This document shows positions 1 through 64,000 of a stretch of 64,000 nt of DNA, one piece after another. The translations under genes and the position numbers were made by a program. Source of the DNA: an uncultured Spirochaetaceae bacterium (GTDB taxonomy: Bacteria; Spirochaetota; Spirochaetia; Sphaerochaetales; Sphaerochaetaceae); the NCBI GenBank assembly GCA_944390725.1, contig CALXQU010000001.1, positions 62,001-126,000 on the forward strand. Reading direction: 5' to 3'. Within the stretch, counting starts at the first letter, position 1. The number at the start of each line of letters is the position of its first letter. Under the pieces are notes generated by a model. The model searched no databases and was not told the origin of the DNA. It saw only the letters and a program-made list of their open reading frames with translations.

Positions 1-32
1 CAGTTTTCTGCTGCTGACCATAATGATAAGGA

Positions 33-59
33 AGCAGGATGGCATCGCGCCACCCTGCT
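33..59 (-). terminator. hairpin after the binding-protein gene
   Basis: An 11-bp stem (arms 33-43 and 49-59, one G-T pair) with a 5-base loop lies about 20 bases past the stop of the minus-strand binding-protein gene. The bases after it are only moderately T-rich, so it may be a weak terminator or an mRNA-stabilising hairpin ahead of permease genes outside the window. Confidence 0.4.
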
Positions 60-78
60 GCCGGATCCACCTCCTGTC

Positions 79-1350
79 CTACCTGTACTCGGCGAGGATG
101 CCGCTGCAGGAAGCCTGCAGCTCCTTCATCCCCTCTTCAGGGGAGATATTGCCCGCGAGGATGCTTTCGAACATCGAGGCCATGGCCTGTGAGACTTCCC
201 TGGCATCATGGGTCTTCGGCGGCTCTCCTATCGCATACTGGAGCTGGTCCCTGGCTACGATTGCCTGGGGAAGGGCATCCGTGTACTCTACCATCTCCGG
301 AAGGCCGAAGGCTGCCGGATTGACCGCGATGAATCCGCTCGCCATGCTCCACTTAGCTGTCTGGGCAGGCTCCGTCATCCACTTGATGAAATCCCATGCA
401 GCCTGCACATGCTCATCGGAAAGCCCACTGCAGATGACGAACTGGCCGCCGCCCGTGGTGACGATGCGTTCCTTCCCTGCAGGGAGGAAGCCCACGCCCC
501 AATCAAAGGACGCGCTGTCGCGCACGAATGCGAGGCTGCCTGTCGAGTTGTACATCATGGCTGTCTTGCCAGCCACGAAATCGCTCGAGGAATCACCGAA
601 GAGCCTCTTGGCTGGCATATATCCCTTCTCTACCAGGCCAAGGAGGTACTCAATCGCCTCGATAGCCTCAGGTGAATCAAGATATGTCTCGGTTCCCTCG
701 ACATTGTTGATCTCTCCCCCGTTCTGGAGGATGAAGATGGAAGGAAGCCACTGGTCGATAGGTATCTCCAGGCCGTATCTGTCATCGGTCGTGAGGATGG
801 CGGCATACTCGGCAAGCTCCTCCCATGTCTCCGGGGCCTTCTCGGGATCGAGGCCTGCCTCACGGAACATATCCTTGTTGTAGTAGAAGATCGGCGTGGA
901 CTTCTGGAACGGGATGGCATAGAACTCGTCGGCTACCTTCGCGTCATACAGCATGCCCGGGAAGAACCTGTCGAGGAATCCCTCGCCTTCTGCATCGATA
1001 AGCGGCTGGAGCGGGATGATGATCCCCTCATCGACAGCTGTCCATACATCAGCGCTCGTGAGAAGGGCTATATCGGCAGGGTTGCCGGCCTTGCTGCTCG
1101 TGAGCGTCCTCTGCATCGTCTGCACATAGTCGCCGGCATATATCGGCTCGACATCGACGTCAGGGTTTTCCTCTGAATACTGCGCGCAGAGAGCGTTCAT
1201 CGCGTTCGCGAGGTCACCAGCCGTTCCGATCGGATAGTAGAAACGGATCGTGAGCTGGTCCGATCCGGCTTCCTTCCCGCCCTGGGCGGAAAGCGATGCA
1301 GCTGCAAGAAGGCAGGCTGCAAGGAAGAGAATGATCCTGGTCTTTCTCAT
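79..1350 (-). CDS. ABC transporter extracellular sugar-binding protein
   Basis: This is a family-1 solute-binding protein of 423 residues, the usual length, which captures a sugar or oligosaccharide outside the inner membrane for an ABC importer. A signal peptide covers about residues 1-22 and ends SLSA before QGGKEAG; there is no lipobox cysteine. The body shows the expected lobes and a conserved segment near the first third (GNPADIALL). An in-frame ATG exists at 1365, but GGAGG lies 5 bases before the ATG at 1350, so I choose 1350. No permeases are in the window; they may follow beyond position 1. It is divergent from a GH28 hydrolase at 1478, so a pectin- or plant-oligosaccharide substrate is possible but unproven. 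Confidence 0.9.
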   Translation of the reverse strand: MRKTRIILFLAACLLAAASLSAQGGKEAGSDQLTIRFYYPIGTAGDLANAMNALCAQYSEENPDVDVEPIYAGDYVQTMQRTLTSSKAGNPADIALLTSADVWTAVDEGIIIPLQPLIDAEGEGFLDRFFPGMLYDAKVADEFYAIPFQKSTPIFYYNKDMFREAGLDPEKAPETWEELAEYAAILTTDDRYGLEIPIDQWLPSIFILQNGGEINNVEGTETYLDSPEAIEAIEYLLGLVEKGYMPAKRLFGDSSSDFVAGKTAMMYNSTGSLAFVRDSASFDWGVGFLPAGKERIVTTGGGQFVICSGLSDEHVQAAWDFIKWMTEPAQTAKWSMASGFIAVNPAAFGLPEMVEYTDALPQAIVARDQLQYAIGEPPKTHDAREVSQAMASMFESILAGNISPEEGMKELQASCSGILAEYR

Positions 1351-1477
1351 AAGTCCCTCCGCCATGATACTTATCAGCCTAATGTGAATTGATCGGGCAG
1401 TGCCGTGTTAAATCGGCGTCAAATGCTTCCTGCCGGCTTGTTCCATTGCAAGCCATGCCATCGGGCCTTATCATCCA

Positions 1478-2740
1478 ATGGTAGATATGACAGATACAGC
1501 AGCATTGCAGGCCATCCTCGACAGAGGCGGGGATGTGGTTATACCGAAGGGAAGATACACGACGGGGCCTCTTTTCGTCAGGAACGGCACGACGCTGACG
1601 TTCGAGGACGGCACTGAGCTCGTAGCGACGACTGACGAGAGCGAGTATCCGCTGGTGGAAACGCGCATAGCAGGCATCTGGATGAAGGCTTACCCCGCCA
1701 TCCTCAATGTCATCGATGGATATGACGTGACGATACAGGGCCATGCCACGATCGATGGAAGCGGGCCCTACTGGTGGGATAAGTACTGGGGCTGCGACGG
1801 CAGGGGCGGCTACCGCGGCAGGTACGATGCGGCAGGACTGCGGTGGGCCGCGGACTATGACTGCCTCAGGCCGAGGAACCTGCTGGTCGAGAACTCGGAG
1901 AATGTCAGGCTGCGCGGGATCGTATCGCGCGATTCGGGCTTCTGGAACATCCATATATGCTATTCGCGGAAGGTGACTGTCGAGGACATCACGATAGAAT
2001 CAGGGGATGCGCATGGCCCGAGCACGGACGGGATCGACATAGACAGCTCATCCGATGTCATCGTGAGGCGCTGCACGGCAAGCACCAATGACGACAGCAT
2101 CTGCATCAAGTCGGGACGCGGATGGGATGGGTGGCATGAGGGACGTGCATGCCATGACGTGCTCATCGAGGACTGCACGGTCCTCTCGGGCTTCGGCATC
2201 ACCATCGGCAGCGAGGTCTCGGGAGGCGTGCATGGCATAACGATAAGGAACATACGCTATAGGGGCACCGACTGCGGCTTCCGCATCAAGTCATCCCGCT
2301 CCAGGAAGGGATACATCCGTGACATAGACGTATCGGACCTGGATATGGAAGACGTCAAGTACCCTATCCATATCTTCCTCGACTGGAACCCAGCCTACTC
2401 CTGCTGCACGCTTCCGGAAGGATATGAGGCGGAAATCCCGGAGCACTGGCAGAAGCTGCTGAGGGAAATCCCGGAGGACGTACCTGACACAGCTGTCAGC
2501 GACATCAGGATAAGGAAGGTCAGGTCGGCATGCAGCGATGGCTATAACAGCATCAGCCGCGCCTTCAATATCGAGGGATATGAGAACCAGCCGATCAGGA
2601 ACCTGTCGATTGAGGACTCATGTTTCATGGCAAAGGAGTTCGGCATCATCAGCTGCGTCAGCGGCCTGTCATTCAGGAACACGGATGCGACAGCCACGGG
2701 GAAGCCCGTGAGGGAAAACGACGAATACGATAACCGATGA
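1478..2740 (+). CDS. glycoside hydrolase family 28 (polygalacturonase-like)
   Basis: The 420-residue protein has the right-handed beta-helix signature of GH28. STDGIDID at 182-189 replaces the usual NTD motif, NDD at 204-206 supplies the paired aspartates, and RIK at 269-271 is the conserved substrate-binding motif. The usual GHG is GFG at 238-240, so the otherwise conserved histidine is missing and substrate or activity may differ from classical polygalacturonase. No signal peptide is visible, so it probably acts in the cytoplasm on imported oligosaccharides, fitting the divergent sugar-binding protein gene. The start is uncertain: there is no Shine-Dalgarno, and TATCAT (1469-1474) ends only 3 bases before ATG 1478, so ATG 1487 is an alternative. 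Confidence 0.82.
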   Translation: MVDMTDTAALQAILDRGGDVVIPKGRYTTGPLFVRNGTTLTFEDGTELVATTDESEYPLVETRIAGIWMKAYPAILNVIDGYDVTIQGHATIDGSGPYWWDKYWGCDGRGGYRGRYDAAGLRWAADYDCLRPRNLLVENSENVRLRGIVSRDSGFWNIHICYSRKVTVEDITIESGDAHGPSTDGIDIDSSSDVIVRRCTASTNDDSICIKSGRGWDGWHEGRACHDVLIEDCTVLSGFGITIGSEVSGGVHGITIRNIRYRGTDCGFRIKSSRSRKGYIRDIDVSDLDMEDVKYPIHIFLDWNPAYSCCTLPEGYEAEIPEHWQKLLREIPEDVPDTAVSDIRIRKVRSACSDGYNSISRAFNIEGYENQPIRNLSIEDSCFMAKEFGIISCVSGLSFRNTDATATGKPVRENDEYDNR

Positions 2741-2753
2741 AGGGAAATCGCTG

Positions 2754-2759
2754 TATAAT
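2754..2759 (+). promoter_or_regulatory. -10 box TATAAT, leaderless-type
   Basis: TATAAT ends 6 bases before the ATG at 2766. With normal -10 geometry the A of the ATG would be +1. No Shine-Dalgarno precedes the ATG. Confidence 0.6.
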
Positions 2760-2765
2760 CAGGAT

Positions 2766-4826
2766 ATGTCCATCACAATCCGCAGATTTCCCATACTGCT
2801 ATCGGCTATCCCGCTCATCATCCTGGCGCTCATCTCATGCAGCCCTGCTCCCGAGACGCTCCATCACGTCGTCTTCGATGCCAATGGCGGAAGCTGGGCG
2901 CAGGGGACGGAAATCTCCCTGGATGTCCCAGACAACGCCCCGATCTGGAATGCAAGGCCATCTGTCCCGGAAAGGAGCGGATACAGCTTCAGGGGATGGT
3001 TCTCCGACAAGGCCGCGACGAAGCCCTACGACCCGGATTCCCTGGTCACTTCCGATACGGTGCTCTATGCAGGCTGGACTGCGGACAGGGTCTTCAGGAT
3101 AACCTTCGACACGGAAGGCGGCTCATCGGTGGCCCCGCAGCTTGTAACCGAAGGCCATAAGGCCTACCCTCCCGTGAAGGTCCCGGAAAGGAGCGGCTAC
3201 GCATTCATCGGCTGGAGCGCGGAAAGGGGAAGCAGCACACTGTATGACTTCTCATCTTCCGTCAGGAACGACATGACGCTCTATGCCGTGTGGAAGGCAG
3301 CAAAGGAAGTGGCATTCGCCTACGACCTTCCCGCCTCGCTGGGAAAGGAAGCGGAACTGAGCCCATGCCCGCAGCCTGAGGCAGTCCCCGAAGGCTCCAC
3401 CATCAGCCGCCCGGAGGCCACGCTTTCATATAACGGGACCCGGTTCGGATTCCTAGGCTGGTTCAAGGAAGGAAGCACAGAGCCTTTCGACTTCAGCAGC
3501 GGCATAACGGAGGATATCACGCTCCATGCCAGATGGGAGGACCATGCCATCGCTTCGGATGGAGGCTATATCGTATACAGCGAAGAGGGTCTGAGGAGAT
3601 GGGCGGAAGCTGCGCCATCAGCCTCATGCACCCTGATTGCCGATATACAGCTGGCAGGGCAATGGACGCCCATAGGCACTGCTGAGTCGCCATATGGGGC
3701 ATCGTTCATAGGCAATGGCCACACCATCAGCGGCATGTCTATAAGCGGGGAAAGCGGCCATCAGGGCCTCTTCGGCTACCTGGGCCGCAGCGGCAGCGTG
3801 AAAGGCCTTGCGCTGAGCGGCATCTCCATCAGCGGTGCCGAATCCTCCGGTGGCATCGCAGGCGAAAGCCAGGGTACCATAGAGGACTGCAGCGTCTCAG
3901 GCTCGATTTCCGGCTCAGGCATCGCAGAGGGCGGCATCGCAGGCCGCAGCAGCGGGACCATCTTCGGCTGCACCTCCTCCGTGTCTACCGATGGCGATGG
4001 CGATGTCGGCGGCATCGCGGGAATCAACACAGGCAGGATCGAGCGCTCCTCGGCATCCGGCTCCATCAGAGGGGAGTATGCGGTCGGCGGCATCGCCGGG
4101 CTGAACATGGACGGCGGCACGATCGAGGCATGCACCTTCAGCGGACGGATAGCCGATGGCTACTATGCGGGAGGCATAGCCGGATGCAATGATACGGGAA
4201 GCACGGTAACAGGCTGCTCGTTCGAGGGTACCATCAGCGACATGGACTGGTATATCGGCGGGATTGCCGGCCTCAATTCGCAGGAATCCGTCATCAGGGA
4301 GTGCTCCTCATCAGGCACGATTACCGGCAATGCGGAGACAGGGGGCATCGTCGGCTACAACTTCGCGGCATATGTCTATGCCTGCACCTTCTCCGGAACG
4401 CTCTCCAGCGACACCATCGGCGGCGGCATCGCCGGCATAAGCATGGGCCCGCTCGAGGCCTGCGTCTCCTCGGGGACAGTACGCTGCAGCAGCACGGCCG
4501 GCGGCATCGCCGGAATCAACAGGTACCTGGAGATGAAAGCATGCTACTCCACAGGAATCACGGAAGGCAGCAATGCTGCGGGAGCCATAGCCGGACTGAA
4601 TGAAAGAGGGGCTACCATAACCGCATGCTACTGGCAGGGAGGAAGCGGGCTTCCAGGCATAGGAAGATTGATGCAGCTAGGAACCATCGATGTGCATGAG
4701 GTCGCCGGCGATACCACCTGGGACTCGGCCATGGCTGCGATGAACGCCGCGCTCTCCGGCAGCGGGTATGGCTATGAGCTGAACACAGGCAATGATGCCC
4801 AGCCCCTCATTCCCGTGCGGAGATGA
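2766..4826 (+). CDS. surface lipoprotein with InlB B-repeats and GLUG-type repeats
   Basis: This is a predicted lipoprotein of 686 residues. A hydrophobic signal ends in the lipobox LISC, with Cys25 as the lipidation site. About residues 33-240 hold three InlB B-type (Listeria-Bacteroides) repeats, each starting near a VFDANGG/TFDTEGG-like strand and ending in a LYAGW, LYAVW or LHARW motif. About residues 340-620 hold ten repeats with the core GGIAG followed by N and a later cysteine or serine, the GLUG pattern of extended beta structures. A short non-repeat tail follows. Such proteins are usually surface-exposed adhesin or scaffold proteins; the ligand cannot be predicted. The gene stands alone 25 bases after the GH28 gene with its own leaderless-type promoter. 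Confidence 0.8.
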   Translation: MSITIRRFPILLSAIPLIILALISCSPAPETLHHVVFDANGGSWAQGTEISLDVPDNAPIWNARPSVPERSGYSFRGWFSDKAATKPYDPDSLVTSDTVLYAGWTADRVFRITFDTEGGSSVAPQLVTEGHKAYPPVKVPERSGYAFIGWSAERGSSTLYDFSSSVRNDMTLYAVWKAAKEVAFAYDLPASLGKEAELSPCPQPEAVPEGSTISRPEATLSYNGTRFGFLGWFKEGSTEPFDFSSGITEDITLHARWEDHAIASDGGYIVYSEEGLRRWAEAAPSASCTLIADIQLAGQWTPIGTAESPYGASFIGNGHTISGMSISGESGHQGLFGYLGRSGSVKGLALSGISISGAESSGGIAGESQGTIEDCSVSGSISGSGIAEGGIAGRSSGTIFGCTSSVSTDGDGDVGGIAGINTGRIERSSASGSIRGEYAVGGIAGLNMDGGTIEACTFSGRIADGYYAGGIAGCNDTGSTVTGCSFEGTISDMDWYIGGIAGLNSQESVIRECSSSGTITGNAETGGIVGYNFAAYVYACTFSGTLSSDTIGGGIAGISMGPLEACVSSGTVRCSSTAGGIAGINRYLEMKACYSTGITEGSNAAGAIAGLNERGATITACYWQGGSGLPGIGRLMQLGTIDVHEVAGDTTWDSAMAAMNAALSGSGYGYELNTGNDAQPLIPVRR

Positions 4827-4860
4827 GGCGATCGCATTTGCATCCGCCCCTCAGGAGGAT

Positions 4861-4866
4861 TAGACT
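4861..4866 (+). promoter_or_regulatory. -10-like box TAGACT, leaderless-type
   Basis: TAGACT ends 6 bases before ATG 4873. A GGAGG at 4855-4859 is 13 bases from the ATG, too far for a normal ribosome site. The same TAGACT plus 6-base spacing recurs at 48217-48222. Confidence 0.5.
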
Positions 4867-4872
4867 GCATCC

Positions 4873-5865
4873 ATGACCAGAGTGCTTATCATCGGCGGTA
4901 CCGGCAACATAAGCTCGTCGGTAAGCCGCCTTGCGGTGGAGAAAGGATTCCGCCTCACCATACTCAACAGGGGCAGGCGTGAGGAGATAGCGGGAGCGGA
5001 GCATATCTATGCGGACGTGAGCGACAGGAAGTCGCTGGAATCGGCGATTGCCGGCAGGACGTGGGATGCCGTAGCGGACTTCATCGCCTTCAATGGGGAT
5101 GATGCCAGGCGGGATATCTCGGCCTTCTCCGGAAAGACAGGGCAGATGCTCTTCATCAGCAGCGCATCCTGCTATGCCAAGCCAGTCACGTCGCTGCCGA
5201 TAACCGAGTCGACTCCCCTCCGCAATCCCTACTCCCCGTATGCGCAGGGAAAGATCGAGGCAGAGCGCGAGTTCATGCGGGCATTCGAGGAGAAGGGATT
5301 CCCCATCACGGTCGTCAGGCCTTCCCATACATATGCGACGCGCCTCCCCCTTCCCATGGGCACAGGCGGCGAATACACATTGGTGGACCGCATGAGGAAG
5401 GGGCTGCCGGTGGTGAGTCCCGGGGACGGGACTTCCCTCTGGACGGTGACGCACAGCGATGATTTCGCCAAGGGCTTCGTCGGCCTCCTGGGCCTTTCCA
5501 GGGCGCTGGGGAATGCCTACCACATCACATCCGACGAGGTGCTGACATGGGATGCCATCTACAGGGAGATCGGCAGGGCAATCGGCGTCGAGCCTGAGAT
5601 CGTCCATGCCCCTTCCGACATAATAGCGCTTGAGGATCCCGGGGCCGTGGCGAACCTGAAGGGCGACAAGGCATGGAGCCTCATCTTCGACAACTCGAAG
5701 ATCCGCCAGGCCGTACCGGATTTCAGATGCACTATCCCCTTCTCCATCGGCATCAGGCGCACGCTGGCATGGTTCGGCGAGGAAGCCTCAAGGCAGGTCA
5801 TCGACCCGAGGACGAACGGCATCACCGATGCGGTGATACGCCGCATGGAGAAGGCACGCTCATGA
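4873..5865 (+). CDS. NAD(P)-dependent epimerase/reductase, extended SDR family
   Basis: The 330-residue protein begins with a Rossmann dinucleotide-binding strand and glycine motif (IGGTGNIS, about residues 7-14). An SDR active-site YxxxK appears as YAQGK near residue 123, preceded by a serine-rich ISSASCY strand. It belongs to the atypical extended SDRs that act on sugar nucleotides or related polyols. The C-terminal half is substrate-specific and I cannot assign a substrate. There is no usable Shine-Dalgarno at the start, and a -10-like box sits 6 bases upstream. Confidence 0.75.
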   Translation: MTRVLIIGGTGNISSSVSRLAVEKGFRLTILNRGRREEIAGAEHIYADVSDRKSLESAIAGRTWDAVADFIAFNGDDARRDISAFSGKTGQMLFISSASCYAKPVTSLPITESTPLRNPYSPYAQGKIEAEREFMRAFEEKGFPITVVRPSHTYATRLPLPMGTGGEYTLVDRMRKGLPVVSPGDGTSLWTVTHSDDFAKGFVGLLGLSRALGNAYHITSDEVLTWDAIYREIGRAIGVEPEIVHAPSDIIALEDPGAVANLKGDKAWSLIFDNSKIRQAVPDFRCTIPFSIGIRRTLAWFGEEASRQVIDPRTNGITDAVIRRMEKARS

Positions 5866-5879
5866 CCGCGGAGGCCATC

Positions 5880-5969
5880 ATGATAGCTGATAGGATCGGC
5901 TGCATGGACCGGTGCATCGATGGATCCTGCGCATTTACCGGCCATATCATCCCCGGAGGTGCCGCCTGA
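5880..5969 (+). CDS. possible 29-residue coupled small ORF
   Basis: A short ORF starts at ATG 5880, five bases after GGAGG (5870-5874). Its TGA (5967-5969) overlaps the ATG of the GNAT gene by one base, the arrangement of a translationally coupled leader peptide. The peptide has three cysteines (residues 8, 12 and 17) and resembles no family I know. It could simply be spacer with a chance ribosome site. Confidence 0.28.
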   Translation: MIADRIGCMDRCIDGSCAFTGHIIPGGAA

Positions 5970-6475
5970 TGGAATTCAGGGAAATCGGCACGGATGAGGA
6001 AATCGCCAGGATGTCAGCGCTGGCGACCATGATCGTGAAGGAGCACTTCGACCCGCTGGTGGGGCCGGAGCAGAACGACTATATGATCAGCCTCTTCCAG
6101 ACGCCTGGGGCAATCAGGGGGCAGATCAGCCATGGATACCGGTATTTCTTCGTCGTGGAAGATGATAGGGAAATCGGCTTCATCGCCTTCTATCCCAGGG
6201 GCGAGGCGCTGTACCTGAGCAAGTTCTACCTTGTGAGGCAGGAGCGCGGCAAAGGCCATTCGCGCCGGATGCTCAGCTTCATCGCCAGCGAGGCGCGGAG
6301 GCTGGGGCTCAGGGCAATCGAGCTGAACGTCAACAAGGACAACGATGCGGTGGAGGCATACAGGAAGCTCGGCTTCAAGGCCATCAGGAGGGAGGTGAAC
6401 GATATCGGCAGGGGTTTCGTCATGGATGATATCGTGTTCCGGCTGGATATCGATTGCCCTGGAGTGCGCTTATGA
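5969..6475 (+). CDS. GNAT family N-acetyltransferase
   Basis: This 168-residue GNAT acetyltransferase transfers an acetyl group from acetyl-CoA to an amine. The acetyl-CoA-binding motif A is seen as RQERGKGHSRRML (about residues 90-102), followed by the family's AIELNVNKDNDAVEAYRKLGF block. The ATG at 5969 has GGAGG 9 bases upstream, whereas the longer frame from 5912 has no ribosome site and adds a basic non-homologous stretch. Substrate is unknown. It lies between an SDR reductase and lon, with no functional hint from either. Confidence 0.85.
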   Translation: MEFREIGTDEEIARMSALATMIVKEHFDPLVGPEQNDYMISLFQTPGAIRGQISHGYRYFFVVEDDREIGFIAFYPRGEALYLSKFYLVRQERGKGHSRRMLSFIASEARRLGLRAIELNVNKDNDAVEAYRKLGFKAIRREVNDIGRGFVMDDIVFRLDIDCPGVRL

Positions 6476-6487
6476 TTATCTTTCTGT

Positions 6488-6509
6488 AAGCTTGCAAGCT
6501 TCATGCAAG
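6488..6509 (+). promoter_or_regulatory. palindrome upstream of lon
   Basis: Positions 6488-6501 form a perfect 14-base palindrome (AAGCTTGCAAGCTT). A further half-site TGCAAG at 6504-6509 faces CTTGCA at 6491-6496. It lies 30-50 bases before the lon start, where an operator is expected. It does not match the CIRCE consensus; the binding factor is unknown. Confidence 0.4.
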
Positions 6510-6539
6510 TTCAATAAAGTCATAAATCCAGAGGTGCAA

Positions 6540-8993
6540 ATGGACAACAGAATAGATGCGCTCAACCTTGAGGCCCTTCCGAAGGAAGCCATCGTGCTTC
6601 CGCTCTATGAGAGGCCTCTCTTCCCGGGGACATTCACGACGCTGATGGTCGGAAGGCCTGAGGATGTCGCCGTGATATCCCGGGTGATAGAAAGCAACGG
6701 GTATTTCGTTGCCGCCCTCTTCATCGACGAGAAGCCGGAGAAGATCGCGACGCTTGCGAAGGTGACCAAGTACATCAGGCTGCCGAACAACTGCCTCCAT
6801 GTCTTCATATCGACGATAGAGAGGATCTCCGTCGGCGAGTACAGCCAGGTGGATGGCGTATACCACGCAGCCTCATTCAGCAGCCTTCCGGACACCCCGG
6901 CCAGGGCGAAATCGCTCGTCTCATACGTGCGCGTGCTGCGCGATACCGTCACGGCCATGAGCCAGACGACGAACCTCTTCGCGTTCGCATCGGAGATCAA
7001 CGTATCGAATATCGACGACCCGTCGATACTCTCCTTCTATGTGGCCTCGAGCATCAATGCCAAGCCGGAGTTCCTGCAGAGCCTGCTCAACGTGACCAGC
7101 CCGAAGACGAGGATAGAGATGCTGCTCTCGCACATAGCGCTTGAGAAGGAGATCATCGACAAGGAAAACGAGGTCAGGCAGGATATCTACGACAGGATCA
7201 AGGTCCGCAACAAGGAGCAGGTCCTCAGGGAGCAGATCAAGGCGCTGAATCAGGAGCTCAACCAGCTCACAGGCAGGCCCGCAGGCCCCGGCAAGGGCGC
7301 GGAAGCTGCCGACCTCTATACGAAGGCGAAGGATACCAAGCTCCCTGACATCTTCAGGCAGACCGTCGAGAAGGAGCTGGACAAGCTCTCCGGGCTCGAG
7401 ACGATGAATCCGGAATACGCGATGACGAAGCTCTATATCGAGACGATCCTCGCCCTGCCCTTCTCCTTCGAGGACAAGGCTCCTGACTATACGATACCTA
7501 AGGTCAAGCGCATACTCGAGCGTGACCACTACGGCATGAAGGAAGTCAAGGAGAGGATCCTCGAGTTCCTTGCCTCCCGCCTCAAGGCAAAGAACGGCAA
7601 GGGCGCCATAATCTGCCTTGCGGGCCCTCCGGGAGTCGGCAAGACATCGGTCGGCTACTCGATTGCCAAGGCGCTCGGCAAGAAGTTCTTCCGCTTCTCG
7701 GTAGGAGGCATGCGGGATGAGGCTGAGATAAAGGGGCACAGGAGGACATATGTCGGTGCCATGCCAGGCAAGATCATCCAGGCGATGAAGACAGTCGGCG
7801 TCCCAGACCCTGTCATCCTCATCGACGAGATAGACAAGATGGGGGAATCGTATCATGGCGACCCGGGCTCTGCCCTGCTTGAGGTGCTCGACCCTGAGCA
7901 GAACTCAAGCTTCCAGGATTTCTACATCGACCTCCCGTATGACCTTTCGAACGTACTCTTCATCGTCACTGCCAATGATGTGTCGAGGATACCGGAGCCG
8001 CTGCTGGACAGGATGGAGATCATAGAGCTCTCAGGCTATACGCCGAATGAGAAGCTGAACATCGGCAAGGGCTATCTCGTGCCGAAGCTCCTGAAGAAGA
8101 ACGGCCTCACATCGAAGGAGATCAGGTTCGACAGCCATGCCCTCATCCTCATCGCGGAGGAATATGCGCGTGAGGCCGGCGTCAGGAGCTATGAGAAGCT
8201 GCTGGACAAGGTCATGAGGAAGGTAGCGCTCGAGATCCTCGAGGATCCGAAGAGGAAGCTTCCGGTGGCGATTACGCCGAAGAACATCGAGAAGTACCTC
8301 GGCAAGCCCATCTTCCCTGCCGATGATATCGTGCGCGCCGACAAGCCGGGAACGGCTATCGGCCTTGCATGGACGAGCATGGGCGGGGATGTGCTGCTGA
8401 TCGAGGCTGAGTCGATACCGATGAAAGGCGAGCTCAAGGTCACCGGCCAGCTCGGGGCTGTCATGCAGGAGTCGGTTTCGATCGCCTGGTCCACGGTGAA
8501 GAACGAAGCATACCTCAGAGGCCTCGACCTCGATTACTTCGAGGATAATACCGTCCATATCCACATACCTGAGGGCGCTGTCCCCAAGGACGGCCCATCT
8601 GCGGGCATCACGCTCTTCACGGCGCTGTGGTCGATGTTCAGGAACGAGACGGTGAAGCCATACCTCGCCATGACAGGCGAGCTTACCCTCACAGGCCAGG
8701 TGATGCCGATCGGAGGGCTGAAGGAGAAGGTGCTTGCGGCAAGGCGCAACGGCATCAGGGAGATCATCATCCCGGAGAAGAACCGCAGGGACCTCGAGAA
8801 GCTCGACGAAGAGGTCAAGGGGGATGTCGTATTCCACCCCGTATCCGACCTGACGGAGGTGATTGCCATCGCATTCCCGGACGAGAGCACGAAGAGGCTT
8901 GACGGCAATGTGCTTGCAGAGCTCCTGGAGCAGAGGCACAGGAAGACCCTGGAGGAAAGGGAAAGGTCAAGGCAGGTCTACCAGTGGCAATAG
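6540..8993 (+). CDS. lon: ATP-dependent Lon protease
   Basis: The 817-residue AAA+ serine protease degrades misfolded and regulatory proteins in the cytoplasm. The N-terminal substrate-recognition domain starts at LPLYERPLFPGT. Walker A (GPPGVGKTS) is at 362-370 and Walker B is ILIDEIDKM. The protease domain has the catalytic serine in PKDGPSAG at Ser687 and the dyad lysine at Lys730 in GGLKEK, giving the family's 43-residue spacing. The start is ATG 6540 with AGAGGTG five bases upstream; the longer frame from 6426 overlaps the GNAT gene and reads through the promoter region. The stop overlaps the GTG start of the next gene by 10 bases, suggesting coupled translation. A palindrome upstream may be an operator. 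Confidence 0.97.
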   Translation: MDNRIDALNLEALPKEAIVLPLYERPLFPGTFTTLMVGRPEDVAVISRVIESNGYFVAALFIDEKPEKIATLAKVTKYIRLPNNCLHVFISTIERISVGEYSQVDGVYHAASFSSLPDTPARAKSLVSYVRVLRDTVTAMSQTTNLFAFASEINVSNIDDPSILSFYVASSINAKPEFLQSLLNVTSPKTRIEMLLSHIALEKEIIDKENEVRQDIYDRIKVRNKEQVLREQIKALNQELNQLTGRPAGPGKGAEAADLYTKAKDTKLPDIFRQTVEKELDKLSGLETMNPEYAMTKLYIETILALPFSFEDKAPDYTIPKVKRILERDHYGMKEVKERILEFLASRLKAKNGKGAIICLAGPPGVGKTSVGYSIAKALGKKFFRFSVGGMRDEAEIKGHRRTYVGAMPGKIIQAMKTVGVPDPVILIDEIDKMGESYHGDPGSALLEVLDPEQNSSFQDFYIDLPYDLSNVLFIVTANDVSRIPEPLLDRMEIIELSGYTPNEKLNIGKGYLVPKLLKKNGLTSKEIRFDSHALILIAEEYAREAGVRSYEKLLDKVMRKVALEILEDPKRKLPVAITPKNIEKYLGKPIFPADDIVRADKPGTAIGLAWTSMGGDVLLIEAESIPMKGELKVTGQLGAVMQESVSIAWSTVKNEAYLRGLDLDYFEDNTVHIHIPEGAVPKDGPSAGITLFTALWSMFRNETVKPYLAMTGELTLTGQVMPIGGLKEKVLAARRNGIREIIIPEKNRRDLEKLDEEVKGDVVFHPVSDLTEVIAIAFPDESTKRLDGNVLAELLEQRHRKTLEERERSRQVYQWQ

Positions 8994-10210
8994 AGCTCCT
9001 CTCCCCTGCCGGCAATATCGAGAAGCTGGAGACAGCATTCGCATATGGCGCGGATGCTGCCTACATGGGCCTTACCCGCTTCTCCCTCAGGAAGAATGCC
9101 GGCAACTTCAGCGATGATGACCTGGAACGCGTCCGTGCCCTCAAGGAAAGGATCGGGAAGAAGATATACGTGACGATGAACATACTGTTCAAGGAAAGCC
9201 AGATGGAGGCCCTCCATGGGATGAGGGACGAGATAGCCAGATGGCCTTTCGATGCGTTCATCGTCTCGGATATCGGCACGGTACCCTTCCTGAGGAAGAA
9301 CTTCCCGGACCGCCAGCTCCATCTCTCCACGCAGGCATCATGCATCAACTCCGAGAGCGCGAGGATGTACCATGACATGGGCTTCTCCCGCGTCATCCTC
9401 GGCAGGGAGGCATCGCTTGATGATATAAGGAGGATCAAGGACAAGGTGCCTGAGCTTGAGCTCGAGGCCTTCGTCCACGGGGCCATGTGCATGGCGTACT
9501 CTGGACGCTGCCTGCTCTCCGCGCATCTGGCGGGGCGTAGCGGCAACCAGGGAGACTGCTCGCATACATGCAGATGGAACTACCGTCTGGCGCTGGAAGA
9601 GGAGGAGCGTCCGGGAACCTACTATCCGATAGAGGAATACGGAGACTACACCACCATACTCTCATCCAAGGACCTCTGCATGATAGACCATGTCAGGGAG
9701 CTGGAGGATGCAGGGCTGTCATCGCTCAAGATCGAAGGCCGCATGAAATCAGTCTACTATGTGGCTGTAGTCACGAGAGCGTACAGGAAAGCCATCGACA
9801 TGGACAGGGATGCAGATATCTACAGGCGCGACCTCTTCGATGTCTCGCACAGGGAATACACCACCGGATTCTTCTTCTCGTCCAATGCAATCGATACCCC
9901 TTCCGATGTATCGCGTCCTACGAGCTACGGATACGAAAGGAACTACATATTCCTCGGCAGCGTCCTGGGCCGTATGCCGGACGGAAGCTACAGGCTCGAT
10001 GTGCGCAACCAGATCCGCAAGGGAGACCTGGTGGAGTTCATCGGCCCCGATGTCCCGAACCTCTCCGACAGGGACCTTATCCTCATCGACGGGGAGGGAA
10101 ACGAGACCGACCAGCTCGACCACGGCAAGCCCGGATACATAAGGACCCCGCTGGATCTCAGGGAAGGCTATATCATGCGCAAGCTATCCGATACGAGATT
10201 CGTGAAATAA
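8984..10210 (+). CDS. U32-family protein (TrhP/RlhA-like RNA hydroxylation factor)
   Basis: This 408-residue protein carries the full U32 signature, EAFVHGAMCMAYSGRCLLS near residues 162-180, followed by the cysteine pair in GDCSHTCRW. Family members once called collagenases are now mostly known as prephenate-dependent tRNA or rRNA hydroxylation factors (TrhP/YrrO, RlhA) that use these cysteines; assignment to the tRNA branch is by resemblance only. The GTG start at 8984 gives the typical opening IELLSPAGN and lies inside the end of lon, so the two genes are probably co-transcribed. Confidence 0.85.
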   Translation: MAIELLSPAGNIEKLETAFAYGADAAYMGLTRFSLRKNAGNFSDDDLERVRALKERIGKKIYVTMNILFKESQMEALHGMRDEIARWPFDAFIVSDIGTVPFLRKNFPDRQLHLSTQASCINSESARMYHDMGFSRVILGREASLDDIRRIKDKVPELELEAFVHGAMCMAYSGRCLLSAHLAGRSGNQGDCSHTCRWNYRLALEEEERPGTYYPIEEYGDYTTILSSKDLCMIDHVRELEDAGLSSLKIEGRMKSVYYVAVVTRAYRKAIDMDRDADIYRRDLFDVSHREYTTGFFFSSNAIDTPSDVSRPTSYGYERNYIFLGSVLGRMPDGSYRLDVRNQIRKGDLVEFIGPDVPNLSDRDLILIDGEGNETDQLDHGKPGYIRTPLDLREGYIMRKLSDTRFVK

Positions 10211-10650
10211 GGATCATCTGGCAGCAAGGCGGAGTATCGAGCACCTGATGAGCGACCCGATGGCACTGCATGCTATCGAGGCTATGCCAATGGCTCTGGA
10301 TCCGCCTGCTGGAATCCTCAATCCCAGGCCTCAGCAAACCACGGGGACAGTGGATCCGCTGAAGATGCAGCTGCCTAATGCTTCATTTCCAGATAGCATT
10401 GACAGCGAGCCGCTGCTGGGGATTCCGGTATCTGCGAATCCATTACTTCCACAGCCATAAGCATTACCATATGCAGGATGCCCTTTGGATGCAAACCCCT
10501 CTACAGCAGGACAGAAACCCCCAGAAACAAGCACGTGTAACCACGGATTGATTCAGATGTTATAATTAAGTAGTCTGTTGCACAGTGCAGTTCCTTTACA
10601 AGGGAATCATCTGCTGTAAAACAACATCACCTGAGTAGCATGGAGCACGA
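10211..10650. other. 440-base intergenic region with promoter
   Basis: No convincing gene is seen. The ORFs on either strand (10248-10460 plus, 10331-10534 minus) are proline- or glycine-rich, lack family resemblance, and have poor ribosome sites. Near the right end, TATAAT at 10561-10566 is preceded by TG one base upstream, a perfect extended -10, and would give a leader of about 80 bases for the glycosyltransferase. Confidence 0.5.
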
Positions 10651-11814
10651 ATGGATTTATACTTGAAGATTTACGGCATAGTGATGCTGCTTGTCGGTCT
10701 ATATACGTTTATGGTTGTTTCGCTCAACAGACGCCATTTCAGGAAATTCAACCCAAAGGAACTGATGAAGGACGGCCCGCTCATCTCAGTGGTTGTCCCA
10801 GCCAGGAACGAGGAACACAATCTTCCGAGATTGCTTGACAGCCTCATCAAGCAGAGCTACAGGAACATAGAGATCATCATAGCGGATGACCAGTCCACGG
10901 ACCGCACGCCTGAGATCATAAAGGAATACATGGCAAAGGATTCCCGCATACGCATGATCTCAATCGACCCGAACAAGCCGCTCATCAAGAATGGCAAGAT
11001 CAATGCCCTCATCAACCTGATGGATAATTCCAAAGGGGAATATGTCCTTTCGACAGATGCAGATACTGAGCATCATCCGGATTCCGTGGCATACAGCTAC
11101 ACAGTTGCGAAGAACCACGGCCTTGACCTGCTTTCCGGAATACCCCGGGAAAACTGCAAGAGCTATTCATCTGAGGTCATCGCTGCTGCTATGATGTTCA
11201 CCAGGATATTCATTCCCATCTTCCTTGTTAACAACAATACAATCCCCGGAGCGACATTCGCCATCGGCCAGTATATGTTCATGAAAAGGGATTCATATTA
11301 CAGGACCCCTGGATACAAGGGAGTCAAAAGCAGCATCGATGACGTTGGTATCGCAAGGCTGTTCGTGGAGTGTAAGCTCCATTATGCTACGGCAAGCATC
11401 AACAGATACGTGACATGCTATATGTATTCCTCAATGAAGACGGCATTCCTCGGCGTAGAGAAATCGCTTGGAGATGTCGTCATACCGACAATCGGCAACT
11501 TCCTGCCGCTGATTATCGCAGCAATAGCGCTGCTGCATCTGGCAGTATCCCCTATCTCTGCAATATTGGCACTCATCTTCTTTGGTATTAGCCCCTCAAC
11601 GCTTCTTCTACTGGCGGGAACTATGCTCCTGTTCCTTGGATGGTTCATCGGATGCCGGCAGGATGGCTGGCCCAAATCCATATCGGCTTCCTACGGTATC
11701 ACCATGTTCATGACATGCATCATGTTTTTCCACAGCTTCTACCGCAATATCACGGGGAAAGGATTCATCTGGAAGGACAGGAAGGTAATCAGTAAGCCAA
11801 GCAAGAAAAAGTGA
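10651..11814 (+). CDS. membrane-bound family 2 glycosyltransferase
   Basis: This 387-residue protein is a GT2 enzyme that transfers a sugar from a nucleotide donor to a lipid or polysaccharide acceptor at the cytoplasmic membrane. One transmembrane helix lies at about residues 5-25. The GT-A domain shows VVVPARNEE, the IIIADDQSTD donor-binding segment, the metal-binding STDADTE motif and a later DDVGIARLF motif. Three to four transmembrane helices fill the C-terminal 120 residues, before a lysine-rich tail. This layout matches HpnB/CrtQ-like transferases. The gene is visibly more AT-rich than its neighbours, hinting at horizontal acquisition. GGAG lies about 9 bases before the ATG. Confidence 0.85.
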   Translation: MDLYLKIYGIVMLLVGLYTFMVVSLNRRHFRKFNPKELMKDGPLISVVVPARNEEHNLPRLLDSLIKQSYRNIEIIIADDQSTDRTPEIIKEYMAKDSRIRMISIDPNKPLIKNGKINALINLMDNSKGEYVLSTDADTEHHPDSVAYSYTVAKNHGLDLLSGIPRENCKSYSSEVIAAAMMFTRIFIPIFLVNNNTIPGATFAIGQYMFMKRDSYYRTPGYKGVKSSIDDVGIARLFVECKLHYATASINRYVTCYMYSSMKTAFLGVEKSLGDVVIPTIGNFLPLIIAAIALLHLAVSPISAILALIFFGISPSTLLLLAGTMLLFLGWFIGCRQDGWPKSISASYGITMFMTCIMFFHSFYRNITGKGFIWKDRKVISKPSKKK

Positions 11815-11816
11815 TG

Positions 11817-11822
11817 TATAAT
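11817..11822 (+). promoter_or_regulatory. -10 box of the Hc1-like gene
   Basis: TATAAT directly follows the glycosyltransferase stop and sits 29 bases before ATG 11852, leaving room for a short leader with the strong GGGAGG ribosome site. The small gene can therefore be transcribed on its own. Confidence 0.55.
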
Positions 11823-11851
11823 ATCTGAAAATATACAGCTAGGGAGGTTCA

Positions 11852-12037
11852 ATGAGCACACACGAACAGCTCCTCGAGGCAATCAAGACCTATGAGGAAG
11901 AGAACAGGCGTTTTGAGAAGAGCGGGTTCAATACCGCAGCGACAAGAGCGAGGAAGGCACTAGCTGAAATCGCCAAGCTTTCCAAGGAGAGACGCAAGGA
12001 AATCCTTGAAGCACGCTCAGAGGGTTCTGAGGAATAA
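11852..12037 (+). CDS. histone H1-like (Hc1-type) small protein
   Basis: The protein has 61 residues and is almost entirely helical and highly charged. The segment from about residue 27 to 50 (NTAATRARKALAEIAKLSKE) matches the pattern of the bacterial Hc1 family, where chlamydial and Bacteroidetes members have NKAAxxRxRKxxxEIEKLxKxxRK. Such proteins bind DNA and may compact it. Unlike chlamydial Hc1 it lacks a long lysine-rich tail. A strong GGGAGG ribosome site precedes the ATG by 6 bases, a -10 box lies upstream and a terminator follows, so it is a self-contained and probably well-expressed unit. Confidence 0.6.
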   Translation: MSTHEQLLEAIKTYEEENRRFEKSGFNTAATRARKALAEIAKLSKERRKEILEARSEGSEE

Positions 12038-12040
12038 GCA

Positions 12041-12067
12041 GATGCAGCTTCGACTGCATTTTCATTT
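12041..12067 (+). terminator. intrinsic terminator after the Hc1-like gene
   Basis: A six-base stem ATGCAG (12042-12047) pairs with CTGCAT (12054-12059), extendable by weaker pairs, and is followed by the T-rich TTTTCATTTT. Confidence 0.75.
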
Positions 12068-12191
12068 TCCTATAGATCCTGCCCTGGGCTTCCGGGACAT
12101 GGGATGATTCCGGAAAGTCCCTGGGTCTATCTGCCAATGCGCGCATAGCAGGACCGAAGTCCAGCCTTATAGCCTATGCCAGCTCCTTCCG

Positions 12192-12240
12192 AAAAATAAT
12201 CGCCAGCCCCGCTTCAGAGGAAGAGCGGCAGGCTGGCGAT
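12192..12240 (-). terminator. intrinsic terminator of the Rpn gene
   Basis: Ten-base arms 12199-12208 and 12231-12240 pair perfectly around an inner CCGCT/AGCGG stem. On the minus strand the hairpin is followed by TATTTTTC. Confidence 0.8.
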
Positions 12241-12251
12241 ATCCGCAGGAA

Positions 12252-13181
12252 TCAGCCCTGGCAATCAGAGATGCCGCTCTTCAGCTTCTCGACCTCATCA
12301 AGCGATAGCCCGGAGAACTCAGCGACCTTTGCAAGCGGTATGGAGCCATCCCGAATCATGCTCCTCGCTGTATTCATGGCTCCTTTCCTTATGCCGTCCT
12401 CAATGCCCTCAGCACGTCCTTCGGCAAGCCCTTCAGCCAGGCCTTCCGCACGACCCTCGGCAATTCCCTGTATACGTCCCTCAGCTATGCCTTTTGCAAT
12501 GCCTTCAGCAAGCCCGTTCTCATAAAGCCTCTCAAATACATCAGACATCCTGCTCTTTCCCTCCTCCGTCTCCTTGAAGTAGCTCGTTCTTTCCCTGAGC
12601 CCAGTATAATACATCTTCCCAGGGTCCGTGCACCTCAGGTCATGCATCAGCCTCCCCAGCTCCGTGCCCTCATCTGCAAGCGATGCGCTCACATGCACTA
12701 TATGCGACCCGTCGCCATATGGTTCGCAGGCATCCTTATCCATCCTCTCCATCTCATACAGGGCCTTCCCCATCCCCAGGGCATCATGCTCGTCTATGAA
12801 GATCACATACGACTCGGGCAGCCTGTCGTATCCCATCCCCTCCATGAGGCTCCCCGCATCCATCATGGCGCTGTAATATCTGGCGCGTTTCCTCTCCGCC
12901 TTATCCCGGGACCTCTGGATCTCTATGTCATAGAGGTTTCCTTCCCTGTCCCTTGCGGCTATGTCCAGGCGGACCGAGCGCTTTCCAGGCATGTTCCTTA
13001 TATCCTCCTGCGTACCCACGCTGGTGACTGTGAGGTCATCGCGCCCGAGTATGATGCGCAGCATCAGCTCCGTGTTCTCCCTGTCGCCGCTGAACGAGAC
13101 GGAGAAGAAGCCGTCGTCCATCAGGCACAGCTCCCGCAGCATCCTGTCGGTATCCTGCCTGGCTGGGATATCCCTATCCAT
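12252..13181 (-). CDS. Rpn family nuclease (PD-(D/E)XK transposase-like)
   Basis: This 309-residue protein belongs to the recombination-promoting nuclease (Rpn/PDDEXK family transposase) group. The nuclease core is visible as RLDIAARDREGNLYDIEIQ (about residues 70-88), giving the D and ExQ catalytic positions. The C-terminal third is a run of EGxAEG-type short repeats (about residues 220-265), a feature that varies in length among family members. A short C-terminal domain resembling the YkkC/Rpn tail follows (ELSxxEVEKL type). The start is ATG 13181 because AGGAGG is 5 bases before it; the GTG at 13187 is buried in that ribosome site. Family members are mobile or selfish-like and induce DNA breaks; no terminal repeats are seen here. 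Confidence 0.8.
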   Translation of the reverse strand: MDRDIPARQDTDRMLRELCLMDDGFFSVSFSGDRENTELMLRIILGRDDLTVTSVGTQEDIRNMPGKRSVRLDIAARDREGNLYDIEIQRSRDKAERKRARYYSAMMDAGSLMEGMGYDRLPESYVIFIDEHDALGMGKALYEMERMDKDACEPYGDGSHIVHVSASLADEGTELGRLMHDLRCTDPGKMYYTGLRERTSYFKETEEGKSRMSDVFERLYENGLAEGIAKGIAEGRIQGIAEGRAEGLAEGLAEGRAEGIEDGIRKGAMNTARSMIRDGSIPLAKVAEFSGLSLDEVEKLKSGISDCQG

Positions 13182-13265
13182 ATACACCTCCTGGGGGAGC
13201 CGGATGATTCCGCTCCCTATGATGTATACGCGCCCAGTGGCGATTCCTGACAGTCCGCCCTTATG

Positions 13266-14603
13266 CTAATGCCTCCCGAGCCTCCTGTAGCCGGCTAGGC
13301 ACGCCACAAGGTATATCGTCCAGCCGATAGGGACGACATACCAGACAACCTCAACGCCGAAACGGGGAGCTAACGCCATCGAGCCTATTACGCGGAAAGA
13401 GAGATTGAGGATGCTGCCAAGCGTGAAGAATGCCATCTTCCCGGCTCCCCTGAGCACTCCGCCTGTGACCATGGCGGATCCAAGGATCGCGTAGAACCAG
13501 CCAAGGAACGACAGGTAATCCTCCCCTGTCCTATATGCGGCCTCTGTCCCTGCCTCCCCTAGGAAGAGCTCCATTATGCCGGTCCTGAACAGCTGGAGGA
13601 CAAGGCAGATGGCGATGCCGGCTCCGGCTATGTACAGCAGCCCTGCACGGTATCCCCTGCCTACACGTCCATACTGCTTGGCACCGAGATTCTGCGCCGT
13701 GTACGGGCTCATCGCATTGCCCATTGAGCTTAAGGGGACACCTGCGAGGCTATCCACCCTGATAGCGGCGCTGTATCCGGCCAGCACCTGGCTGCCGAAG
13801 AGGTTTACCACGCTCTGCACGAGCATCATGCCGAATGATATCGTCCCCTGCTGGACAATCGAGGGGACGGCCGTCGATGCCATCCTCCTGAACGCATCCC
13901 AGGAGAACAGCATCCCTGCCCTGCCATCGAGGCCTGCAAGCGTCCTGCGCAGGATCAGGTAGGAAAGCAGTGCGGAGACCGCCTGGCTGGCCAGGGTTGC
14001 CCATGCTGCGCCTTCCACTCCCATACCGAACGCGATTACGGCAGCCAGGTCCAGGAAGATATTCAGCACAGATGAGAAGATAAGCAGGAAAAGCGGTATC
14101 CTCGACTTGCCAAGGGCATTGAATACCGAGGAGAGGATATTGTACATGAAGAGGAACGGCAGGCCCAGGAAGTAGATCTCCAGGTAGGCGACGGCCTCTG
14201 CCATGATATTCCCCGGCGTATTCAGCACGCCCATGATCCATGGGCTGGCGATATAGCCGGCTGCGCCTAGGGCTGCCGAGATGGCAAGGAATGACAGCAG
14301 TGCTGTACTGACTGCTTCCTTAAGCACATCCCACTCGCGGCTGCCATAGCTATAGCTGACCAGGACACCCGCGCCGTTCCCTCCGCCGATGGCTATGGCT
14401 ATGAAGACATTCGTCAGCGCATAGGAAGCACCGACAGCAGCAAGCGCATCCTCCCCGACGAAGCGGCCGACGATGACTGAATCCGCCATGGTATAGAACT
14501 GCTGGAAGAACGCGCCGACCATCATCGGCAGGCACAGGACCGCCAATGCATATGCCGGCCTGTAATGCAGGAGGTAATCATCATCCTTCCTCAGGGCTTC
14601 CAT
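13266..14603 (-). CDS. MATE family efflux transporter (copy 1)
   Basis: This 445-residue integral membrane protein has about 12 transmembrane helices in two repeated halves, the MATE architecture for sodium- or proton-driven export of cationic compounds. Family sequence is seen at the start (LCLPMMVGAFFQQFYTMADSVIVGRFVG) and in the second half (MGNAMSPYTAQNLGA). It is divergent from a second MATE gene at 14685. TATAAT lies 8 bases upstream of the ATG without any Shine-Dalgarno, so the mRNA may be leaderless. Confidence 0.9.
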   Translation of the reverse strand: MEALRKDDDYLLHYRPAYALAVLCLPMMVGAFFQQFYTMADSVIVGRFVGEDALAAVGASYALTNVFIAIAIGGGNGAGVLVSYSYGSREWDVLKEAVSTALLSFLAISAALGAAGYIASPWIMGVLNTPGNIMAEAVAYLEIYFLGLPFLFMYNILSSVFNALGKSRIPLFLLIFSSVLNIFLDLAAVIAFGMGVEGAAWATLASQAVSALLSYLILRRTLAGLDGRAGMLFSWDAFRRMASTAVPSIVQQGTISFGMMLVQSVVNLFGSQVLAGYSAAIRVDSLAGVPLSSMGNAMSPYTAQNLGAKQYGRVGRGYRAGLLYIAGAGIAICLVLQLFRTGIMELFLGEAGTEAAYRTGEDYLSFLGWFYAILGSAMVTGGVLRGAGKMAFFTLGSILNLSFRVIGSMALAPRFGVEVVWYVVPIGWTIYLVACLAGYRRLGRH

Positions 14604-14611
14604 GATTCCGG

Positions 14612-14617
14612 ATTATA
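14612..14617 (-). promoter_or_regulatory. -10 box TATAAT, leaderless-type
   Basis: TATAAT on the minus strand ends 8 bases before the ATG at 14603; no ribosome-binding sequence is present between them. Confidence 0.5.
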
Positions 14618-14671
14618 TTATCCCTGCGCGGAAGTGCAAATAATGCGCTTATGCAAACCACGGCAATTCCC

Positions 14672-14677
14672 TATCAT
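14672..14677 (+). promoter_or_regulatory. -10 box TATCAT, leaderless-type
   Basis: TATCAT ends 7 bases before ATG 14685. There is no Shine-Dalgarno. It sits back to back with the promoter of the other MATE gene. Confidence 0.5.
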
Positions 14678-14684
14678 ATGTACC

Positions 14685-16049
14685 ATGTCAGAAACAGCAT
14701 CGGACTTCACCGAAGGCAGGATACTGCCCCGTCTCATACGCTTCATGGTCCCTATACTGGGAGCCCTCATACTACAGGCCGCATACGGAGCAGTCGATGT
14801 GCTGGTCGTAGGATGGTTCGGCAGCACCCAGGGCCTGTCAGGCGTATCGACAGGCAGCAGCGTAATCAGCCTTGTCACATTCGTCATCACGGCACTGGCG
14901 TCAAGCATCACCATCATGCTCGGCAATGCCATCGGCAGCGGCAACGCGAAGCAGGCCGGCAAGGCTGTCGGCAATGCGATAGCCTTCTTCGCCATCGCAG
15001 GAATCGTGCTGACCGTCATCCTTGTCGGCCTTGCCCGTCCTATCGCAAGGCTGATGCAGGCACCGGAGGAAGCGCTGCAGAACACCGTGAACTATATACG
15101 CATATGCGGCATGGGCATCATATTCATCATCGCCTATAACATCATCAGCTGCATAATGCGCGGGCTCGGCAACTCAAGGCTTCCCCTCATATTCGTAGCC
15201 ATCGCCTGCGTAGCGAATATCATCGGGGACTATGTGCTGATCGCGATCTTCCATATGGATGAATCAGGGGCCGCCATCGCGACGGTCGCAGCCCAGGCGA
15301 TATCGGTAGTGCTCTCGCTGGCGATCCTCAGGCGCCAGAAGCTGCCGTTCACGCTCACGAAGGATGACTTCATCTTCTCCGGGGAGCTCAGGAGGTTCCT
15401 GCGGATAGGCTTTCCGATGGCGGCCCAGGAGCTGATGACCCAGATATCCTTCCTGGCGCTCATAGCCTTCATAAACAATCTCGGGCTGGAGGCATCGGGA
15501 GGCTATGGAGTCGCCAACAAGATAGTATCATTCGTCATGCTGGTGCCATCATCTCTCGTGCAGTCGATGTCCTCGTTCGTCGCGCAGAACATCGGAGCAG
15601 GAAGGCGGGACAGGGCCAGGAAGACGCTCTATACGGGAATGAGCATCGGCATCGTGATGGGCATCATCACATTCAGCCTCTCCTTCTTCTTCGGCAGGGA
15701 GATCTCCGGCATATTCTCCTCGGACCCGCGCGTCATCGCACGTTCCGCCGAGTATCTCAGGGGATTCGCGCCGGAAGCGGTCGTCACCAGCATACTCTTC
15801 TCCTTCTCGGGCTATTTCAGCGGCCAGGGGAAGACCCTCTTCGTCATGGTCCAGTCGCTTGCCCAGACGCTGCTTGTCAGGCTGCCTGTCGCCTACGCCA
15901 TGTCGATACAGCCTGATGCGAGCCTGGCGATGATAGGCCTCGCCGCACCCCTTGCCACCTGCTTCGGCATAGCCATCAACCTGGCGTATTTCGCCAAGTC
16001 GGAGGGAAAAGGCAAGGATAATCCCCTCAGGGCTAGCCAAGAGCAGTAG
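14685..16049 (+). CDS. MATE family efflux transporter (copy 2)
   Basis: This 454-residue protein has about 12 transmembrane helices and MATE-family sequence from the first helix (MVPILGALILQAAYGAVDVL) and in helix 8 (SFVAQNIGAG). An upstream in-frame extension to 14565 would overlap the divergent gene and its promoter, so ATG 14685 is chosen, 7 bases after TATCAT. The two divergent MATE proteins are only distantly alike, so a simple recent duplication is unlikely. Substrates are unknown. Confidence 0.88.
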   Translation: MSETASDFTEGRILPRLIRFMVPILGALILQAAYGAVDVLVVGWFGSTQGLSGVSTGSSVISLVTFVITALASSITIMLGNAIGSGNAKQAGKAVGNAIAFFAIAGIVLTVILVGLARPIARLMQAPEEALQNTVNYIRICGMGIIFIIAYNIISCIMRGLGNSRLPLIFVAIACVANIIGDYVLIAIFHMDESGAAIATVAAQAISVVLSLAILRRQKLPFTLTKDDFIFSGELRRFLRIGFPMAAQELMTQISFLALIAFINNLGLEASGGYGVANKIVSFVMLVPSSLVQSMSSFVAQNIGAGRRDRARKTLYTGMSIGIVMGIITFSLSFFFGREISGIFSSDPRVIARSAEYLRGFAPEAVVTSILFSFSGYFSGQGKTLFVMVQSLAQTLLVRLPVAYAMSIQPDASLAMIGLAAPLATCFGIAINLAYFAKSEGKGKDNPLRASQEQ

Positions 16050-16154
16050 TCGCTGTTACTATTGTCCCCGCAATCCGGCGTTGCCGGAACCAGACTTAAT
16101 GATAAGGACCGGAAGAACCGGAAAGATACCATGGAATAAGGAAGAGAAGAAGAG

Positions 16155-17489
16155 ATGCATACGAACAAGTACTTCACCGATCGGCAGGATGGGTTCGAGT
16201 CTTCTGCCAGGAGCTACCCCAGGAAGTTTCCTGTCGCGCTGACAAAGGCCAAGGGCAGCTGGGTTGTGGATGCGGATGGGAATGAATACCTTGATTTCCT
16301 CTGCGGAGCCGGTACGCTGGCGCTCGGCCACAATGATGATGAAGTGAACAAGGCGATGATGGACCTGCTGTCATCCGGAGCGCCGCTCCATACCCTTGAC
16401 CTCACGACCCCGGTAAAGGACAGATTCGTAGAGACCCTCTTCTCTGCCATACCTGAGGAACTGGCCAGGAATGCCAGGATCCAGTTCTGCTCCCCTTCCG
16501 GCACCGATGCCACCGATGCAGCCATAAAGCTATGCAAGACAGCCACTGGCCGCGGGACGGTCATCGCCTTCTCCGGAGGCTACCACGGCATGGGACATGG
16601 GGCCCTAGCCCTGACTGGCAACCATAATGCAAAGAACAAGGTGCAGAACCTGATGCCGGGCGTGCAGTTCATGCCATACCCGTATTCATACCGCTGCCCG
16701 TTCGGGCTTGGCGGCGAGGCTGGCGAGAAGGCCTGCTCCGCATACTTCGAAAGGATGCTGAAGGATCCGGAAAGCGGCGTGACGAAGCCTGCTGCCGTCA
16801 TCATCGAGGCTATACAGGGCGAAGGTGGGGTGATTCCCGCGCCGCGCTCCTTCCTGCAGACCGTAAGGCGCGTCACCAAGGAGCTGGGGATTCCCCTCAT
16901 CCTTGATGAGATCCAGGCAGGGATGGGACGTTCCGGAGATATCTGGGCATTCCAGGATTCCGGCATAGTCCCCGATGCGATGCTCATCAGCAAGGCTATC
17001 GGAGGGAGCCAGCCGCTGTCCGTGGTCGTCTATGACAGGAGCCTTGATGCCTGGACTGCAGGCGCCCATGCCGGCACGTTCAGGGGAAACCAGCTGGCAA
17101 TGGCTGCAGGCACCGTGGTCCTGGGCAGGATCAGCTCACCTGCATTCCTGGCAGCGGTGAAGGAGAAAGGGGCAAGGATCCGCAAGGGAATCGAGGAGAT
17201 ACGGAAGGACTTCCCCATCATCGCGGATATCAGGGGCAGAGGGCTGATGCTCGGCATCGAATTCGCCGACCCCGGGGATAAGAAGGACATAATGGGCCAT
17301 CCAGTGCCGTCCGGGAAGCTGGCTGCGGAGGTGCAGCGCCGCTGCTTCGAGAAGGGCCTCATCATGGAAAAGGGAGGCCGGAACGGAAGCACCATGAGGT
17401 GCCTCTGCGCGCTGAACGTCTCGGATAGCGAGATCGATACGATGCTCACGATCTTCAGGGAAGCCGTGAAAGAGGCCGCCGATGCCTGA
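16155..17489 (+). CDS. dat: L-2,4-diaminobutyrate:2-oxoglutarate aminotransferase
   Basis: This 444-residue class III PLP aminotransferase makes 2,4-diaminobutyrate from aspartate semialdehyde and glutamate. The N-terminus (RSYPRKFPVALTKAKG, then FLCGAGTLALGHN) is characteristic of the DABA aminotransferase group related to EctB. The PLP lysine is Lys280 in ISKAIGG, preceded by ILDEIQAGMGRSG. Its stop overlaps the start of a DABA-decarboxylase-like gene by 8 bases, the classical dat-ddc pair. No ectoine synthase genes are nearby, which argues for diamine rather than ectoine synthesis. Confidence 0.85.
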   Translation: MHTNKYFTDRQDGFESSARSYPRKFPVALTKAKGSWVVDADGNEYLDFLCGAGTLALGHNDDEVNKAMMDLLSSGAPLHTLDLTTPVKDRFVETLFSAIPEELARNARIQFCSPSGTDATDAAIKLCKTATGRGTVIAFSGGYHGMGHGALALTGNHNAKNKVQNLMPGVQFMPYPYSYRCPFGLGGEAGEKACSAYFERMLKDPESGVTKPAAVIIEAIQGEGGVIPAPRSFLQTVRRVTKELGIPLILDEIQAGMGRSGDIWAFQDSGIVPDAMLISKAIGGSQPLSVVVYDRSLDAWTAGAHAGTFRGNQLAMAAGTVVLGRISSPAFLAAVKEKGARIRKGIEEIRKDFPIIADIRGRGLMLGIEFADPGDKKDIMGHPVPSGKLAAEVQRRCFEKGLIMEKGGRNGSTMRCLCALNVSDSEIDTMLTIFREAVKEAADA

Positions 17490-18921
17490 CTTCACCGTGC
17501 TTTCAGGTAAGGCAGAGGACCTCTCCGCCTTCGTCTCGCTGACAGACGATGCCAGGAACCTCATCATGGAAGCATGCCATGGCAGGTCGGCATTCTCCGG
17601 AATCGACCCATATGGGCTCAGGAAGGAGATAGAGGGCCTTGGATTCCTCCCGGAGGACGGAGACGGATGGGAGAGGACCGCCGCCAAGCTCAGGTCCGCG
17701 GTCATCCCCAATATGCTGAGGACATGGTCTCCTGACTACATGCCGCATCTCCATTCCCCTGCCCTGATCGAATCAATCGCTGCCGAGCTTATCATCGCGG
17801 CATTCAACTCATCGATGGACAGCTGGGATCAGGGTCCTGCCGCGACGGAAATCGAGGTGGCGATGATCAAGGGCCTTCTCAGGCTGTATGGATATGATGA
17901 GGGCGGAGACGGCGTCTTCACCTCCGGCGGCAGCCAGTCCAACTTCTCGGCGATAGCCTGCCACCTGAACTCATTCCTCCTCAGGCGCTATGGCCATGAT
18001 GCCAAGAAGGAGGGGCTTCCTCCCTTCTATCGCAGGCTGAGGCTCTATACATCATCGATCTCGCACTTCTCGATGGAGAAGAGCGCGCACATGCTCGGCC
18101 TTGGATACGATGCCGTAGTGCATCTGCCGATCGACAGCAGCTGCCGCATCGATATCGAGAAGGCATGCGGGATCATCAGGCGGGATATCGAGGCGGGGCT
18201 GATCCCCTTCTGCATAAACGCGACGATAGGCACGACGGATTTCGGCTCGATAGACAGCATCGACGAGCTGAGGGGTATCGCCGATGAAGCCGGCTGCTAT
18301 CTCCATGCCGATGCCGCATACGGCTCTGCCGCGATCATGAGCCGCACATACAGGGAGCGGCTTGGCAGCCTGCAGCTTGCCGATTCGGTCACCATTGATT
18401 TCCACAAGATGTTCCTCCTGCCGATCTCCTGCTCTGCCCTGCTGGTAAAGGACAGGGAAAGCCTTGACGCATTCATGCTCCACGCGGACTACCTCAACAG
18501 GGAGGAGGACGAGGAGGATGGATATATCAACCTGGTGGGGAAATCGATGCAGACGACAAGGCGCTTCGATGCGCTCAAGGTATTCATCTCGTTCTCGATG
18601 AGGGGCAGGAAGGGATTCGAGCAGATCGTCGACACGGCCATCGGCAATGCCTCATGCTTCTACTCCATGATCCGGGACGATGATGACTTCATCACCTCGG
18701 TTCCCCCGGAGCTGAGCTCCGTGGTCTTCGCGCTCAGAGGCGGCGATGAGGTGAATAAGAAAGCCAGGAGGACCCTCCTGGCCGAAGGCATCATCATCGG
18801 GCAGACTGTATACCAGGGGATGACGATGCTGAAGTTCACGCTCCTGAACCCCGCCTTGGGAAGGGACAGGATAGAGGAGCTTGTACAGAGGCTCAAGGAA
18901 CTCAGAACCAGTCGTTGTTGA
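17482..18921 (+). CDS. ddc: L-2,4-diaminobutyrate decarboxylase (group II PLP)
   Basis: The 479-residue group II PLP decarboxylase most likely converts 2,4-diaminobutyrate to 1,3-diaminopropane. Family motifs are FTSGGSQSN, SISHFSMEK, HADAAYGSAA with the PLP-binding aspartate, and DFHKMF with the PLP lysine at Lys309. Specificity is inferred from the overlapping upstream DABA aminotransferase; a glutamate- or aromatic-type decarboxylase cannot be excluded from sequence alone. Its 3' end overlaps the end of the convergent outer-membrane gene by 20 bases. Confidence 0.8.
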   Translation: MPDFTVLSGKAEDLSAFVSLTDDARNLIMEACHGRSAFSGIDPYGLRKEIEGLGFLPEDGDGWERTAAKLRSAVIPNMLRTWSPDYMPHLHSPALIESIAAELIIAAFNSSMDSWDQGPAATEIEVAMIKGLLRLYGYDEGGDGVFTSGGSQSNFSAIACHLNSFLLRRYGHDAKKEGLPPFYRRLRLYTSSISHFSMEKSAHMLGLGYDAVVHLPIDSSCRIDIEKACGIIRRDIEAGLIPFCINATIGTTDFGSIDSIDELRGIADEAGCYLHADAAYGSAAIMSRTYRERLGSLQLADSVTIDFHKMFLLPISCSALLVKDRESLDAFMLHADYLNREEDEEDGYINLVGKSMQTTRRFDALKVFISFSMRGRKGFEQIVDTAIGNASCFYSMIRDDDDFITSVPPELSSVVFALRGGDEVNKKARRTLLAEGIIIGQTVYQGMTMLKFTLLNPALGRDRIEELVQRLKELRTSRC

Positions 18922-20764
18922 GTCCCGTCCACTTCACTCCGACAGAAGCCTGGGGAAGGAACATATCCTGCCCCGGCTTGTTGTTGTAGTTCCAGTACAT
19001 ATTCATGCCGATAGCCCCATACAGCTCGAGGTTCTCATACGTGAAGAACATCTTGCCGTACACGGCGACCTTGAACATGTGCTCTATCCTATCGGCGGGT
19101 CCTGACGGGGCCGTCGGCGCATAGACGCCATCCTCAGGGAATACCCCGTGGGACATATCGATATACGTGACCCTGTTCCAGGGGCTGGTATGCCTTACGC
19201 CGTTCTGGCCCTGGGCCTTATACATCAGGTTGCCGCCTACCTCGAAGGTATCCTCCCCGTACTTGGTGCCTAGGGATACCGTGATATTGTCAGGCCCATA
19301 GAGATAGCCCGTATAGCCATAGTCGGCATTCGCCCAGGTGCTGTAACCCACTACATGGTCGAGGTTATGGTTATAGACCCTGTTGCCATTCTCATCGGTA
19401 TACTTCCCGTTGAGATAGAGATACGGCGACGAGTAGACGAACTCAAGCCACGAATCAAGGCGCCCGTTCCCTACCCTGGCGGTATGCTTCACATTCGCGA
19501 GGATGCCGTATGCGGAGGGGAGGCCGCCCTTCTCGATGCCGAGGGTTATCTGGTCTACGACGAACTGGCCTGATACGGAGAAGCCTGCACCGAGCGCTCC
19601 CTCGACCTCGAACGACATGATATTGTTCGCCTCATCATAGAACACCTCCTCAGGGGTATTCGTATAGTTGAAGAGGTTATGGTGGAACATGAACGGCTCG
19701 AAGAACCTGATATCAAGGCCGAATGTCGTCTCATAGAGCGTAGCGAGATTGATGACGATCCTCAGCTGGTCGATCGGCGTGATATCGAAGCGGTGGGCTA
19801 TGCGGTACTGCTGCGGCCCCTTGAACTTCTGCGGATTCATCTCGACCCACCACTGGTATGGGTTATAGACGAATGCGTCTGAGGTATCCGTATGCTCCCA
19901 GGGCGACATCATCGAATCGAAATGGGTGACCGAGATATTGTACGTGAAGCTCCTGCTCATGAAGGAGAAGAGCATCACGTCCTGATAGATGAAGTTATCA
20001 CCTATCATCATGTTGCCAGTCACTCCGGAGCCCATGGAATGCGGATAGCGTCCGATGATGAATGACACATTATCGTTTCCAGCTGCAAGGCCCGCCCTCT
20101 GCGGGAACTCCCTGGCCATGAAGGATACGTTATCAACATCGGCAACGCCTGGCGTGTAGAACATCCCATCGTAATAGTCGAACAGCCATGCGAACGTCGA
20201 CCAGTACATATGATGGTTGTTGTTGCCTATGGAAATCTCGCCTTCGAGGTACACGTTGTCGCCGAAGAAGAAATCAGCGCCGATTGTCAGCATCGGGTCC
20301 TGGTATCTATAGGGCATCAGGCTCTCGATATCCCTGTTGCGGTCCAGCTGCTCATTCAGCTCGGCAGGGTCGGAGTCAGCCGTGATATCTATCCTGTGGC
20401 TGTAATCCATCTTGCCGAACGGGGCCACGGAGAAGCCGAGATTCGCCTCGAGGTTGATATTCGCGCCGAATCCGTTCTCATTGAAGAGCGCATCAGGAGA
20501 CTTCAGCTCCTCCATCACTTCGGTATACTCACGGTAGGCGCTTGCGGAAAGGTCCTCCGGATCGATGCGCTCAAGCGCGATGAGAAGGGCCCTTGCGGTC
20601 ATCGGCGATACCGACTGCGGCCCGACGACCCCCGCTTCGCGGCAGAGGGCCTCGACCGTATAATACATCGAATCCCTTACCGTATAGACCTTCTGGTCAT
20701 TCGTATCTGCCGCCAGCGGCGATAGGGCGGCCAGCAGCACCATTATCGCAACAAGGATCCTCAT
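18902..20764 (-). CDS. outer-membrane beta-barrel protein (Wzi-like), exported
   Basis: This 620-residue protein has a signal peptide (about residues 1-18, ending in LAAD), a short helical N-terminal region to about residue 85, and then a long alternating polar/aromatic stretch typical of a transmembrane beta barrel. It ends in phenylalanine (NNDWF), the usual C-terminal signal for barrel insertion. Length and the W- and Y-rich strands recall the capsule-assembly Wzi family, but I cannot confirm that. It follows an exported helical protein by 3 bases and is probably in one operon with it. The 3' end overlaps the convergent decarboxylase gene. Confidence 0.65.
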   Translation of the reverse strand: MRILVAIMVLLAALSPLAADTNDQKVYTVRDSMYYTVEALCREAGVVGPQSVSPMTARALLIALERIDPEDLSASAYREYTEVMEELKSPDALFNENGFGANINLEANLGFSVAPFGKMDYSHRIDITADSDPAELNEQLDRNRDIESLMPYRYQDPMLTIGADFFFGDNVYLEGEISIGNNNHHMYWSTFAWLFDYYDGMFYTPGVADVDNVSFMAREFPQRAGLAAGNDNVSFIIGRYPHSMGSGVTGNMMIGDNFIYQDVMLFSFMSRSFTYNISVTHFDSMMSPWEHTDTSDAFVYNPYQWWVEMNPQKFKGPQQYRIAHRFDITPIDQLRIVINLATLYETTFGLDIRFFEPFMFHHNLFNYTNTPEEVFYDEANNIMSFEVEGALGAGFSVSGQFVVDQITLGIEKGGLPSAYGILANVKHTARVGNGRLDSWLEFVYSSPYLYLNGKYTDENGNRVYNHNLDHVVGYSTWANADYGYTGYLYGPDNITVSLGTKYGEDTFEVGGNLMYKAQGQNGVRHTSPWNRVTYIDMSHGVFPEDGVYAPTAPSGPADRIEHMFKVAVYGKMFFTYENLELYGAIGMNMYWNYNNKPGQDMFLPQASVGVKWTGLNNDWF

Positions 20765-20767
20765 ACT

Positions 20768-21487
20768 CTAAATCCTCCCCCTTCTGTTATCCCTGCGTGT
20801 TGAATCTATTGCTGAATCAGTAGTGTATATATCCTGCGCCATATCGAGATAGGCATCGCTCTCATCGAACTCATCCTGGTCGGAAAGGGCCATGCCGTAA
20901 GCTACGTAATATGAGAAGAGGTCCGGCTTCGACAGCGACTGCGGATCCATTTCCCGCAGTATCCTCATGGCCTTCTTCGAGGAGCCTCCCGCGATAGGAG
21001 GCGTGAAGAGGTACCTGAAGACCTCATTCAGGGCGACGGAGATCTCCTCAGGATACTTCCCGTAGAGCTCCTTGACCTTGTCTGAGTTCTTCAGCCCGTT
21101 GCCGATGCCTCCATGGACATAGTAGGCAGATGCAATCAGGTCCCCCTCCGCGATATCCCGCCTGACAGCAGGCGTATCAGCGGATATGGCAGCGAACTGC
21201 TCCTCGATTCCAGCCAGATGGGCAAGGGCGAGCTCCTTGTTCCCATGGTCCATGAAATAGCGGATTATCTGGTATCCGGCCCTCACCTTCTCCTCAGGCG
21301 AGATCCCGCTGGCGATGTATCCATCATAAGCGGCTATGACCTCGCTTTCAGGGAGGTCGTTCTTGATTGCCCCATAGAACCCAAGGTAAAGCGGGTCCGA
21401 TACCATATCGGCATAGCTGTCGGTGAAGGCAGCAAGCGGCAGGACCGCCGCCGCCAGGATCATGGCCATAGCCAGGAACTTCCTCAC
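20768..21487 (-). CDS. exported helical protein of unknown function
   Basis: This 239-residue protein has a signal peptide (about residues 1-20, ending LAAF) and an all-helical remainder suggestive of TPR-like repeats (YGMALSDQDEFDESDAYLDMAQ near the end). I do not recognise a family. Start is GTG 21487 with GGAGGG about 6 bases upstream. It sits 11 bases after valS and 3 bases before the outer-membrane protein gene, so it may be a periplasmic partner of that barrel, an inference from spacing only. Confidence 0.55.
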   Translation of the reverse strand: MRKFLAMAMILAAAVLPLAAFTDSYADMVSDPLYLGFYGAIKNDLPESEVIAAYDGYIASGISPEEKVRAGYQIIRYFMDHGNKELALAHLAGIEEQFAAISADTPAVRRDIAEGDLIASAYYVHGGIGNGLKNSDKVKELYGKYPEEISVALNEVFRYLFTPPIAGGSSKKAMRILREMDPQSLSKPDLFSYYVAYGMALSDQDEFDESDAYLDMAQDIYTTDSAIDSTRRDNRRGRI

Positions 21488-21498
21488 TCCTTCCCTCC

Positions 21499-24147
21499 TC
21501 AGAATGACTTCAGGAGCGCGATATGCTCCTTAGCCTTGGCGATCTTCTCCTCGAACTCGGCCTTCTTGGCCTTCTCCTTCTCGACGGCCTCCGGCTTCGC
21601 ATGGCTGACGAAGTTCTCATTGGAGAGCTTCTTATCCGATGCGGCAAGCAGCGACTCGTTCTTGGCGATCTCGCCTTCGAGCCTCTTCGTCTCCGCCTCG
21701 ATATCGATAGCATCGCGGACGAAGAGGAAGGCTTCGAAGCCTACCGAGGTGACAGGGAACGCACCCTTGACATCCTCCGTGGACGCCGTATCGATAACTA
21801 CCTCCGAAGCATTGATGAATGCCTTGAGCAGGTCACGTTCCTCTGCCAAGAAGGCAGCTTCCTTCCCCTCAGGCAGCCTGATGACGACCTTGAGCTTCTT
21901 CTCCGGCGCGATCTGCAGGTTGGCCCTGGCGGCACGGATAGCGCGCGATGCTTCCTGCATCATGCCGACAAGCCCATCTGCCTCGGCATCGCAGGCATCC
22001 TCGCTCCAATGCGGATACTTAGCTGCGATGACATCACCGTTATGGTTCGGCAGCTTCTGGTAGATCTCCTCGGTCACGAACGAGAGGAACGGATGCATGA
22101 GCCTCATCGCCTTCTCGAGGATATCCATGAGTACGGAGACGGCGAGGTCCTTCTCATCGTCGCTGCCGCCGAGCATCCTCGGCTTGGAGGCCTCGATATA
22201 CCAGTCGCAGTAATCATTCCAGAAGAATGAATAGATTGCCTGGGCAGCCTCGTTGAAGCGGTAGCTCTCCATCGCATCGGCTATCGTCTTGGCAGCATCG
22301 TTGAGCCTGGAGTAGATCCAGCGGTCCATGATGGAGAGCCTCGACCTCTCGATCGGCACAAGCTCCCTGCCCTCCAGGTTGAGGAGCAGATAGCGCGTCG
22401 CATTCCATATCTTGTTCGCGAACCTGGAGCCGAGGCGGAATGAATCCATATCGATCATCACGTCCTGCCCCTGCGCCGCAAGATAGCAGAGCGTGAACTT
22501 CATCGCATCGGCGCCGTACTTGTCAATCACCTCAAGGGGATCTATGCCGTTGCCGAGGGACTTGGACATCTTGCGTCCCTTGATATCCCTCACGAGGCCC
22601 GTGATGACGATGTCCCTGAACGGCGCCTTGCCGATGAACTCCTCGGAAGCCATGATCATCCTGGAGATCCAGAAGAAGATGATGTCATAGGCGGAAACCA
22701 GCGCGTTCGTCGGGAAGAACTCATCGAAATCAGGGGTCTTGTCAGGCCAGCCAAGCGTCGAGAACGGCCAGAGCCATGAGGAGAACCATGTATCAAGCAC
22801 ATCGCTATCCTGCTCAAGGCTATGGCTGTGGCAGTCAGGGCACTCAGTGACCTCCTCCCGCGAGACGATCATCTTCCCGCAGTCCTTGCAGTACCAGACG
22901 GGGATGCGGTGCCCCCACCAGAGCTGGCGGGATATGCACCAGTCCCTGATGTTCTCCATCCAGTGGGTATATGTGTTCTCCCACCTTCTCGGATAGAAGA
23001 CGATATCGCCATCCTTCCAGGCCTTCAGCGCCTTGTCGGCAAGGGTCCTCATGGAGACGAACCACTGCTCCGAGAGATATGGCTCGACTGTGGTATGGCA
23101 GCGGTAGCAGTGCCCTACGTCATGGGCATGGTCAGTCACCTTGACGAGGTACCCGCCCTTCTCGAGATCCTCGACGACAAGCTTCCTCGCCTCCTCGGCC
23201 ATCATGCCCCTGTACTTCTCCGGCACGTTCTCATTGAGGGTGCCATCCGGATTGAGGAGATTGATCTGCTCGAGACCGTGCCTCTTGCCGCATTCGAAGT
23301 CATTCGGGTCATGGGCAGGGGTGATCTTCACCATGCCCGTACCGAATTCCTTATCGACGAAGCGGTCTGTGATGATCGGGATCTGCCTGTCGGTCAGAGG
23401 CAGGCAGAGCATCTTGCCCACGACCGATGTATAGCGCTCATCATCAGGATTCACGGCAACGGCGGTATCGCCGAACATCGTCTCCGGACGTGTCGTCGCG
23501 ACCGTTATGTATCCGGACCCGTCAGCATATGGATAGCGCACATCATAGAGCTTGCCGGGGACATTCTCGTATTCGACCTCATCATCGGCAAGGGCCGTGC
23601 CGCACTTTGGACAGTAGTTGACGAGGTACTTGCCCTTATAGATGAGCCCGCGCTCATAAAGCGTGACGAATGCTTCCCTGACAGCCCTGGAGAGTCCCTC
23701 GTCCATCGTGAAGCGCTCATGGTCCCAGTCGCAGGAGCAGCCCATCTGCTCAAGCTGCGCCTTGATGATGTCATGATGCTTCTCCTTGACCTGCCATGTA
23801 CGCTCAAGGAACTTCTCCCTGCCGAGGTCCTGGCGCCTGAGGCCTTCCTTCTGCAGCTGGCGCTCGACCACGTTCTGCGTAGCGATGCCTGCATGGTCCG
23901 TTCCCGGAACCCAGAGGACAGGCTTCCCCTGCATCCTCTGGTAGCGCACGATGATATCCTGAAGCGTATTGTTAAGAGCATGGCCCATATGGAGGATTCC
24001 GGTCACGTTCGGTGGCGGCATGACTATAGAGAAGTGCTCCTTCCCTGACTTGCGTGGCCTGAACTCGCCCGCTTCCTTCCACTTGCAGTAGATACGCTGC
24101 TCGAAATCCTTCGGATTGTATGCTTTCTCTAGCTCAACAGCCTTCAT
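21499..24147 (-). CDS. valS: valyl-tRNA synthetase
   Basis: The 882-residue class Ia synthetase charges tRNA-Val. The HIGH motif is HMGH at 53-56 after PPPNVTGIL; the editing domain shows TVATTRPETMFGDTA; KMSKS follows GLVRDIKGR near residue 530. The C-terminal coiled-coil arm (about 815-882) is present, so the protein is complete. ATG 24147 matches the conserved N-terminus (ELEKAYNPKDFEQ); the earlier in-frame start at 24195 adds residues that do not look homologous. GGGAGGAGC lies 10-12 bases upstream, a rather long spacing. No T-box is visible in the leader. Confidence 0.97.
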   Translation of the reverse strand: MKAVELEKAYNPKDFEQRIYCKWKEAGEFRPRKSGKEHFSIVMPPPNVTGILHMGHALNNTLQDIIVRYQRMQGKPVLWVPGTDHAGIATQNVVERQLQKEGLRRQDLGREKFLERTWQVKEKHHDIIKAQLEQMGCSCDWDHERFTMDEGLSRAVREAFVTLYERGLIYKGKYLVNYCPKCGTALADDEVEYENVPGKLYDVRYPYADGSGYITVATTRPETMFGDTAVAVNPDDERYTSVVGKMLCLPLTDRQIPIITDRFVDKEFGTGMVKITPAHDPNDFECGKRHGLEQINLLNPDGTLNENVPEKYRGMMAEEARKLVVEDLEKGGYLVKVTDHAHDVGHCYRCHTTVEPYLSEQWFVSMRTLADKALKAWKDGDIVFYPRRWENTYTHWMENIRDWCISRQLWWGHRIPVWYCKDCGKMIVSREEVTECPDCHSHSLEQDSDVLDTWFSSWLWPFSTLGWPDKTPDFDEFFPTNALVSAYDIIFFWISRMIMASEEFIGKAPFRDIVITGLVRDIKGRKMSKSLGNGIDPLEVIDKYGADAMKFTLCYLAAQGQDVMIDMDSFRLGSRFANKIWNATRYLLLNLEGRELVPIERSRLSIMDRWIYSRLNDAAKTIADAMESYRFNEAAQAIYSFFWNDYCDWYIEASKPRMLGGSDDEKDLAVSVLMDILEKAMRLMHPFLSFVTEEIYQKLPNHNGDVIAAKYPHWSEDACDAEADGLVGMMQEASRAIRAARANLQIAPEKKLKVVIRLPEGKEAAFLAEERDLLKAFINASEVVIDTASTEDVKGAFPVTSVGFEAFLFVRDAIDIEAETKRLEGEIAKNESLLAASDKKLSNENFVSHAKPEAVEKEKAKKAEFEEKIAKAKEHIALLKSF

Positions 24148-24306
24148 AAGAGCGTTGCTCCTCCCATTCGGTGATTCTAACCAAATCATCGACAAGTCTC
24201 AACCGATGGCCTGTGCGAAGCGCCCCGCATGGGCCTGCCGTCCGGCACCGGCCGCATATACGGCGGGCACAGCGAAAAAAGCTACCATCCGGACTGGAAG
24301 ATGGGG

Positions 24307-24312
24307 TATAAT
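24307..24312 (+). promoter_or_regulatory. -10 box of glgA
   Basis: TATAAT, 31 bases before the glgA start; the leader contains the AGAGGAGG ribosome site. Confidence 0.6.
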
Positions 24313-24343
24313 CTTCCTTGGGATTTTCAGAGGAGGTCAGGAT

Positions 24344-25801
24344 TTGAAGAAGATTCTCTTTGCAGCTTCGGAATGCGTGCCATTCGTCAAGACGGGGGGA
24401 CTGGCGGATGTCGTAGGATCCCTTCCGCAGGCATTCAACAAAAGCGAATACGATATTAGGGTGATTATCCCATGCTACCATGCGATACGCCCTGACTGGA
24501 GGGAGAAGATGGAGACCATCTACTACTTCCAGATGGACAACAGGATATACGTCGGGGTCAAGAGGCTCGAGCATGACGGCATCACATACTATTTCATCGA
24601 TAACGAGCAGTATTTCTCGGGCATCGTCCCCTACTATGATATGTTCCAGGACCTGGAGAGGTTCGCCTATTTCTCGAAGGCGGTGCTGTCTGCCCTGCCC
24701 CTCATAGGGTTCAGGCCGGATATCATCCACTGCCATGACTGGCAGACCTCGCTTATCCCCGTATATCTCAACACGGTATTCCAGGGCGACCCGTTCTTCC
24801 GCGGCATACGCACGGTCTTCACGATTCACAACATCAGGTTCAAGGGAGAATGGGATGTCGGGCATATCAGATGGGTATCAGGGCTCCCGAACGAATGCTT
24901 CGAGCCGGGGCTCCTTGTCAGCCCATACCAGAACCGCTCTATCCCGCGCGATGACTGGAACTGCACGATGATGAGGGGCGGCATCGTCTACTCGGACTAT
25001 GTCACCACCGTCAGCAACACGTATTCATGGGAAATCCAGACACCGGGATTCGGCGAGGGCCTTGATGACATCCTCAAGTGGCGCCATGAGAGGCTGTGGG
25101 GGATCATAAACGGCATCGACTACAAGGTCTGGGACCCCAAGGCAGACAAGCGCATCCCGTTCAACTATGGGCTGAACAACTTCACATCGATGAGGAAGAA
25201 GAACAAGAAGGCGCTGCAGAAGGAGATGGGCCTCAAGGAAGATGAGAACGTGCTCACGTTCGCAATCGTCTCCAGGCTCACCGACCAGAAGGGACTCGAC
25301 CTTATCGACCAGGTGATGGATAGGCTCTGCGCGATGAACATCAACCTCATCGTCCTCGGCACCGGCAATGAATACTACGAGAACATGTTCCGCTACTACC
25401 AGGGGAAATACCCAGGCAAGGTGGCAGCGTGCATCGGCTATTCCGAGGACCTTGCGCACAGGATCTATGCAGGGGCGGATGCGCTCCTCGTGCCATCGGC
25501 CTTCGAGCCATGCGGGCTTACCCAGCTCATCAGCCTGAGGTACGGAGCCGTGCCTATCGTGCATGAGACAGGAGGCCTGAAGGATACCGTGAAGCCGTTC
25601 AATGAGTTCGAGGACACAGGAACGGGATTCTCCTTCGCGAACTACTCCTCCTCGGACCTGATAGACAGGCTCAAGCATGCCGAATGGATCTTCTACAACA
25701 GGAAGGAGCTCTGGAAGCACATGCAGAAGAGAGGCATGTCGGAAGACTGGTCATGGAACAACTCCATGCAGATCTACAAGGACCTCTATTCAAGGATGTG
25801 A
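24344..25801 (+). CDS. glgA: glycogen synthase (ADP-glucose), GT5
   Basis: This 485-residue enzyme elongates alpha-1,4-glucan from ADP-glucose. The N-terminal nucleotide-sugar motif KTGGLADVVGSLP is at about residues 14-26, and the C-terminal active-site segment EPCGLTQLISLRYG is near residue 388. The start is TTG 24344: AGGAGG (24331-24336) lies 7 bases before it and translation gives the canonical KKILFAASECVPF opening. The gene is divergent from valS, is followed by a terminator-like hairpin, and no other glycogen genes are nearby. Confidence 0.95.
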   Translation: MKKILFAASECVPFVKTGGLADVVGSLPQAFNKSEYDIRVIIPCYHAIRPDWREKMETIYYFQMDNRIYVGVKRLEHDGITYYFIDNEQYFSGIVPYYDMFQDLERFAYFSKAVLSALPLIGFRPDIIHCHDWQTSLIPVYLNTVFQGDPFFRGIRTVFTIHNIRFKGEWDVGHIRWVSGLPNECFEPGLLVSPYQNRSIPRDDWNCTMMRGGIVYSDYVTTVSNTYSWEIQTPGFGEGLDDILKWRHERLWGIINGIDYKVWDPKADKRIPFNYGLNNFTSMRKKNKKALQKEMGLKEDENVLTFAIVSRLTDQKGLDLIDQVMDRLCAMNINLIVLGTGNEYYENMFRYYQGKYPGKVAACIGYSEDLAHRIYAGADALLVPSAFEPCGLTQLISLRYGAVPIVHETGGLKDTVKPFNEFEDTGTGFSFANYSSSDLIDRLKHAEWIFYNRKELWKHMQKRGMSEDWSWNNSMQIYKDLYSRM

Positions 25802-25840
25802 GCTGCTTGAGCATTAAACCGCAATCATGGAGAATACCAG

Positions 25841-25868
25841 CAGAGGCCAGCCCGGCCTCTGTTCTATT
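25841..25868 (+). terminator. hairpin after glgA
   Basis: A perfect 8-base stem (25841-25848 with 25854-25861), 5-base loop, then TTCTATT. It sits just before the ribosome site of the GtrA-like gene, so read-through may set that gene's expression. Confidence 0.55.
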
Positions 25869-25877
25869 GAGGTTATG

Positions 25878-26432
25878 ATGCCAGGACAGCTGCGCAAATG
25901 GTTCCATCAGGTATTCTTCTTCCTGCTCTTCAGCTTCGCAGGCACGGTGACGCAGTATCTCATCCTCTCATTCCTCCCCTATCTCCTCGGATACGGTCTT
26001 GCCTCGGCCGGGTTCATGTGGCCGCAGAAGGAGATGAGCCTCTTCGGCATAGGCTATACATGGAGCCTCCTCGGCTACAACGTGCTCAGGGATGCGGCGG
26101 GCAACGTGCAGATCGGCGGCGGGCTGGGATACTTCATCTCATTCGAAGCGGCATCATTCATAGCGCAGTGCCTGAACTTCCCGCTGCAGCGCAATATCAC
26201 ATTCAGAAGCCATGGGAACGTGCTGTACCAGGCGATGTGGTACTTCATAGCATGGATACTTATCTCCCTGGTATCCAATGGCTTCAACAACCTATGGATG
26301 CCGATAGCCGCAGCTTACGTATCGCCATTCATATACAACATCCTCGTGATATCGCTTGCCGGCAACTTCGCCATGGTCATATACTTCTTCATCTACAGGA
26401 TCATCTTCCCTGAGGGCAAGGCAGGCACCTGA
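25878..26432 (+). CDS. GtrA-like integral membrane protein
   Basis: About 184 residues with four to five transmembrane helices. The segment SFEAASFIAQCLNFPLQRNITF (about residues 92-113) matches the GtrA-family pattern in which a helix ends in NF and is followed by xxRxxxF. GtrA proteins are thought to help move undecaprenyl-linked sugars across the membrane or anchor glycosylation machinery. ATG 25878 is 5 bases after GAGG; ATG 25875 is also possible. It lies 3' of glgA after a hairpin. Confidence 0.6.
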   Translation: MPGQLRKWFHQVFFFLLFSFAGTVTQYLILSFLPYLLGYGLASAGFMWPQKEMSLFGIGYTWSLLGYNVLRDAAGNVQIGGGLGYFISFEAASFIAQCLNFPLQRNITFRSHGNVLYQAMWYFIAWILISLVSNGFNNLWMPIAAAYVSPFIYNILVISLAGNFAMVIYFFIYRIIFPEGKAGT

Positions 26433-26450
26433 CAAGTACAGACAAGTACA
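26431..26450 (+). repeat. 10-base tandem duplication
   Basis: GACAAGTACA is repeated twice head to tail, immediately 5' of the 32-base repeat array. The first copy overlaps the TGA of the GtrA-like gene. Confidence 0.8.
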
Positions 26451-26452
26451 TT

Positions 26453-26536
26453 GATTGTCAGATTTGCGGCATTTTTCTGGAAATGATTGTCAGATTTGCG
26501 GCATTTTTCCGGAAACGATTGTCAGATTTGCGGCAT
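26453..26536 (+). repeat. 2.6 copies of a 32-base tandem repeat
   Basis: Units begin at 26453, 26485 and 26517 with an exact 32-base period. Each starts GATTGTCAGATTTGCGGCAT; the first two continue TTTTTC(T/C)GGAAA. The third breaks off into the promoter of the ATPase gene. Two variable positions only; no spacers, so this is not CRISPR. Confidence 0.9.
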
Positions 26537-26566
26537 AATCAGCCTTGAAAGTACTATATCATCTGG

Positions 26567-26572
26567 TATAAT
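26567..26572 (+). promoter_or_regulatory. -10 box of the DUF4143 ATPase gene
   Basis: TATAAT lies 20 bases before ATG 26593, allowing a leader of about 14 bases that contains the AAGGA ribosome site. Confidence 0.55.
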
Positions 26573-26592
26573 ATCTTGTGAAGGAACAAGAT

Positions 26593-27915
26593 ATGATTCT
26601 AAGACGGAAGATCTATGATTACCTGCTGGACTGGAAGGCAAATAAAGACAGGGAATGCCTTCTTATCAAAGGCGCACGGCAAGTCGGTAAAAGCTTCATC
26701 GTAGAGCAGTTCGGCAAGGAGAACTACGATAGCTTCATAGAAATCAATTTCATCTTCCATCCAGAGCTCATCAACGCATTCTCCGGAAGCCTAGCCGTGG
26801 ATGATATCACAAGGGCCTTATCCCTGAGCCTTCCCGAAGCCAGGTTCGTTCCAGGAAGGACATTGATCTTCCTGGATGAGATACAGCAATGCCCGCTGGC
26901 ACGAACAGCCCTGAAATCATTCGCGATAGATAACAGATATGACGTGATAGCATCTGGTTCCCTCCTAGTACTGCATTATGGGCAGGATGCGGAAATGAAG
27001 GAGCCAATCCCTTCGATTCCCGTTGGATATGAGCATCAGGTACAGATGCATTCGCTTGATTTCGAGGAATTCCTCTGGGCCAAGGGGATATCCGAAGATA
27101 ACATATCGTATCTGCATGGCATGCTGCGCAAGGAAGAGAAGATACCTGAGCCGATCAATGACCATATGATGGACCTCTTCCGCCAGTATATCGTAGTAGG
27201 AGGCATGCCGAATGCGGTGGATTCCTATATCACATCAAACAGCTTTGCGGCAGCACATGAAGCGCAGGAGAAGATCCTTGCTTCCTATGACGATGACATA
27301 AGCCGGCATGCAAAGGGGACAGAACGCCTGAAGATCAGGAAATGCTGGGCCTCGATCCCGCAGCAGCTTGCAAAGGAAAACAGGAAGTTCCAGTACTCGA
27401 AAGTAGAACCCAAATCAACCGCGAAGAAGTATATGGAAAGCATCCACTGGCTTGAGGATGCCGCTGTCGTCAACGCATGCATAAATGCAACCAGGCCGGA
27501 ATTCCCCATTTCTGCATATTCCGATGAAACCGACTTCAAGCTTTATGCCAACGATATCGGCCTGCTGATAGCCATGTATGGATTCGACATGAAAGCCGCG
27601 ATAATCAACAAGACCCTTACGGGGCCGGCAAAAGGCGGGATATACGAGAATGCGATTGCAGACCTGCTCGTCAAAAGAGGACATAGGCTCTATTTCTTCC
27701 ATGAGACCGGGAACGAACAGGAAATAGAGTTCCTCATCACGGAAGGAAGCAGCGTCATCCCCATCGAAGTGAAACCAAGGAATGGGGCGACGCTTTCGCT
27801 CAATCGCTTCATCGAACGCTTCAGCCCCAAAACGGCGTACAAGCTCGTAGATGGGAACATAGGAAGGGATGGAGCCAAGCTGACGCTCCCCCATTACCTT
27901 GCCATGTTCCTGTAA
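26593..27915 (+). CDS. AAA ATPase with DUF4143 domain
   Basis: The 440-residue protein has Walker A GARQVGKS (about residues 28-35) and Walker B LIFLDEIQQCP, followed by the C-terminal DUF4143 domain, which holds a PD-(D/E)XK-like patch (ENAIADLL, EIEFLI, VIPIEVK). The family is common in many copies in anaerobes and its function is not established. ATG 26593 has AAGGA 7 bases upstream; a GTG at 26578 would place the start on the expected transcription start. The gene is less GC-rich than its neighbours and has 32-base tandem repeats directly upstream, consistent with acquisition. Confidence 0.85.
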   Translation: MILRRKIYDYLLDWKANKDRECLLIKGARQVGKSFIVEQFGKENYDSFIEINFIFHPELINAFSGSLAVDDITRALSLSLPEARFVPGRTLIFLDEIQQCPLARTALKSFAIDNRYDVIASGSLLVLHYGQDAEMKEPIPSIPVGYEHQVQMHSLDFEEFLWAKGISEDNISYLHGMLRKEEKIPEPINDHMMDLFRQYIVVGGMPNAVDSYITSNSFAAAHEAQEKILASYDDDISRHAKGTERLKIRKCWASIPQQLAKENRKFQYSKVEPKSTAKKYMESIHWLEDAAVVNACINATRPEFPISAYSDETDFKLYANDIGLLIAMYGFDMKAAIINKTLTGPAKGGIYENAIADLLVKRGHRLYFFHETGNEQEIEFLITEGSSVIPIEVKPRNGATLSLNRFIERFSPKTAYKLVDGNIGRDGAKLTLPHYLAMFL

Positions 27916-27921
27916 GGAACA

Positions 27922-27939
27922 GGCTGCCTTCCGGCAGCC
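27922..27939. terminator. hairpin between convergent genes
   Basis: A perfect 7-base stem GGCTGCC/GGCAGCC with a 4-base loop lies between the ATPase gene and the anti-sigma gene. There is no clear T-run on either side. Confidence 0.4.
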
Positions 27940-27949
27940 CTGCATCCTG

Positions 27950-28495
27950 TCATTCTGCTTCGCTGATTGCCTGCTCAAGCGGCTGGAGCCCCTTGATCGA
28001 GATATCCACGTTGTATCCCTTGCTGTCAAGATAATGGAGTATCTCCTCCAGGGTGAAGCTATCCAGCGATGCCTCATTCGCCACGTACCTGACATTCGAC
28101 CCATCGGCCTGCACGGCAAATGACGGAAGTATATCACCGGTCTGCTCCGCAGATGTGCCGAAGAACATGAAGCCTCCGATGAATATGAACACCACTGCGG
28201 CAGCTGCCGTCATGAATGCAGGTACGGAAACCTCGAGCCTGCGGCGGATGAAGCTGACCTTCTTCCCTTCCTGGAAGTACTTCTTATCGAGAAGCTGGAA
28301 TATCTGGTCCTTCTTGCGCGTGAGCTCTTCCTGCGGATAGGCGGCGCCGCTGATACGCTCATCCAGCGCCTTCATGTCCTCAAGATGATGGCGGCAGGCG
28401 GAGCAGTATTCAAGATGCTCTTCCACCTGTGTCCTGTATGGTTCCTTCAGCTCCCCATCCAGATAAGCCGAAAGCATCTGAGCATCAATACACAT
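27950..28495 (-). CDS. anti-sigma factor, zinc-finger type
   Basis: This 181-residue protein has an N-terminal anti-sigma zinc-finger motif (HLEYCSAC, about residues 27-34), which should bind the ECF sigma factor. One transmembrane helix lies at about residues 92-113, followed by a periplasmic domain. It begins at ATG 28495, overlapping the end of the sigma gene by 11 bases with GGAGG 6 bases upstream; the longer frame is only an in-frame extension. The pair should form a membrane-controlled stress switch, with the inducing signal sensed outside the membrane. Confidence 0.82.
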   Translation of the reverse strand: MCIDAQMLSAYLDGELKEPYRTQVEEHLEYCSACRHHLEDMKALDERISGAAYPQEELTRKKDQIFQLLDKKYFQEGKKVSFIRRRLEVSVPAFMTAAAAVVFIFIGGFMFFGTSAEQTGDILPSFAVQADGSNVRYVANEASLDSFTLEEILHYLDSKGYNVDISIKGLQPLEQAISEAE

Positions 28496-29018
28496 CTCTC
28501 TCCTCCATCGAAAGCGCCTCCTCAAGCTTCTTGCGAGCCCGGAAGACCCTTACTTTTACATTCGTTTCCGAGATACCAAGCACCTTGGAAATCGATTTGT
28601 AATCCAGCCCGGAGAACTCCTTGAGCTGGATGACAAGCCTGAGGTTCTCAGGCAGGGCCGCAATCGCCTTGCGGACCTCCTCCCTGTTCTCGGCCTCGAT
28701 TGCTTCCTTGGCTCCATCCCTGCTGTCGATGGCGACGGAAGGCATCCTCTTCACCTTCTCCACCATCTCGATCTCGCGCTTGTTCCGCCTTATATGGTTG
28801 AGCGCGAGGTTCTTAGCAACATGAAGAAGCCAGTATCTTGCATCATCTTCGCTCGGGAAGGTCATGTTCTTCACATAGAATCGCTCGAACGCTTCCTGGG
28901 TAAGATCCTCTGCGATTTCCAGGTTGTATACGATATGCATCACCACCTGCACAAGCAGCCCATAGTTGGCATCGTATACGCGCCTGAAGTCGTCGCGGTC
29001 TGTGCTTTTTATCTCCAT
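28485..29018 (-). CDS. ECF-type RNA polymerase sigma factor
   Basis: The 177-residue protein has the ECF layout: region 2 at about 10-80 (YNLEIAEDLTQEAFERFY, NLALNHIRRNK) and region 4 at about 115-170 (ALPENLRLVIQLKEFSGLDYKSISKVLGIS). It directs polymerase to a stress regulon and is held by the co-encoded anti-sigma factor. A GTAACC motif (29045-29050 on the minus strand), of the kind used by ECF promoters at -35, lies upstream inside the end of cysS, so autoregulation is possible. The gap to cysS is 28 bases, and no Shine-Dalgarno is at normal distance. Confidence 0.88.
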   Translation of the reverse strand: MEIKSTDRDDFRRVYDANYGLLVQVVMHIVYNLEIAEDLTQEAFERFYVKNMTFPSEDDARYWLLHVAKNLALNHIRRNKREIEMVEKVKRMPSVAIDSRDGAKEAIEAENREEVRKAIAALPENLRLVIQLKEFSGLDYKSISKVLGISETNVKVRVFRARKKLEEALSMEERDVY

Positions 29019-29046
29019 CTTGTTAACAACTTACCTTACCAAAAGG

Positions 29047-30447
29047 TTACATCTTTTTTTCAAGAATGGCGCCCTGCGGCGTATCCTTGACGATAAATCC
29101 TCTCTCCATAAGGATCTGCCTTATCTCATCGGCCCTGGCGAAATCCCTGGCCTTCTTCGCGGCTGCCCTTTCCTCCACGAGCTTCCAGTCCTCATCGGAG
29201 CCGATCCGCTCCTCCTTATGGGGCTCCACCTCATCAAGCCTGAGACCGAGCACCGCATCCATATGGTAGATAGCCGCAAGCTTGTCGGCAGCAGGCATAT
29301 CGCACTTGAGGAGCATATGGAACTGCGAGAGCGCCTGCGGTGCGCTGAGGTCATTCTCCATAGCCTCATCGAATGCATCCATGTATCCCCGCGCCTCAGC
29401 GGAAGGCTCGGCAGCAGGAGCAGCCTCTGCCTTGAGGAGGGAGACCTTCTCCACGATGGCCTTCCTCGCCGCCCTGGCATGGTCAAGCGCCTCATAGGAG
29501 AACTTGAGCTGGCTCCTGTAGTGGCCTGACAGGCAGAAATAGCGGTAATCGAGCGGGTCATAGCCTTTCTCCTTCAGCACGGAGAGCGTGAGGAACTCGC
29601 CCGAGGACTTGCTCATCTTGCCCTTGTCGTTGACGAGGAACTCCCCGTGGCACCAGTAGTTCACCCACACATGCCCGCATGCAGCCTCGGACTGGGCTAT
29701 CTCATTGGTATGGTGGACGGGGATGGCATCGATCCCGCCGCAGTGGATATCGAAATGGTCGCCGAGGTACTTCATGGACATGGCGCTGCATTCGATATGC
29801 CAGCCGGGATAGCCCCTGCCCCAGGGGGAATCCCACATCATCGCCTGGTCCTTGAACTTGGAGTTGGTGAACCAGAGCACGAAATCCTTGGGATTGCGCT
29901 TGTTCGAATCGACATCTATCCTCGCCCCGCTCCTGAGCTCGTCGAGGTTGAGCTTGGCAAGCTTGCCGTAGTCGTCGATGGAATCGATGGAGAAGTAGAC
30001 ATTGCCGCCGGATGTATATGTATGGCCGCCCTCCTCCAGCTTCCTTATCAGGTCGATCATATCCTGGATATGGTCGGTCGCGCGGCATACGATATCCGGA
30101 CGGATGATATTGAGGTCCTTCTCATCGCTGAAGAAGGCATCGGTATAGAAAGCCGCGATATCCCAGACAGACCGGCCGGTCTCCCTGGCGCTCTTCTCCA
30201 TCTTGTCCTCGCCGTCATCGCCATCCCCCGTCAGATGCCCGACATCGGTGATGTTCATCACATGCTTCACCTTGTATCCGGCCCTCTCGAGCGTGCGGTG
30301 GAGGAGATCCTCGAATATGTATGTCCTCAGATTCCCTATATGCGCATAGTTATATACAGTCGGACCGCAGCAGTACATCGAAGCATGCCCTTCGGCAATC
30401 GGCACGAACTCCTCGACCTTGCGCGACATCGTATTGTAGATCCTCAT
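29047..30447 (-). CDS. cysS: cysteinyl-tRNA synthetase
   Basis: This 466-residue class Ia synthetase charges tRNA-Cys. The N-terminus has the zinc- and substrate-binding [14 protein letters not shown] (HIGH variant), the middle has the zinc motif [15 protein letters not shown], and KMSKS appears as GKMSKSSG near residue 268. Length is normal. AGGAGG lies 6 bases before the ATG and TATAAT is at 30480-30485 with TTGAAT 18 bases further upstream. It heads a likely transcript that continues into the ECF sigma and anti-sigma genes. Confidence 0.97.
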
Positions 30448-30479
30448 AGCCAGCCTCCTGAATGAAGGTATACTGATGC

Positions 30480-30509
30480 ATTATAGTTTCTTTGGATTGC
30501 CTCATTCAA
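30480..30509 (-). promoter_or_regulatory. promoter of cysS
   Basis: On the minus strand TATAAT occupies 30485-30480, and TTGAAT lies 18 bases upstream, a good sigma-70-type pair. Confidence 0.6.
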
Positions 30510-30561
30510 CAACACTATGGCATATGCCCTGCCTCAGGCATGCGGATGCGGTGCGGCTATG

Positions 30562-30593
30562 AAAAAAGGAGGCATCCGAAGACACCTCCTTCC
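30562..30593 (-). terminator. intrinsic terminator of the RraA-type operon
   Basis: AAGGAGG (30566-30572) pairs with CCTCCTT (30585-30591) with further wobble pairs inward to a UUCG loop; on the minus strand six T follow. This ends the catabolic operon that starts near 36.8 kb. Confidence 0.85.
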
Positions 30594-30608
30594 GGAAAGC
30601 AAGCCAGG

Positions 30609-31304
30609 TCAGGCCCTTCCCCACTTGGTGAATGCATCCTGGAATGACATGCCCTTCTTCATATCGTTGCGCATGCCCTCTTCCCTGGCCTCGATCTCCT
30701 CAGCGTTCTTGAGAGCCTCCTCGGCGATCTCGGACGGGATGACCATCACGCCATCGGTATCGCCGACGATCCAGTCGCCCGGCTTGACCCTGACAGTCGT
30801 CGTAAGGGTTCCCGGCATGCCGATGATGGTGTTGAATTCCCTCAGCATCCAGCGCTGCTTGGATTCGATAGGAGCCGTTCCCTTCGAGCAGACCGTGTAG
30901 TCTGGGATATCAAGGAGGCCTTCATAGTCACGGATGTATCCATCGACGACTATGCCTGTAGCGCCCTTCTGCTTGAATGCCCAGCTTGTCATCTCGCCGC
31001 ACTTGCCTGTCATAGGCTCGCCGCCGCCATCGATCACGATGACGCATCCGGGATAGGCATAGCTCTGGATCTGCTCGAATGGCGGATCGAGCTCTGCCTT
31101 GTTGCTCTCGATCTCCTCCTCGGTGTAAGGAGCCCTCATGCCGCGCATCGTCACTGCGCATCCTGCGATGCGCGTGCCCGGCACGATCGGCTTGATGGCA
31201 AGGCTGATGCACTGGTTGGGATAGCCCATCTTGTCCAGCGTATCATAGATGTTCGCGCTGCGGATCTTTATCCAGCGCTTCTGCAGTTCAACGATATCAC
31301 TCAT
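30609..31304 (-). CDS. RraA-family aldolase/demethylmenaquinone-type protein
   Basis: The 231-residue protein has the RraA/HMG-aldolase fold: GEMTSWAFKQKGATGIVVDGY with the conserved IRD pair (about residues 112-115) that supplies substrate- and metal-binding residues. Members are either metal-dependent aldolases that release pyruvate from 4-hydroxy-2-oxo acids or the RNase E regulator RraA. The location at the end of an ABC-importer/acid-sugar dehydratase operon favours the aldolase role. The gene starts 15 bases after the dehydratase stop with AGGAGG 9 bases before the ATG. Confidence 0.78.
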   Translation of the reverse strand: MSDIVELQKRWIKIRSANIYDTLDKMGYPNQCISLAIKPIVPGTRIAGCAVTMRGMRAPYTEEEIESNKAELDPPFEQIQSYAYPGCVIVIDGGGEPMTGKCGEMTSWAFKQKGATGIVVDGYIRDYEGLLDIPDYTVCSKGTAPIESKQRWMLREFNTIIGMPGTLTTTVRVKPGDWIVGDTDGVMVIPSEIAEEALKNAEEIEAREEGMRNDMKKGMSFQDAFTKWGRA

Positions 31305-31319
31305 CTCATTTCCTCCTGA

Positions 31320-32681
31320 TCAGCTCCAGAGCCTGTCATGGGACCATTCCTTGTCCCAGGCATCCGTCGGAAGCCAGATATCCTTCTCGGAGCTATGCAT
31401 ATGCTCCCTGATCACCTCGTCGTTGAGGCCCTTGATGCCGAGACCCGGCGCGTCAGGCACTTCGACGAATCCGTTCTTGATGAGCGGCTTATTGTCCATC
31501 TCCACGAGGTCCTGCCACCATGGGATATCGACCGAGTGGAACTCAAGCGCGAGGAAGTTCTCCGTAGCGGTAGCCGTGTGGGCTGCTGCCATGAAGGCAA
31601 TCGGGGTCTCCGCCATGTGGATAGCCATAGCCACGCCATGGTCCTGAGCCATATCGCCGATCTTCTTCGTCTCGAGGATGCCGCCTGTCGAGAGGATATC
31701 CGGATGGATCACGCCGAGGGCGCCGGACTCGAGCAGCGGGATGAAGTTCTCCTTGAGGTAGATATCCTCGCCTGTGCAGAGAGGCACGCATGTAGCGGCA
31801 GCAAGCCTCTTGTAGCCTTCCGTCATCTGCCACGGGAGCATATCCTCGATCCATGCGATGTTGTACTTCTCGGCCCTCTTGGCGAGCTTGATGCACTCCG
31901 TCACGCCGATATGGCCGACATGGTCGATAGCGAGCGGAACGTCATAGCCGATCACCGAGCGGACATCGCTGACATACTGCTCAAGGACATCGAGGCCCTT
32001 CTCCGTTATCTGGAGGCCTGTGAAGGGATGAGCCGTATTCACTATATCCCAGGCCTTCTTGTACAGATGCCTGTTCTCTTCCCTTGAATCGTTCGTATAG
32101 GGCTCAAGCTCCCTCAGCTCACCGACGAATCCGAGCGGTGCGCAGAGCGTGCCAGGGATCTCCATCTCAAGGAGCTCAGGTGCGCCCCAGTCCATCTTGA
32201 GGAAGGTGAAGCCGAGGTCAAGCCTCTTCTTGAGCGCCTCGCCCATCTTCTTGCCATCCGGCTTGCCTTCGCAGTCGGTATCGGCATAGACGCGGACCTT
32301 GTCGCGGAACTTGCCGCCGAGCATCTGGTATACGGGGACGCCATAGGCCTTTCCTGCCAGATCCCAGAGCGCAAGCTCGATGCCGGATACGCCGCCACCC
32401 TGCCTGGAATGGCCGCCGAACTGCTTGATCCTCCTGAATATCTTGTCGATATTGCAGGGGTTCTCGCCGATCAGCCTGCTCTTGAGCATGAGGCCATAGG
32501 TCTCAGAGCTCCAGTCCCTGATCTCGCCATAGCCGACAAGCTCGCTGTTCGTCAGGATCTTGACCATGATGCAGTCCATCGGCGCACCCTGGATCTTGGC
32601 GATCCTGATATCCGTAATCCTCAGATCCGAAGGGGCTGAACATCTGTTGATATTGCCCAAACCTTTTTCCAAAGTATCCAT
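31320..32681 (-). CDS. enolase-superfamily dehydratase (mandelate racemase/muconate lactonizing group)
   Basis: This 453-residue enzyme has the MR/MLE barrel with the metal-ligand triad D-E-E in AIDHVGH, WIEDMLPW and TGEDIY, and a downstream His-Asp dyad in HPDILSTGG and AIHMAET. The general acid/base pattern (KxD in FLKMDWG) fits the acid-sugar dehydratases that remove water from aldonates or aldarates to give 2-keto-3-deoxy acids. The exact sugar acid cannot be read from sequence. It is followed by an RraA-type aldolase that could cleave the keto-acid product. AGGAGG is 5 bases before the ATG. Confidence 0.85.
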   Translation of the reverse strand: MDTLEKGLGNINRCSAPSDLRITDIRIAKIQGAPMDCIMVKILTNSELVGYGEIRDWSSETYGLMLKSRLIGENPCNIDKIFRRIKQFGGHSRQGGGVSGIELALWDLAGKAYGVPVYQMLGGKFRDKVRVYADTDCEGKPDGKKMGEALKKRLDLGFTFLKMDWGAPELLEMEIPGTLCAPLGFVGELRELEPYTNDSREENRHLYKKAWDIVNTAHPFTGLQITEKGLDVLEQYVSDVRSVIGYDVPLAIDHVGHIGVTECIKLAKRAEKYNIAWIEDMLPWQMTEGYKRLAAATCVPLCTGEDIYLKENFIPLLESGALGVIHPDILSTGGILETKKIGDMAQDHGVAMAIHMAETPIAFMAAAHTATATENFLALEFHSVDIPWWQDLVEMDNKPLIKNGFVEVPDAPGLGIKGLNDEVIREHMHSSEKDIWLPTDAWDKEWSHDRLWS

Positions 32682-32707
32682 AAAGCCTCCTGTAGTGAAT
32701 ACTCTTA

Positions 32708-33550
32708 TTACTGCTTGACTCCTCCAGCGGCGAGGCCCGTGACCATGAAGCGCTGCGCGAACATGTACAGGATTACGGCTGGAAGCGATGCTATGAACGA
32801 AGAACTCATGATCAGACCCCAGATCATGTTATCGGAGTACCTGAACGATGATATACCGACCGGAACCGTCTGCTGGCTCGGGCTCGTCATGAGGACCATG
32901 GCATACAGATACTCGTTCCAGGACATCGTGAACGAGAACGTCGCGACGACTGCGATGCCGGGGGCCGCGATGGGAAGGATGACCTTCACGAGGGCCTTGA
33001 GATGGGTACAGCCATCGACGAACGCAGCTTCCTCAAGTGATTTCGGGATCGCGGCGAAGTAGCTGATGAGCATGTAGCAGGCATACGGGATGACGATCGT
33101 CTGGTAGACGATGATCAGCGCGTTCTTGTTGTTGATCAGGCCGAGCTTGCTGACGAGCTGGTACATAGGGATGAAGAGGACGGCCGTAGGCAGCAGGTAG
33201 GCATAGAAGATAGCCTTCCTGATGAAGTTCCTGCCCTTGAAGCGGAGCCTCGTCATCGCATATGACGCGAGGATGGCGAGCACGATGGCGATCAGCGTCG
33301 TGATCACAGCAACGTATACGCTGTTCAGGAAGAACGTCATGAACTCGGACTGCGTGAAGAGCTGCTTATAGTGGTCGAGCGTGAGGCGCGACGGCACCAG
33401 GCTCGGATGGAGCTCATACATCTCATCATTCGGCGTCAGGGATGACTTTATCATCCAGTAGATCGGGAAGCATGACCAGAGGATGCCGAGCACTGCGGCC
33501 ACGTAGATGAAGATGCGCTTCGCGGTATGGATATGTTTCAGTGATTTCAT
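32708..33550 (-). CDS. ABC sugar transporter permease (MalG type)
   Basis: This 280-residue inner-membrane permease has six transmembrane helices and the EAA loop EEAAFVDGCTHLKALVKVILP, which contacts the ATPase. It is the second permease of the importer, 12 bases after its partner. No ATPase gene is in this operon, so a shared MsmK-like ATPase elsewhere is probably used, as in many related sugar importers. Confidence 0.92.
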   Translation of the reverse strand: MKSLKHIHTAKRIFIYVAAVLGILWSCFPIYWMIKSSLTPNDEMYELHPSLVPSRLTLDHYKQLFTQSEFMTFFLNSVYVAVITTLIAIVLAILASYAMTRLRFKGRNFIRKAIFYAYLLPTAVLFIPMYQLVSKLGLINNKNALIIVYQTIVIPYACYMLISYFAAIPKSLEEAAFVDGCTHLKALVKVILPIAAPGIAVVATFSFTMSWNEYLYAMVLMTSPSQQTVPVGISSFRYSDNMIWGLIMSSSFIASLPAVILYMFAQRFMVTGLAAGGVKQ

Positions 33551-33562
33551 ACAGCCTCCTCC

Positions 33563-34450
33563 TTAACCATTCTCCGAAGAGCGGTGCTTCGTGACGAGGA
33601 CCATCAGGATGACGAGTACCGGGATGATCGATACAGCGACAGCCATGCCGGTGCCCATATCGTTGTACATGAAGGCCTGCTCATATGTGTATGTCGCGAT
33701 GACGCTCGATGCATTGAGCGGTCCGCCTCCTGTGATAAGCCAGATATTGTCGAAGTCGTTGAATGTCCAGATCGTCGAAAGCAGCGTCGAGATGGCAACG
33801 ACAGGCATGATCGACGGGAGCGTTATGTTGAAGAAGCGCTGGAAGACATTCGCGCCATCGATCTTGCCAGCATCATACAGCTGGTCATCGATTGACTGCA
33901 GCGCGCCGAGGATGCTGAAGAGGAAGAACGGGATGCCTCTCCAGATGTTGACTATCATGACCGAGAAGAGGGCAAGCCCCATGCTGCCAAGCCAAGGAAT
34001 CGGCGTGGAGATGATATGCAGGTCCCTCAGGATCTCATTGATGATTCCATACTGGTCGTTGTACATCCACTTCCATGTGTTGGCCGCGACCATGCCGGGG
34101 ATTGCCCATGGCAGGAGCATCGCCACCCTGGTTATGGAGCGCCCATGGAAGGACTCGTTGAGAAGAAGCGCGAAAAGCATGCCGAAGACAAGCTTGACGA
34201 CGATACAGATGACCGTATAGATGACCGTATTCATGAATACGCGCCAATAGGTCGAGTCTGTGAAGATGGATATATAATTCGCAAGGCCTACGAACTGCGC
34301 AGGCATGCCTACTGTCTTGTTTGTGAAGCTGAGATAGATCGTATAGGCAAACGGGAAACCCATCAGGATGAAAATCAGGATGAATATAGGTAACGTGAAT
34401 GCCAGTCCCAGTTTTCTCTCTACTCTGAAGATAGAAGCTTCATGGCCCAT
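33563..34450 (-). CDS. ABC sugar transporter permease (MalF type)
   Basis: This 295-residue permease has six transmembrane helices and the EAA-loop pattern YDAGKIDGANVFQRFFNITLP near residue 200. It forms the membrane channel with the downstream MalG-type permease and the upstream binding protein. A strong hairpin separates it from the binding-protein gene. Ribosome site AGGAGG is present in the gap. Confidence 0.92.
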   Translation of the reverse strand: MGHEASIFRVERKLGLAFTLPIFILIFILMGFPFAYTIYLSFTNKTVGMPAQFVGLANYISIFTDSTYWRVFMNTVIYTVICIVVKLVFGMLFALLLNESFHGRSITRVAMLLPWAIPGMVAANTWKWMYNDQYGIINEILRDLHIISTPIPWLGSMGLALFSVMIVNIWRGIPFFLFSILGALQSIDDQLYDAGKIDGANVFQRFFNITLPSIMPVVAISTLLSTIWTFNDFDNIWLITGGGPLNASSVIATYTYEQAFMYNDMGTGMAVAVSIIPVLVILMVLVTKHRSSENG

Positions 34451-34471
34451 GCTAACCTCCTTTTAGAACAT

Positions 34472-34495
34472 GGGCGTGGCAGCCGGGCCACGCCC
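34472..34495 (-). other. intercistronic hairpin after the binding-protein gene
   Basis: Perfect 9-base arms (34472-34480 and 34487-34495) with a 6-base loop and no T-run. Such hairpins between binding-protein and permease genes stabilise the upstream message and partly block transcription, giving more binding protein than permease. Confidence 0.7.
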
Positions 34496-34508
34496 GAGAG
34501 AACGGCGA

Positions 34509-35777
34509 TTACTTGCCGAGGATTCTGTTGAAATCAGCCTCAAGCTCGTTGAGAGCCTGCTGCGGATCCATTCCCTGAAGGACGATCTTCTGTACGGCAC
34601 GTACGCAGACCTGCTCGCTGAATGCCCTGTTGGTAGCATCGTTTACAGGAGCTGGGTATGTGTTAGGAACACCGCCGAGGGAGTTGGCAAGCCAGCCAGC
34701 GTTCTCAGGATCTTCCCAGAACGGATCATCTTCAGCACCCTCGATGACAGGCTGCCACATTCCGCCCATCTGGATGACGAGGTTCTTGTAGAAGTCCATA
34801 TCGAAGAACTCTGTGACATACTTCTTGGCCATGTCGACGGAGCCGCCGTTGGTGAAGATGATGAAGCAGTTCGATCCAGTAGGAGCGAAGGAGCCTGCCG
34901 GGCCCTGCATGAAAGGCAGGATGATCGTGTTGGCGAAGAGTTCAGGATTCTCCTCCCTGAGCTGGGAATAGAGGCTTCCGGAATTCTGGATGACGCCGAC
35001 GGATCCAGCAAGGTATGCCGTGTTGTTGCCCATATCATCCCATGTGATGGCTGATGGCGGGCAGAGGCCTTCCTCATAGAGGGAAGCGATGTACTTGAGG
35101 GCCTCGAGGGTCTCAGGCGAGTTGACAGTCACGTTGCCGTCCACATCGACAGGTACGCCGCCGAATGCGAGGATGACAGCGCGGCACATGCCTTCAGCAT
35201 CTCCGCCGCCGGATGTTCCCATCGGGTAGCCAAGGGCATAGAAGTCATTCGCTGGGTCATTGACGATCCTTGCATCCTCCCTCAGCTCTTCCCAGGTCGT
35301 AGGATAGTCGAGGCCGGCTGCTTCCCACTTATCGGTCCTGAGGTAGAGGCCAGGAGCGAGCATCGCGATAGGTACGATGAAATCGCCATCTTCGCAGTAG
35401 GATACGTTGATACCTGCCTGGATGAACGGGAGGGATGTCTTGATGTCGCTGACATCAGCAAGCTGGCCCATTCCGGCAAACTGCTTGGCCATGAAGTCAT
35501 CGGTTACGACGATGTCTGGCGGGTTGCCGCCCTCAATGGCTGCATAAAGGCGCTGCCTGAGATCGTTTGGCGGGACGATGACGTACTCGCCTTCGACGTT
35601 GTTCTCAGCGCAGAACTCCTCGAAGCGTGCCTTTGCAAGTTCATTGTATGCACCTACATACTCAGACTTGTCCCAGATGATGAGCTTGTCCGATTCGGCT
35701 GATCCGGAAGCGAACACGCCGCTTACGCAGATCGCGAGCATTGCTGCTACAGCCAGAACCTTGAATGCTTTCTTCAT
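34509..35777 (-). CDS. ABC transporter extracellular solute-binding protein
   Basis: This 422-residue family-1 binding protein has a signal peptide of about 23 residues ending GVFA before SGSAESD, without a lipobox cysteine. It should feed the two permeases immediately downstream. Ligand is inferred to be a sugar acid or glycoside processed by the dehydratase and aldolase of the same operon. AGGAGG precedes the ATG by about 7 bases. A TATAAT on the minus strand at 35823-35818 gives it its own promoter downstream of lacI. Confidence 0.92.
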   Translation of the reverse strand: MKKAFKVLAVAAMLAICVSGVFASGSAESDKLIIWDKSEYVGAYNELAKARFEEFCAENNVEGEYVIVPPNDLRQRLYAAIEGGNPPDIVVTDDFMAKQFAGMGQLADVSDIKTSLPFIQAGINVSYCEDGDFIVPIAMLAPGLYLRTDKWEAAGLDYPTTWEELREDARIVNDPANDFYALGYPMGTSGGGDAEGMCRAVILAFGGVPVDVDGNVTVNSPETLEALKYIASLYEEGLCPPSAITWDDMGNNTAYLAGSVGVIQNSGSLYSQLREENPELFANTIILPFMQGPAGSFAPTGSNCFIIFTNGGSVDMAKKYVTEFFDMDFYKNLVIQMGGMWQPVIEGAEDDPFWEDPENAGWLANSLGGVPNTYPAPVNDATNRAFSEQVCVRAVQKIVLQGMDPQQALNELEADFNRILGK

Positions 35778-35835
35778 AAAGATACCTCCTTTTCCAAGTT
35801 CTTTATGATTATATTCCAGACCTTAAAGGACTGCC

Positions 35836-36843
35836 CTATTTACGTACCAGCCTGGGCTTGAACAGCAGAGGCTGGGTCGCCTTCCCCTCCAGAAGGCTCA
35901 GAAGGTTGGAGGCAGCTGCCGCACCGATCTCCTCGTAGGGGATATCGAGATAGGAAAAGCTCCTCTCCACCATCCTGAAATAATAATTATACAGTACAAT
36001 CCGCACCGATGCATCAAGATCGAAGCCCAATACCTTAGAGACCTTCACGAGGTCATAGAAGTGGCGCTCCGAAAGGATGATGCCATCGGGCCAGACCGGC
36101 TGCTGGAAGAGCGTCAGGAGCTCATCGAAGACCGATTCGTCCATATCGCTCTTGCCTTTTATCACAAGGGAATCATCGACCCTGAGGCCCTGGATCCCCA
36201 TCTCCTCGGCGAATCCCGACATCAGCTGCCTGCTGACTATCGATTCCTCGACCCCTATCGATATCGCGATGTTGCGGCATCCCTCTTCCGCAAGGAGCCT
36301 GACCGCATCCCTGGCGCCGGCACGGTAATCGGTGCCGACATAGTTCTGCTGCGCGTCATCGCCCATATAGCCCATGCAGATGAAGGGGATGCCGCAGCCG
36401 GCAAGCTCCTTCACGTACATGTCATCGACATGGATATTGAAGAGGATGTAGCCGTCGACGAAGCCACGGCTCAGCTCCTTGAGGTAGCCTATCGTCTTCT
36501 CCGAGTCATGGTCCTTCTCGGGAATCAGCAGCGATGAATAGCCTGCCTTGTCGAGCACGGCGCCGATGCCCTTCATCATGAAGCCATAGAACGGGATGGT
36601 GAACATCGACTGCAGCAGGGTATCCTTGATGACGATGCCGATGGTCTTCGAGGGATCCGTCCTCCTGAGGCGGCGCGCGCTGAACGAAGGTATGTAGTTG
36701 GTCTCCTTGATCACCTTCGCGATGCGCTCGGATGTCTGCTGCGAAAGCTTCCCCTGCCTGTTGTTCAGGTAGTTGGAGACGCTCGCCTTGGACACCCCTG
36801 CCCTATCAGCGATCATGGAGATGTTGAGACCTTCCCTCTGCAT
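35836..36843 (-). CDS. LacI-family transcriptional regulator
   Basis: The 335-residue protein has an N-terminal helix-turn-helix (ISMIADRAGVSKASVSNYLN, about residues 8-27) and a periplasmic-binding-like effector domain. It should repress the importer-dehydratase-aldolase operon and probably itself and the divergent reductase. Two similar operator-like palindromes lie between it and the divergent gene, one only 11 bases before its ATG. No Shine-Dalgarno is visible before the start. The effector would be the imported sugar acid or an intermediate. Confidence 0.9.
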   Translation of the reverse strand: MQREGLNISMIADRAGVSKASVSNYLNNRQGKLSQQTSERIAKVIKETNYIPSFSARRLRRTDPSKTIGIVIKDTLLQSMFTIPFYGFMMKGIGAVLDKAGYSSLLIPEKDHDSEKTIGYLKELSRGFVDGYILFNIHVDDMYVKELAGCGIPFICMGYMGDDAQQNYVGTDYRAGARDAVRLLAEEGCRNIAISIGVEESIVSRQLMSGFAEEMGIQGLRVDDSLVIKGKSDMDESVFDELLTLFQQPVWPDGIILSERHFYDLVKVSKVLGFDLDASVRIVLYNYYFRMVERSFSYLDIPYEEIGAAAASNLLSLLEGKATQPLLFKPRLVRK

Positions 36844-36853
36844 GCGCCAATCC

Positions 36854-36869
36854 GGTGAACCGATTCACC
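36854..36869. promoter_or_regulatory. LacI-type operator, site 1
   Basis: GGTGAACCGATTCACC has six-base inverted arms around a CCGA centre, the form of LacI/PurR-family operators. It lies in the lacI leader. Confidence 0.65.
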
Positions 36870-36916
36870 TATCCAATCGGACAAAAAGCCTTAACTTTGC
36901 CGTCCGGTCATCGAAT

Positions 36917-36954
36917 CAAAGGATATAACATGCTATATACAAAGGATATAACAT
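36917..36954 (+). repeat. 15-base direct repeat with TATAAC cores
   Basis: CAAAGGATATAACAT occurs at 36917-36931 and again at 36940-36954, 23 bases apart. Each contains a -10-like TATAAC, so they may be duplicated promoter or activator sites in the divergent control region. Confidence 0.6.
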
Positions 36955-36987
36955 ATCATTCCAAACAAACCCCGCGATTGCTGCATT

Positions 36988-37003
36988 GGTAAACCAATAC
37001 ACC
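36988..37003. promoter_or_regulatory. LacI-type operator, site 2
   Basis: GGTAAACCAATACACC matches site 1 at 13 of 16 positions, 134 bases away, towards the divergent reductase gene. Two sites at this distance could support looping. Confidence 0.55.
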
Positions 37004-37036
37004 AACCATGCTTCTATGTTAAATCACAATTTCCAC

Positions 37037-37065
37037 TTGTCAAGCTGAATTTTCTATTTTTTAAT
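37037..37065 (+). promoter_or_regulatory. sigma-70-type promoter of the aldo/keto reductase
   Basis: TTGTCA (37037-37042) and TTTAAT (37060-37065) are spaced by 17 bases, within an AT-rich stretch, ending 19 bases before the start codon. Confidence 0.6.
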
Positions 37066-37084
37066 AGGCTCGGAGGACATGCAT

Positions 37085-38074
37085 ATGGAATACATCGCGG
37101 ACGCGGCGCGCTACGGCGCCATGGAATACAGGAAATGCGGCGAGAGCGGCCTCAGGCTCCCCGCCATGAGCCTCGGGCTCTGGCATAACTTCGGCACCGA
37201 CTCCATCTTCTCCAACTGCAGGGAGATGGTGCTCGGGGCCTTCGACTCAGGCATCACCCATTTCGACCTGGCCAACAACTACGGGCCGGTGCCGGGCAGC
37301 GCGGAGGAGACGTTCGGCAGGATTCTCAGCAGGGACCTCAGGCCTTACAGGGACGAGATCATCGTCTCGACCAAGGCCGGATACGACATGTGGCCGGGGC
37401 CGTATGGCGACCATGGCAGCAGGAAGTACCTTGTCGCCAGCCTTGACCAGAGCCTCAGGAGGATGGGGCTCGACTATGTAGATATCTTCTATCACCACAG
37501 GCCCGACCCCGACACCCCGCTCGAGGAGACGATGGGCGCCCTTGCCGATATCGTCCATGCGGGGAAGGCCCTCTATGTGGGCATCAGCAACTACGGGCCG
37601 GAGGATACGAGGAAGGCATGCCGCATGCTGCGTGAGATGGGCGTGCACTGCCTCATACACCAGATGAGGTACTCGATGCTTGACTGCTCCAACGACAGCG
37701 TGCTCTCAGTCCTCGAGGAGGAAGGCACGGGCGCGATAGCCTATTCGCCGCTCAAGCAGGGCATCCTGACAGGCAAGTACCTCGACGGGATCCCGGAGGA
37801 CTCGAGGGCCAACGGCCACAGCCAGTTCCTCAAGGGCTCATCGCTGACGGATGAGGTGATGGAGACGACCAGGAAGCTCAAGGCGATTGCCGACAGGCGC
37901 GGGGACACGCTTGCGCACATGGCGCTCGCCTGGGTCCTTGCGCAGAAGCAGATGGCCAGCGTCATCCTCGGCGCCAGGAACCTCTCCCAGATCAGGGACA
38001 ACCTCAAGGCGCTGGAATGCGCCCCCTTCTCCGACGAGGAGAACAGGGAGATCGACGCCCTTATAAGGAAATAG
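37085..38074 (+). CDS. gpr: L-glyceraldehyde 3-phosphate reductase-like aldo/keto reductase
   Basis: The 329-residue aldo/keto reductase closely follows E. coli YghZ/Gpr throughout (YGAMEYRKCGESGLRLPA, SLGLWHNFG, THFDLANNYGP, STKAGYDMWPGPYG). The AKR catalytic tetrad is visible as D and Y in FDLANNY, K in STKAGYD and H in YHHRP. YghZ-type enzymes reduce L-glyceraldehyde 3-phosphate and other short aldehydes with NADPH. Divergence from the lacI-catabolic operon with shared operators suggests it reduces an aldehyde from that pathway. ATG 37085 is 8 bases after GGAGG; ATG 37079 is too close. Confidence 0.88.
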   Translation: MEYIADAARYGAMEYRKCGESGLRLPAMSLGLWHNFGTDSIFSNCREMVLGAFDSGITHFDLANNYGPVPGSAEETFGRILSRDLRPYRDEIIVSTKAGYDMWPGPYGDHGSRKYLVASLDQSLRRMGLDYVDIFYHHRPDPDTPLEETMGALADIVHAGKALYVGISNYGPEDTRKACRMLREMGVHCLIHQMRYSMLDCSNDSVLSVLEEEGTGAIAYSPLKQGILTGKYLDGIPEDSRANGHSQFLKGSSLTDEVMETTRKLKAIADRRGDTLAHMALAWVLAQKQMASVILGARNLSQIRDNLKALECAPFSDEENREIDALIRK

Positions 38075-38110
38075 GAAATGGCCGGGGATACCGGCCGTGG
38101 CTGCGGATGG

Positions 38111-38137
38111 GGAGGCAGCGCCGGCGGCACTGCCTCC
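38111..38137. terminator. hairpin between convergent genes
   Basis: GGAGGCAG (38111-38118) pairs with CTGCCTCC (38130-38137). It could serve both converging transcripts; no strong T-run follows on either side. Confidence 0.45.
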
Positions 38138-38143
38138 TCTGCA

Positions 38144-39814
38144 TCACTTCCTCTTCACCAGCACGAATGCCTCATACGGATAGACGGAGATTATATTGCC
38201 GCCGAGCTCCTTCCTGCCGATATTCGACACCGCGAGCTCCATGGACGGTATATCCAGCTCCTCGGGCATGATGATGGTGAACTTCGTGGCGCTGAAGTTC
38301 AGGAGGACGAACATCCTCTCATCATCGTCCTCGCGCTCATAGGCGAAGATCCTGTCATGGTCCTCGAACCACTCCCTGAAGCTGCCATCGACGATCACGG
38401 GATGCTTCTTCCTGAAGGCGATCATGCTGCGGTAGAAGCTGAGGACGGAATCCGGATCCGCTGCCTCCTTCTCGGCATTGAGCCATGTATGGTTGGGATT
38501 GACATCCAGCCATGGCCTTGATGTTGAGAAGCCTGCATACTCCGATCCATCCCACTGCATCGGCGTCCTGGCGCTGTCCCTGCCCCTGCAGTAGACCAGC
38601 TCCATGATGTCATGCATCGGCACGCCCTTCGCCTTGTAGTCCCGGTACATGCCAAGCGATTCGACATCCTGGTATGAGGAGATGTCATCGAAGCGCACGT
38701 TGGTCATGCCCAGCTCCTCTCCCTGGTATACATACGGGGTGCCGCGCAGCGTCATATCCATCGTGCAGAGCATCTTGGCGCTCTCGAGGAGGTACCTGTC
38801 ATCGTTGCCGTACCTGGATACCGAACGGGGCTGGTCATGGTTGGAAAGGTAGACGCTGTTCCATCCCTTGTCGCCGAGGGCCTTCTGCCACTTGGAGATG
38901 ATCGACTTGAACTCCTTCACCGTCCATGGCCTCAGCTGCCAGCGCGTCCCCCTTATATCCGTATTGATATGCTCGAACTGGAAGACCATCGAGAGCTCGC
39001 CGCGGTCCGCGTCCACGTACTGGTGCGCAATCTCCGGCGTGACGCTGGGAGTCTCGCCTACCGTCATGATATCGTACTTGCTGAAGACATCCTCGTTGAG
39101 CTCATGCAGGTACTCATGCACGCGCGGTCCGTTCATATAGAACATATTGCCGCGCACGAGGCCCTTGGCGCCAGGGACTGAAGGAAGCCCCGGCACCTTG
39201 GAGATGAAGTTGATGACATCCATCCTGAAGCCATCGACCCCCTTGTCGAGCCAGAAGCGCGCGATATCCTTGACCTCCTCCCTGACCTCCGGGTTCTCCC
39301 AGTTCAGGTCAGGCTGCCCCGCGGAGAAGATATGGAGATAGTACTGCCCCGTCTGCTCATCGAGCTGCCATACCGACCCGCTGAAATGCGACTCCCAGTT
39401 GTTCGGGAGGCTTCCATCCGGATTCGGATCCCTCCATATATAATAATCCCTCTTAGGATTATCCTTCGACTTCCTGGCCTCGATGAACCAGGGATGCTGG
39501 TCCGATGTATGGTTGACGACAAGGTCCATCAGGATCCTCATGCCCCTCCTGTGGATCTCGCCGATCAGATGCTCCATATCGGCAAGCGTGCCGAACTCCT
39601 CCTGGATATCGCGGTAGTCGCTGATATCATAGCCATTGTCCACGTTGGGCGACTTATAGACAGGGCTCAGCCAGATTATGTCGATGCCGAGGTCCTTAAG
39701 GTAATCCAGCCTCTTCTCGATTCCCGGGATATCCCCCATGCCGTCCCCATCCGAATCCATGAAGCTCCTCGGATATATCTGGTAAATGACCGCATTCTTC
39801 CACCACTCGCTCAT
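38144..39814 (-). CDS. GH13 alpha-glucosidase (oligo-1,6-glucosidase type)
   Basis: This 556-residue cytoplasmic enzyme hydrolyses alpha-glucosidic bonds in small oligosaccharides such as isomaltose or trehalose-like sugars. GH13 motifs are DLVVNHTS, the nucleophile region DGFRMDVI, the acid/base VGETP and NHDQPRS. The QPDLNWENP segment is typical of subfamily 31 (oligo-1,6-glucosidase/sucrase). ATG 39814 is chosen with AGGAGG 5 bases upstream; it gives the standard WWKNAVIYQIYPRSF opening. A good promoter is at 39831-39858. Confidence 0.93.
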   Translation of the reverse strand: MSEWWKNAVIYQIYPRSFMDSDGDGMGDIPGIEKRLDYLKDLGIDIIWLSPVYKSPNVDNGYDISDYRDIQEEFGTLADMEHLIGEIHRRGMRILMDLVVNHTSDQHPWFIEARKSKDNPKRDYYIWRDPNPDGSLPNNWESHFSGSVWQLDEQTGQYYLHIFSAGQPDLNWENPEVREEVKDIARFWLDKGVDGFRMDVINFISKVPGLPSVPGAKGLVRGNMFYMNGPRVHEYLHELNEDVFSKYDIMTVGETPSVTPEIAHQYVDADRGELSMVFQFEHINTDIRGTRWQLRPWTVKEFKSIISKWQKALGDKGWNSVYLSNHDQPRSVSRYGNDDRYLLESAKMLCTMDMTLRGTPYVYQGEELGMTNVRFDDISSYQDVESLGMYRDYKAKGVPMHDIMELVYCRGRDSARTPMQWDGSEYAGFSTSRPWLDVNPNHTWLNAEKEAADPDSVLSFYRSMIAFRKKHPVIVDGSFREWFEDHDRIFAYEREDDDERMFVLLNFSATKFTIIMPEELDIPSMELAVSNIGRKELGGNIISVYPYEAFVLVKRK

Positions 39815-39830
39815 ATTGCCTCCTGCATTG

Positions 39831-39858
39831 ATTATATAGGCTGCCATGGCTATCGCAA
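39831..39858 (-). promoter_or_regulatory. promoter of the GH13 gene
   Basis: On the minus strand TTGCGA (39858-39853) and TATAAT (39836-39831) are spaced by 16 bases, 16 bases before the ATG. Confidence 0.65.
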
Positions 39859-39902
39859 GGCGAATATGCCGATCAAGCCTGTCATTATCCTCCGCGATGC
39901 TT

Positions 39903-39908
39903 TATCAT
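39903..39908 (+). promoter_or_regulatory. -10 box TATCAT, leaderless-type
   Basis: TATCAT ends 6 bases before ATG 39915, so the ATG would be the first transcribed codon. No Shine-Dalgarno is present. Confidence 0.55.
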
Positions 39909-39914
39909 TGGCAT

Positions 39915-40775
39915 ATGCTTGGAGAGCTTCTTATAGTCGAGGACTATCCGATGAGGACGCTGAACTCCTTCGCGGCAGGGGGTTCGGCCAGGTACTATGC
40001 GCAGCCGAGGAACGCGGCCGAGCTCGAGGCCGTCCTCGAATTCGCCTACAGGAAATCCATCGGCGTGAAGGTCATCGGAGGCGGCACCCACATACTGGTT
40101 CCCGAGGAAGGCATCGATGCCCTCGTGATATCCACGAAGGACATGCGCGGCCTGACGATAAAGGGTGACCTGGTCACGGCAGCTCCCGGCGAGATGCTGG
40201 ACGGCATCATAAACATCGCCATCGACCATAACCTCGTAGGCATGGAGGAGCTCGGCGGCATACCCGGCACGGTCGCAGGCGCGATGACAGTCAACGCATC
40301 GGCAAACGGCAAGTCGCTCTCGGATGTCTTCTTCTATGCGGACTACCTCACGGCCAACGGCAGGTTCCACAGGCGCCCATACTACAGCGACATCTTCCGC
40401 AAGCAGGGTTCGGCCTTCGTCGACACGGAGATAATCACGGGAGTCGCGCTGCGCCTCAGGCCGGCCAAGGCTACCGCGGAGGCCCGGCTGAAGAAGGAGA
40501 AGTTCGTCGAGCTCTTCTTCATCCCGCCCTGCCCGCGCTACTCGGGGCAGATCTTCAAGGACCCCGAGGGGCATACGGCGCAGGAGCTGATAGCGAAGTC
40601 GGGATTCGCCGGCCCCAACGGCAGCAGGGCGGAGTTCTCCCTCTACCAGAGCAACTGCATATTCACCTACCCAGGCTGCACATCCACGGAGATACGCGAC
40701 CTGATACTGCGCACGAAGCAGGGCGTGGAGGAGCAGACAGGCATAGCGCTGGAGCTCTCCATGGAGATGCTATAG
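39915..40775 (+). CDS. murB: UDP-N-acetylmuramate dehydrogenase (MurB-like, divergent C-terminus)
   Basis: The 286-residue flavoenzyme should make UDP-MurNAc for peptidoglycan. FAD-binding motifs GGGTHILVPEEGIDALVIS and the ELGGIPGTVAGAMTVNA block are clear, and a catalytic serine appears in YYSDIF. The C-terminal part aligns only loosely: the segment where a histidine is usual reads YQSN, and the terminal LEPEV motif that carries the catalytic glutamate in E. coli reads LELSM. It is therefore a MurB-like protein whose catalysis deserves checking. It is short for the family. Confidence 0.8.
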   Translation: MLGELLIVEDYPMRTLNSFAAGGSARYYAQPRNAAELEAVLEFAYRKSIGVKVIGGGTHILVPEEGIDALVISTKDMRGLTIKGDLVTAAPGEMLDGIINIAIDHNLVGMEELGGIPGTVAGAMTVNASANGKSLSDVFFYADYLTANGRFHRRPYYSDIFRKQGSAFVDTEIITGVALRLRPAKATAEARLKKEKFVELFFIPPCPRYSGQIFKDPEGHTAQELIAKSGFAGPNGSRAEFSLYQSNCIFTYPGCTSTEIRDLILRTKQGVEEQTGIALELSMEML

Positions 40776-41798
40776 GACCAGGGACACGCCTGTCTCTATC
40801 TCGCCGTCGGAATGGAGCCTTATCATCACGTCAGCGTCCTCGGCGCCGAAATCAAGCTGCACCTCCGCATAGGCCCTGCCATCCTCTATGCCTATCTCGA
40901 ACATCCCATGGCTATATGACGCGATAAGACCGCCTGAGGAGCTGTACCCTATCCGCAGGCCATCGAATGAGAGCGTGATGATGTCGCTCTTGTATGTCCT
41001 GCCCGTCCTCGTGAAGCTGTAGCGCATTACGGACTCCAGCCTTATCCCTTCCACCGCGAGCTCCGAGCGCAGGACCGCCTGGTAAGGCATGAACTCATCG
41101 GAGAAGACGGGCACGCCGCCGAAGATGACGGAGAACTCGGAACGGAATCCCTCCTCGCCTATGCTCCCCCTTATGCCGAAGAGCCTCGTATCGCGTCCGC
41201 CGTACAGGCTTATGGGGTCACCGGCCATGGCATAGAGCGAATAGCCTCCGTACTCGACGCCGGCAGAGCCGAAGAGCCCGATGCCCTTGGTGTCAGAGAA
41301 CGAGAAGATACCCATGGCGCTAAAGACCCCGTAGCCGCCGGAGATCCCCGCATACAGGACCCTGCCTGTCTCCTCCCTGTACGCATCGGAGACGATCGTG
41401 CCAGGATCCTCGCCGGGGAAGGCGAGGAGGACAGCTGCCTCGAAATGGCTGAACTCCGCGGAAGCGAAGAGCAGCGGCCTGCCGTTGAGGCTGGCACCGG
41501 CCGACAGCGGCCCCAGGCTGAGCACGAAGCCGCTCCTCTCGCCTGTCCGCGAGAAAGCCGATGCGCGCGGACGGAGCGACGGAGGGGATCCATAGGGATC
41601 GGAAAGCGTGCGGACAAGGCCGAACCTGTCGATCTGCCCGAATGCGATGTGCTCATCGGCAAGATAGAGCCTGCCGTCGGAAAGCGACAGCCGGAACCCA
41701 TCCGACCCGGTATAGGCGGAGCCGCCATCCCTGGCGAAGGAGATGCCCGCAAGCGGGGAAGCGGCAGCCAGCAGCAGGAAAACGATGATAACCTTCAT
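40770..41798 (-). CDS. exported protein, possible small outer-membrane barrel
   Basis: This 342-residue protein has a signal peptide (about residues 1-18) and many short alternating strands rich in glycine, serine and tyrosine (for example GISGGYGVFSAMGIFSFSD), typical of an outer-membrane barrel. I do not recognise a family. The start is ATG 41798: the longer frame to 42068 runs into the divergent ackA. TATTAT ends 4 bases before the ATG, and there is no Shine-Dalgarno. Its end overlaps murB by 6 bases, convergently. Confidence 0.5.
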   Translation of the reverse strand: MKVIIVFLLLAAASPLAGISFARDGGSAYTGSDGFRLSLSDGRLYLADEHIAFGQIDRFGLVRTLSDPYGSPPSLRPRASAFSRTGERSGFVLSLGPLSAGASLNGRPLLFASAEFSHFEAAVLLAFPGEDPGTIVSDAYREETGRVLYAGISGGYGVFSAMGIFSFSDTKGIGLFGSAGVEYGGYSLYAMAGDPISLYGGRDTRLFGIRGSIGEEGFRSEFSVIFGGVPVFSDEFMPYQAVLRSELAVEGIRLESVMRYSFTRTGRTYKSDIITLSFDGLRIGYSSSGGLIASYSHGMFEIGIEDGRAYAEVQLDFGAEDADVMIRLHSDGEIETGVSLVL

Positions 41799-41898
41799 GA
41801 CTATAATACGCAGCAGGATGCAGGAACGGACGGAAGCGCCGGCAAGGATGCGTCCAAGGTGGTAGAATACTTGGCGTCGATTTGATAAAATCCACCCG

Positions 41899-41904
41899 TA
41901 CAAT
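41899..41904 (+). promoter_or_regulatory. -10 box of ackA
   Basis: TACAAT, 21 bases before the ackA ATG, with GGAG in the short leader. A good -35 at standard spacing is not seen. Confidence 0.4.
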
Positions 41905-41925
41905 CTGTTAGGAGTAAACGCTGAA

Positions 41926-43290
41926 ATGGTCATTCTGACTCTCAATTGCGGCAGCTCATCTGCCAAGTACCAGGTATTCGACTGGGAAGAAAAGGAAGTC
42001 CTCTCCGTAGGAGTCGTCGAGCGCATCGGCCTTGAATATTCGACTATCGAACAGAAATCCAAGGGCAAGCCAGTATATCAGGCAAGGTTCTCATCCCCGA
42101 CGCACAAGGAAGCCATCGAGCTTGTCCTGAAGATGCTCGTGGATCCGGAATATGGATGCATCGGCTCGCTCGACGAGATCGGAGCCGTAGGCCACAGGGT
42201 CCTCCATGGCGGCGAGATGTTCAAGAAGTCGACCCTCGTAACAGATGAGGTCGTCGAGAAGCTCAAGACGCTCATCCCGCTCGGACCTCTCCACATGCCG
42301 GCCAATATCATGGGCATCGAGGCTGCCAGGAAGCTGATGCCTGGCGTACCGAATGCCATCGTCATGGATACTGCATTCCACCAGACCATGCCTGAGGAGG
42401 CATTCATGTATGCCGTCCCCTATGAGTGGTATACCAAGTACAACGTGCGCCGCTATGGCTTCCATGGGACCAGCCATCTCTACTGCGCGAAGAGGGCCGC
42501 ATGCCTGCTTGGCAAGAAGAACGAGGACACGAACCTCATCATCCTCCATATCGGCAACGGCGCTTCCGCCTCGGCAGTCAAGAACGGCGTCTGCATCGAG
42601 ACATCGATGGGACTCACGCCGCTTGAGGGCCTCGTGATGGGAACCAGGTCCGGCGACCTCGACCCGGCCATCATCCCGTACATCTGCCAGAACACCGGCC
42701 TCACGGTCCAGGAGATGGATACGTACCTGAACAAGAAGTCCGGGCTGATGGGCCTCTGCGGCAAGTCCGACAGGAGGGACGTCCATGAGGCAGCCCTCGC
42801 CGGCGACAGGAACGCACAGCTCGCCGTCGACATGGAGTGCCACAGGCTGAAGAAGTATATCGGTGCCTATGCGGCGCTTCTCGGACGCGTCGATGCAGTC
42901 GTATTCACCGCCGGAGTCGGCGAGATGGGCGACCACATCCGCAAGGGAACCCTTGAGGGCCTCGAGAGCCTCGGCATCATCTTCGACGAGGAGAAGAACA
43001 GGCTCTCGCACTGCAGGAACGCAGAGACATGCATCTCCGCGGACAGCAGCCCGGTGAAGGTCTTCGTCATCCCGACCGATGAGGAGCTCGTCATCACCGA
43101 GGATGCATATGCGCTGATGAACGGCACGTACGACGTCCACACGAACTTCCACTATACGTTCGAGTCCCCCGATTACGTGAACAAGGCAAGGGCCGAGGGG
43201 CTGAAGGGCAATCTGAAGAAGACGCCGGAGCTCGAGAGGATCATCGCCATCCCGCCAGCGAAGGCAAGCTGCTCCGTAAAGGGCTGCTGA
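41926..43290 (+). CDS. ackA: acetate kinase
   Basis: The enzyme makes ATP and acetate from acetyl phosphate at the end of fermentation. Motifs: LTLNCGSSSAKY (phosphate-binding, residues 4-15), MDTAFHQTM, GFHGTSH, HIGNGAS, and the late FTAGVGE. Length is 454 residues, about 50 more than usual: the extra part is a C-terminal extension after residue 405 (YTFESPDYVN to the end), which includes two cysteines. No pta lies next to it. It is followed by an unusual terminator that overlaps the start of a methyltransferase gene. Confidence 0.96.
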   Translation: MVILTLNCGSSSAKYQVFDWEEKEVLSVGVVERIGLEYSTIEQKSKGKPVYQARFSSPTHKEAIELVLKMLVDPEYGCIGSLDEIGAVGHRVLHGGEMFKKSTLVTDEVVEKLKTLIPLGPLHMPANIMGIEAARKLMPGVPNAIVMDTAFHQTMPEEAFMYAVPYEWYTKYNVRRYGFHGTSHLYCAKRAACLLGKKNEDTNLIILHIGNGASASAVKNGVCIETSMGLTPLEGLVMGTRSGDLDPAIIPYICQNTGLTVQEMDTYLNKKSGLMGLCGKSDRRDVHEAALAGDRNAQLAVDMECHRLKKYIGAYAALLGRVDAVVFTAGVGEMGDHIRKGTLEGLESLGIIFDEEKNRLSHCRNAETCISADSSPVKVFVIPTDEELVITEDAYALMNGTYDVHTNFHYTFESPDYVNKARAEGLKGNLKKTPELERIIAIPPAKASCSVKGC

Positions 43291-43300
43291 AGGATGCAAG

Positions 43301-43323
43301 GCAGGGCTCCGGCCCTGCTTTTT
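43301..43323 (+). terminator. intrinsic terminator of ackA
   Basis: GCAGGGC (43301-43307) pairs with GCCCTGC (43312-43318) over a 4-base loop, then five T. It lies inside or immediately before the start of the next ORF. Confidence 0.85.
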
Positions 43324-43326
43324 GCT

Positions 43327-44097
43327 ATGGATATAAGGAAAGCCAACAGCAGGGCCTGGGACTGGGAAGCCGACCACGGGAGCGCCTGGGCCAGGATCGA
43401 AAGCGAGGAGACCATCGAGGCCGCCAGGAACGGCAGGCCACGCATCCATATAACCGTCGAGAGGGACGTGCCGGAGGAATGGATACTGCCGCTCAAGGGC
43501 AGGGATGTCCTCTGCATGGGCGGAGGAGGCGGGCAGCAGACGCCTGTGCTGGCGGCGTTCGGCTGCCATGTGACCACGCTTGACCTCAGCCAGAGGATGA
43601 TCTCCATAGACCGCGAGGCGCTGGACAGGTACGGGCTTGATGCCGAGCTCGTCTGCGGCGACATGTCCTCGATGCCCTTCGCCCCCGCTTCCTTCGATGC
43701 CGTGATATCGCCGGTATCGATGAACTTCATCGATGATATCGAGGCAGTCTATGCCGGAGTCCACCGCATCCTCAGGATGGACGGCTCCTTCATCTTCGGC
43801 ATCGCCAATCCCGCCCTCTACATGTTCGATGACAGGCTCCTTGCGAAAGGCCGCATGAAGGTGAAGTACACGCTGCCTTTCTCCGACACGAAGAGCCTCT
43901 CGGAAAAGGAGCTCATCAAGCGCGTGGAACGCAATGATACCGTGGAGTATTCGCACACCCTCGATACGATACTCGGCAAGCTGACGGAGATGGGCTTCGC
44001 CATTACGGGCTTCTTCACCGACACATCCGGCTTCGAGCCGATAGACTCATTCCTGCAGGACTGCTATCTGGCAGTCAGATGCGTGAAGTATCGATGA
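43327..44097 (+). CDS. class I SAM-dependent methyltransferase
   Basis: The 256-residue enzyme (267 if it begins at ATG 43294) has the class I SAM fold: motif I VLCMGGGGGQQTP, motif II TLDLS with an acidic residue, and motif III DMSSMPF. It resembles small-molecule methyltransferases (ubiE/COQ5-like in general form) without a specific assignment. Start is uncertain: ATG 43327 lies 3 bases after the T-run of the ackA terminator and has no ribosome site, while ATG 43294 lies 3 bases after the ackA stop and encodes the hairpin itself. Its end overlaps apbE by 23 bases convergently. Confidence 0.8.
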   Translation: MDIRKANSRAWDWEADHGSAWARIESEETIEAARNGRPRIHITVERDVPEEWILPLKGRDVLCMGGGGGQQTPVLAAFGCHVTTLDLSQRMISIDREALDRYGLDAELVCGDMSSMPFAPASFDAVISPVSMNFIDDIEAVYAGVHRILRMDGSFIFGIANPALYMFDDRLLAKGRMKVKYTLPFSDTKSLSEKELIKRVERNDTVEYSHTLDTILGKLTEMGFAITGFFTDTSGFEPIDSFLQDCYLAVRCVKYR

Positions 44098-45031
44098 TAT
44101 CCTCATCCTCCGTAAGGAGGACCGCCCTGATGCCATAGCGTTCCGCCAATTCCACAGCCTCTTCGCTGCCTGCAGCGAACATCGCCGTCGATAGCAGGTC
44201 AAGGAGGAGCCCGTCGGTACCGATCGCGGTAGCGGATAGGAGATCGGTCTCCGCAGGGTATCCCGTGCTCGAGGAGAGGATATGGTGATACGTCCTGCCA
44301 TCCTCGACGAAATAGCGCTGGTAGCCGCCGGAGGTGACGATGCCCAGGTCCTCGGCAGGCAGCCTGATGAAATAGGATCCGGACGGGCCTCCCGGCGTCT
44401 GTATGCCGATCATCCAGGGCCTGCCCTCCTTGCATCCCATGGCCACGAGGTTCCCGCCCAGGTTTATGAGGGCATCCTCCACCCCGCTTTCCTCCAGGTA
44501 TTCCCTGACGAGGTCAGACGCCCAGCCCTTCCCGGCTCCCCCGAGGTCAAGCGCCATCCCCCTGAGCGGAAGATATACCGTATGCGCATCATCATCGAAG
44601 CGGACCAGACGCCAGTCAAGGAGCGGCAGGACGGCGGCGATCTCCTCCTCTGACGGCAGCCGCTGGCTCTCCGTGCCGATGCCCCAGAGCGCCGAGAGCG
44701 GCCCGATGGCGGGATTGAACACGCCTCCTGTCTCATCTGCGAAGCTGACGGCGCGCCTGACCAGCTGATAGACATCATCGGGGACCTCGACAGGAGAGAT
44801 GCCCGCGTTCTCGTTGATCCTGTGGATGAAGGATCCCTCATCATAGCGCGAGATCTTCCTGTCGATTCCATAAAGGAGGCTGAATGCGCCTTCGAGGATA
44901 TCGCTGTCATCCGTCCCCTCCAGCTCGATATAGCATAGCGTCCCCAGTACGAAGCGGGAATCCGAGATGCTCTTCTCAGAGCATGACGCCAGCATCAGGC
45001 AGGCCATGGCGGCCAGGAGCAGCCTCCTCAT
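44075..45031 (-). CDS. apbE: FAD:protein FMN transferase (ApbE-type lipoprotein)
   Basis: The 318-residue lipoprotein attaches FMN to threonine residues of exported proteins such as Rnf/Nqr subunits. The lipobox is LASC with Cys17. ApbE motifs include DRKISRYDEGS, LDLGGAGKGWA, INLGGN and the late SATAIGTDGLLLD (the metal-binding T-D). It starts in the last bases of a MATE gene (ATGA overlap) and so is translationally coupled to it. Rnf or Nqr targets are not in the window. Confidence 0.9.
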   Translation of the reverse strand: MRRLLLAAMACLMLASCSEKSISDSRFVLGTLCYIELEGTDDSDILEGAFSLLYGIDRKISRYDEGSFIHRINENAGISPVEVPDDVYQLVRRAVSFADETGGVFNPAIGPLSALWGIGTESQRLPSEEEIAAVLPLLDWRLVRFDDDAHTVYLPLRGMALDLGGAGKGWASDLVREYLEESGVEDALINLGGNLVAMGCKEGRPWMIGIQTPGGPSGSYFIRLPAEDLGIVTSGGYQRYFVEDGRTYHHILSSSTGYPAETDLLSATAIGTDGLLLDLLSTAMFAAGSEEAVELAERYGIRAVLLTEDEDIIDTSRI

Positions 45032-46380
45032 GCAGCCCTCCCTTCCGTATCGATATGCTTCCGCTTGCAGTGGAAGTAATACGGCACCTCGAAAAGGAGC
45101 ATGAGCACCCAGCCGATCGCGCAGGCATATGCAATCGCATGTATCCCCATATGCGGCACGAGGATGAATGTGAAGAGGACGCGCATCGATGCCTGGATGA
45201 AGGTGGAGACGAGCGTCACGCTCATATTGCCCACGCCCCTGAAGAAGCCCTGGATGCAGTTGGTATAGGCCGGGAATATGTAGAGGAAGGCCATCACGGA
45301 GAGGTACAGCTCGCCTTCCGCGATGACATCGGCAGCGCCCTCGCCGCTTATGAAGAGCGTCATGATGCGCTCGCGGAAGATGAACACGGCAGCGCAGATG
45401 ATGGCGAAGTACATCGTCTCCAGCAGCAGCCCCCGGCGGAAGCCAGCGATCATCCTGCCGGTATTCCCCGCTCCCCTGTTCTGCGCGACGAATGTCGTGA
45501 CGCCATGGCTTATCTGCTGCTCCGGCACGAAGGCGAAGTCATCGATGCGCGTAACGGCATTGTAGGCAGCGATTGTCGCCACGCCGAGGGTATTGACAGC
45601 GCTCTGTATCAGGAGCTTGCCCACAGGCTGGCATGCCTGCTGGAGCGCCGTGACGGATCCGTATGACAGCGTCGTCTTCAGGAGGCTGCCATCTACCCTT
45701 ATGTCGCGCGGACGGAGGCTGAGCAGCGGCACCCTGGCATGGATATACGCGAAGCAGAGGAAGGCGGAGACCATCTCGGCAGCGACGGTGGTCACGGCCG
45801 AGCACATGATGCCGAAGCCCAGATAGCCGATGAGTAAGAGGTCAGATACGCAGTTGAGGATGGATGAGAACATCAGGAACTTCAGGGGAGTCTTCGAATC
45901 CCCTACGCTCTTGAGGGCCTGGGAGAGCGCATTGTAGAAATATGCGAAGGGAGCGCCTATGAATACGACCCTTATATACAGCGCCGTTATATCGATGATC
46001 GCGGATGGCACGTTCATCGCCCTCAGGAGCGGATATGCGAAGATGATGCCAAGGACCGCGATAGCTGTGGAGAAGACGGTGCCGGCCACGAGCAGCGTCG
46101 AGAGCTCGTTCCTCAGCTTATCGGTATCGCCGGCCCCGAAGAACGAGCTCATCAGCACCCCGGCTCCCATGCAGATCCCGGAGATGCCGAGGATGAGTAT
46201 GTTCATGATGGGGCCTGCCATGCCTGTGGCGGCAAGCGCATCGGTCCCGATGAAGCGTCCCGCTATCATGGAATCGACGGCATTGTAGGCAAGCTGGAAG
46301 AGGTTGCCCAGCACAAGCGGAATCGAATATGAGACAAGCTTCCTGAGGATGCTGCCCCGCGTCATATCCATCGTCGGCAT
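45028..46380 (-). CDS. MATE family efflux transporter (copy 3)
   Basis: This 450-residue protein has about 12 transmembrane helices with MATE-family sequence at the start (SIPLVLGNLFQLAYNAVDSMIAGRFIG) and in the second half (TFVAQNRGAGN). The first bases of apbE overlap its stop. TACAAT (TGC-TACAAT) ends 6 bases before the ATG with no Shine-Dalgarno, indicating a leaderless message. Substrate is unknown. Confidence 0.9.
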   Translation of the reverse strand: MPTMDMTRGSILRKLVSYSIPLVLGNLFQLAYNAVDSMIAGRFIGTDALAATGMAGPIMNILILGISGICMGAGVLMSSFFGAGDTDKLRNELSTLLVAGTVFSTAIAVLGIIFAYPLLRAMNVPSAIIDITALYIRVVFIGAPFAYFYNALSQALKSVGDSKTPLKFLMFSSILNCVSDLLLIGYLGFGIMCSAVTTVAAEMVSAFLCFAYIHARVPLLSLRPRDIRVDGSLLKTTLSYGSVTALQQACQPVGKLLIQSAVNTLGVATIAAYNAVTRIDDFAFVPEQQISHGVTTFVAQNRGAGNTGRMIAGFRRGLLLETMYFAIICAAVFIFRERIMTLFISGEGAADVIAEGELYLSVMAFLYIFPAYTNCIQGFFRGVGNMSVTLVSTFIQASMRVLFTFILVPHMGIHAIAYACAIGWVLMLLFEVPYYFHCKRKHIDTEGRAA

Positions 46381-46386
46381 GCGAGG

Positions 46387-46392
46387 ATTGTA
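46387..46392 (-). promoter_or_regulatory. -10 box TACAAT, leaderless-type
   Basis: TGC-TACAAT on the minus strand ends 6 bases before the ATG at 46380. Confidence 0.6.
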
Positions 46393-46436
46393 GCACCGCT
46401 GGAAGCCTTTTCCTACCCAGCCGCGGAGTAATCTGC

Positions 46437-46442
46437 TATAGT
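46437..46442 (+). promoter_or_regulatory. -10 box TATAGT, leaderless-type
   Basis: TGC-TATAGT (an extended -10) ends 6 bases before ATG 46449. Confidence 0.6.
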
Positions 46443-46448
46443 CTGCTT

Positions 46449-47255
46449 ATGGCATCCATCATTTTCACTGACATAGACGGAACGCTCCTCCATGATGACC
46501 TGACATTGGGCAGCAGGACCTTCGAGGCGCTCAGGAAGGCAGATGAGAAGGGGATCATCATAGGCCTCTCCTCCGGACGCTATCTCGCAAGCCTCTTCAA
46601 TATAGAGAGGATGCTGCCCTGCAAGGTGATGAAGATAGCGGTCAACGGCGCGCTTATAGAATACAACGGCAGCTTCCTCCAGGACATACGCATCAGCGAT
46701 AAGGCCTACAGGATGTGCGCTTCGTTCCTCAGGGGCAGATGCTCCTCGCTGATGGGCTTCACCTCGCGCCGCTACGCGATCGACGCCGATGACGAATGGT
46801 TCGCCATCCAGGCCGCGATGATGAAGCAGGAGGGCGTGAGGATGGATATAACGGATCCGGACGCGATAGAGATGGCAATCGGCGAGCGTCCATGCAAGCT
46901 GCTTGCCAAGGACAGGGATGCGGAGAAGCTGGTGCGGTTCGGGAAGGAGCTGAAGGAGATGCTCGGCGATGAGGCTGACGTGGTCTCCTCTTCCACGATG
47001 ACGCTGGAGGTCCTTCCCCATGGCGTGAACAAGGGGAAGGCGATCGCCGCGATCTCCGAGAAGCTATCCATCCCGCTTTCCGATATGGTCGCATTCGGCG
47101 ACTGGGATAATGACATAGGCATGCTCAGGACTGCAGGCACAGGCATCTGCATGGCGAACGGCTCCGAGGCGGCAAAGGCAGCCGCGGACTTCGTCACGCT
47201 CTCGAACAACGAGGACGGCATTGCCTATGCGCTGGAGAAGCTGGGCATAATCTGA
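46449..47255 (+). CDS. HAD-superfamily phosphatase, Cof type
   Basis: The 268-residue HAD-IIB hydrolase dephosphorylates small sugar phosphates or similar compounds. DIDGTLL (residues 8-14) contains the nucleophile aspartate, SSGR is motif II, GVNKGKAI carries the lysine and AFGDWDNDIGML the metal aspartates. Family-typical length. It is followed after 13 bases by a flavin-type oxidase gene with its own ribosome site. Its start has no Shine-Dalgarno but an extended -10 exactly 6 bases upstream. Confidence 0.88.
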   Translation: MASIIFTDIDGTLLHDDLTLGSRTFEALRKADEKGIIIGLSSGRYLASLFNIERMLPCKVMKIAVNGALIEYNGSFLQDIRISDKAYRMCASFLRGRCSSLMGFTSRRYAIDADDEWFAIQAAMMKQEGVRMDITDPDAIEMAIGERPCKLLAKDRDAEKLVRFGKELKEMLGDEADVVSSSTMTLEVLPHGVNKGKAIAAISEKLSIPLSDMVAFGDWDNDIGMLRTAGTGICMANGSEAAKAAADFVTLSNNEDGIAYALEKLGII

Positions 47256-47268
47256 TCAGGAGGTCCAT

Positions 47269-47670
47269 ATGAAGACGATGGAAGATGCTGCTGCATTCCT
47301 GAAGGAAGCAGGGACATACTACCTGGCGACGGATGAGGGCGGACAGCCCAGGGTACGGCCATTCGGCACCGCGAATATCTTCGAAGGGAAGCTCTACATC
47401 CAGACAGGGAAGCGGAAGCCTGTCTCGAAGCAGATGCATGCGAACCCACGCATCGAGATCTGCGCCTTCAAGGACGGCACATGGCTGCGCATCGCCGCGA
47501 AGGCTGTCGAGGATGACCGGAGGGAAGCGAGGAAGAGCATGCTGGACGCCTATCCTGAGCTGAGGGCAATGTATGATGAGGATGACGGCAACACGGAGGT
47601 GTTCTGCCTGGAAGATGCGGAAGCAGTCTTCTCCTCATTCACCGCGCCTGAGGAGAGGATAGCGTTCTGA
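47269..47670 (+). CDS. pyridoxamine 5'-phosphate oxidase-like flavoprotein
   Basis: This 133-residue protein has the split-barrel flavin-binding fold seen in the PNPOx-like family: YYLATDEGGQPRVRPFG at the start, then KPVSKQMHANPRIEIC. Such short members bind FMN or F420 and act as small reductases. It cannot be assigned as true PdxH because the C-terminal PLP-binding part is missing. GGAGG lies 5 bases before the ATG. Confidence 0.78.
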   Translation: MKTMEDAAAFLKEAGTYYLATDEGGQPRVRPFGTANIFEGKLYIQTGKRKPVSKQMHANPRIEICAFKDGTWLRIAAKAVEDDRREARKSMLDAYPELRAMYDEDDGNTEVFCLEDAEAVFSSFTAPEERIAF

Positions 47671-47673
47671 GGC

Positions 47674-48210
47674 TCAGAGCTGGAGGAACCTGCGGATCTC
47701 CTCCTCATCCCCGGAGACGATGATATCCTTGCCGGAGACCTGGAGGTCCCTAATCCTCCTATCCAGCAGCTCCTGGCTATCGATGAAGATGCCATCGGAA
47801 AGGTCCACTGCGGCCTTCCGCACGCATGAGAGGAAGCCGACCGTATCGACAGCTGCGCTGCCGGATGGATTACGGGAGAGGATGGATGAGGAGATGATGG
47901 CCGCATCGGCATCGATGCCCTCGGCGGCACTCCAGCACACGCCATCGGAAAGCGAATACGGAGCCGCGTTCCTCGCATAGAGGTCGCCATCGACCGCGAT
48001 GGGCGTCGGGAGGTCGGACAGGAGGCCCTCTGCTATTCCCGAGCCCTCAAGCTCCTTCCTGATCCCATCCCCCAGCCTATCCCTGGATGTCCTGATGATA
48101 TGGAAGAAATCCCTTCCACGCCATCTGAGGCCGCTGCCGGCATAGCACATGCGGTAGGCATCCCCTTCCCTTGCGAAGACTGCCTGGATATCTGAAAAGA
48201 CAAGTACCAT
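47674..48210 (-). CDS. uncharacterised protein
   Basis: This 178-residue, soluble, acidic protein has no signal peptide. Its opening (MVLVFSDIQAVF) and the mixed helix/strand pattern do not match a family I know. The gene is convergent with the flavin-protein gene (3-base gap) and divergent from another unknown ORF. TAGACT, preceded by TGC, ends 6 bases before the ATG. Confidence 0.5.
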   Translation of the reverse strand: MVLVFSDIQAVFAREGDAYRMCYAGSGLRWRGRDFFHIIRTSRDRLGDGIRKELEGSGIAEGLLSDLPTPIAVDGDLYARNAAPYSLSDGVCWSAAEGIDADAAIISSSILSRNPSGSAAVDTVGFLSCVRKAAVDLSDGIFIDSQELLDRRIRDLQVSGKDIIVSGDEEEIRRFLQL

Positions 48211-48216
48211 GGCAAG

Positions 48217-48222
48217 AGTCTA
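48217..48222 (-). promoter_or_regulatory. -10-like box TAGACT, leaderless-type
   Basis: TGC-TAGACT on the minus strand ends 6 bases before the ATG at 48210. Confidence 0.5.
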
Positions 48223-48276
48223 GCATCTGCCGGCAAGCCCCTGCAACAGCGGGCTGGATTCATTCCCCCTTCCTGC

Positions 48277-48282
48277 TATAAT
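48277..48282 (+). promoter_or_regulatory. -10 box TATAAT, leaderless-type
   Basis: TGC-TATAAT (extended -10) ends 6 bases before ATG 48289; no ribosome site lies between. Confidence 0.65.
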
Positions 48283-48288
48283 CATGGC

Positions 48289-48702
48289 ATGAACACGAAA
48301 GGCGCAGCCTGGGTCGGCAAGGCAGAGATAGAGAGGATATCGCTACATACGCTGGAATTCAGGTCACAGTCAAGGCATAGCGTATTCTTCACGCTCGGAG
48401 AGGAGGGCATGCTCTCCCTCAGGCTTGAAAGCGATGCGGATGCCGCATTCGCGCTCATCCACACGGAAAGCGACTACATCATCTTCCATCCCGGCAGGAC
48501 CATCTCATCATTCAAGGGGATGAGGACCGAGGCAGCAGCAGGTCCCGGCAGCTCCCTGAAGGCTGAGAAGAAAGGCAGCGAAATCACCTTCACCGGAGAT
48601 GATGGATACACCTTCAAGGCCTCATATAGCGGCTTCCTTGCCTCAGCCTCGATAGGGATCGTGACAGAAGGCGAAGGCCATGTGAAGCTTGAGGTATTCT
48701 GA
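48289..48702 (+). CDS. uncharacterised protein, probable beta sandwich
   Basis: The 137-residue protein has no signal or membrane segment and appears rich in beta strands (HSVFFTLGEEGMLSLRLE). No family is recognised. Its stop at 48702 touches the start of a higB fragment, so the original end of one of the two genes may have been altered by the event that truncated higB. Divergent from the 178-residue unknown gene. Confidence 0.45.
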   Translation: MNTKGAAWVGKAEIERISLHTLEFRSQSRHSVFFTLGEEGMLSLRLESDADAAFALIHTESDYIIFHPGRTISSFKGMRTEAAAGPGSSLKAEKKGSEITFTGDDGYTFKASYSGFLASASIGIVTEGEGHVKLEVF

Positions 48703-48703
48703 G

Positions 48704-48851
48704 CGAATTCCGCGGAAGGCGCTGAGAAGGCTCATTGGCCTCAATAATGCAAAGAGAATCAGTGACCTGCGCATACCTCCCAGCAACAGGCTTGAGCAGC
48801 TTGAAGGAAGGCGATGCTTATGGCGCCGAGTTCACGGATTATCATCAGGAG
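48704..48851 (+). pseudogene. higB: higB toxin remnant
   Basis: The reading from 48704 (RIPRKALRRLIGLNNAKRIS, then DLRIPPSNRLEQLEG) is the middle part of a HigB (RelE-type) mRNA-interferase. The expected N-terminal quarter is missing. At about 48806-48812 the reading shifts by one base and resumes in another frame as GDAYGAEFTDYHQEG, the end of HigB. The segment that normally holds the central strands and catalytic basic residues (SIRINxxWRICF type) is deleted. The toxin is therefore dead while the downstream antitoxin is complete. Confidence 0.75.
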
Positions 48852-48859
48852 GGAAGTAT

Positions 48860-49159
48860 ATGGATACATATGAGATCAGCCTGGGGTCATTCGGCGATTA
48901 CCTGAAAGAGGACTGGATGGAGCCGCTCGGCCTTTCCGCATACAGGCTTGCCCATGATCTCGGGATTTCCCCAGCAGCACTTGGGAAGATCCTCAATGGG
49001 AAGAACAGGATGTCTGACGATGTATGCTGGAGGCTTGCAAGGTACTTCGGGATGAGCCTGAACTTCTTCGTGGGGGTGCAGGCGGAATATGAGCTGCGGA
49101 ACAGGAGCAAGGCATTCGCAGAGGAAACAAAGGATCTCCCCATATACAGCTGGCATTGA
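48860..49159 (+). CDS. higA: HigA-type antitoxin (XRE family)
   Basis: This 99-residue protein has a helix-turn-helix of the HigA/VapI group: GLSAYRLAHDLGISPAALGK followed by ILNGKNRMSDDVCWRLARYFGMS, with family-typical length. It would bind its own promoter and neutralise HigB. Start is ATG 48860 with AGGAGG 6 bases upstream; the longer frame is the toxin remnant. It survives beside a dead toxin, so it may be retained as a regulator or to protect against a homologous toxin. Confidence 0.85.
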   Translation: MDTYEISLGSFGDYLKEDWMEPLGLSAYRLAHDLGISPAALGKILNGKNRMSDDVCWRLARYFGMSLNFFVGVQAEYELRNRSKAFAEETKDLPIYSWH

Positions 49160-49285
49160 TGGAGGGCATGGCGCTGAGAAGGGACTCTCAAGGATATCCA
49201 GGGCATCTGCAAGCAATTCCATATAGCCATGCGATATCGAGAAGCGGCATTTGACTTCGGACGGGAAGCTGGCGATAATAAGCAT

Positions 49286-49380
49286 GTAAAGAGGCACTGC
49301 CGATAGACGGCTGACCTCGCAATCGTGAACTTAAGGACCGTCCTTGATCGCTACATCAGAAAGGGCGGCCTTACTTTTTC
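49286..49380 (+). ncRNA. candidate antitoxin RNA of a type I pair
   Basis: TTGACT (49251-49256) and GATAAT (49274-49279) are spaced by exactly 17 bases, predicting a start near 49286. An 11-bp stem with one bulge (49332-49343 with 49363-49373) is followed by CTTTTTC, giving a transcript of about 95 bases. It is antisense to the 3' end of the hydrophobic peptide gene and its 3' untranslated region, the geometry of TxpA/RatA-type pairs. Confidence 0.6.
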
Positions 49381-49442
49381 AGAACGACAATCACCAGGCC
49401 GATGATGGATATCACCAGCGACAGCAATTCAAAGTCCGTCAT
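49371..49442 (-). CDS. small hydrophobic peptide, holin-like type I toxin candidate
   Basis: The 23-residue peptide reads MTDFELLSLVISIIGLVIVV then LKK: a short charged head, one membrane helix (about residues 6-21) and a basic tail. The pattern fits the holin-like toxin group (Hol_Tox-like, with TxpA-type relatives), which insert in the membrane when not repressed by an antisense RNA. AGGAGG lies 8 bases before the ATG, and UGCCUCC at 49478-49484 can pair with it, so the mRNA can fold to hide its own ribosome site. TATAAT at 49550-49555 (minus) gives a 100-base leader. Confidence 0.7.
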   Translation of the reverse strand: MTDFELLSLVISIIGLVIVVLKK

Positions 49443-49560
49443 AAGCGTTACCTCCTTTTCCATCCGAAGACAAATCCGGAGGCATCCCCCTCTATCCCCA
49501 GGCGAGGCGAGGAGGCCAGCCACCTACCATCAATGGCAGTGCCATGGCCATTATACAGGC
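49443..49560 (-). promoter_or_regulatory. promoter and structured leader of the small toxin gene
   Basis: TATAAT occupies 49555-49550 on the minus strand with a poor -35 (TCCACA) 17 bases upstream. The leader holds anti-Shine-Dalgarno sequence (UGCCUCC, 49484-49478) able to pair over 7 bases with the ribosome site (49455-49449). Confidence 0.5.
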
Positions 49561-49928
49561 ATCCTGAGACGATGTGGAGGAATCAGGATCTGCGCTTCAC
49601 AGCCTTCCCATCCTATCTCCGGAAGGGCGTCGGAAACGAAACACCCGCAAGTACAGCTGGGCAAGGGCCGATTGGAGGAAGGCAATCTTAGACGGGCATC
49701 GGCCTTTCCCAGCCTGTCTGCGCATGCACACTGCAGCATGTATGCATCCATCCAGGACGGACGCCGACGGGGTGCAAAGCGTTACCGCAAATACTACCAG
49801 ATGGAAGCCCTTGCGAAGACGTCCAGTCTTGTCCTCTGCCTCTGATGCGTTCTAATATAGGACAGCAAAGCCTTTAATGGCAGTGCATATTTCTGAATCC
49901 CCTTTGGAAGGGATTGAAGGAGAAACGA
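49561..49928. other. intergenic region before glnS
   Basis: Nothing gene-like is seen in the first 260 bases on either strand. TTGTCC (49829-49834) and TAATAT (49853-49858), spaced 18, form a promoter for glnS. AATCCC (49897-49902) and GGGATT (49910-49915) form a short hairpin just before the ribosome site. Confidence 0.45.
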
Positions 49929-51620
49929 ATGGAAGAGAACGAGAACAAGCCTCTGAACTTCATCGAGAAGATCATCGAAGACGACCTGAAGGCAGGCAGG
50001 GTGCCGGACAACACCATAGTCACCCGCTTCCCTCCCGAACCGAATGGATACCTCCATATCGGGCACATCAAGTCCATCTGCCTCAACTTCGGGCTGGCTG
50101 CGAAATACGGTGGAAGATGCCATCTCAGGCTTGATGATACCAATCCGGCCAAGGAGGATATGGAATACATAGACTCCATCAAGAGCGATATCCACTGGCT
50201 CGGATTCGACTGGGGAAAGTATGAGTTCTATGCTTCCGATTACTATGACAGGCTCTTCGAGATCGCTGTCAGGCTGATAAAGGAAGGCAAGGCATACGTC
50301 GACTCGCTCACTCCCGAGCAGATGAAGGAATACAGGGGTACGCTCACCGAGCCCGGGAAGAACTCTCCTGACAGGGACAGGCCCATCGAGGAGAACCTCG
50401 ACCTCTTCATGAGGATGAGGAACGGCGAGTTCCCGGAAGGCAGCTACACGCTCCGTGCCAAGATAGATATGGCCAGCCCCAACATCAACATGAGGGACCC
50501 CGCGCTGTACAGGATAAAGTATGCAGAGCATCCGCGGACCGGGAATAAGTGGTGCATATACCCGATGTATGACTTCACCCACCCCATCTCCGATGCGATC
50601 GAGGGAATCACCCACTCGATCTGCACGCTTGAGTTCGAGGACCACAGGCCGGCATATGACTGGGCCACGGGCATAGACGGCATCGACCATGCACCGCATC
50701 AGTATGAGTTCGCCAGGCTGAACATCGAATACCTGCTCATGAGCAAGAGGAAGCTCCTCTACCTCGTGAACAACGGATTCGTCGACGGCTGGGATGACCC
50801 GAGGATGCCGACCATCGCGGGAATCAGGCGCAGGGGCTATTCCCCTGAGGCGATGAGGGATTTCGTGCAGAGGGTCGGAGTGGCCAAGGTCGAATCGGTA
50901 GTCGACTACGCGCTGATGGAGTTCTGCGTCAGGGAGGACCTCAACAGGAGGGCCAAGAGGCTGATGGCGGTGCTTGACCCACTCAAGGTCATCATCGACA
51001 ACTACCCGGAAGGGAAAGCCGAGTACTTCGATGCGGAGAACAACCCCGAAGATCCGTCGGCGGGAACGCATAAGGTCGCATTCACGCGCGAGCTCTACAT
51101 AGAGCGCGAGGATTTCATGGAAGTGCCGGTGAAAGGATACCACAGGCTCTATCCGGGAAATGAGATAAGGCTCAAGCATGCCTACTACATCACGGCAGTC
51201 TCCGTAGACAAGGATGCCGATGGCCGCATAACCGCCGTGCACTGCACATACGACCCTGAATCAAGGGGCGGCACGACAGCTGACGGCAGGAAGGTCAGGG
51301 GCACGAGCCACTGGGTGAGCGCCGGCCACAGCGTGAAGGCCGAGATAAGGCAGTATGACAAGCTCTTCAAAGCAGCGGATCCCGGCGCGGCTACAGGCAA
51401 CTACCTTGACGATATCAATCCCGATTCGCTTATCGTGATAAAGGATGCACTCGTCGAGGAGGAGGCAAGGAGCGCGAAGCCCGGCGATTACCTGCAGTTC
51501 ATCCGCAATGGATACTATATGGCAGACAGCCATGATTCATCGGAGGACCACCTCGTCTTCAACAGGACCGTCACGCTGAAGGATTCCTGGTCGAAGATGA
51601 AGCAGAAGATGGGACTCTAG
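49929..51620 (+). CDS. glnS: glutaminyl-tRNA synthetase
   Basis: This 563-residue class Ib synthetase charges tRNA-Gln directly. RFPPEPNGYLHIGHIKSICL (about residues 36-55) includes the HIGH motif, followed by RLDDTNPAKEDMEYIDSIK; the KMSKS variant is LLMSKRKL. The C-terminal anticodon-binding beta barrels are complete. Direct charging is the minority route in bacteria, so this gene may have been acquired. ATG 49929 has AGGAG 6 bases upstream; the TTG at 49914 would overlap that site. The end overlaps the YhhN gene by 4 bases. Confidence 0.96.
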   Translation: MEENENKPLNFIEKIIEDDLKAGRVPDNTIVTRFPPEPNGYLHIGHIKSICLNFGLAAKYGGRCHLRLDDTNPAKEDMEYIDSIKSDIHWLGFDWGKYEFYASDYYDRLFEIAVRLIKEGKAYVDSLTPEQMKEYRGTLTEPGKNSPDRDRPIEENLDLFMRMRNGEFPEGSYTLRAKIDMASPNINMRDPALYRIKYAEHPRTGNKWCIYPMYDFTHPISDAIEGITHSICTLEFEDHRPAYDWATGIDGIDHAPHQYEFARLNIEYLLMSKRKLLYLVNNGFVDGWDDPRMPTIAGIRRRGYSPEAMRDFVQRVGVAKVESVVDYALMEFCVREDLNRRAKRLMAVLDPLKVIIDNYPEGKAEYFDAENNPEDPSAGTHKVAFTRELYIEREDFMEVPVKGYHRLYPGNEIRLKHAYYITAVSVDKDADGRITAVHCTYDPESRGGTTADGRKVRGTSHWVSAGHSVKAEIRQYDKLFKAADPGAATGNYLDDINPDSLIVIKDALVEEEARSAKPGDYLQFIRNGYYMADSHDSSEDHLVFNRTVTLKDSWSKMKQKMGL

Positions 51621-52270
51621 GAATTGACGAGGAGCACAGAGGCGGCAAGGAAGAGATTGGCGGCGATATACGTCCACATGATCTCGAAATCCGATGTCGA
51701 CCTGTGCTTCACTATATTGTAGGCGATCCTGGAATCCGAATAGCCGAAGAAGATGACGCCGACGAGGGCTACGATCCCGTAAAGCGGGTCATAGCTGGAG
51801 AATGAGGCGACCACGCCGGAGAAGAGGACCCAGATCGCCGCGCCATACAGGGCGAACGTCCAGGCTGCATCAGGCCCCTTCCTGATTACCTTGGCCATAT
51901 AGGCCGCGAAAGGCACGGCGGCTATGGCGATGCCTGCGATGAGGAAAGGCAGGGAGAACGACCTCCTGACGAAATACGCGACATAGCACATATGGCCTGC
52001 CATGAAGGAGACAGCGCCGATGATGAAGGATGCCGGCCTGTCCTTCGGTATCAGGAGGATGTCGCCGGCTGTATACAGCACGGCGGCTGCGGCTATCAGC
52101 CAGGGCTCGGAGATCCTGATGCCGAATGCGGATGCGGAAGCGAACATGGTCCCGTAGAGCATAGGCATGAGGAACGGCTTCGTGAGATTGCCGACAGCAT
52201 CATCTGCTGCATATCTGGACCAGAGATGCACCGATATGATGGCTACGCTGGCAACGGCAAGTACGATCAT
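51617..52270 (-). CDS. YhhN-family membrane protein (lysoplasmalogenase-like)
   Basis: This 217-residue protein has about eight transmembrane helices. The pattern SRYAADDAVGNLTKPFLMPML and LYTAGDILLI fits the YhhN/TMEM86 family, whose characterised members hydrolyse the vinyl-ether bond of lysoplasmalogen. The start is ATG 52270; the longer frame to 52441 adds a non-hydrophobic stretch that runs into the divergent gene. TGC-TATAAT ends 6 bases upstream with no Shine-Dalgarno. Confidence 0.75.
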   Translation of the reverse strand: MIVLAVASVAIISVHLWSRYAADDAVGNLTKPFLMPMLYGTMFASASAFGIRISEPWLIAAAAVLYTAGDILLIPKDRPASFIIGAVSFMAGHMCYVAYFVRRSFSLPFLIAGIAIAAVPFAAYMAKVIRKGPDAAWTFALYGAAIWVLFSGVVASFSSYDPLYGIVALVGVIFFGYSDSRIAYNIVKHRSTSDFEIMWTYIAANLFLAASVLLVNS

Positions 52271-52276
52271 AGCGAT

Positions 52277-52282
52277 ATTATA
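52277..52282 (-). promoter_or_regulatory. -10 box TATAAT, leaderless-type
   Basis: TGC-TATAAT on the minus strand ends 6 bases before the ATG at 52270. Confidence 0.65.
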
Positions 52283-52306
52283 GCAGACGAAAGCACGGGA
52301 TCCGGT

Positions 52307-52312
52307 TATATT
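52307..52312 (+). promoter_or_regulatory. -10 box TATATT, leaderless-type
   Basis: TATATT ends 7 bases before ATG 52320, back to back with the YhhN promoter. Confidence 0.5.
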
Positions 52313-52319
52313 GCAGGAT

Positions 52320-53561
52320 ATGCAAGTATTCGCTGACTGCCATTTCCATGCGCTGACGCTCAACGAGCCCGTATTCTCATCCGTGCTCTCGTCGATATAC
52401 GAATCAGGCCTCAATGCGATATCCGCGAATGTGACTGACAACTATATCCTCACCAGGGATGCCAACATCGTGAAGATGCTCGCCAACGGGCTCACCATGT
52501 TCGAGCGGCCCATAGGCGAGATATTCCTGGCTATGGAGGCTGACCTGCAGGGTGCCTTCACCTCGGACAGGAAGGAAGGCTATGCACCTCTCATCCCGTA
52601 TATCAGCGAAGGGAGGTTCCATTTCAGGGGCATGGATTTCGACAGGCTGCTGATGTTCCCCCTGCTGATGGACTTCACGCCATGCATGCAGCCATCCGGG
52701 AGGACATACTACAGGACGCTCCCGGAAGACAGGATCGTGCCCTACATCGAGGCGACGCTCGAGGGCATGGAGGAATACTACCGCAGGAGCCCTGACGGCA
52801 TCTTCGAGTTCTATCCCTTCGCCGGCATCAATCCGAAGGCCCATTCCATCAGCTTCCTCGAGGAGTTCCTGGGAAGGTACATCAACACCAGCCATCAGGC
52901 ACATGGGGACCATGAGATACCTGAGAAGCCATTCTACGGCATCAAGGTGTATCCTCCCCTTGGATTCGAGCCATGGCCGGCTGAAGCGGAGACACGGGAG
53001 AAGCACAGGCTGCTCTACTCCTTCTGCGAGGAGAACGCCATCCCGGTCATCACCCATGCCGATGACCAGGGCTTCAGGAGCGTTACCGCCGACAAGGCAT
53101 GGCAGTACACGGATCCTGCCTCATGGCGTCCGGTGCTGGAGCAGTACCCTGGCCTCATCCTTGACTTCGCCCATTTCGGCAAGCAGTATGCCTTCAGGAA
53201 CAAGGGCAGCATATCGAGCCTGGCGATGAGGCTCTTGCGCCTCCCGGACAGCCCCTGGTTCATGTCAATCGCATCGCTGGTCGATGAGTTCCCGAACGTA
53301 TATGCCGACATGAGCTTCTCCGGGACCACCCCGTCATTCTATGCAGAGCTCCTTGACTTCATGGAGGTGATGGATGAGGGACCGCGGGAGAAGCTTGCCA
53401 GCCGCATCCTCTTCGGAAGCGACTTCGCCGTCAACCTGATGAAGGTCGAGTCATACACCGAGTACTTCTCCATCTTCGAATCATCGCGTTTCAGCGATGA
53501 TGACGTCGTCGCCTTCGCATCCGCCAATCCGCTCTCGTTCCTCGGCATCACCATGCAATGA
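52320..53561 (+). CDS. amidohydrolase-superfamily metal-dependent hydrolase
   Basis: The 413-residue TIM-barrel protein has the N-terminal metal site DCHFHA (residues 6-11), VITHADD with the next histidine, LDFAHFG with another, and the last aspartate in FGSDFAVN. It belongs to the amidohydrolase/TatD-like superfamily; the substrate is unknown. The TTG at 52311 falls inside the -10 region, so ATG 52320 is used, 7 bases after TATATT. Confidence 0.75.
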   Translation: MQVFADCHFHALTLNEPVFSSVLSSIYESGLNAISANVTDNYILTRDANIVKMLANGLTMFERPIGEIFLAMEADLQGAFTSDRKEGYAPLIPYISEGRFHFRGMDFDRLLMFPLLMDFTPCMQPSGRTYYRTLPEDRIVPYIEATLEGMEEYYRRSPDGIFEFYPFAGINPKAHSISFLEEFLGRYINTSHQAHGDHEIPEKPFYGIKVYPPLGFEPWPAEAETREKHRLLYSFCEENAIPVITHADDQGFRSVTADKAWQYTDPASWRPVLEQYPGLILDFAHFGKQYAFRNKGSISSLAMRLLRLPDSPWFMSIASLVDEFPNVYADMSFSGTTPSFYAELLDFMEVMDEGPREKLASRILFGSDFAVNLMKVESYTEYFSIFESSRFSDDDVVAFASANPLSFLGITMQ

Positions 53562-53614
53562 GGATCCATATAATGCTGCAAGCAGCCATAGCGGACTGCC
53601 TGCAGCTGGACCGG

Positions 53615-55690
53615 TCAGACGTAGAAGAGGATCTCCGAATATGTCGGGATAGGCCAGAAGGACCTATCGGCAATCATCTCGAGGCTGTCGCTGGCCTTCC
53701 TTGCCGCCTCCATGGCAGGGATGATGCTGTCTGCCGCATAGAATGCGGCCTCCATCGTGCCGGATGGGCCTGAGGCCATGCATCTGTCAAGCTCATCGAC
53801 ACGGAGCAGCAGCTCATCGCAGAGAGAGCTCACCCTGGCGCAGAGGGCCTTATCAGCCTCCGCTGCCACGCCTATCGCCTCCTTTGCCTGCGCGGAAGAG
53901 GCCAGCGAGGAGGAGAAGCGCAAGGCGGCCGGGATGATCTGGCGCCTCAGCATCTCGACCATCGTCCCCGCCTCTATATGTATCGCCTTCCGGTACTCAT
54001 CAAGCGATATCTCGAGCCTGGACTCCATCTCCTCCTCCGTATACACCTTATGCCTGCGGAACAGGGCGACATTCTTCCCATCGCAGTAATGGACAAGGGC
54101 ATCCGGCGTCCTCTTGTAGTTCGAAAGGCCCCTTCTCATAGCCTCGTCCTCCCATTCCCTGCTGTATCCGTTCCCGTTGAAGAGGATCCTCCGGTGCTCG
54201 CCGAGCTCCCTCCTGACCAGGGCATTGAGGGATGCATTGAAGTCATCGGCACCCTCAAGCTCATCGCAGAAATCCTTCAGCGCATCGGCAACCGCCGTAT
54301 TCAGCATCACGTTCGTGCAGGCGATGTTGAAGGAGGAACCGGGCATGCGGAACTCGAACTTATTGCCTGTGAATGCGAACGGGCTTGTCCTGTTCCTGTC
54401 CGAGTTGTCGCGTGCGAGCTTCGGCAGCACGCCCGTGCCGATATCGAGATGGGAGGATGACGTACGGCCCCTGAACGGCTTGTCCTCGATGATCGACTCG
54501 ATCACGGACCCGAGCTCATCGCCGACGAACATCGAGACGATGGCGGGAGGCGCCTCATTGGCTCCGAGGCGATGGTCGTTCCCCGCGCTTGCCACGCTTA
54601 TCCTCAGCAGGTCCTGATACTCATCCACGGCCTTTATCACAGCGGTCAGGAAAAGCAGGAACTGCGCATTGTCCTTGGGCGTCCTGCCGGGATCGAGGAG
54701 GTTCTCGCCCTCGTCCGTGCTCAGCGCCCAGTTGTTGTGCTTGCCTGATCCGTTGATGCCCTCGAACGGCTTCTCATGCAGGAGGCAGGCGAATCCATGG
54801 CGCTCTGCCACCTTCTTCATCATCTCCATTGTGAGCTGGTTGGCATCTGTGGCCTTGTTGGCGTTATCGAAGATCGGTGCCATCTCATGCTGGCACGGGG
54901 CAACCTCGTTATGCTCGGTCTTCGCCGTTATGCCGAGCTTCCAGAGCTCCTCGTCAAGGTCTGCCATGAAGGCCTTCACGCGCGGCCTGATCGAACCGAA
55001 GTAGTGGTCCTCCATCTCCTGTCCCTTGGCAGCCGGAGCGCCTATGAGCGTGCGCCCTGCCAGCCTGAGGTCCAGGCGCCTTGCATAGTCCTCCTTGTCG
55101 ATGAGGAAATACTCCTGCTCGGCACCGATAGTCGCATTGACCCTCTTCACATGCTTGCCGAAGAGCGCCAGGGCCCTCACGGCCTGGCAGCTTATCGCAT
55201 CCATGCTCCTGAGAAGCGGCGTCTTCTTGTCGAGGATCTGGCCGGTATAGGAGCAGAAGGCGGTAGGTATGCAGAGGGTATCATCCTTTATGAATGCATA
55301 GCTCGTGGGGTCCCAGGCAGTATATCCGCGTGCCTCGAATGTCGCCCTCAGCCCGCCGGAGGGGAAGCTGGAGGCATCCGGCTCGCCCTTCGTGAGCTCC
55401 TTGCCGGAGAAATCCATGATGACGCAGCCGTTCTTGTCGACCGTCAGGAAGCTGTCATGCTTCTCCGCCGTTATCCCGGTCATCGGCTGGAACCAGTGGG
55501 TGAAATGCGTGGCCCCCTTGCCTACGGCCCACTCCTTCATCGCGGCTGCCACGATATCAGCGACATCCTCGTCGAGGGCCTTCCCTTCAATCATGGTATT
55601 CTGCAGGGATTGATACACCTTTTTCGGAAGCATTTCTCGCATTACATGGTCATTGAAGACCATAGAACCGAACATCTCAGGTACGTTCAT
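53615..55690 (-). CDS. glnN: glutamine synthetase type III
   Basis: This 691-residue GSIII makes glutamine from glutamate, ammonia and ATP. Length and motifs are those of the GSIII class (ATFEARGYTAWDPTS, IGAEQEYFLID, KTEHNEVAPCQHE, NGSGKHNNWAL), distinct from the 428-residue type I enzyme encoded in the same operon. Start is ATG 55690 with AGGAGGAG 5 bases upstream. It follows the ANTAR regulator gene by 10 bases. Confidence 0.96.
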   Translation of the reverse strand: MNVPEMFGSMVFNDHVMREMLPKKVYQSLQNTMIEGKALDEDVADIVAAAMKEWAVGKGATHFTHWFQPMTGITAEKHDSFLTVDKNGCVIMDFSGKELTKGEPDASSFPSGGLRATFEARGYTAWDPTSYAFIKDDTLCIPTAFCSYTGQILDKKTPLLRSMDAISCQAVRALALFGKHVKRVNATIGAEQEYFLIDKEDYARRLDLRLAGRTLIGAPAAKGQEMEDHYFGSIRPRVKAFMADLDEELWKLGITAKTEHNEVAPCQHEMAPIFDNANKATDANQLTMEMMKKVAERHGFACLLHEKPFEGINGSGKHNNWALSTDEGENLLDPGRTPKDNAQFLLFLTAVIKAVDEYQDLLRISVASAGNDHRLGANEAPPAIVSMFVGDELGSVIESIIEDKPFRGRTSSSHLDIGTGVLPKLARDNSDRNRTSPFAFTGNKFEFRMPGSSFNIACTNVMLNTAVADALKDFCDELEGADDFNASLNALVRRELGEHRRILFNGNGYSREWEDEAMRRGLSNYKRTPDALVHYCDGKNVALFRRHKVYTEEEMESRLEISLDEYRKAIHIEAGTMVEMLRRQIIPAALRFSSSLASSAQAKEAIGVAAEADKALCARVSSLCDELLLRVDELDRCMASGPSGTMEAAFYAADSIIPAMEAARKASDSLEMIADRSFWPIPTYSEILFYV

Positions 55691-55700
55691 GATACTCCTC

Positions 55701-56252
55701 CTATGATAATTCCCGGACGATGCAGATCGCCGCGTCCGCAAGGCTTATGCGGCAATCCATCGCCTTCTTCTCTATATAGCTGTGGGCCTCAGGCTCACTC
55801 ATCCCCTTCTTCGCGGCAAGCAGGCACTTTGCCTCTGTCAGCAGCTTCTCGTTCTGCAGGCGCATAAGGAGCCTGCTGTTCTGCGCCTCGGCCTTCCGTA
55901 TCCTCTCCCTGGCGACGCCGATCGCGTCCAGCACCGCTGCGATGCAGCATCTGTCGGCAGCGGCGGAATAGACGCCACGGCCGCGCATCATCCCGGCAGC
56001 ATGCGCAGCAAGGTCCTCAGGGACGACAAGCAGCGTATCGATCCCCTGGGAAGCCGCGAACACGGAGACATCCTCCGGAACGCTTCCGGGAAGCATCGCG
56101 TCGACGATGACAAGCGAGAGCTGGAAATCAAGGATCTTCATCCTTGCCTCCCGCTCGCTTCCGGCCCTGATGAATGCATAGGCGCCGGGAGGAAGGAGCT
56201 TCCTGAGCTCATCGCACCTGGTACGTTCAGCGACCACAAGCACCGTTTCCAT
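55701..56252 (-). CDS. ANTAR-domain antitermination regulator
   Basis: This 183-residue protein has an N-terminal receiver-like domain (about residues 1-115, LSLVIVDAMLP containing the likely phosphoacceptor region) and a C-terminal ANTAR RNA-binding domain (about 128-183, LLTEAKCLLAAKKGMSEPEAHSYIEKKAM). ANTAR proteins bind paired hexaloop hairpins in nascent mRNA and prevent terminator formation. Lying between the type I and type III glutamine synthetase genes, it very likely controls their leader and perhaps the divergent glutamate synthase leader. Confidence 0.85.
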   Translation of the reverse strand: METVLVVAERTRCDELRKLLPPGAYAFIRAGSEREARMKILDFQLSLVIVDAMLPGSVPEDVSVFAASQGIDTLLVVPEDLAAHAAGMMRGRGVYSAAADRCCIAAVLDAIGVARERIRKAEAQNSRLLMRLQNEKLLTEAKCLLAAKKGMSEPEAHSYIEKKAMDCRISLADAAICIVRELS

Positions 56253-56261
56253 AGGCGCTGC

Positions 56262-57548
56262 CTACACGAACCTGAAATACCGGTCGATCAGATAGCCATG
56301 GTCCCTTCCGCTTCCCTCATACCCCTCGGCCTCGGCAGCCTTGTCTTCCAGATAGCCATCGATGATGCCGGAAGGTATGACGCTGCGGACGAACTGGCTC
56401 TTCCGCGTTTCCGCAACCGCCTCGGAAAGGCTCTGGGGGAGCCTCTCCGGAAGCGGCGAGGAAAGCATATCCCCTGCTGCTTCCGGTTCTGGCTCAAGCC
56501 CATCCGCGATGCCTTCGAAGCCTGCGGACAGGATAAGGGAGATAAGGAGGTATGGATTCGCAGCAGGGTCAGGGCTCCTGACTTCCATCCGGCAGTCATG
56601 TCCCTCGGCATACGGTATCCTGACGAGCGTCGACCTGTTCTGGTGGCTCCAGGAGACAGTGGAAGGCGCCTCGAACAGCCCCAGCCTCTCATAGGAGGAA
56701 GCGAGCGGGTTGGCAAAGGATGACATCTCCCTCATCCTCCGGAGGATTCCCGCCATGAATGACATCGCCTTCGCATCTTCCGTCGCGAAGAGGTTCCTGC
56801 CTTCCTCATAGAGGGAAAGGTTTATATGGAGGCCGTTCCCGCTCTCATCGCAGAGAGGCTTGGGCAGGAACGACGCGAACAGGCCATGCTGCTGCGCGAT
56901 TGCCTTGACGGCGGTCTTGAACGTCATCAGGTCATCGGCCGCCTTCAGGGGCGATGAGCAGCGGAAATCGATCTCATTCTGCCCGGGACCATGCTCATGG
57001 TGGCTCCTCTCGGGCTTGAGCCCCATGTCCTCCAGGGCGAAGCAGATCTCGCGCCTGACATTCTCGCCCCTGTCCAGCGGAGCCATATCGAAGTAGCCGG
57101 CCTCGTCAAACGGCTCAAGGGTCGGGAATCCCTTCTCATCGGTCCTGAAGAGGTAGAACTCGCACTCAGGCCCCACGAGGAATGAGTATCCGGCCTGCAG
57201 GCTTCTCCTCTCTATCTGGGAAAGAAGGTACCTCCCATCCCCCTCGAAGGGCCTGCGGTCAGGATACGTGATATAGCAGTAGAATCTGGCGACGCCCCTC
57301 TCCGAAGGCCTCCACGGCAGGACGGAGAACGTGTCGAGGTCCGGGAACAGCAGCAGGTCGGACTCGCTGATGTTGAGGAATCCCTTTATCGCGGAGGCAT
57401 CGAAGGAAACGCCGTGAGTGACGGCATGCTCGAGCTCATCTGCCATGATTGCGATGTTCTTCTGCCTTCCGGCGATATCGCAGAAAGCAAGGCGGATGAA
57501 CTTGATCCCATACTCAGCCAGCAGCTCTCTGATATCATTCAGGTCCAT
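56262..57548 (-). CDS. glnA: glutamine synthetase type I
   Basis: This 428-residue GSI has the family motifs: FDASAIKGFLNISESDL, VGPECEFYLF, HHEHGPGQNEIDF, NGLHINLSLYEEGRNLF and the late VRIPYA arginine region. It is slightly short for GSI (usual 440-470) and lacks a clear adenylylation tyrosine loop, so control by antitermination would be plausible. Start is ATG 57548 with GGGAGGA 5 bases upstream. It begins the operon glnA-ANTAR-glnN. Confidence 0.94.
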   Translation of the reverse strand: MDLNDIRELLAEYGIKFIRLAFCDIAGRQKNIAIMADELEHAVTHGVSFDASAIKGFLNISESDLLLFPDLDTFSVLPWRPSERGVARFYCYITYPDRRPFEGDGRYLLSQIERRSLQAGYSFLVGPECEFYLFRTDEKGFPTLEPFDEAGYFDMAPLDRGENVRREICFALEDMGLKPERSHHEHGPGQNEIDFRCSSPLKAADDLMTFKTAVKAIAQQHGLFASFLPKPLCDESGNGLHINLSLYEEGRNLFATEDAKAMSFMAGILRRMREMSSFANPLASSYERLGLFEAPSTVSWSHQNRSTLVRIPYAEGHDCRMEVRSPDPAANPYLLISLILSAGFEGIADGLEPEPEAAGDMLSSPLPERLPQSLSEAVAETRKSQFVRSVIPSGIIDGYLEDKAAEAEGYEGSGRDHGYLIDRYFRFV

Positions 57549-57567
57549 AAGAATCCTCCCTTAACGG

Positions 57568-57608
57568 AAAAAGCGCCGCAGATACACCAATCTGCAGCGC
57601 CCTTGCTG
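57568..57608 (-). promoter_or_regulatory. glnA leader attenuator with ANTAR-type hexaloop
   Basis: On the minus strand, arms 57600-57590 and 57583-57573 form an 11-bp terminator with a five-T tail. Just upstream, CAGC/GCTG (57608-57605 with 57598-57595) encloses the hexaloop AAGGGC, with A1 and G4 as in ANTAR targets, and its 3' arm overlaps the terminator's 5' arm, so the two are mutually exclusive. A promoter TTGACT-18 bases-TATCAT lies upstream (57654-57625). A second hexaloop (P1) was not found. Confidence 0.6.
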
Positions 57609-57743
57609 TCCTTGGCTGGATGATATGCATTCTGGCGCGGGATAGTCAAGTGGCAATATGCATCAGACTGCATTTTTATCCGGATCATATCCATATGCGC
57701 AATTGACAAGCTTGAGCGATATGTCGTAAAAGTACCACAGGAC

Positions 57744-57782
57744 AAGGACGTTCTAAGAGAGATCTTAGTGCGTCCTTTTTTT
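57744..57782 (+). terminator. leader terminator of the glutamate synthase operon
   Basis: AAGGACG (57744-57750) pairs with CGTCCTT (57771-57777), with an inner CTAAG/CTTAG stem capped by hexaloop AGAGAT (A1, G4), and a long T-run. It lies between a TTGACA (57703-57708) promoter and the first gene, so transcription must pass it. Confidence 0.8.
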
Positions 57783-57800
57783 CATTTCCAGAGGTGCCCG

Positions 57801-58895
57801 ATGAAGAAAGAAGGAGAAGTGAGAATCAGTTCCGGCTGCGCGATCAGCGGCATATTCTGCCGTAACGGCAAGCGCATCACCGGGGAAGCGATAAGGAAGA
57901 GCATCGCCGTGATGCACAACAGGTCGAACGGGCTCGGCGGAGGCTTTGCCGCCTATGGGATATACCCGCAGTACAGCGATTTCTTCGCCCTGCACATATT
58001 CTATGACTCGCAGTCGGCAAGGGAGGAGACGGAGAGGTTCCTGGACAAGCGCTTCGACATAATAAACCTGTCGAAGATACCTGTGCGGCAGACGCCGAAG
58101 ATACCGGACCCGCCGCTGATCTGGCGCTATTTCATCACGCCGCTTCCCCATCTCCTGCAGGACAGCCAGCTGGATGAGGATGAGTACACATCAAGGGCCA
58201 TGCTCAGGATAAACGATTCCCTCAAGGGCGCGTATGTCGTCTCCTGCGGGAAGGACATGGGCGTATTCAAGGCAGTGGGATACCCAGAGGACGTCGCCGA
58301 TTTCTACCGCATAGAGGAGTATGAGGGCTATTCCTGGACAGCGCATGGCCGCTATCCGACTAACACGCCAGGCTGGTGGGCAGGCTCCCATCCGTTCTCG
58401 CTGCTTGACCTGACTGTCGTGCATAACGGAGAGATTTCATCCTATGATGCCAACCGCAGAGCGGTGGAGATGTACGGCTACCCATGCAACCTCCTGACGG
58501 ATACGGAGGTGATCACATACATACTGGACTACCTCACAAGGAAGCAGGGCCTCACGCTCCGGGAATGCTCCCGCGTGATCGCCGCGCCATTCTGGACGAC
58601 GATTGCCATCAAGGATGAGGAGGAGCGGTCCAGGCTCTCATACCTGAGGAAGATGTACTCCTCCTTCCTCATAACAGGCCCCTTCTCGATACTAGTCGGA
58701 TTCAGGGGCGGGATGATGGCGCTCAACGACAGGCTCAAGCTCAGGAGCCTCGTCGCGGCCGAAAAGGGCGGCACCGTCTATTTCAGCTCCGAGGAAGCGG
58801 CGATACGGGTCATCGAAGATGATCCCGACAGGGTCTGGGCTCCGCGCGGAGGCGAAGCCGTGATCGTCACGCTTGATAAGGAGGCTGCTGTATGA
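57801..58895 (+). CDS. glutamate synthase, glutaminase (class II GATase) subunit
   Basis: This 364-residue protein corresponds to the amidotransferase domain of GltB as a separate chain. The nucleophile is Cys13 in SSGCAISGIF, expected to be exposed by removal of a short propeptide. Conserved blocks NRSNGLGGGFAAYGIY, HGRYPTNT and VVHNGEISSYDANR bind glutamine and release ammonia. Start ATG 57801 is preceded by AGAGGTG, the same ribosome site as lon. It is divergent from glnA with an attenuator in its leader. Confidence 0.88.
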   Translation: MKKEGEVRISSGCAISGIFCRNGKRITGEAIRKSIAVMHNRSNGLGGGFAAYGIYPQYSDFFALHIFYDSQSAREETERFLDKRFDIINLSKIPVRQTPKIPDPPLIWRYFITPLPHLLQDSQLDEDEYTSRAMLRINDSLKGAYVVSCGKDMGVFKAVGYPEDVADFYRIEEYEGYSWTAHGRYPTNTPGWWAGSHPFSLLDLTVVHNGEISSYDANRRAVEMYGYPCNLLTDTEVITYILDYLTRKQGLTLRECSRVIAAPFWTTIAIKDEEERSRLSYLRKMYSSFLITGPFSILVGFRGGMMALNDRLKLRSLVAAEKGGTVYFSSEEAAIRVIEDDPDRVWAPRGGEAVIVTLDKEAAV

Positions 58896-60376
58896 GGAGA
58901 TTCAGGATCAGGAAGGATGAGGGCTGCATCTCATGCCTCAGATGCGCCAGGGAATGCTCTTTCGGCGCTATCGAGGCCGGGGAGGACAGGACACTCGTAT
59001 TCCACCATGAGAAGTGCACGGATTGCCAGCGCTGCGTATCATGCTGTCCGGCCGGGGCCATCTTCATAACCGAGGATGGGAACAGGTTCAGGCATGGCAG
59101 CGTATTCACCGATGATGATATCCGGGAAATACTCCTGCAGGCGGAGACAGGGGGCGTGCTCCTCTCCTCGATGGGGGCCTCCGGCAAGGATATCCCCATC
59201 TACTTCGACAGGCTCCTGCTGAATGCAAGCCAGGTCACGAACCCATCGATCGACCCGCTGAGGGAGCCTATGGAGACAGCCGTGTTCCTGGGAAGGAGAC
59301 CCGAGGGGATACAGCGGGACAGCGAGGGAAGGATCGTCGACAACCTCCCTCCCCATCTGGAGCTCAGGACCCCGATAATGTTCTCTGCGATGAGCTACGG
59401 GGCAATCAGCCTCAACGTGCACAAGGCGCTTGCCGCGGCAGCCGAAGAGCTGGGGACATACTGGAACACAGGCGAAGGAGGGCTGCATGAAAGCCTGTAC
59501 CCCTTCAAGGGCAGCACCATAGTCCAGGTCGCCTCCGGCCGCTTCGGGGTGCATGAGACATACCTCAACACGGCAGCGGCTATCGAGATAAAGATCGGCC
59601 AGGGAGCGAAGCCCGGCATCGGCGGCCACCTTACGGGCAAGAAGATCATAGGCGATGTCTCGAAGACCAGGATGGTGCCGGAAGGGCTGGATGCCATCAG
59701 CCCGGCTCCCCACCACGACATCTACTCCATCGAGGACCTTGCCCAGCTGGTGATGTCGATAAAGGAAGCGACCCACCATGAGAAGCCGGTGATCGTCAAG
59801 GTGGCTGCCGTGCACAACATAGCCCCGATCGCTTCCGGAATCGCCCGCAGCGGCGCCGACATCATCTCCATCGATGGCTATCGCGGCGGCACGGGAGCGG
59901 CCCCGAAGCGCATCCGCGACAATGTCGGCATACCGATCGAGCTCGCGATCGCCTCGGTCGACCAGAGGCTGAGGGAGGAAAGGATAAGGGACAGGGTCAG
60001 CGTCATCGCCTCCGGAGGGATCAGGAACTCGGCTGATGCCGTCAAGGCCATAGCGCTCGGCGCGGATGCGGTCTCCATCGGCACGGCCGCGCTCTGCGCG
60101 CTTGGCTGCCATGTATGCGCTTCCTGCCATACGGGAAGATGCGCCTGGGGGCTTGCGACGCAGGATCCGCAGCTCACGGGAAGGCTGGACCCGGAGAAAG
60201 GGGCCGCAAGGCTCATCAACCTCGTGAACGCATGGACCCGCGAGATCAAGGAGATCATGGGAGGGATGGGGATAAACAGCATCGAGGCGCTCAGGGGCAA
60301 CCGCATGGCGCTCAGGGGAGCCGGCCTCAATGAGAAGGAGCTTGAGATCCTCGGAATCGGATATGCAGGAGAATGA
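58892..60376 (+). CDS. glutamate synthase, FMN-binding synthase subunit
   Basis: The 494-residue central subunit carries two N-terminal 4Fe-4S clusters (CISCLRCARECSFGAI and CTDCQRCVSCCPAGAI) followed by the FMN and 2-oxoglutarate-binding barrel (MSYGAISLNVHKALA, GEGG, GQGAKPGIGGHL, DGYRGGTGAAP) and an additional cysteine cluster near the end (CHVCASCHTGRCAWG). The N-terminal ferredoxin-like domain suggests it takes electrons from ferredoxin; no GltD-type NADPH subunit is in the cluster. It overlaps the previous gene by 4 bases (ATGA). Confidence 0.92.
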   Translation: MRRFRIRKDEGCISCLRCARECSFGAIEAGEDRTLVFHHEKCTDCQRCVSCCPAGAIFITEDGNRFRHGSVFTDDDIREILLQAETGGVLLSSMGASGKDIPIYFDRLLLNASQVTNPSIDPLREPMETAVFLGRRPEGIQRDSEGRIVDNLPPHLELRTPIMFSAMSYGAISLNVHKALAAAAEELGTYWNTGEGGLHESLYPFKGSTIVQVASGRFGVHETYLNTAAAIEIKIGQGAKPGIGGHLTGKKIIGDVSKTRMVPEGLDAISPAPHHDIYSIEDLAQLVMSIKEATHHEKPVIVKVAAVHNIAPIASGIARSGADIISIDGYRGGTGAAPKRIRDNVGIPIELAIASVDQRLREERIRDRVSVIASGGIRNSADAVKAIALGADAVSIGTAALCALGCHVCASCHTGRCAWGLATQDPQLTGRLDPEKGAARLINLVNAWTREIKEIMGGMGINSIEALRGNRMALRGAGLNEKELEILGIGYAGE

Positions 60377-60377
60377 G

Positions 60378-61094
60378 ATGAAGGAAATTGATATCAGGAA
60401 AGACGGGCTAGAGGCAGTCAGGAAGCAATCTGGCGGCGATGTCGCCGTAACAGGCTGCCTCGGGGAAAGGTATATAGGATGCGGCATGAAGGATGGCATC
60501 CTCCGCATAAAGGGGACGCCGGGAAATGCGCTTGCATCCTACCTCGACGGCGGCACGGTGCTTGTCGACGGCAATGTGCAGGATGCTGCCGCGGACACGA
60601 TGAATGACGGGCTCCTCGCCGTAAGGGGCTCGGCCGGCGATGCCCTTGCATACGGCATGCGCGGAGGGCGTGTCTATGTCCTCGGCGACGCAGGCTACAG
60701 GGCCGGCGTCCACATGAAGGCATACGGGGACAGGAAGGGGATCCTCGTCATAGGAGGGCGGTCAGGTTCCTTCCTGGGGGAATACCTTGCCGGAGGCACC
60801 ATCATCGTCCTCGGGCTCGGCTACGAAGGCAGGGACATAACCGGGTACTTCTGCGGCAACGGCATGTATGCCGGCACGATCTACCTGCGGACCGGGAAGG
60901 CCCCTCTCAACCTCTCTGACAAGCTCATAAGGCGCGCTGTCGGGGAAGATGAGGAAGAACAGGTCATCCGCCCGATAGTCGAGGACTTCGCGTCTGTCTT
61001 CTCCATCCCGGCAGCATCATGCCTCGAGGGCGGGTTCATCGCCATCGAAGCTGACAGCTCGAAATCGTACAGCCAGCTCTATGCTGCAGTCTGA
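60378..61094 (+). CDS. glutamate synthase, C-terminal GXGXG domain subunit
   Basis: The 238-residue protein is the alpha-subunit C-terminal beta-helix as a separate chain, with repeated G-rich turns (LDGGTVLVDG, MRGGRVYVLGDAG, LAGGTIIVLGLG, FCGNGMYAG). This domain holds the enzyme together structurally. It starts one base after the previous stop with AGGAG 6 bases upstream. Confidence 0.9.
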   Translation: MKEIDIRKDGLEAVRKQSGGDVAVTGCLGERYIGCGMKDGILRIKGTPGNALASYLDGGTVLVDGNVQDAAADTMNDGLLAVRGSAGDALAYGMRGGRVYVLGDAGYRAGVHMKAYGDRKGILVIGGRSGSFLGEYLAGGTIIVLGLGYEGRDITGYFCGNGMYAGTIYLRTGKAPLNLSDKLIRRAVGEDEEEQVIRPIVEDFASVFSIPAASCLEGGFIAIEADSSKSYSQLYAAV

Positions 61095-61102
61095 GGCCTG
61101 CC

Positions 61103-62689
61103 ATGTGTACCGTATTCGCTTATAGGGGAAGCGCGATAGGGCTTCCCCAGATCAGGACAATACTTGAAAGGACACGGAGGAGAGGCCCCGACTCCGAACG
61201 GGTCATATCTCCGGAGGACGGCCTCTTCCTCGCCTTCCAGAGGCTCTCGATAATGGGCATCGACGAACGGGGGATGCAGCCCTTCGCATACAAGGGCATG
61301 TACAGCATCACCAATGGCGAGATCTACGGCTTCAGGGATATCCGCAGGAAGCTCGAGGCCGAAGGCTATGACTTCCATTCGGATTCGGACTGCGAGACCA
61401 TCCTCTATCTCTACGGCAAATACCATGAGAAGATGTTCGCCATGCTGGATGCGGAGTATGCGACCGTCATATACGACAGGGAGGAAGGGCTTGTCGCGGC
61501 GCGTGACCCGATAGGCATCCGCCCCCTCTTCTACGGCTATGACAGGGACGGCATGATCGCATTCGCAAGCGAGGCATGCCTCCTCACCCCGTTCTGCCGC
61601 GAAGCCATCCCCTTCCCGCCCGGGCACTATTACAAAGGCGGGGAGTTCATCTGCTACAGGGACATCTCATCGGTGAAGGCATACGCATACGGAACCGTCG
61701 ATGAGGTAGCGGGGAACATCAGGGAGAAGCTCATCAGGGCCGTGGAGAAGCGCCTTGACTCCGATACCCCTGTCGCCTTCCTGCTCTCAGGGGGCCTCGA
61801 CAGCTCCCTCGTCTGCTCGATTGCTTCCAGGATCCTCGGCAAGCCCATCCATACATTCTCCATCGGGATGGACAGGGACCCGATAGACTCGAAATACGCA
61901 GAGCGTACAGCCAGGTTCCTCGGTGCGGTACACACCGATGTGACCATGACGGAGAAGGACGTGATATCCATCCTGCCTGAAGTCATAGAGTCCCTGGCGA
62001 CATATGACATAACGACGATACGTGCGAGCATCGGCATGTTCCTCCTCTGCAGATACATCCATTGCCATACGGAATTCAGGGTGCTGCTCACGGGGGAGGT
62101 ATCCGATGAGCTCTTCGGCTACAAATACACAGACTTCGCCCCCAATGCGGAAGAATTCCAGAAGGAAAGCCAGAAACGCGTCCATGAGCTCTATGCCTAT
62201 GACGTGCTGCGCGCCGACAGGTGCATCGCCGACAACAGCCTCGAGGCAAGGGTTCCCTTCGGGGACCTGGACTTCGCCTCCTACGTGCTCTCGATCGACC
62301 CGGAGATGAAGATGAACCGCTATGGCCATGGCAAATACCTCCTCCGCAAGGCATTCGAGGAGGGGAACTGGCTGCCTGACGACATCCTCTGGCGGGAGAA
62401 AGCTGCCTTCAGCGATGCTGTCGGACACAGCATGGCCGATGGCCTGAAGGCATATGCCGCGAGGCGCTATGAAGGCAGGGACCTCGAGGCGGAATACCGC
62501 AGGTACCCGGAGGACGGGAGGCCGTTCACCCCTGAATCGCTGCTGTACAGGGAGATATTCGAGAGATTCTATCCCGGCCAGCACCGCATGATACCGGGCT
62601 TCTGGATGCCGAACAGCAGCTGGCCCGGCTGCCAGGTATCCGACCCATCGGCCCGCGTGCTGGCAAACTACGGCAAAAGCGGGGAATGA
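61103..62689 (+). CDS. asnB: asparagine synthetase B (glutamine-hydrolysing)
   Basis: The 528-residue enzyme makes asparagine from aspartate, ATP and glutamine. Cys2 follows the initiator methionine as the glutaminase nucleophile (MCTVFAYRG), the class II domain shows RRRGPDSE and NGEIYGF, and the synthetase domain has the PP-loop SGGLDSSLVCSI near residue 229. It is slightly shorter than E. coli AsnB. It is the last gene of the glutamate-synthase operon, with an 8-base gap. Confidence 0.94.
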   Translation: MCTVFAYRGSAIGLPQIRTILERTRRRGPDSERVISPEDGLFLAFQRLSIMGIDERGMQPFAYKGMYSITNGEIYGFRDIRRKLEAEGYDFHSDSDCETILYLYGKYHEKMFAMLDAEYATVIYDREEGLVAARDPIGIRPLFYGYDRDGMIAFASEACLLTPFCREAIPFPPGHYYKGGEFICYRDISSVKAYAYGTVDEVAGNIREKLIRAVEKRLDSDTPVAFLLSGGLDSSLVCSIASRILGKPIHTFSIGMDRDPIDSKYAERTARFLGAVHTDVTMTEKDVISILPEVIESLATYDITTIRASIGMFLLCRYIHCHTEFRVLLTGEVSDELFGYKYTDFAPNAEEFQKESQKRVHELYAYDVLRADRCIADNSLEARVPFGDLDFASYVLSIDPEMKMNRYGHGKYLLRKAFEEGNWLPDDILWREKAAFSDAVGHSMADGLKAYAARRYEGRDLEAEYRRYPEDGRPFTPESLLYREIFERFYPGQHRMIPGFWMPNSSWPGCQVSDPSARVLANYGKSGE

Positions 62690-62691
62690 CC

Positions 62692-62710
62692 GGCAGGCAT
62701 GGAGCCTGCC
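62692..62710. terminator. hairpin between asnB and pyrG
   Basis: GGCAGGC (62692-62698) pairs with GCCTGCC (62704-62710) over a 5-base loop. It lies between the two convergent genes and has no T-run. Confidence 0.5.
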
Positions 62711-62711
62711 A

Positions 62712-64000
<1,289 letters not shown>

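Follow-up and report, generated by a model that had tools for sequence, protein, structure and literature searches.

The locus and its genes

In the window analysed here, a stretch of 64,000 nucleotides from an uncultured gut Spirochaetaceae bacterium, the glutamine synthetase gene glnA and a split glutamate synthase operon (glt) are transcribed divergently from a short intergenic stretch. This locus raises the question of whether the product of an ANTAR gene in the glnA operon could control both operons through hairpins in their leader RNAs, and whether it could do so with a single hexaloop in each leader, when published ANTAR targets are double hairpins (PMC3369931, PMC8934654). The genes concerned are the following.

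53615 to 55741, minus strand: type III glutamine synthetase (GSIII), third gene of the glnA operon (Pfam PF12437)
55701 to 56252, minus strand: ANTAR regulator gene (NitR-like), second gene of the glnA operon (Pfam PF03861)
56262 to 57548, minus strand: glnA, type I glutamine synthetase (Pfam PF00120/PF03951)
57549 to 57800: intergenic stretch between glnA (minus strand) and the split glutamate synthase operon (plus strand)
57801 to 58895, plus strand: glutamate synthase, class II amidotransferase subunit, first gene of the glt operon
58892 to 60376, 60330 to 61094 and 61103 to 62689, plus strand: further glt-operon genes, in this order Glu_synthase, GXGXG and AsnB
63162 to 64000, minus strand: pyrG (CTP synthase), cut by the end of the window

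The PF03861 reading frame behind glnA agrees with the first-pass annotation, which had placed the ANTAR gene second in the glnA operon, and it is the single ANTAR match in the whole genome. The two genes adjoin each other here, as they do in most related loci. The GSIII reading frame as called overlaps the ANTAR gene, and its true start is probably downstream of 55741. An Rfam scan of the window gave no match. The named relatives used below are uncultured spirochaetes, including Candidatus Ornithospirochaeta, and most of the genomes compared are metagenome assemblies.

Hexaloop hairpins and terminators in the glnA and glt leaders

The glnA leader contains a predicted promoter, a hexaloop hairpin (P2) and an intrinsic terminator.

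57620 to 57649, minus strand: predicted glnA promoter, with -35 TTGACT (57649-57644), -10 TATCAT (57625-57620) and an 18-base spacer
57595 to 57608, minus strand: P2 hairpin CAGC-[AAGGGC]-GCTG, hexaloop at 57599-57604
57568 to 57600, minus strand: intrinsic terminator GCGCTGCAGAT-tggtgt-ATCTGCGGCGC-TTTTT, with an 11-bp stem and the loop TGGTGT

The -35 and -10 boxes are conserved in 14 aligned sequences, and 11 bases separate the -10 box from P2. The 5' side of the terminator consists of the loop and the 3' arm of P2, and the two structures are mutually exclusive; sequence and fold thus both bear out the overlap between this hairpin and the 5' arm of the terminator that had been described in the first pass. 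The leader as a whole folds at -24.7 kcal/mol (z of -4.2 versus shuffles), while P2 alone reaches -4.8 kcal/mol, a stability no greater than that of shuffles, so that the reality of the small hairpin rests on its conservation.

The glt leader is built in the same order on the other strand.

57703 to 57732, plus strand: predicted glt promoter, with -35 TTGACA (57703-57708) and -10 TAAAAG (57727-57732)
57739 to 57754, plus strand: P2 hairpin AGGAC-[AAGGAC]-GTTCT, hexaloop at 57744-57749
57744 to 57782, plus strand: intrinsic terminator, with a GAGA tetraloop at 57759-57762 and a T-run at 57776-57782

The gap between the -10 box and P2 is six bases, and the 5' side of the terminator is shared with the loop and the 3' arm of P2, the same overlap as in glnA. 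The first-pass annotation had instead taken AGAGAT (57758-57763), at the tip of the terminator, as the ANTAR hexaloop of this leader. That assignment did not hold, since the tip folds as a GAGA tetraloop on a 6-bp stem and A1 and G4 are not kept in relatives, where most variants have a GNRA tip (GTGA, GCAA, GTAA or GAGA) on a conserved flanking stem; the non-GNRA tips are one 3-base loop and two 5-base loops. The proper hexaloop, AAGGAC, lies a few bases upstream of AGAGAT and was absent from that annotation.

A third leader at pyrG

The 2.08 Mb genome was scanned for the loop pattern followed by a T-run, and the matches were inspected by eye. The only ones recognised as leaders of this kind were those of glnA, glt and pyrG, the last of which lies about 320 bases past the end of the window.

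64322 to 64368 in window-equivalent numbering (G000:C1:126322-126368): pyrG leader TGGAC-[AAGGAC]-GTCTA followed by a terminator

Leaders of this form were found in 14 of the 15 related pyrG upstream regions of full length. A standalone pyrG usually carries the leader, while a pyrG directly behind the ANTAR gene is without one of its own. The motif is mostly found at whichever gene heads the transcription unit, and it is absent from pyrG or glnA where these lie within an ANTAR operon.

Promoter spacing and the missing first hairpin

The position of the promoters was compared over a list of 98 to 99 leaders that pools spirochaete and clostridial sequences, chosen by their paired stem, in which related leaders are not independent. 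Pairs of -35 and -10 boxes were scored in each leader, with a threshold of 9 or more. A promoter reaching this threshold had its -10 box ending 4 to 18 bases before P2 in 83 of 98 leaders, versus 3 of 98 at 22 to 36 bases before P2, and shuffles reached the threshold in 3.2%. The usual distance from the -10 box to the transcription start is six to eight bases; from this spacing and the position of the -10 box, P2 is predicted to start no more than about ten bases from the 5' end of the RNA. The predicted -10 boxes located 4 to 18 bases before P2 therefore leave no room for a P1 in most leaders.

No P1, that is, a second hexaloop upstream of P2 across a short linker, was found in the leaders of the window, and none was seen conserved in its genus. 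Upstream hairpins with an A1/G4 hexaloop were present in 11 of 99 leaders, versus 2 to 10 for other pairs of loop letters (10 for TT), and about half of these 11 belong to double glt leaders of a sister genus or to other tandem units. The sister-genus glt leaders (L153, L154, L156 and L157, same family) have two A1/G4 hexaloops, with linkers of 25 to 40 bases and a promoter that precedes P1. They serve as an internal positive control and show that the scan can detect a P1. A search of the clostridial genomes with PF10662 for a eut operon, intended as a further positive control, gave mostly weak matches and no eut locus was seen. The sequence AAGGAC upstream of P2 in the glnA leader of the window was considered as a P1 and rejected, as no stem flanks it and relatives do not conserve it. 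The first-pass remark that P1 was missing and the structure not canonical was consequently strengthened by the promoter spacing and by the counts of upstream hexaloops.

It is improbable, in our estimation, that transcription starts further upstream and that these are canonical double-hexaloop leaders with an overlooked P1. The three characterised systems, EutV, NasR and AmiR, all have both P1 and P2 (PMC3369931), and the four sister-genus glt leaders do have two hexaloops. However, most leaders have a conserved promoter right before P2, and the upstream A1/G4 hairpins are scarcely more frequent than those with TT, with none seen to be conserved in the genus of the window.

Conservation, covariation and co-occurrence with the ANTAR gene

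The ANTAR gene is present in 42 of the 48 genomes of the window's genus, and the glnA, glt and pyrG leaders recur in nearly all the ANTAR-positive ones. A P2 hairpin overlapping the terminator was seen in the glnA and glt leaders of a first set of close relatives, and then in held-out genomes (12 of 12 close relatives for glnA and 11 of 11 for glt). Loop bases A1, A2 and G4 are part of the search pattern (C-AANGNN-G); they were also invariant in close relatives in a gene-by-gene alignment made without a loop filter, while loop positions 3, 5 and 6 varied freely. The terminator explains part of this conservation of the loop and the 3' arm.

The stem pairs covary (CAGC/GCTG, GAAC/GTTC, CAAC/GTTG, TGAC/GTCA, GGAC/GTCC and others); a more diverged subgroup has TGAC/GTCA as its glnA stem and CAAC/GTTG at GSIII. 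Pairing was then evaluated on matches anchored on the loop pattern C-AANGNN-G only, free of any selection for a paired stem. At ANTAR-positive loci, all three outer pairs were formed in 99 of 121 such matches, versus a mean of 29.6 and a maximum of 43 in 1000 shufflings of the partner arms, and versus 13 and 4 when the arms were slid by one or two bases. The covariation across relatives on which the first-pass annotation had proposed to judge the hairpins is thus well above both the shuffled and the slid controls.

In the genomes of the family without an ANTAR gene, the 34 upstream regions inspected, which were those of glnA, GSIII and pyrG, all lacked the hairpin motif; three loop matches occurred and none was paired. 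In two same-genus relatives with 1.5 Mb genomes (G032 and G058), the ANTAR gene, type I glnA, glutamate synthase and pyrG were undetected; both keep GSIII, without a hexaloop leader. The loss of the hairpins from relatives that keep the ANTAR gene had been named beforehand as one observation that would refute the proposal of the first pass, and each such same-genus relative examined has the hairpin in at least one leader. Single leaders lacking the motif were those of glnA in G088, glt in G016 and pyrG in G130.

These results bear on the possibility that the leaders contain plain terminators, serving attenuation or the insulation of divergent transcription, with no role for ANTAR and with the hairpin as a by-product of the terminator's shape. 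The terminators are indeed strong (z of -4.2 to -5.7), and A1, A2 and the G's of the loop pair within them. Yet the 5' arm of P2 lies outside the terminator stem and covaries with the 3' arm, glnA, GSIII, glt and pyrG carry the motif on differing stems, and it was seen in none of the 34 ANTAR-less upstream regions, all of which makes this explanation very unlikely.

An equally slim chance is given to one ANTAR dimer bridging both divergent nascent leaders, with one hexaloop each in trans. The leaders start about 120 bp apart, facing away from each other, in the window and in most close relatives, but single-hexaloop leaders persist where glnA and glt are non-adjacent (G052, G082 and G099) and at the solitary pyrG, and no fit of EutV to two hexaloops on the same RNA was possible (PMC8934654). 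Such bridging is not required, as single leaders survive the separation of the genes. A glt target located in the tip hexaloop AGAGAT, which does have A1 and G4, can practically be discarded, given its GAGA fold, the mostly GNRA tips of relatives and the fact that a protein on the tip would stabilise the terminator and not prevent it.

The first-pass proposal that one ANTAR protein of the glnA operon sets both glnA and glt is strongly supported by the P2-terminator overlap in both leaders, the covariation and the matching presence and absence of the ANTAR gene, although the evidence it had drawn from AGAGAT for glt was wrong. The leaders share with known ANTAR targets an A1/G4 hexaloop whose stem has 3 bp or more, the overlap of the 3' arm of P2 with the 5' arm of the terminator and the co-occurrence with an ANTAR gene; they are without the dual hairpin. 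Their anatomy, conservation, covariation, fold and co-occurrence with the ANTAR gene argue that the glnA, glt and pyrG leaders are very probably ANTAR-controlled attenuators with a single hexaloop.

GSIII leaders show two variations. The hairpin of a distant relative (L253), CAAC-[GAGGGT]-GTTG, carries G at the position where A1 is otherwise constant, and two leaders (L017 and L160) have two hexaloop-terminator units in tandem before one gene.

The ANTAR regulator

The ANTAR protein of the window has 183 residues, with a receiver-like domain, a long coiled-coil helix and an ANTAR bundle. The PF03861 match (47 bits versus a cut-off of 27.3) lies after the coiled coil. The AlphaFold model has a pLDDT of 94.5, and the best solved matches found with Foldseek were Rv1626, EutV with RNA, and AmiR. 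Among the residues by which EutV contacts RNA, Lys149 and Glu160 are kept, Tyr164 is replaced by His, and Arg142 and Lys147 are not kept.

In the receiver, Asp51 is kept while the acidic pair and the Lys are absent, and the Asp site is an Asn in most relatives outside the genus. Control of the regulator by phosphorylation is unlikely from its sequence, because the receiver is without the acidic pair and the phospho-acceptor is mostly Asn outside the genus. A phosphorylatable receiver does not define ANTAR proteins in general. The activity of AmiR is set by AmiC, and by analogy an AmiC-like partner or a ligand probably sets that of the ANTAR protein; no AmiC gene was identified adjoining the ANTAR gene of the window. 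The ANTAR gene lies behind glnA in most related loci, and glutamine synthetase is perhaps the sensor.

Proposed mechanism

In the reading of the leaders as single-hexaloop attenuators, for which we infer the promoters and starts, the binding, the antitermination and the signal, the nascent leader would by default fold into the intrinsic terminator and transcription would end after about 50 bases. An active ANTAR protein would bind the one hexaloop hairpin at the 5' end (C-[AANGNN]-G, with a stem of 4 to 5 bp) as the RNA leaves the polymerase. The bound P2 would sequester the 5' side of the terminator, and the polymerase would proceed to transcribe glnA-ANTAR-GSIII, the glutamate synthase genes and pyrG, which encode enzymes making or using glutamine. 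Since one of these targets precedes the ANTAR gene itself, self-amplification of the circuit is predicted.

By analogy with Enterococcus faecalis, one hexaloop might be too little, since deleting P1 or altering the length of the linker abolishes or cuts induction by EutV there (PMC3369931, PMC8934654). EutV nevertheless binds isolated single hexaloops in vitro as well as it binds the pair, one hexaloop at a time, and the authors of that work expected single-hexaloop sites only in settings free of a race with the polymerase (PMC8934654). On balance we lean towards a widespread spirochaete and clostridial class of leaders, at glnA, GSIII, glt and pyrG, with one hexaloop at the 5' end, in which P1 would be dispensable when P2 emerges first and the receiver would be non-phosphorylated and possibly gated by glutamine synthetase.

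Comparison with known ANTAR systems

The leaders resemble that of eutP in having an A1/G4 P2 that overlaps an intrinsic terminator, and the regulator resembles EutV in its succession of receiver, coiled coil and ANTAR domain. The EutV system depends on phosphorylation by EutW and on both P1 and P2, joined by a short linker, whereas the window leaders are without P1 and the receiver is without the acidic pair. The protein is closer to AmiR of Pseudomonas aeruginosa in combining a non-phosphorylatable receiver with the ANTAR fold and in having a His at the site of EutV Tyr164; the amiE target of AmiR, unlike the window leaders, is a double hairpin (PMC3369931).

NitR of Clostridium saccharobutylicum, the ANTAR protein of a nitrogen-assimilation cluster, is described as capable of antitermination (Stutz et al. 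2007, doi 10.1099/mic.0.2007/005371-0, as relayed in PMC6316151) and is said to induce the GS/GOGAT genes under nitrogen limitation (PMC6316151). As far as that description goes, both are ANTAR proteins of a nitrogen-assimilation cluster, and the gene of the window adjoins glnA as a NitR gene should, while the window belongs to another phylum and has a divergent glt, GSIII in the operon and pyrG in the regulon.

A covariance search has found ANTAR targets at the genes for glutamate and glutamine synthases (PMC3369931), with the same gene functions and the same overlap of P2 with the terminator as in the window. That search would tend to miss single-hexaloop leaders, because its element was defined as a dual hairpin. 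That ANTAR proteins control nitrogen genes, glutamine and glutamate synthases among them, is known (PMC3369931; for NitR, PMC6316151), and what is new is the single-hexaloop attenuators, NitR being compared by description only. Our literature search found no report on ANTAR in spirochaetes, or on ANTAR together with pyrG.

What the first ANTAR hairpin does is puzzling, since EutV binds isolated hexaloops and P1 is yet needed in vivo (PMC8934654). Naturally conserved leaders without P1, beside a sister genus with P1 at the same gene, offer a direct test by leader swap. The leaders described here would extend ANTAR control of nitrogen metabolism to the GS/GOGAT and CTP synthase genes of host-associated spirochaetes, and they provide a simple motif that double-hairpin searches tend to miss, namely a promoter, C[AANGNN]G on a short stem within 4 to 18 bases, and then a terminator.

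Additional observations

Elsewhere in the genome (L278, G000:C6), an AmtB ammonium transporter is fused to a GlnK/PII domain in one reading frame of 600 residues, and the pattern scan found no hexaloop leader at that gene. In the intergenic stretch, an AT-rich block (57640-57705) lies between the divergent promoters and is conserved in close relatives. It contains repeats phased at about 10 to 11 bp (ATGGATA, GGATAAAAATGCA and ATGCATA) and, judging by its sequence, may be where a second regulator binds the DNA.
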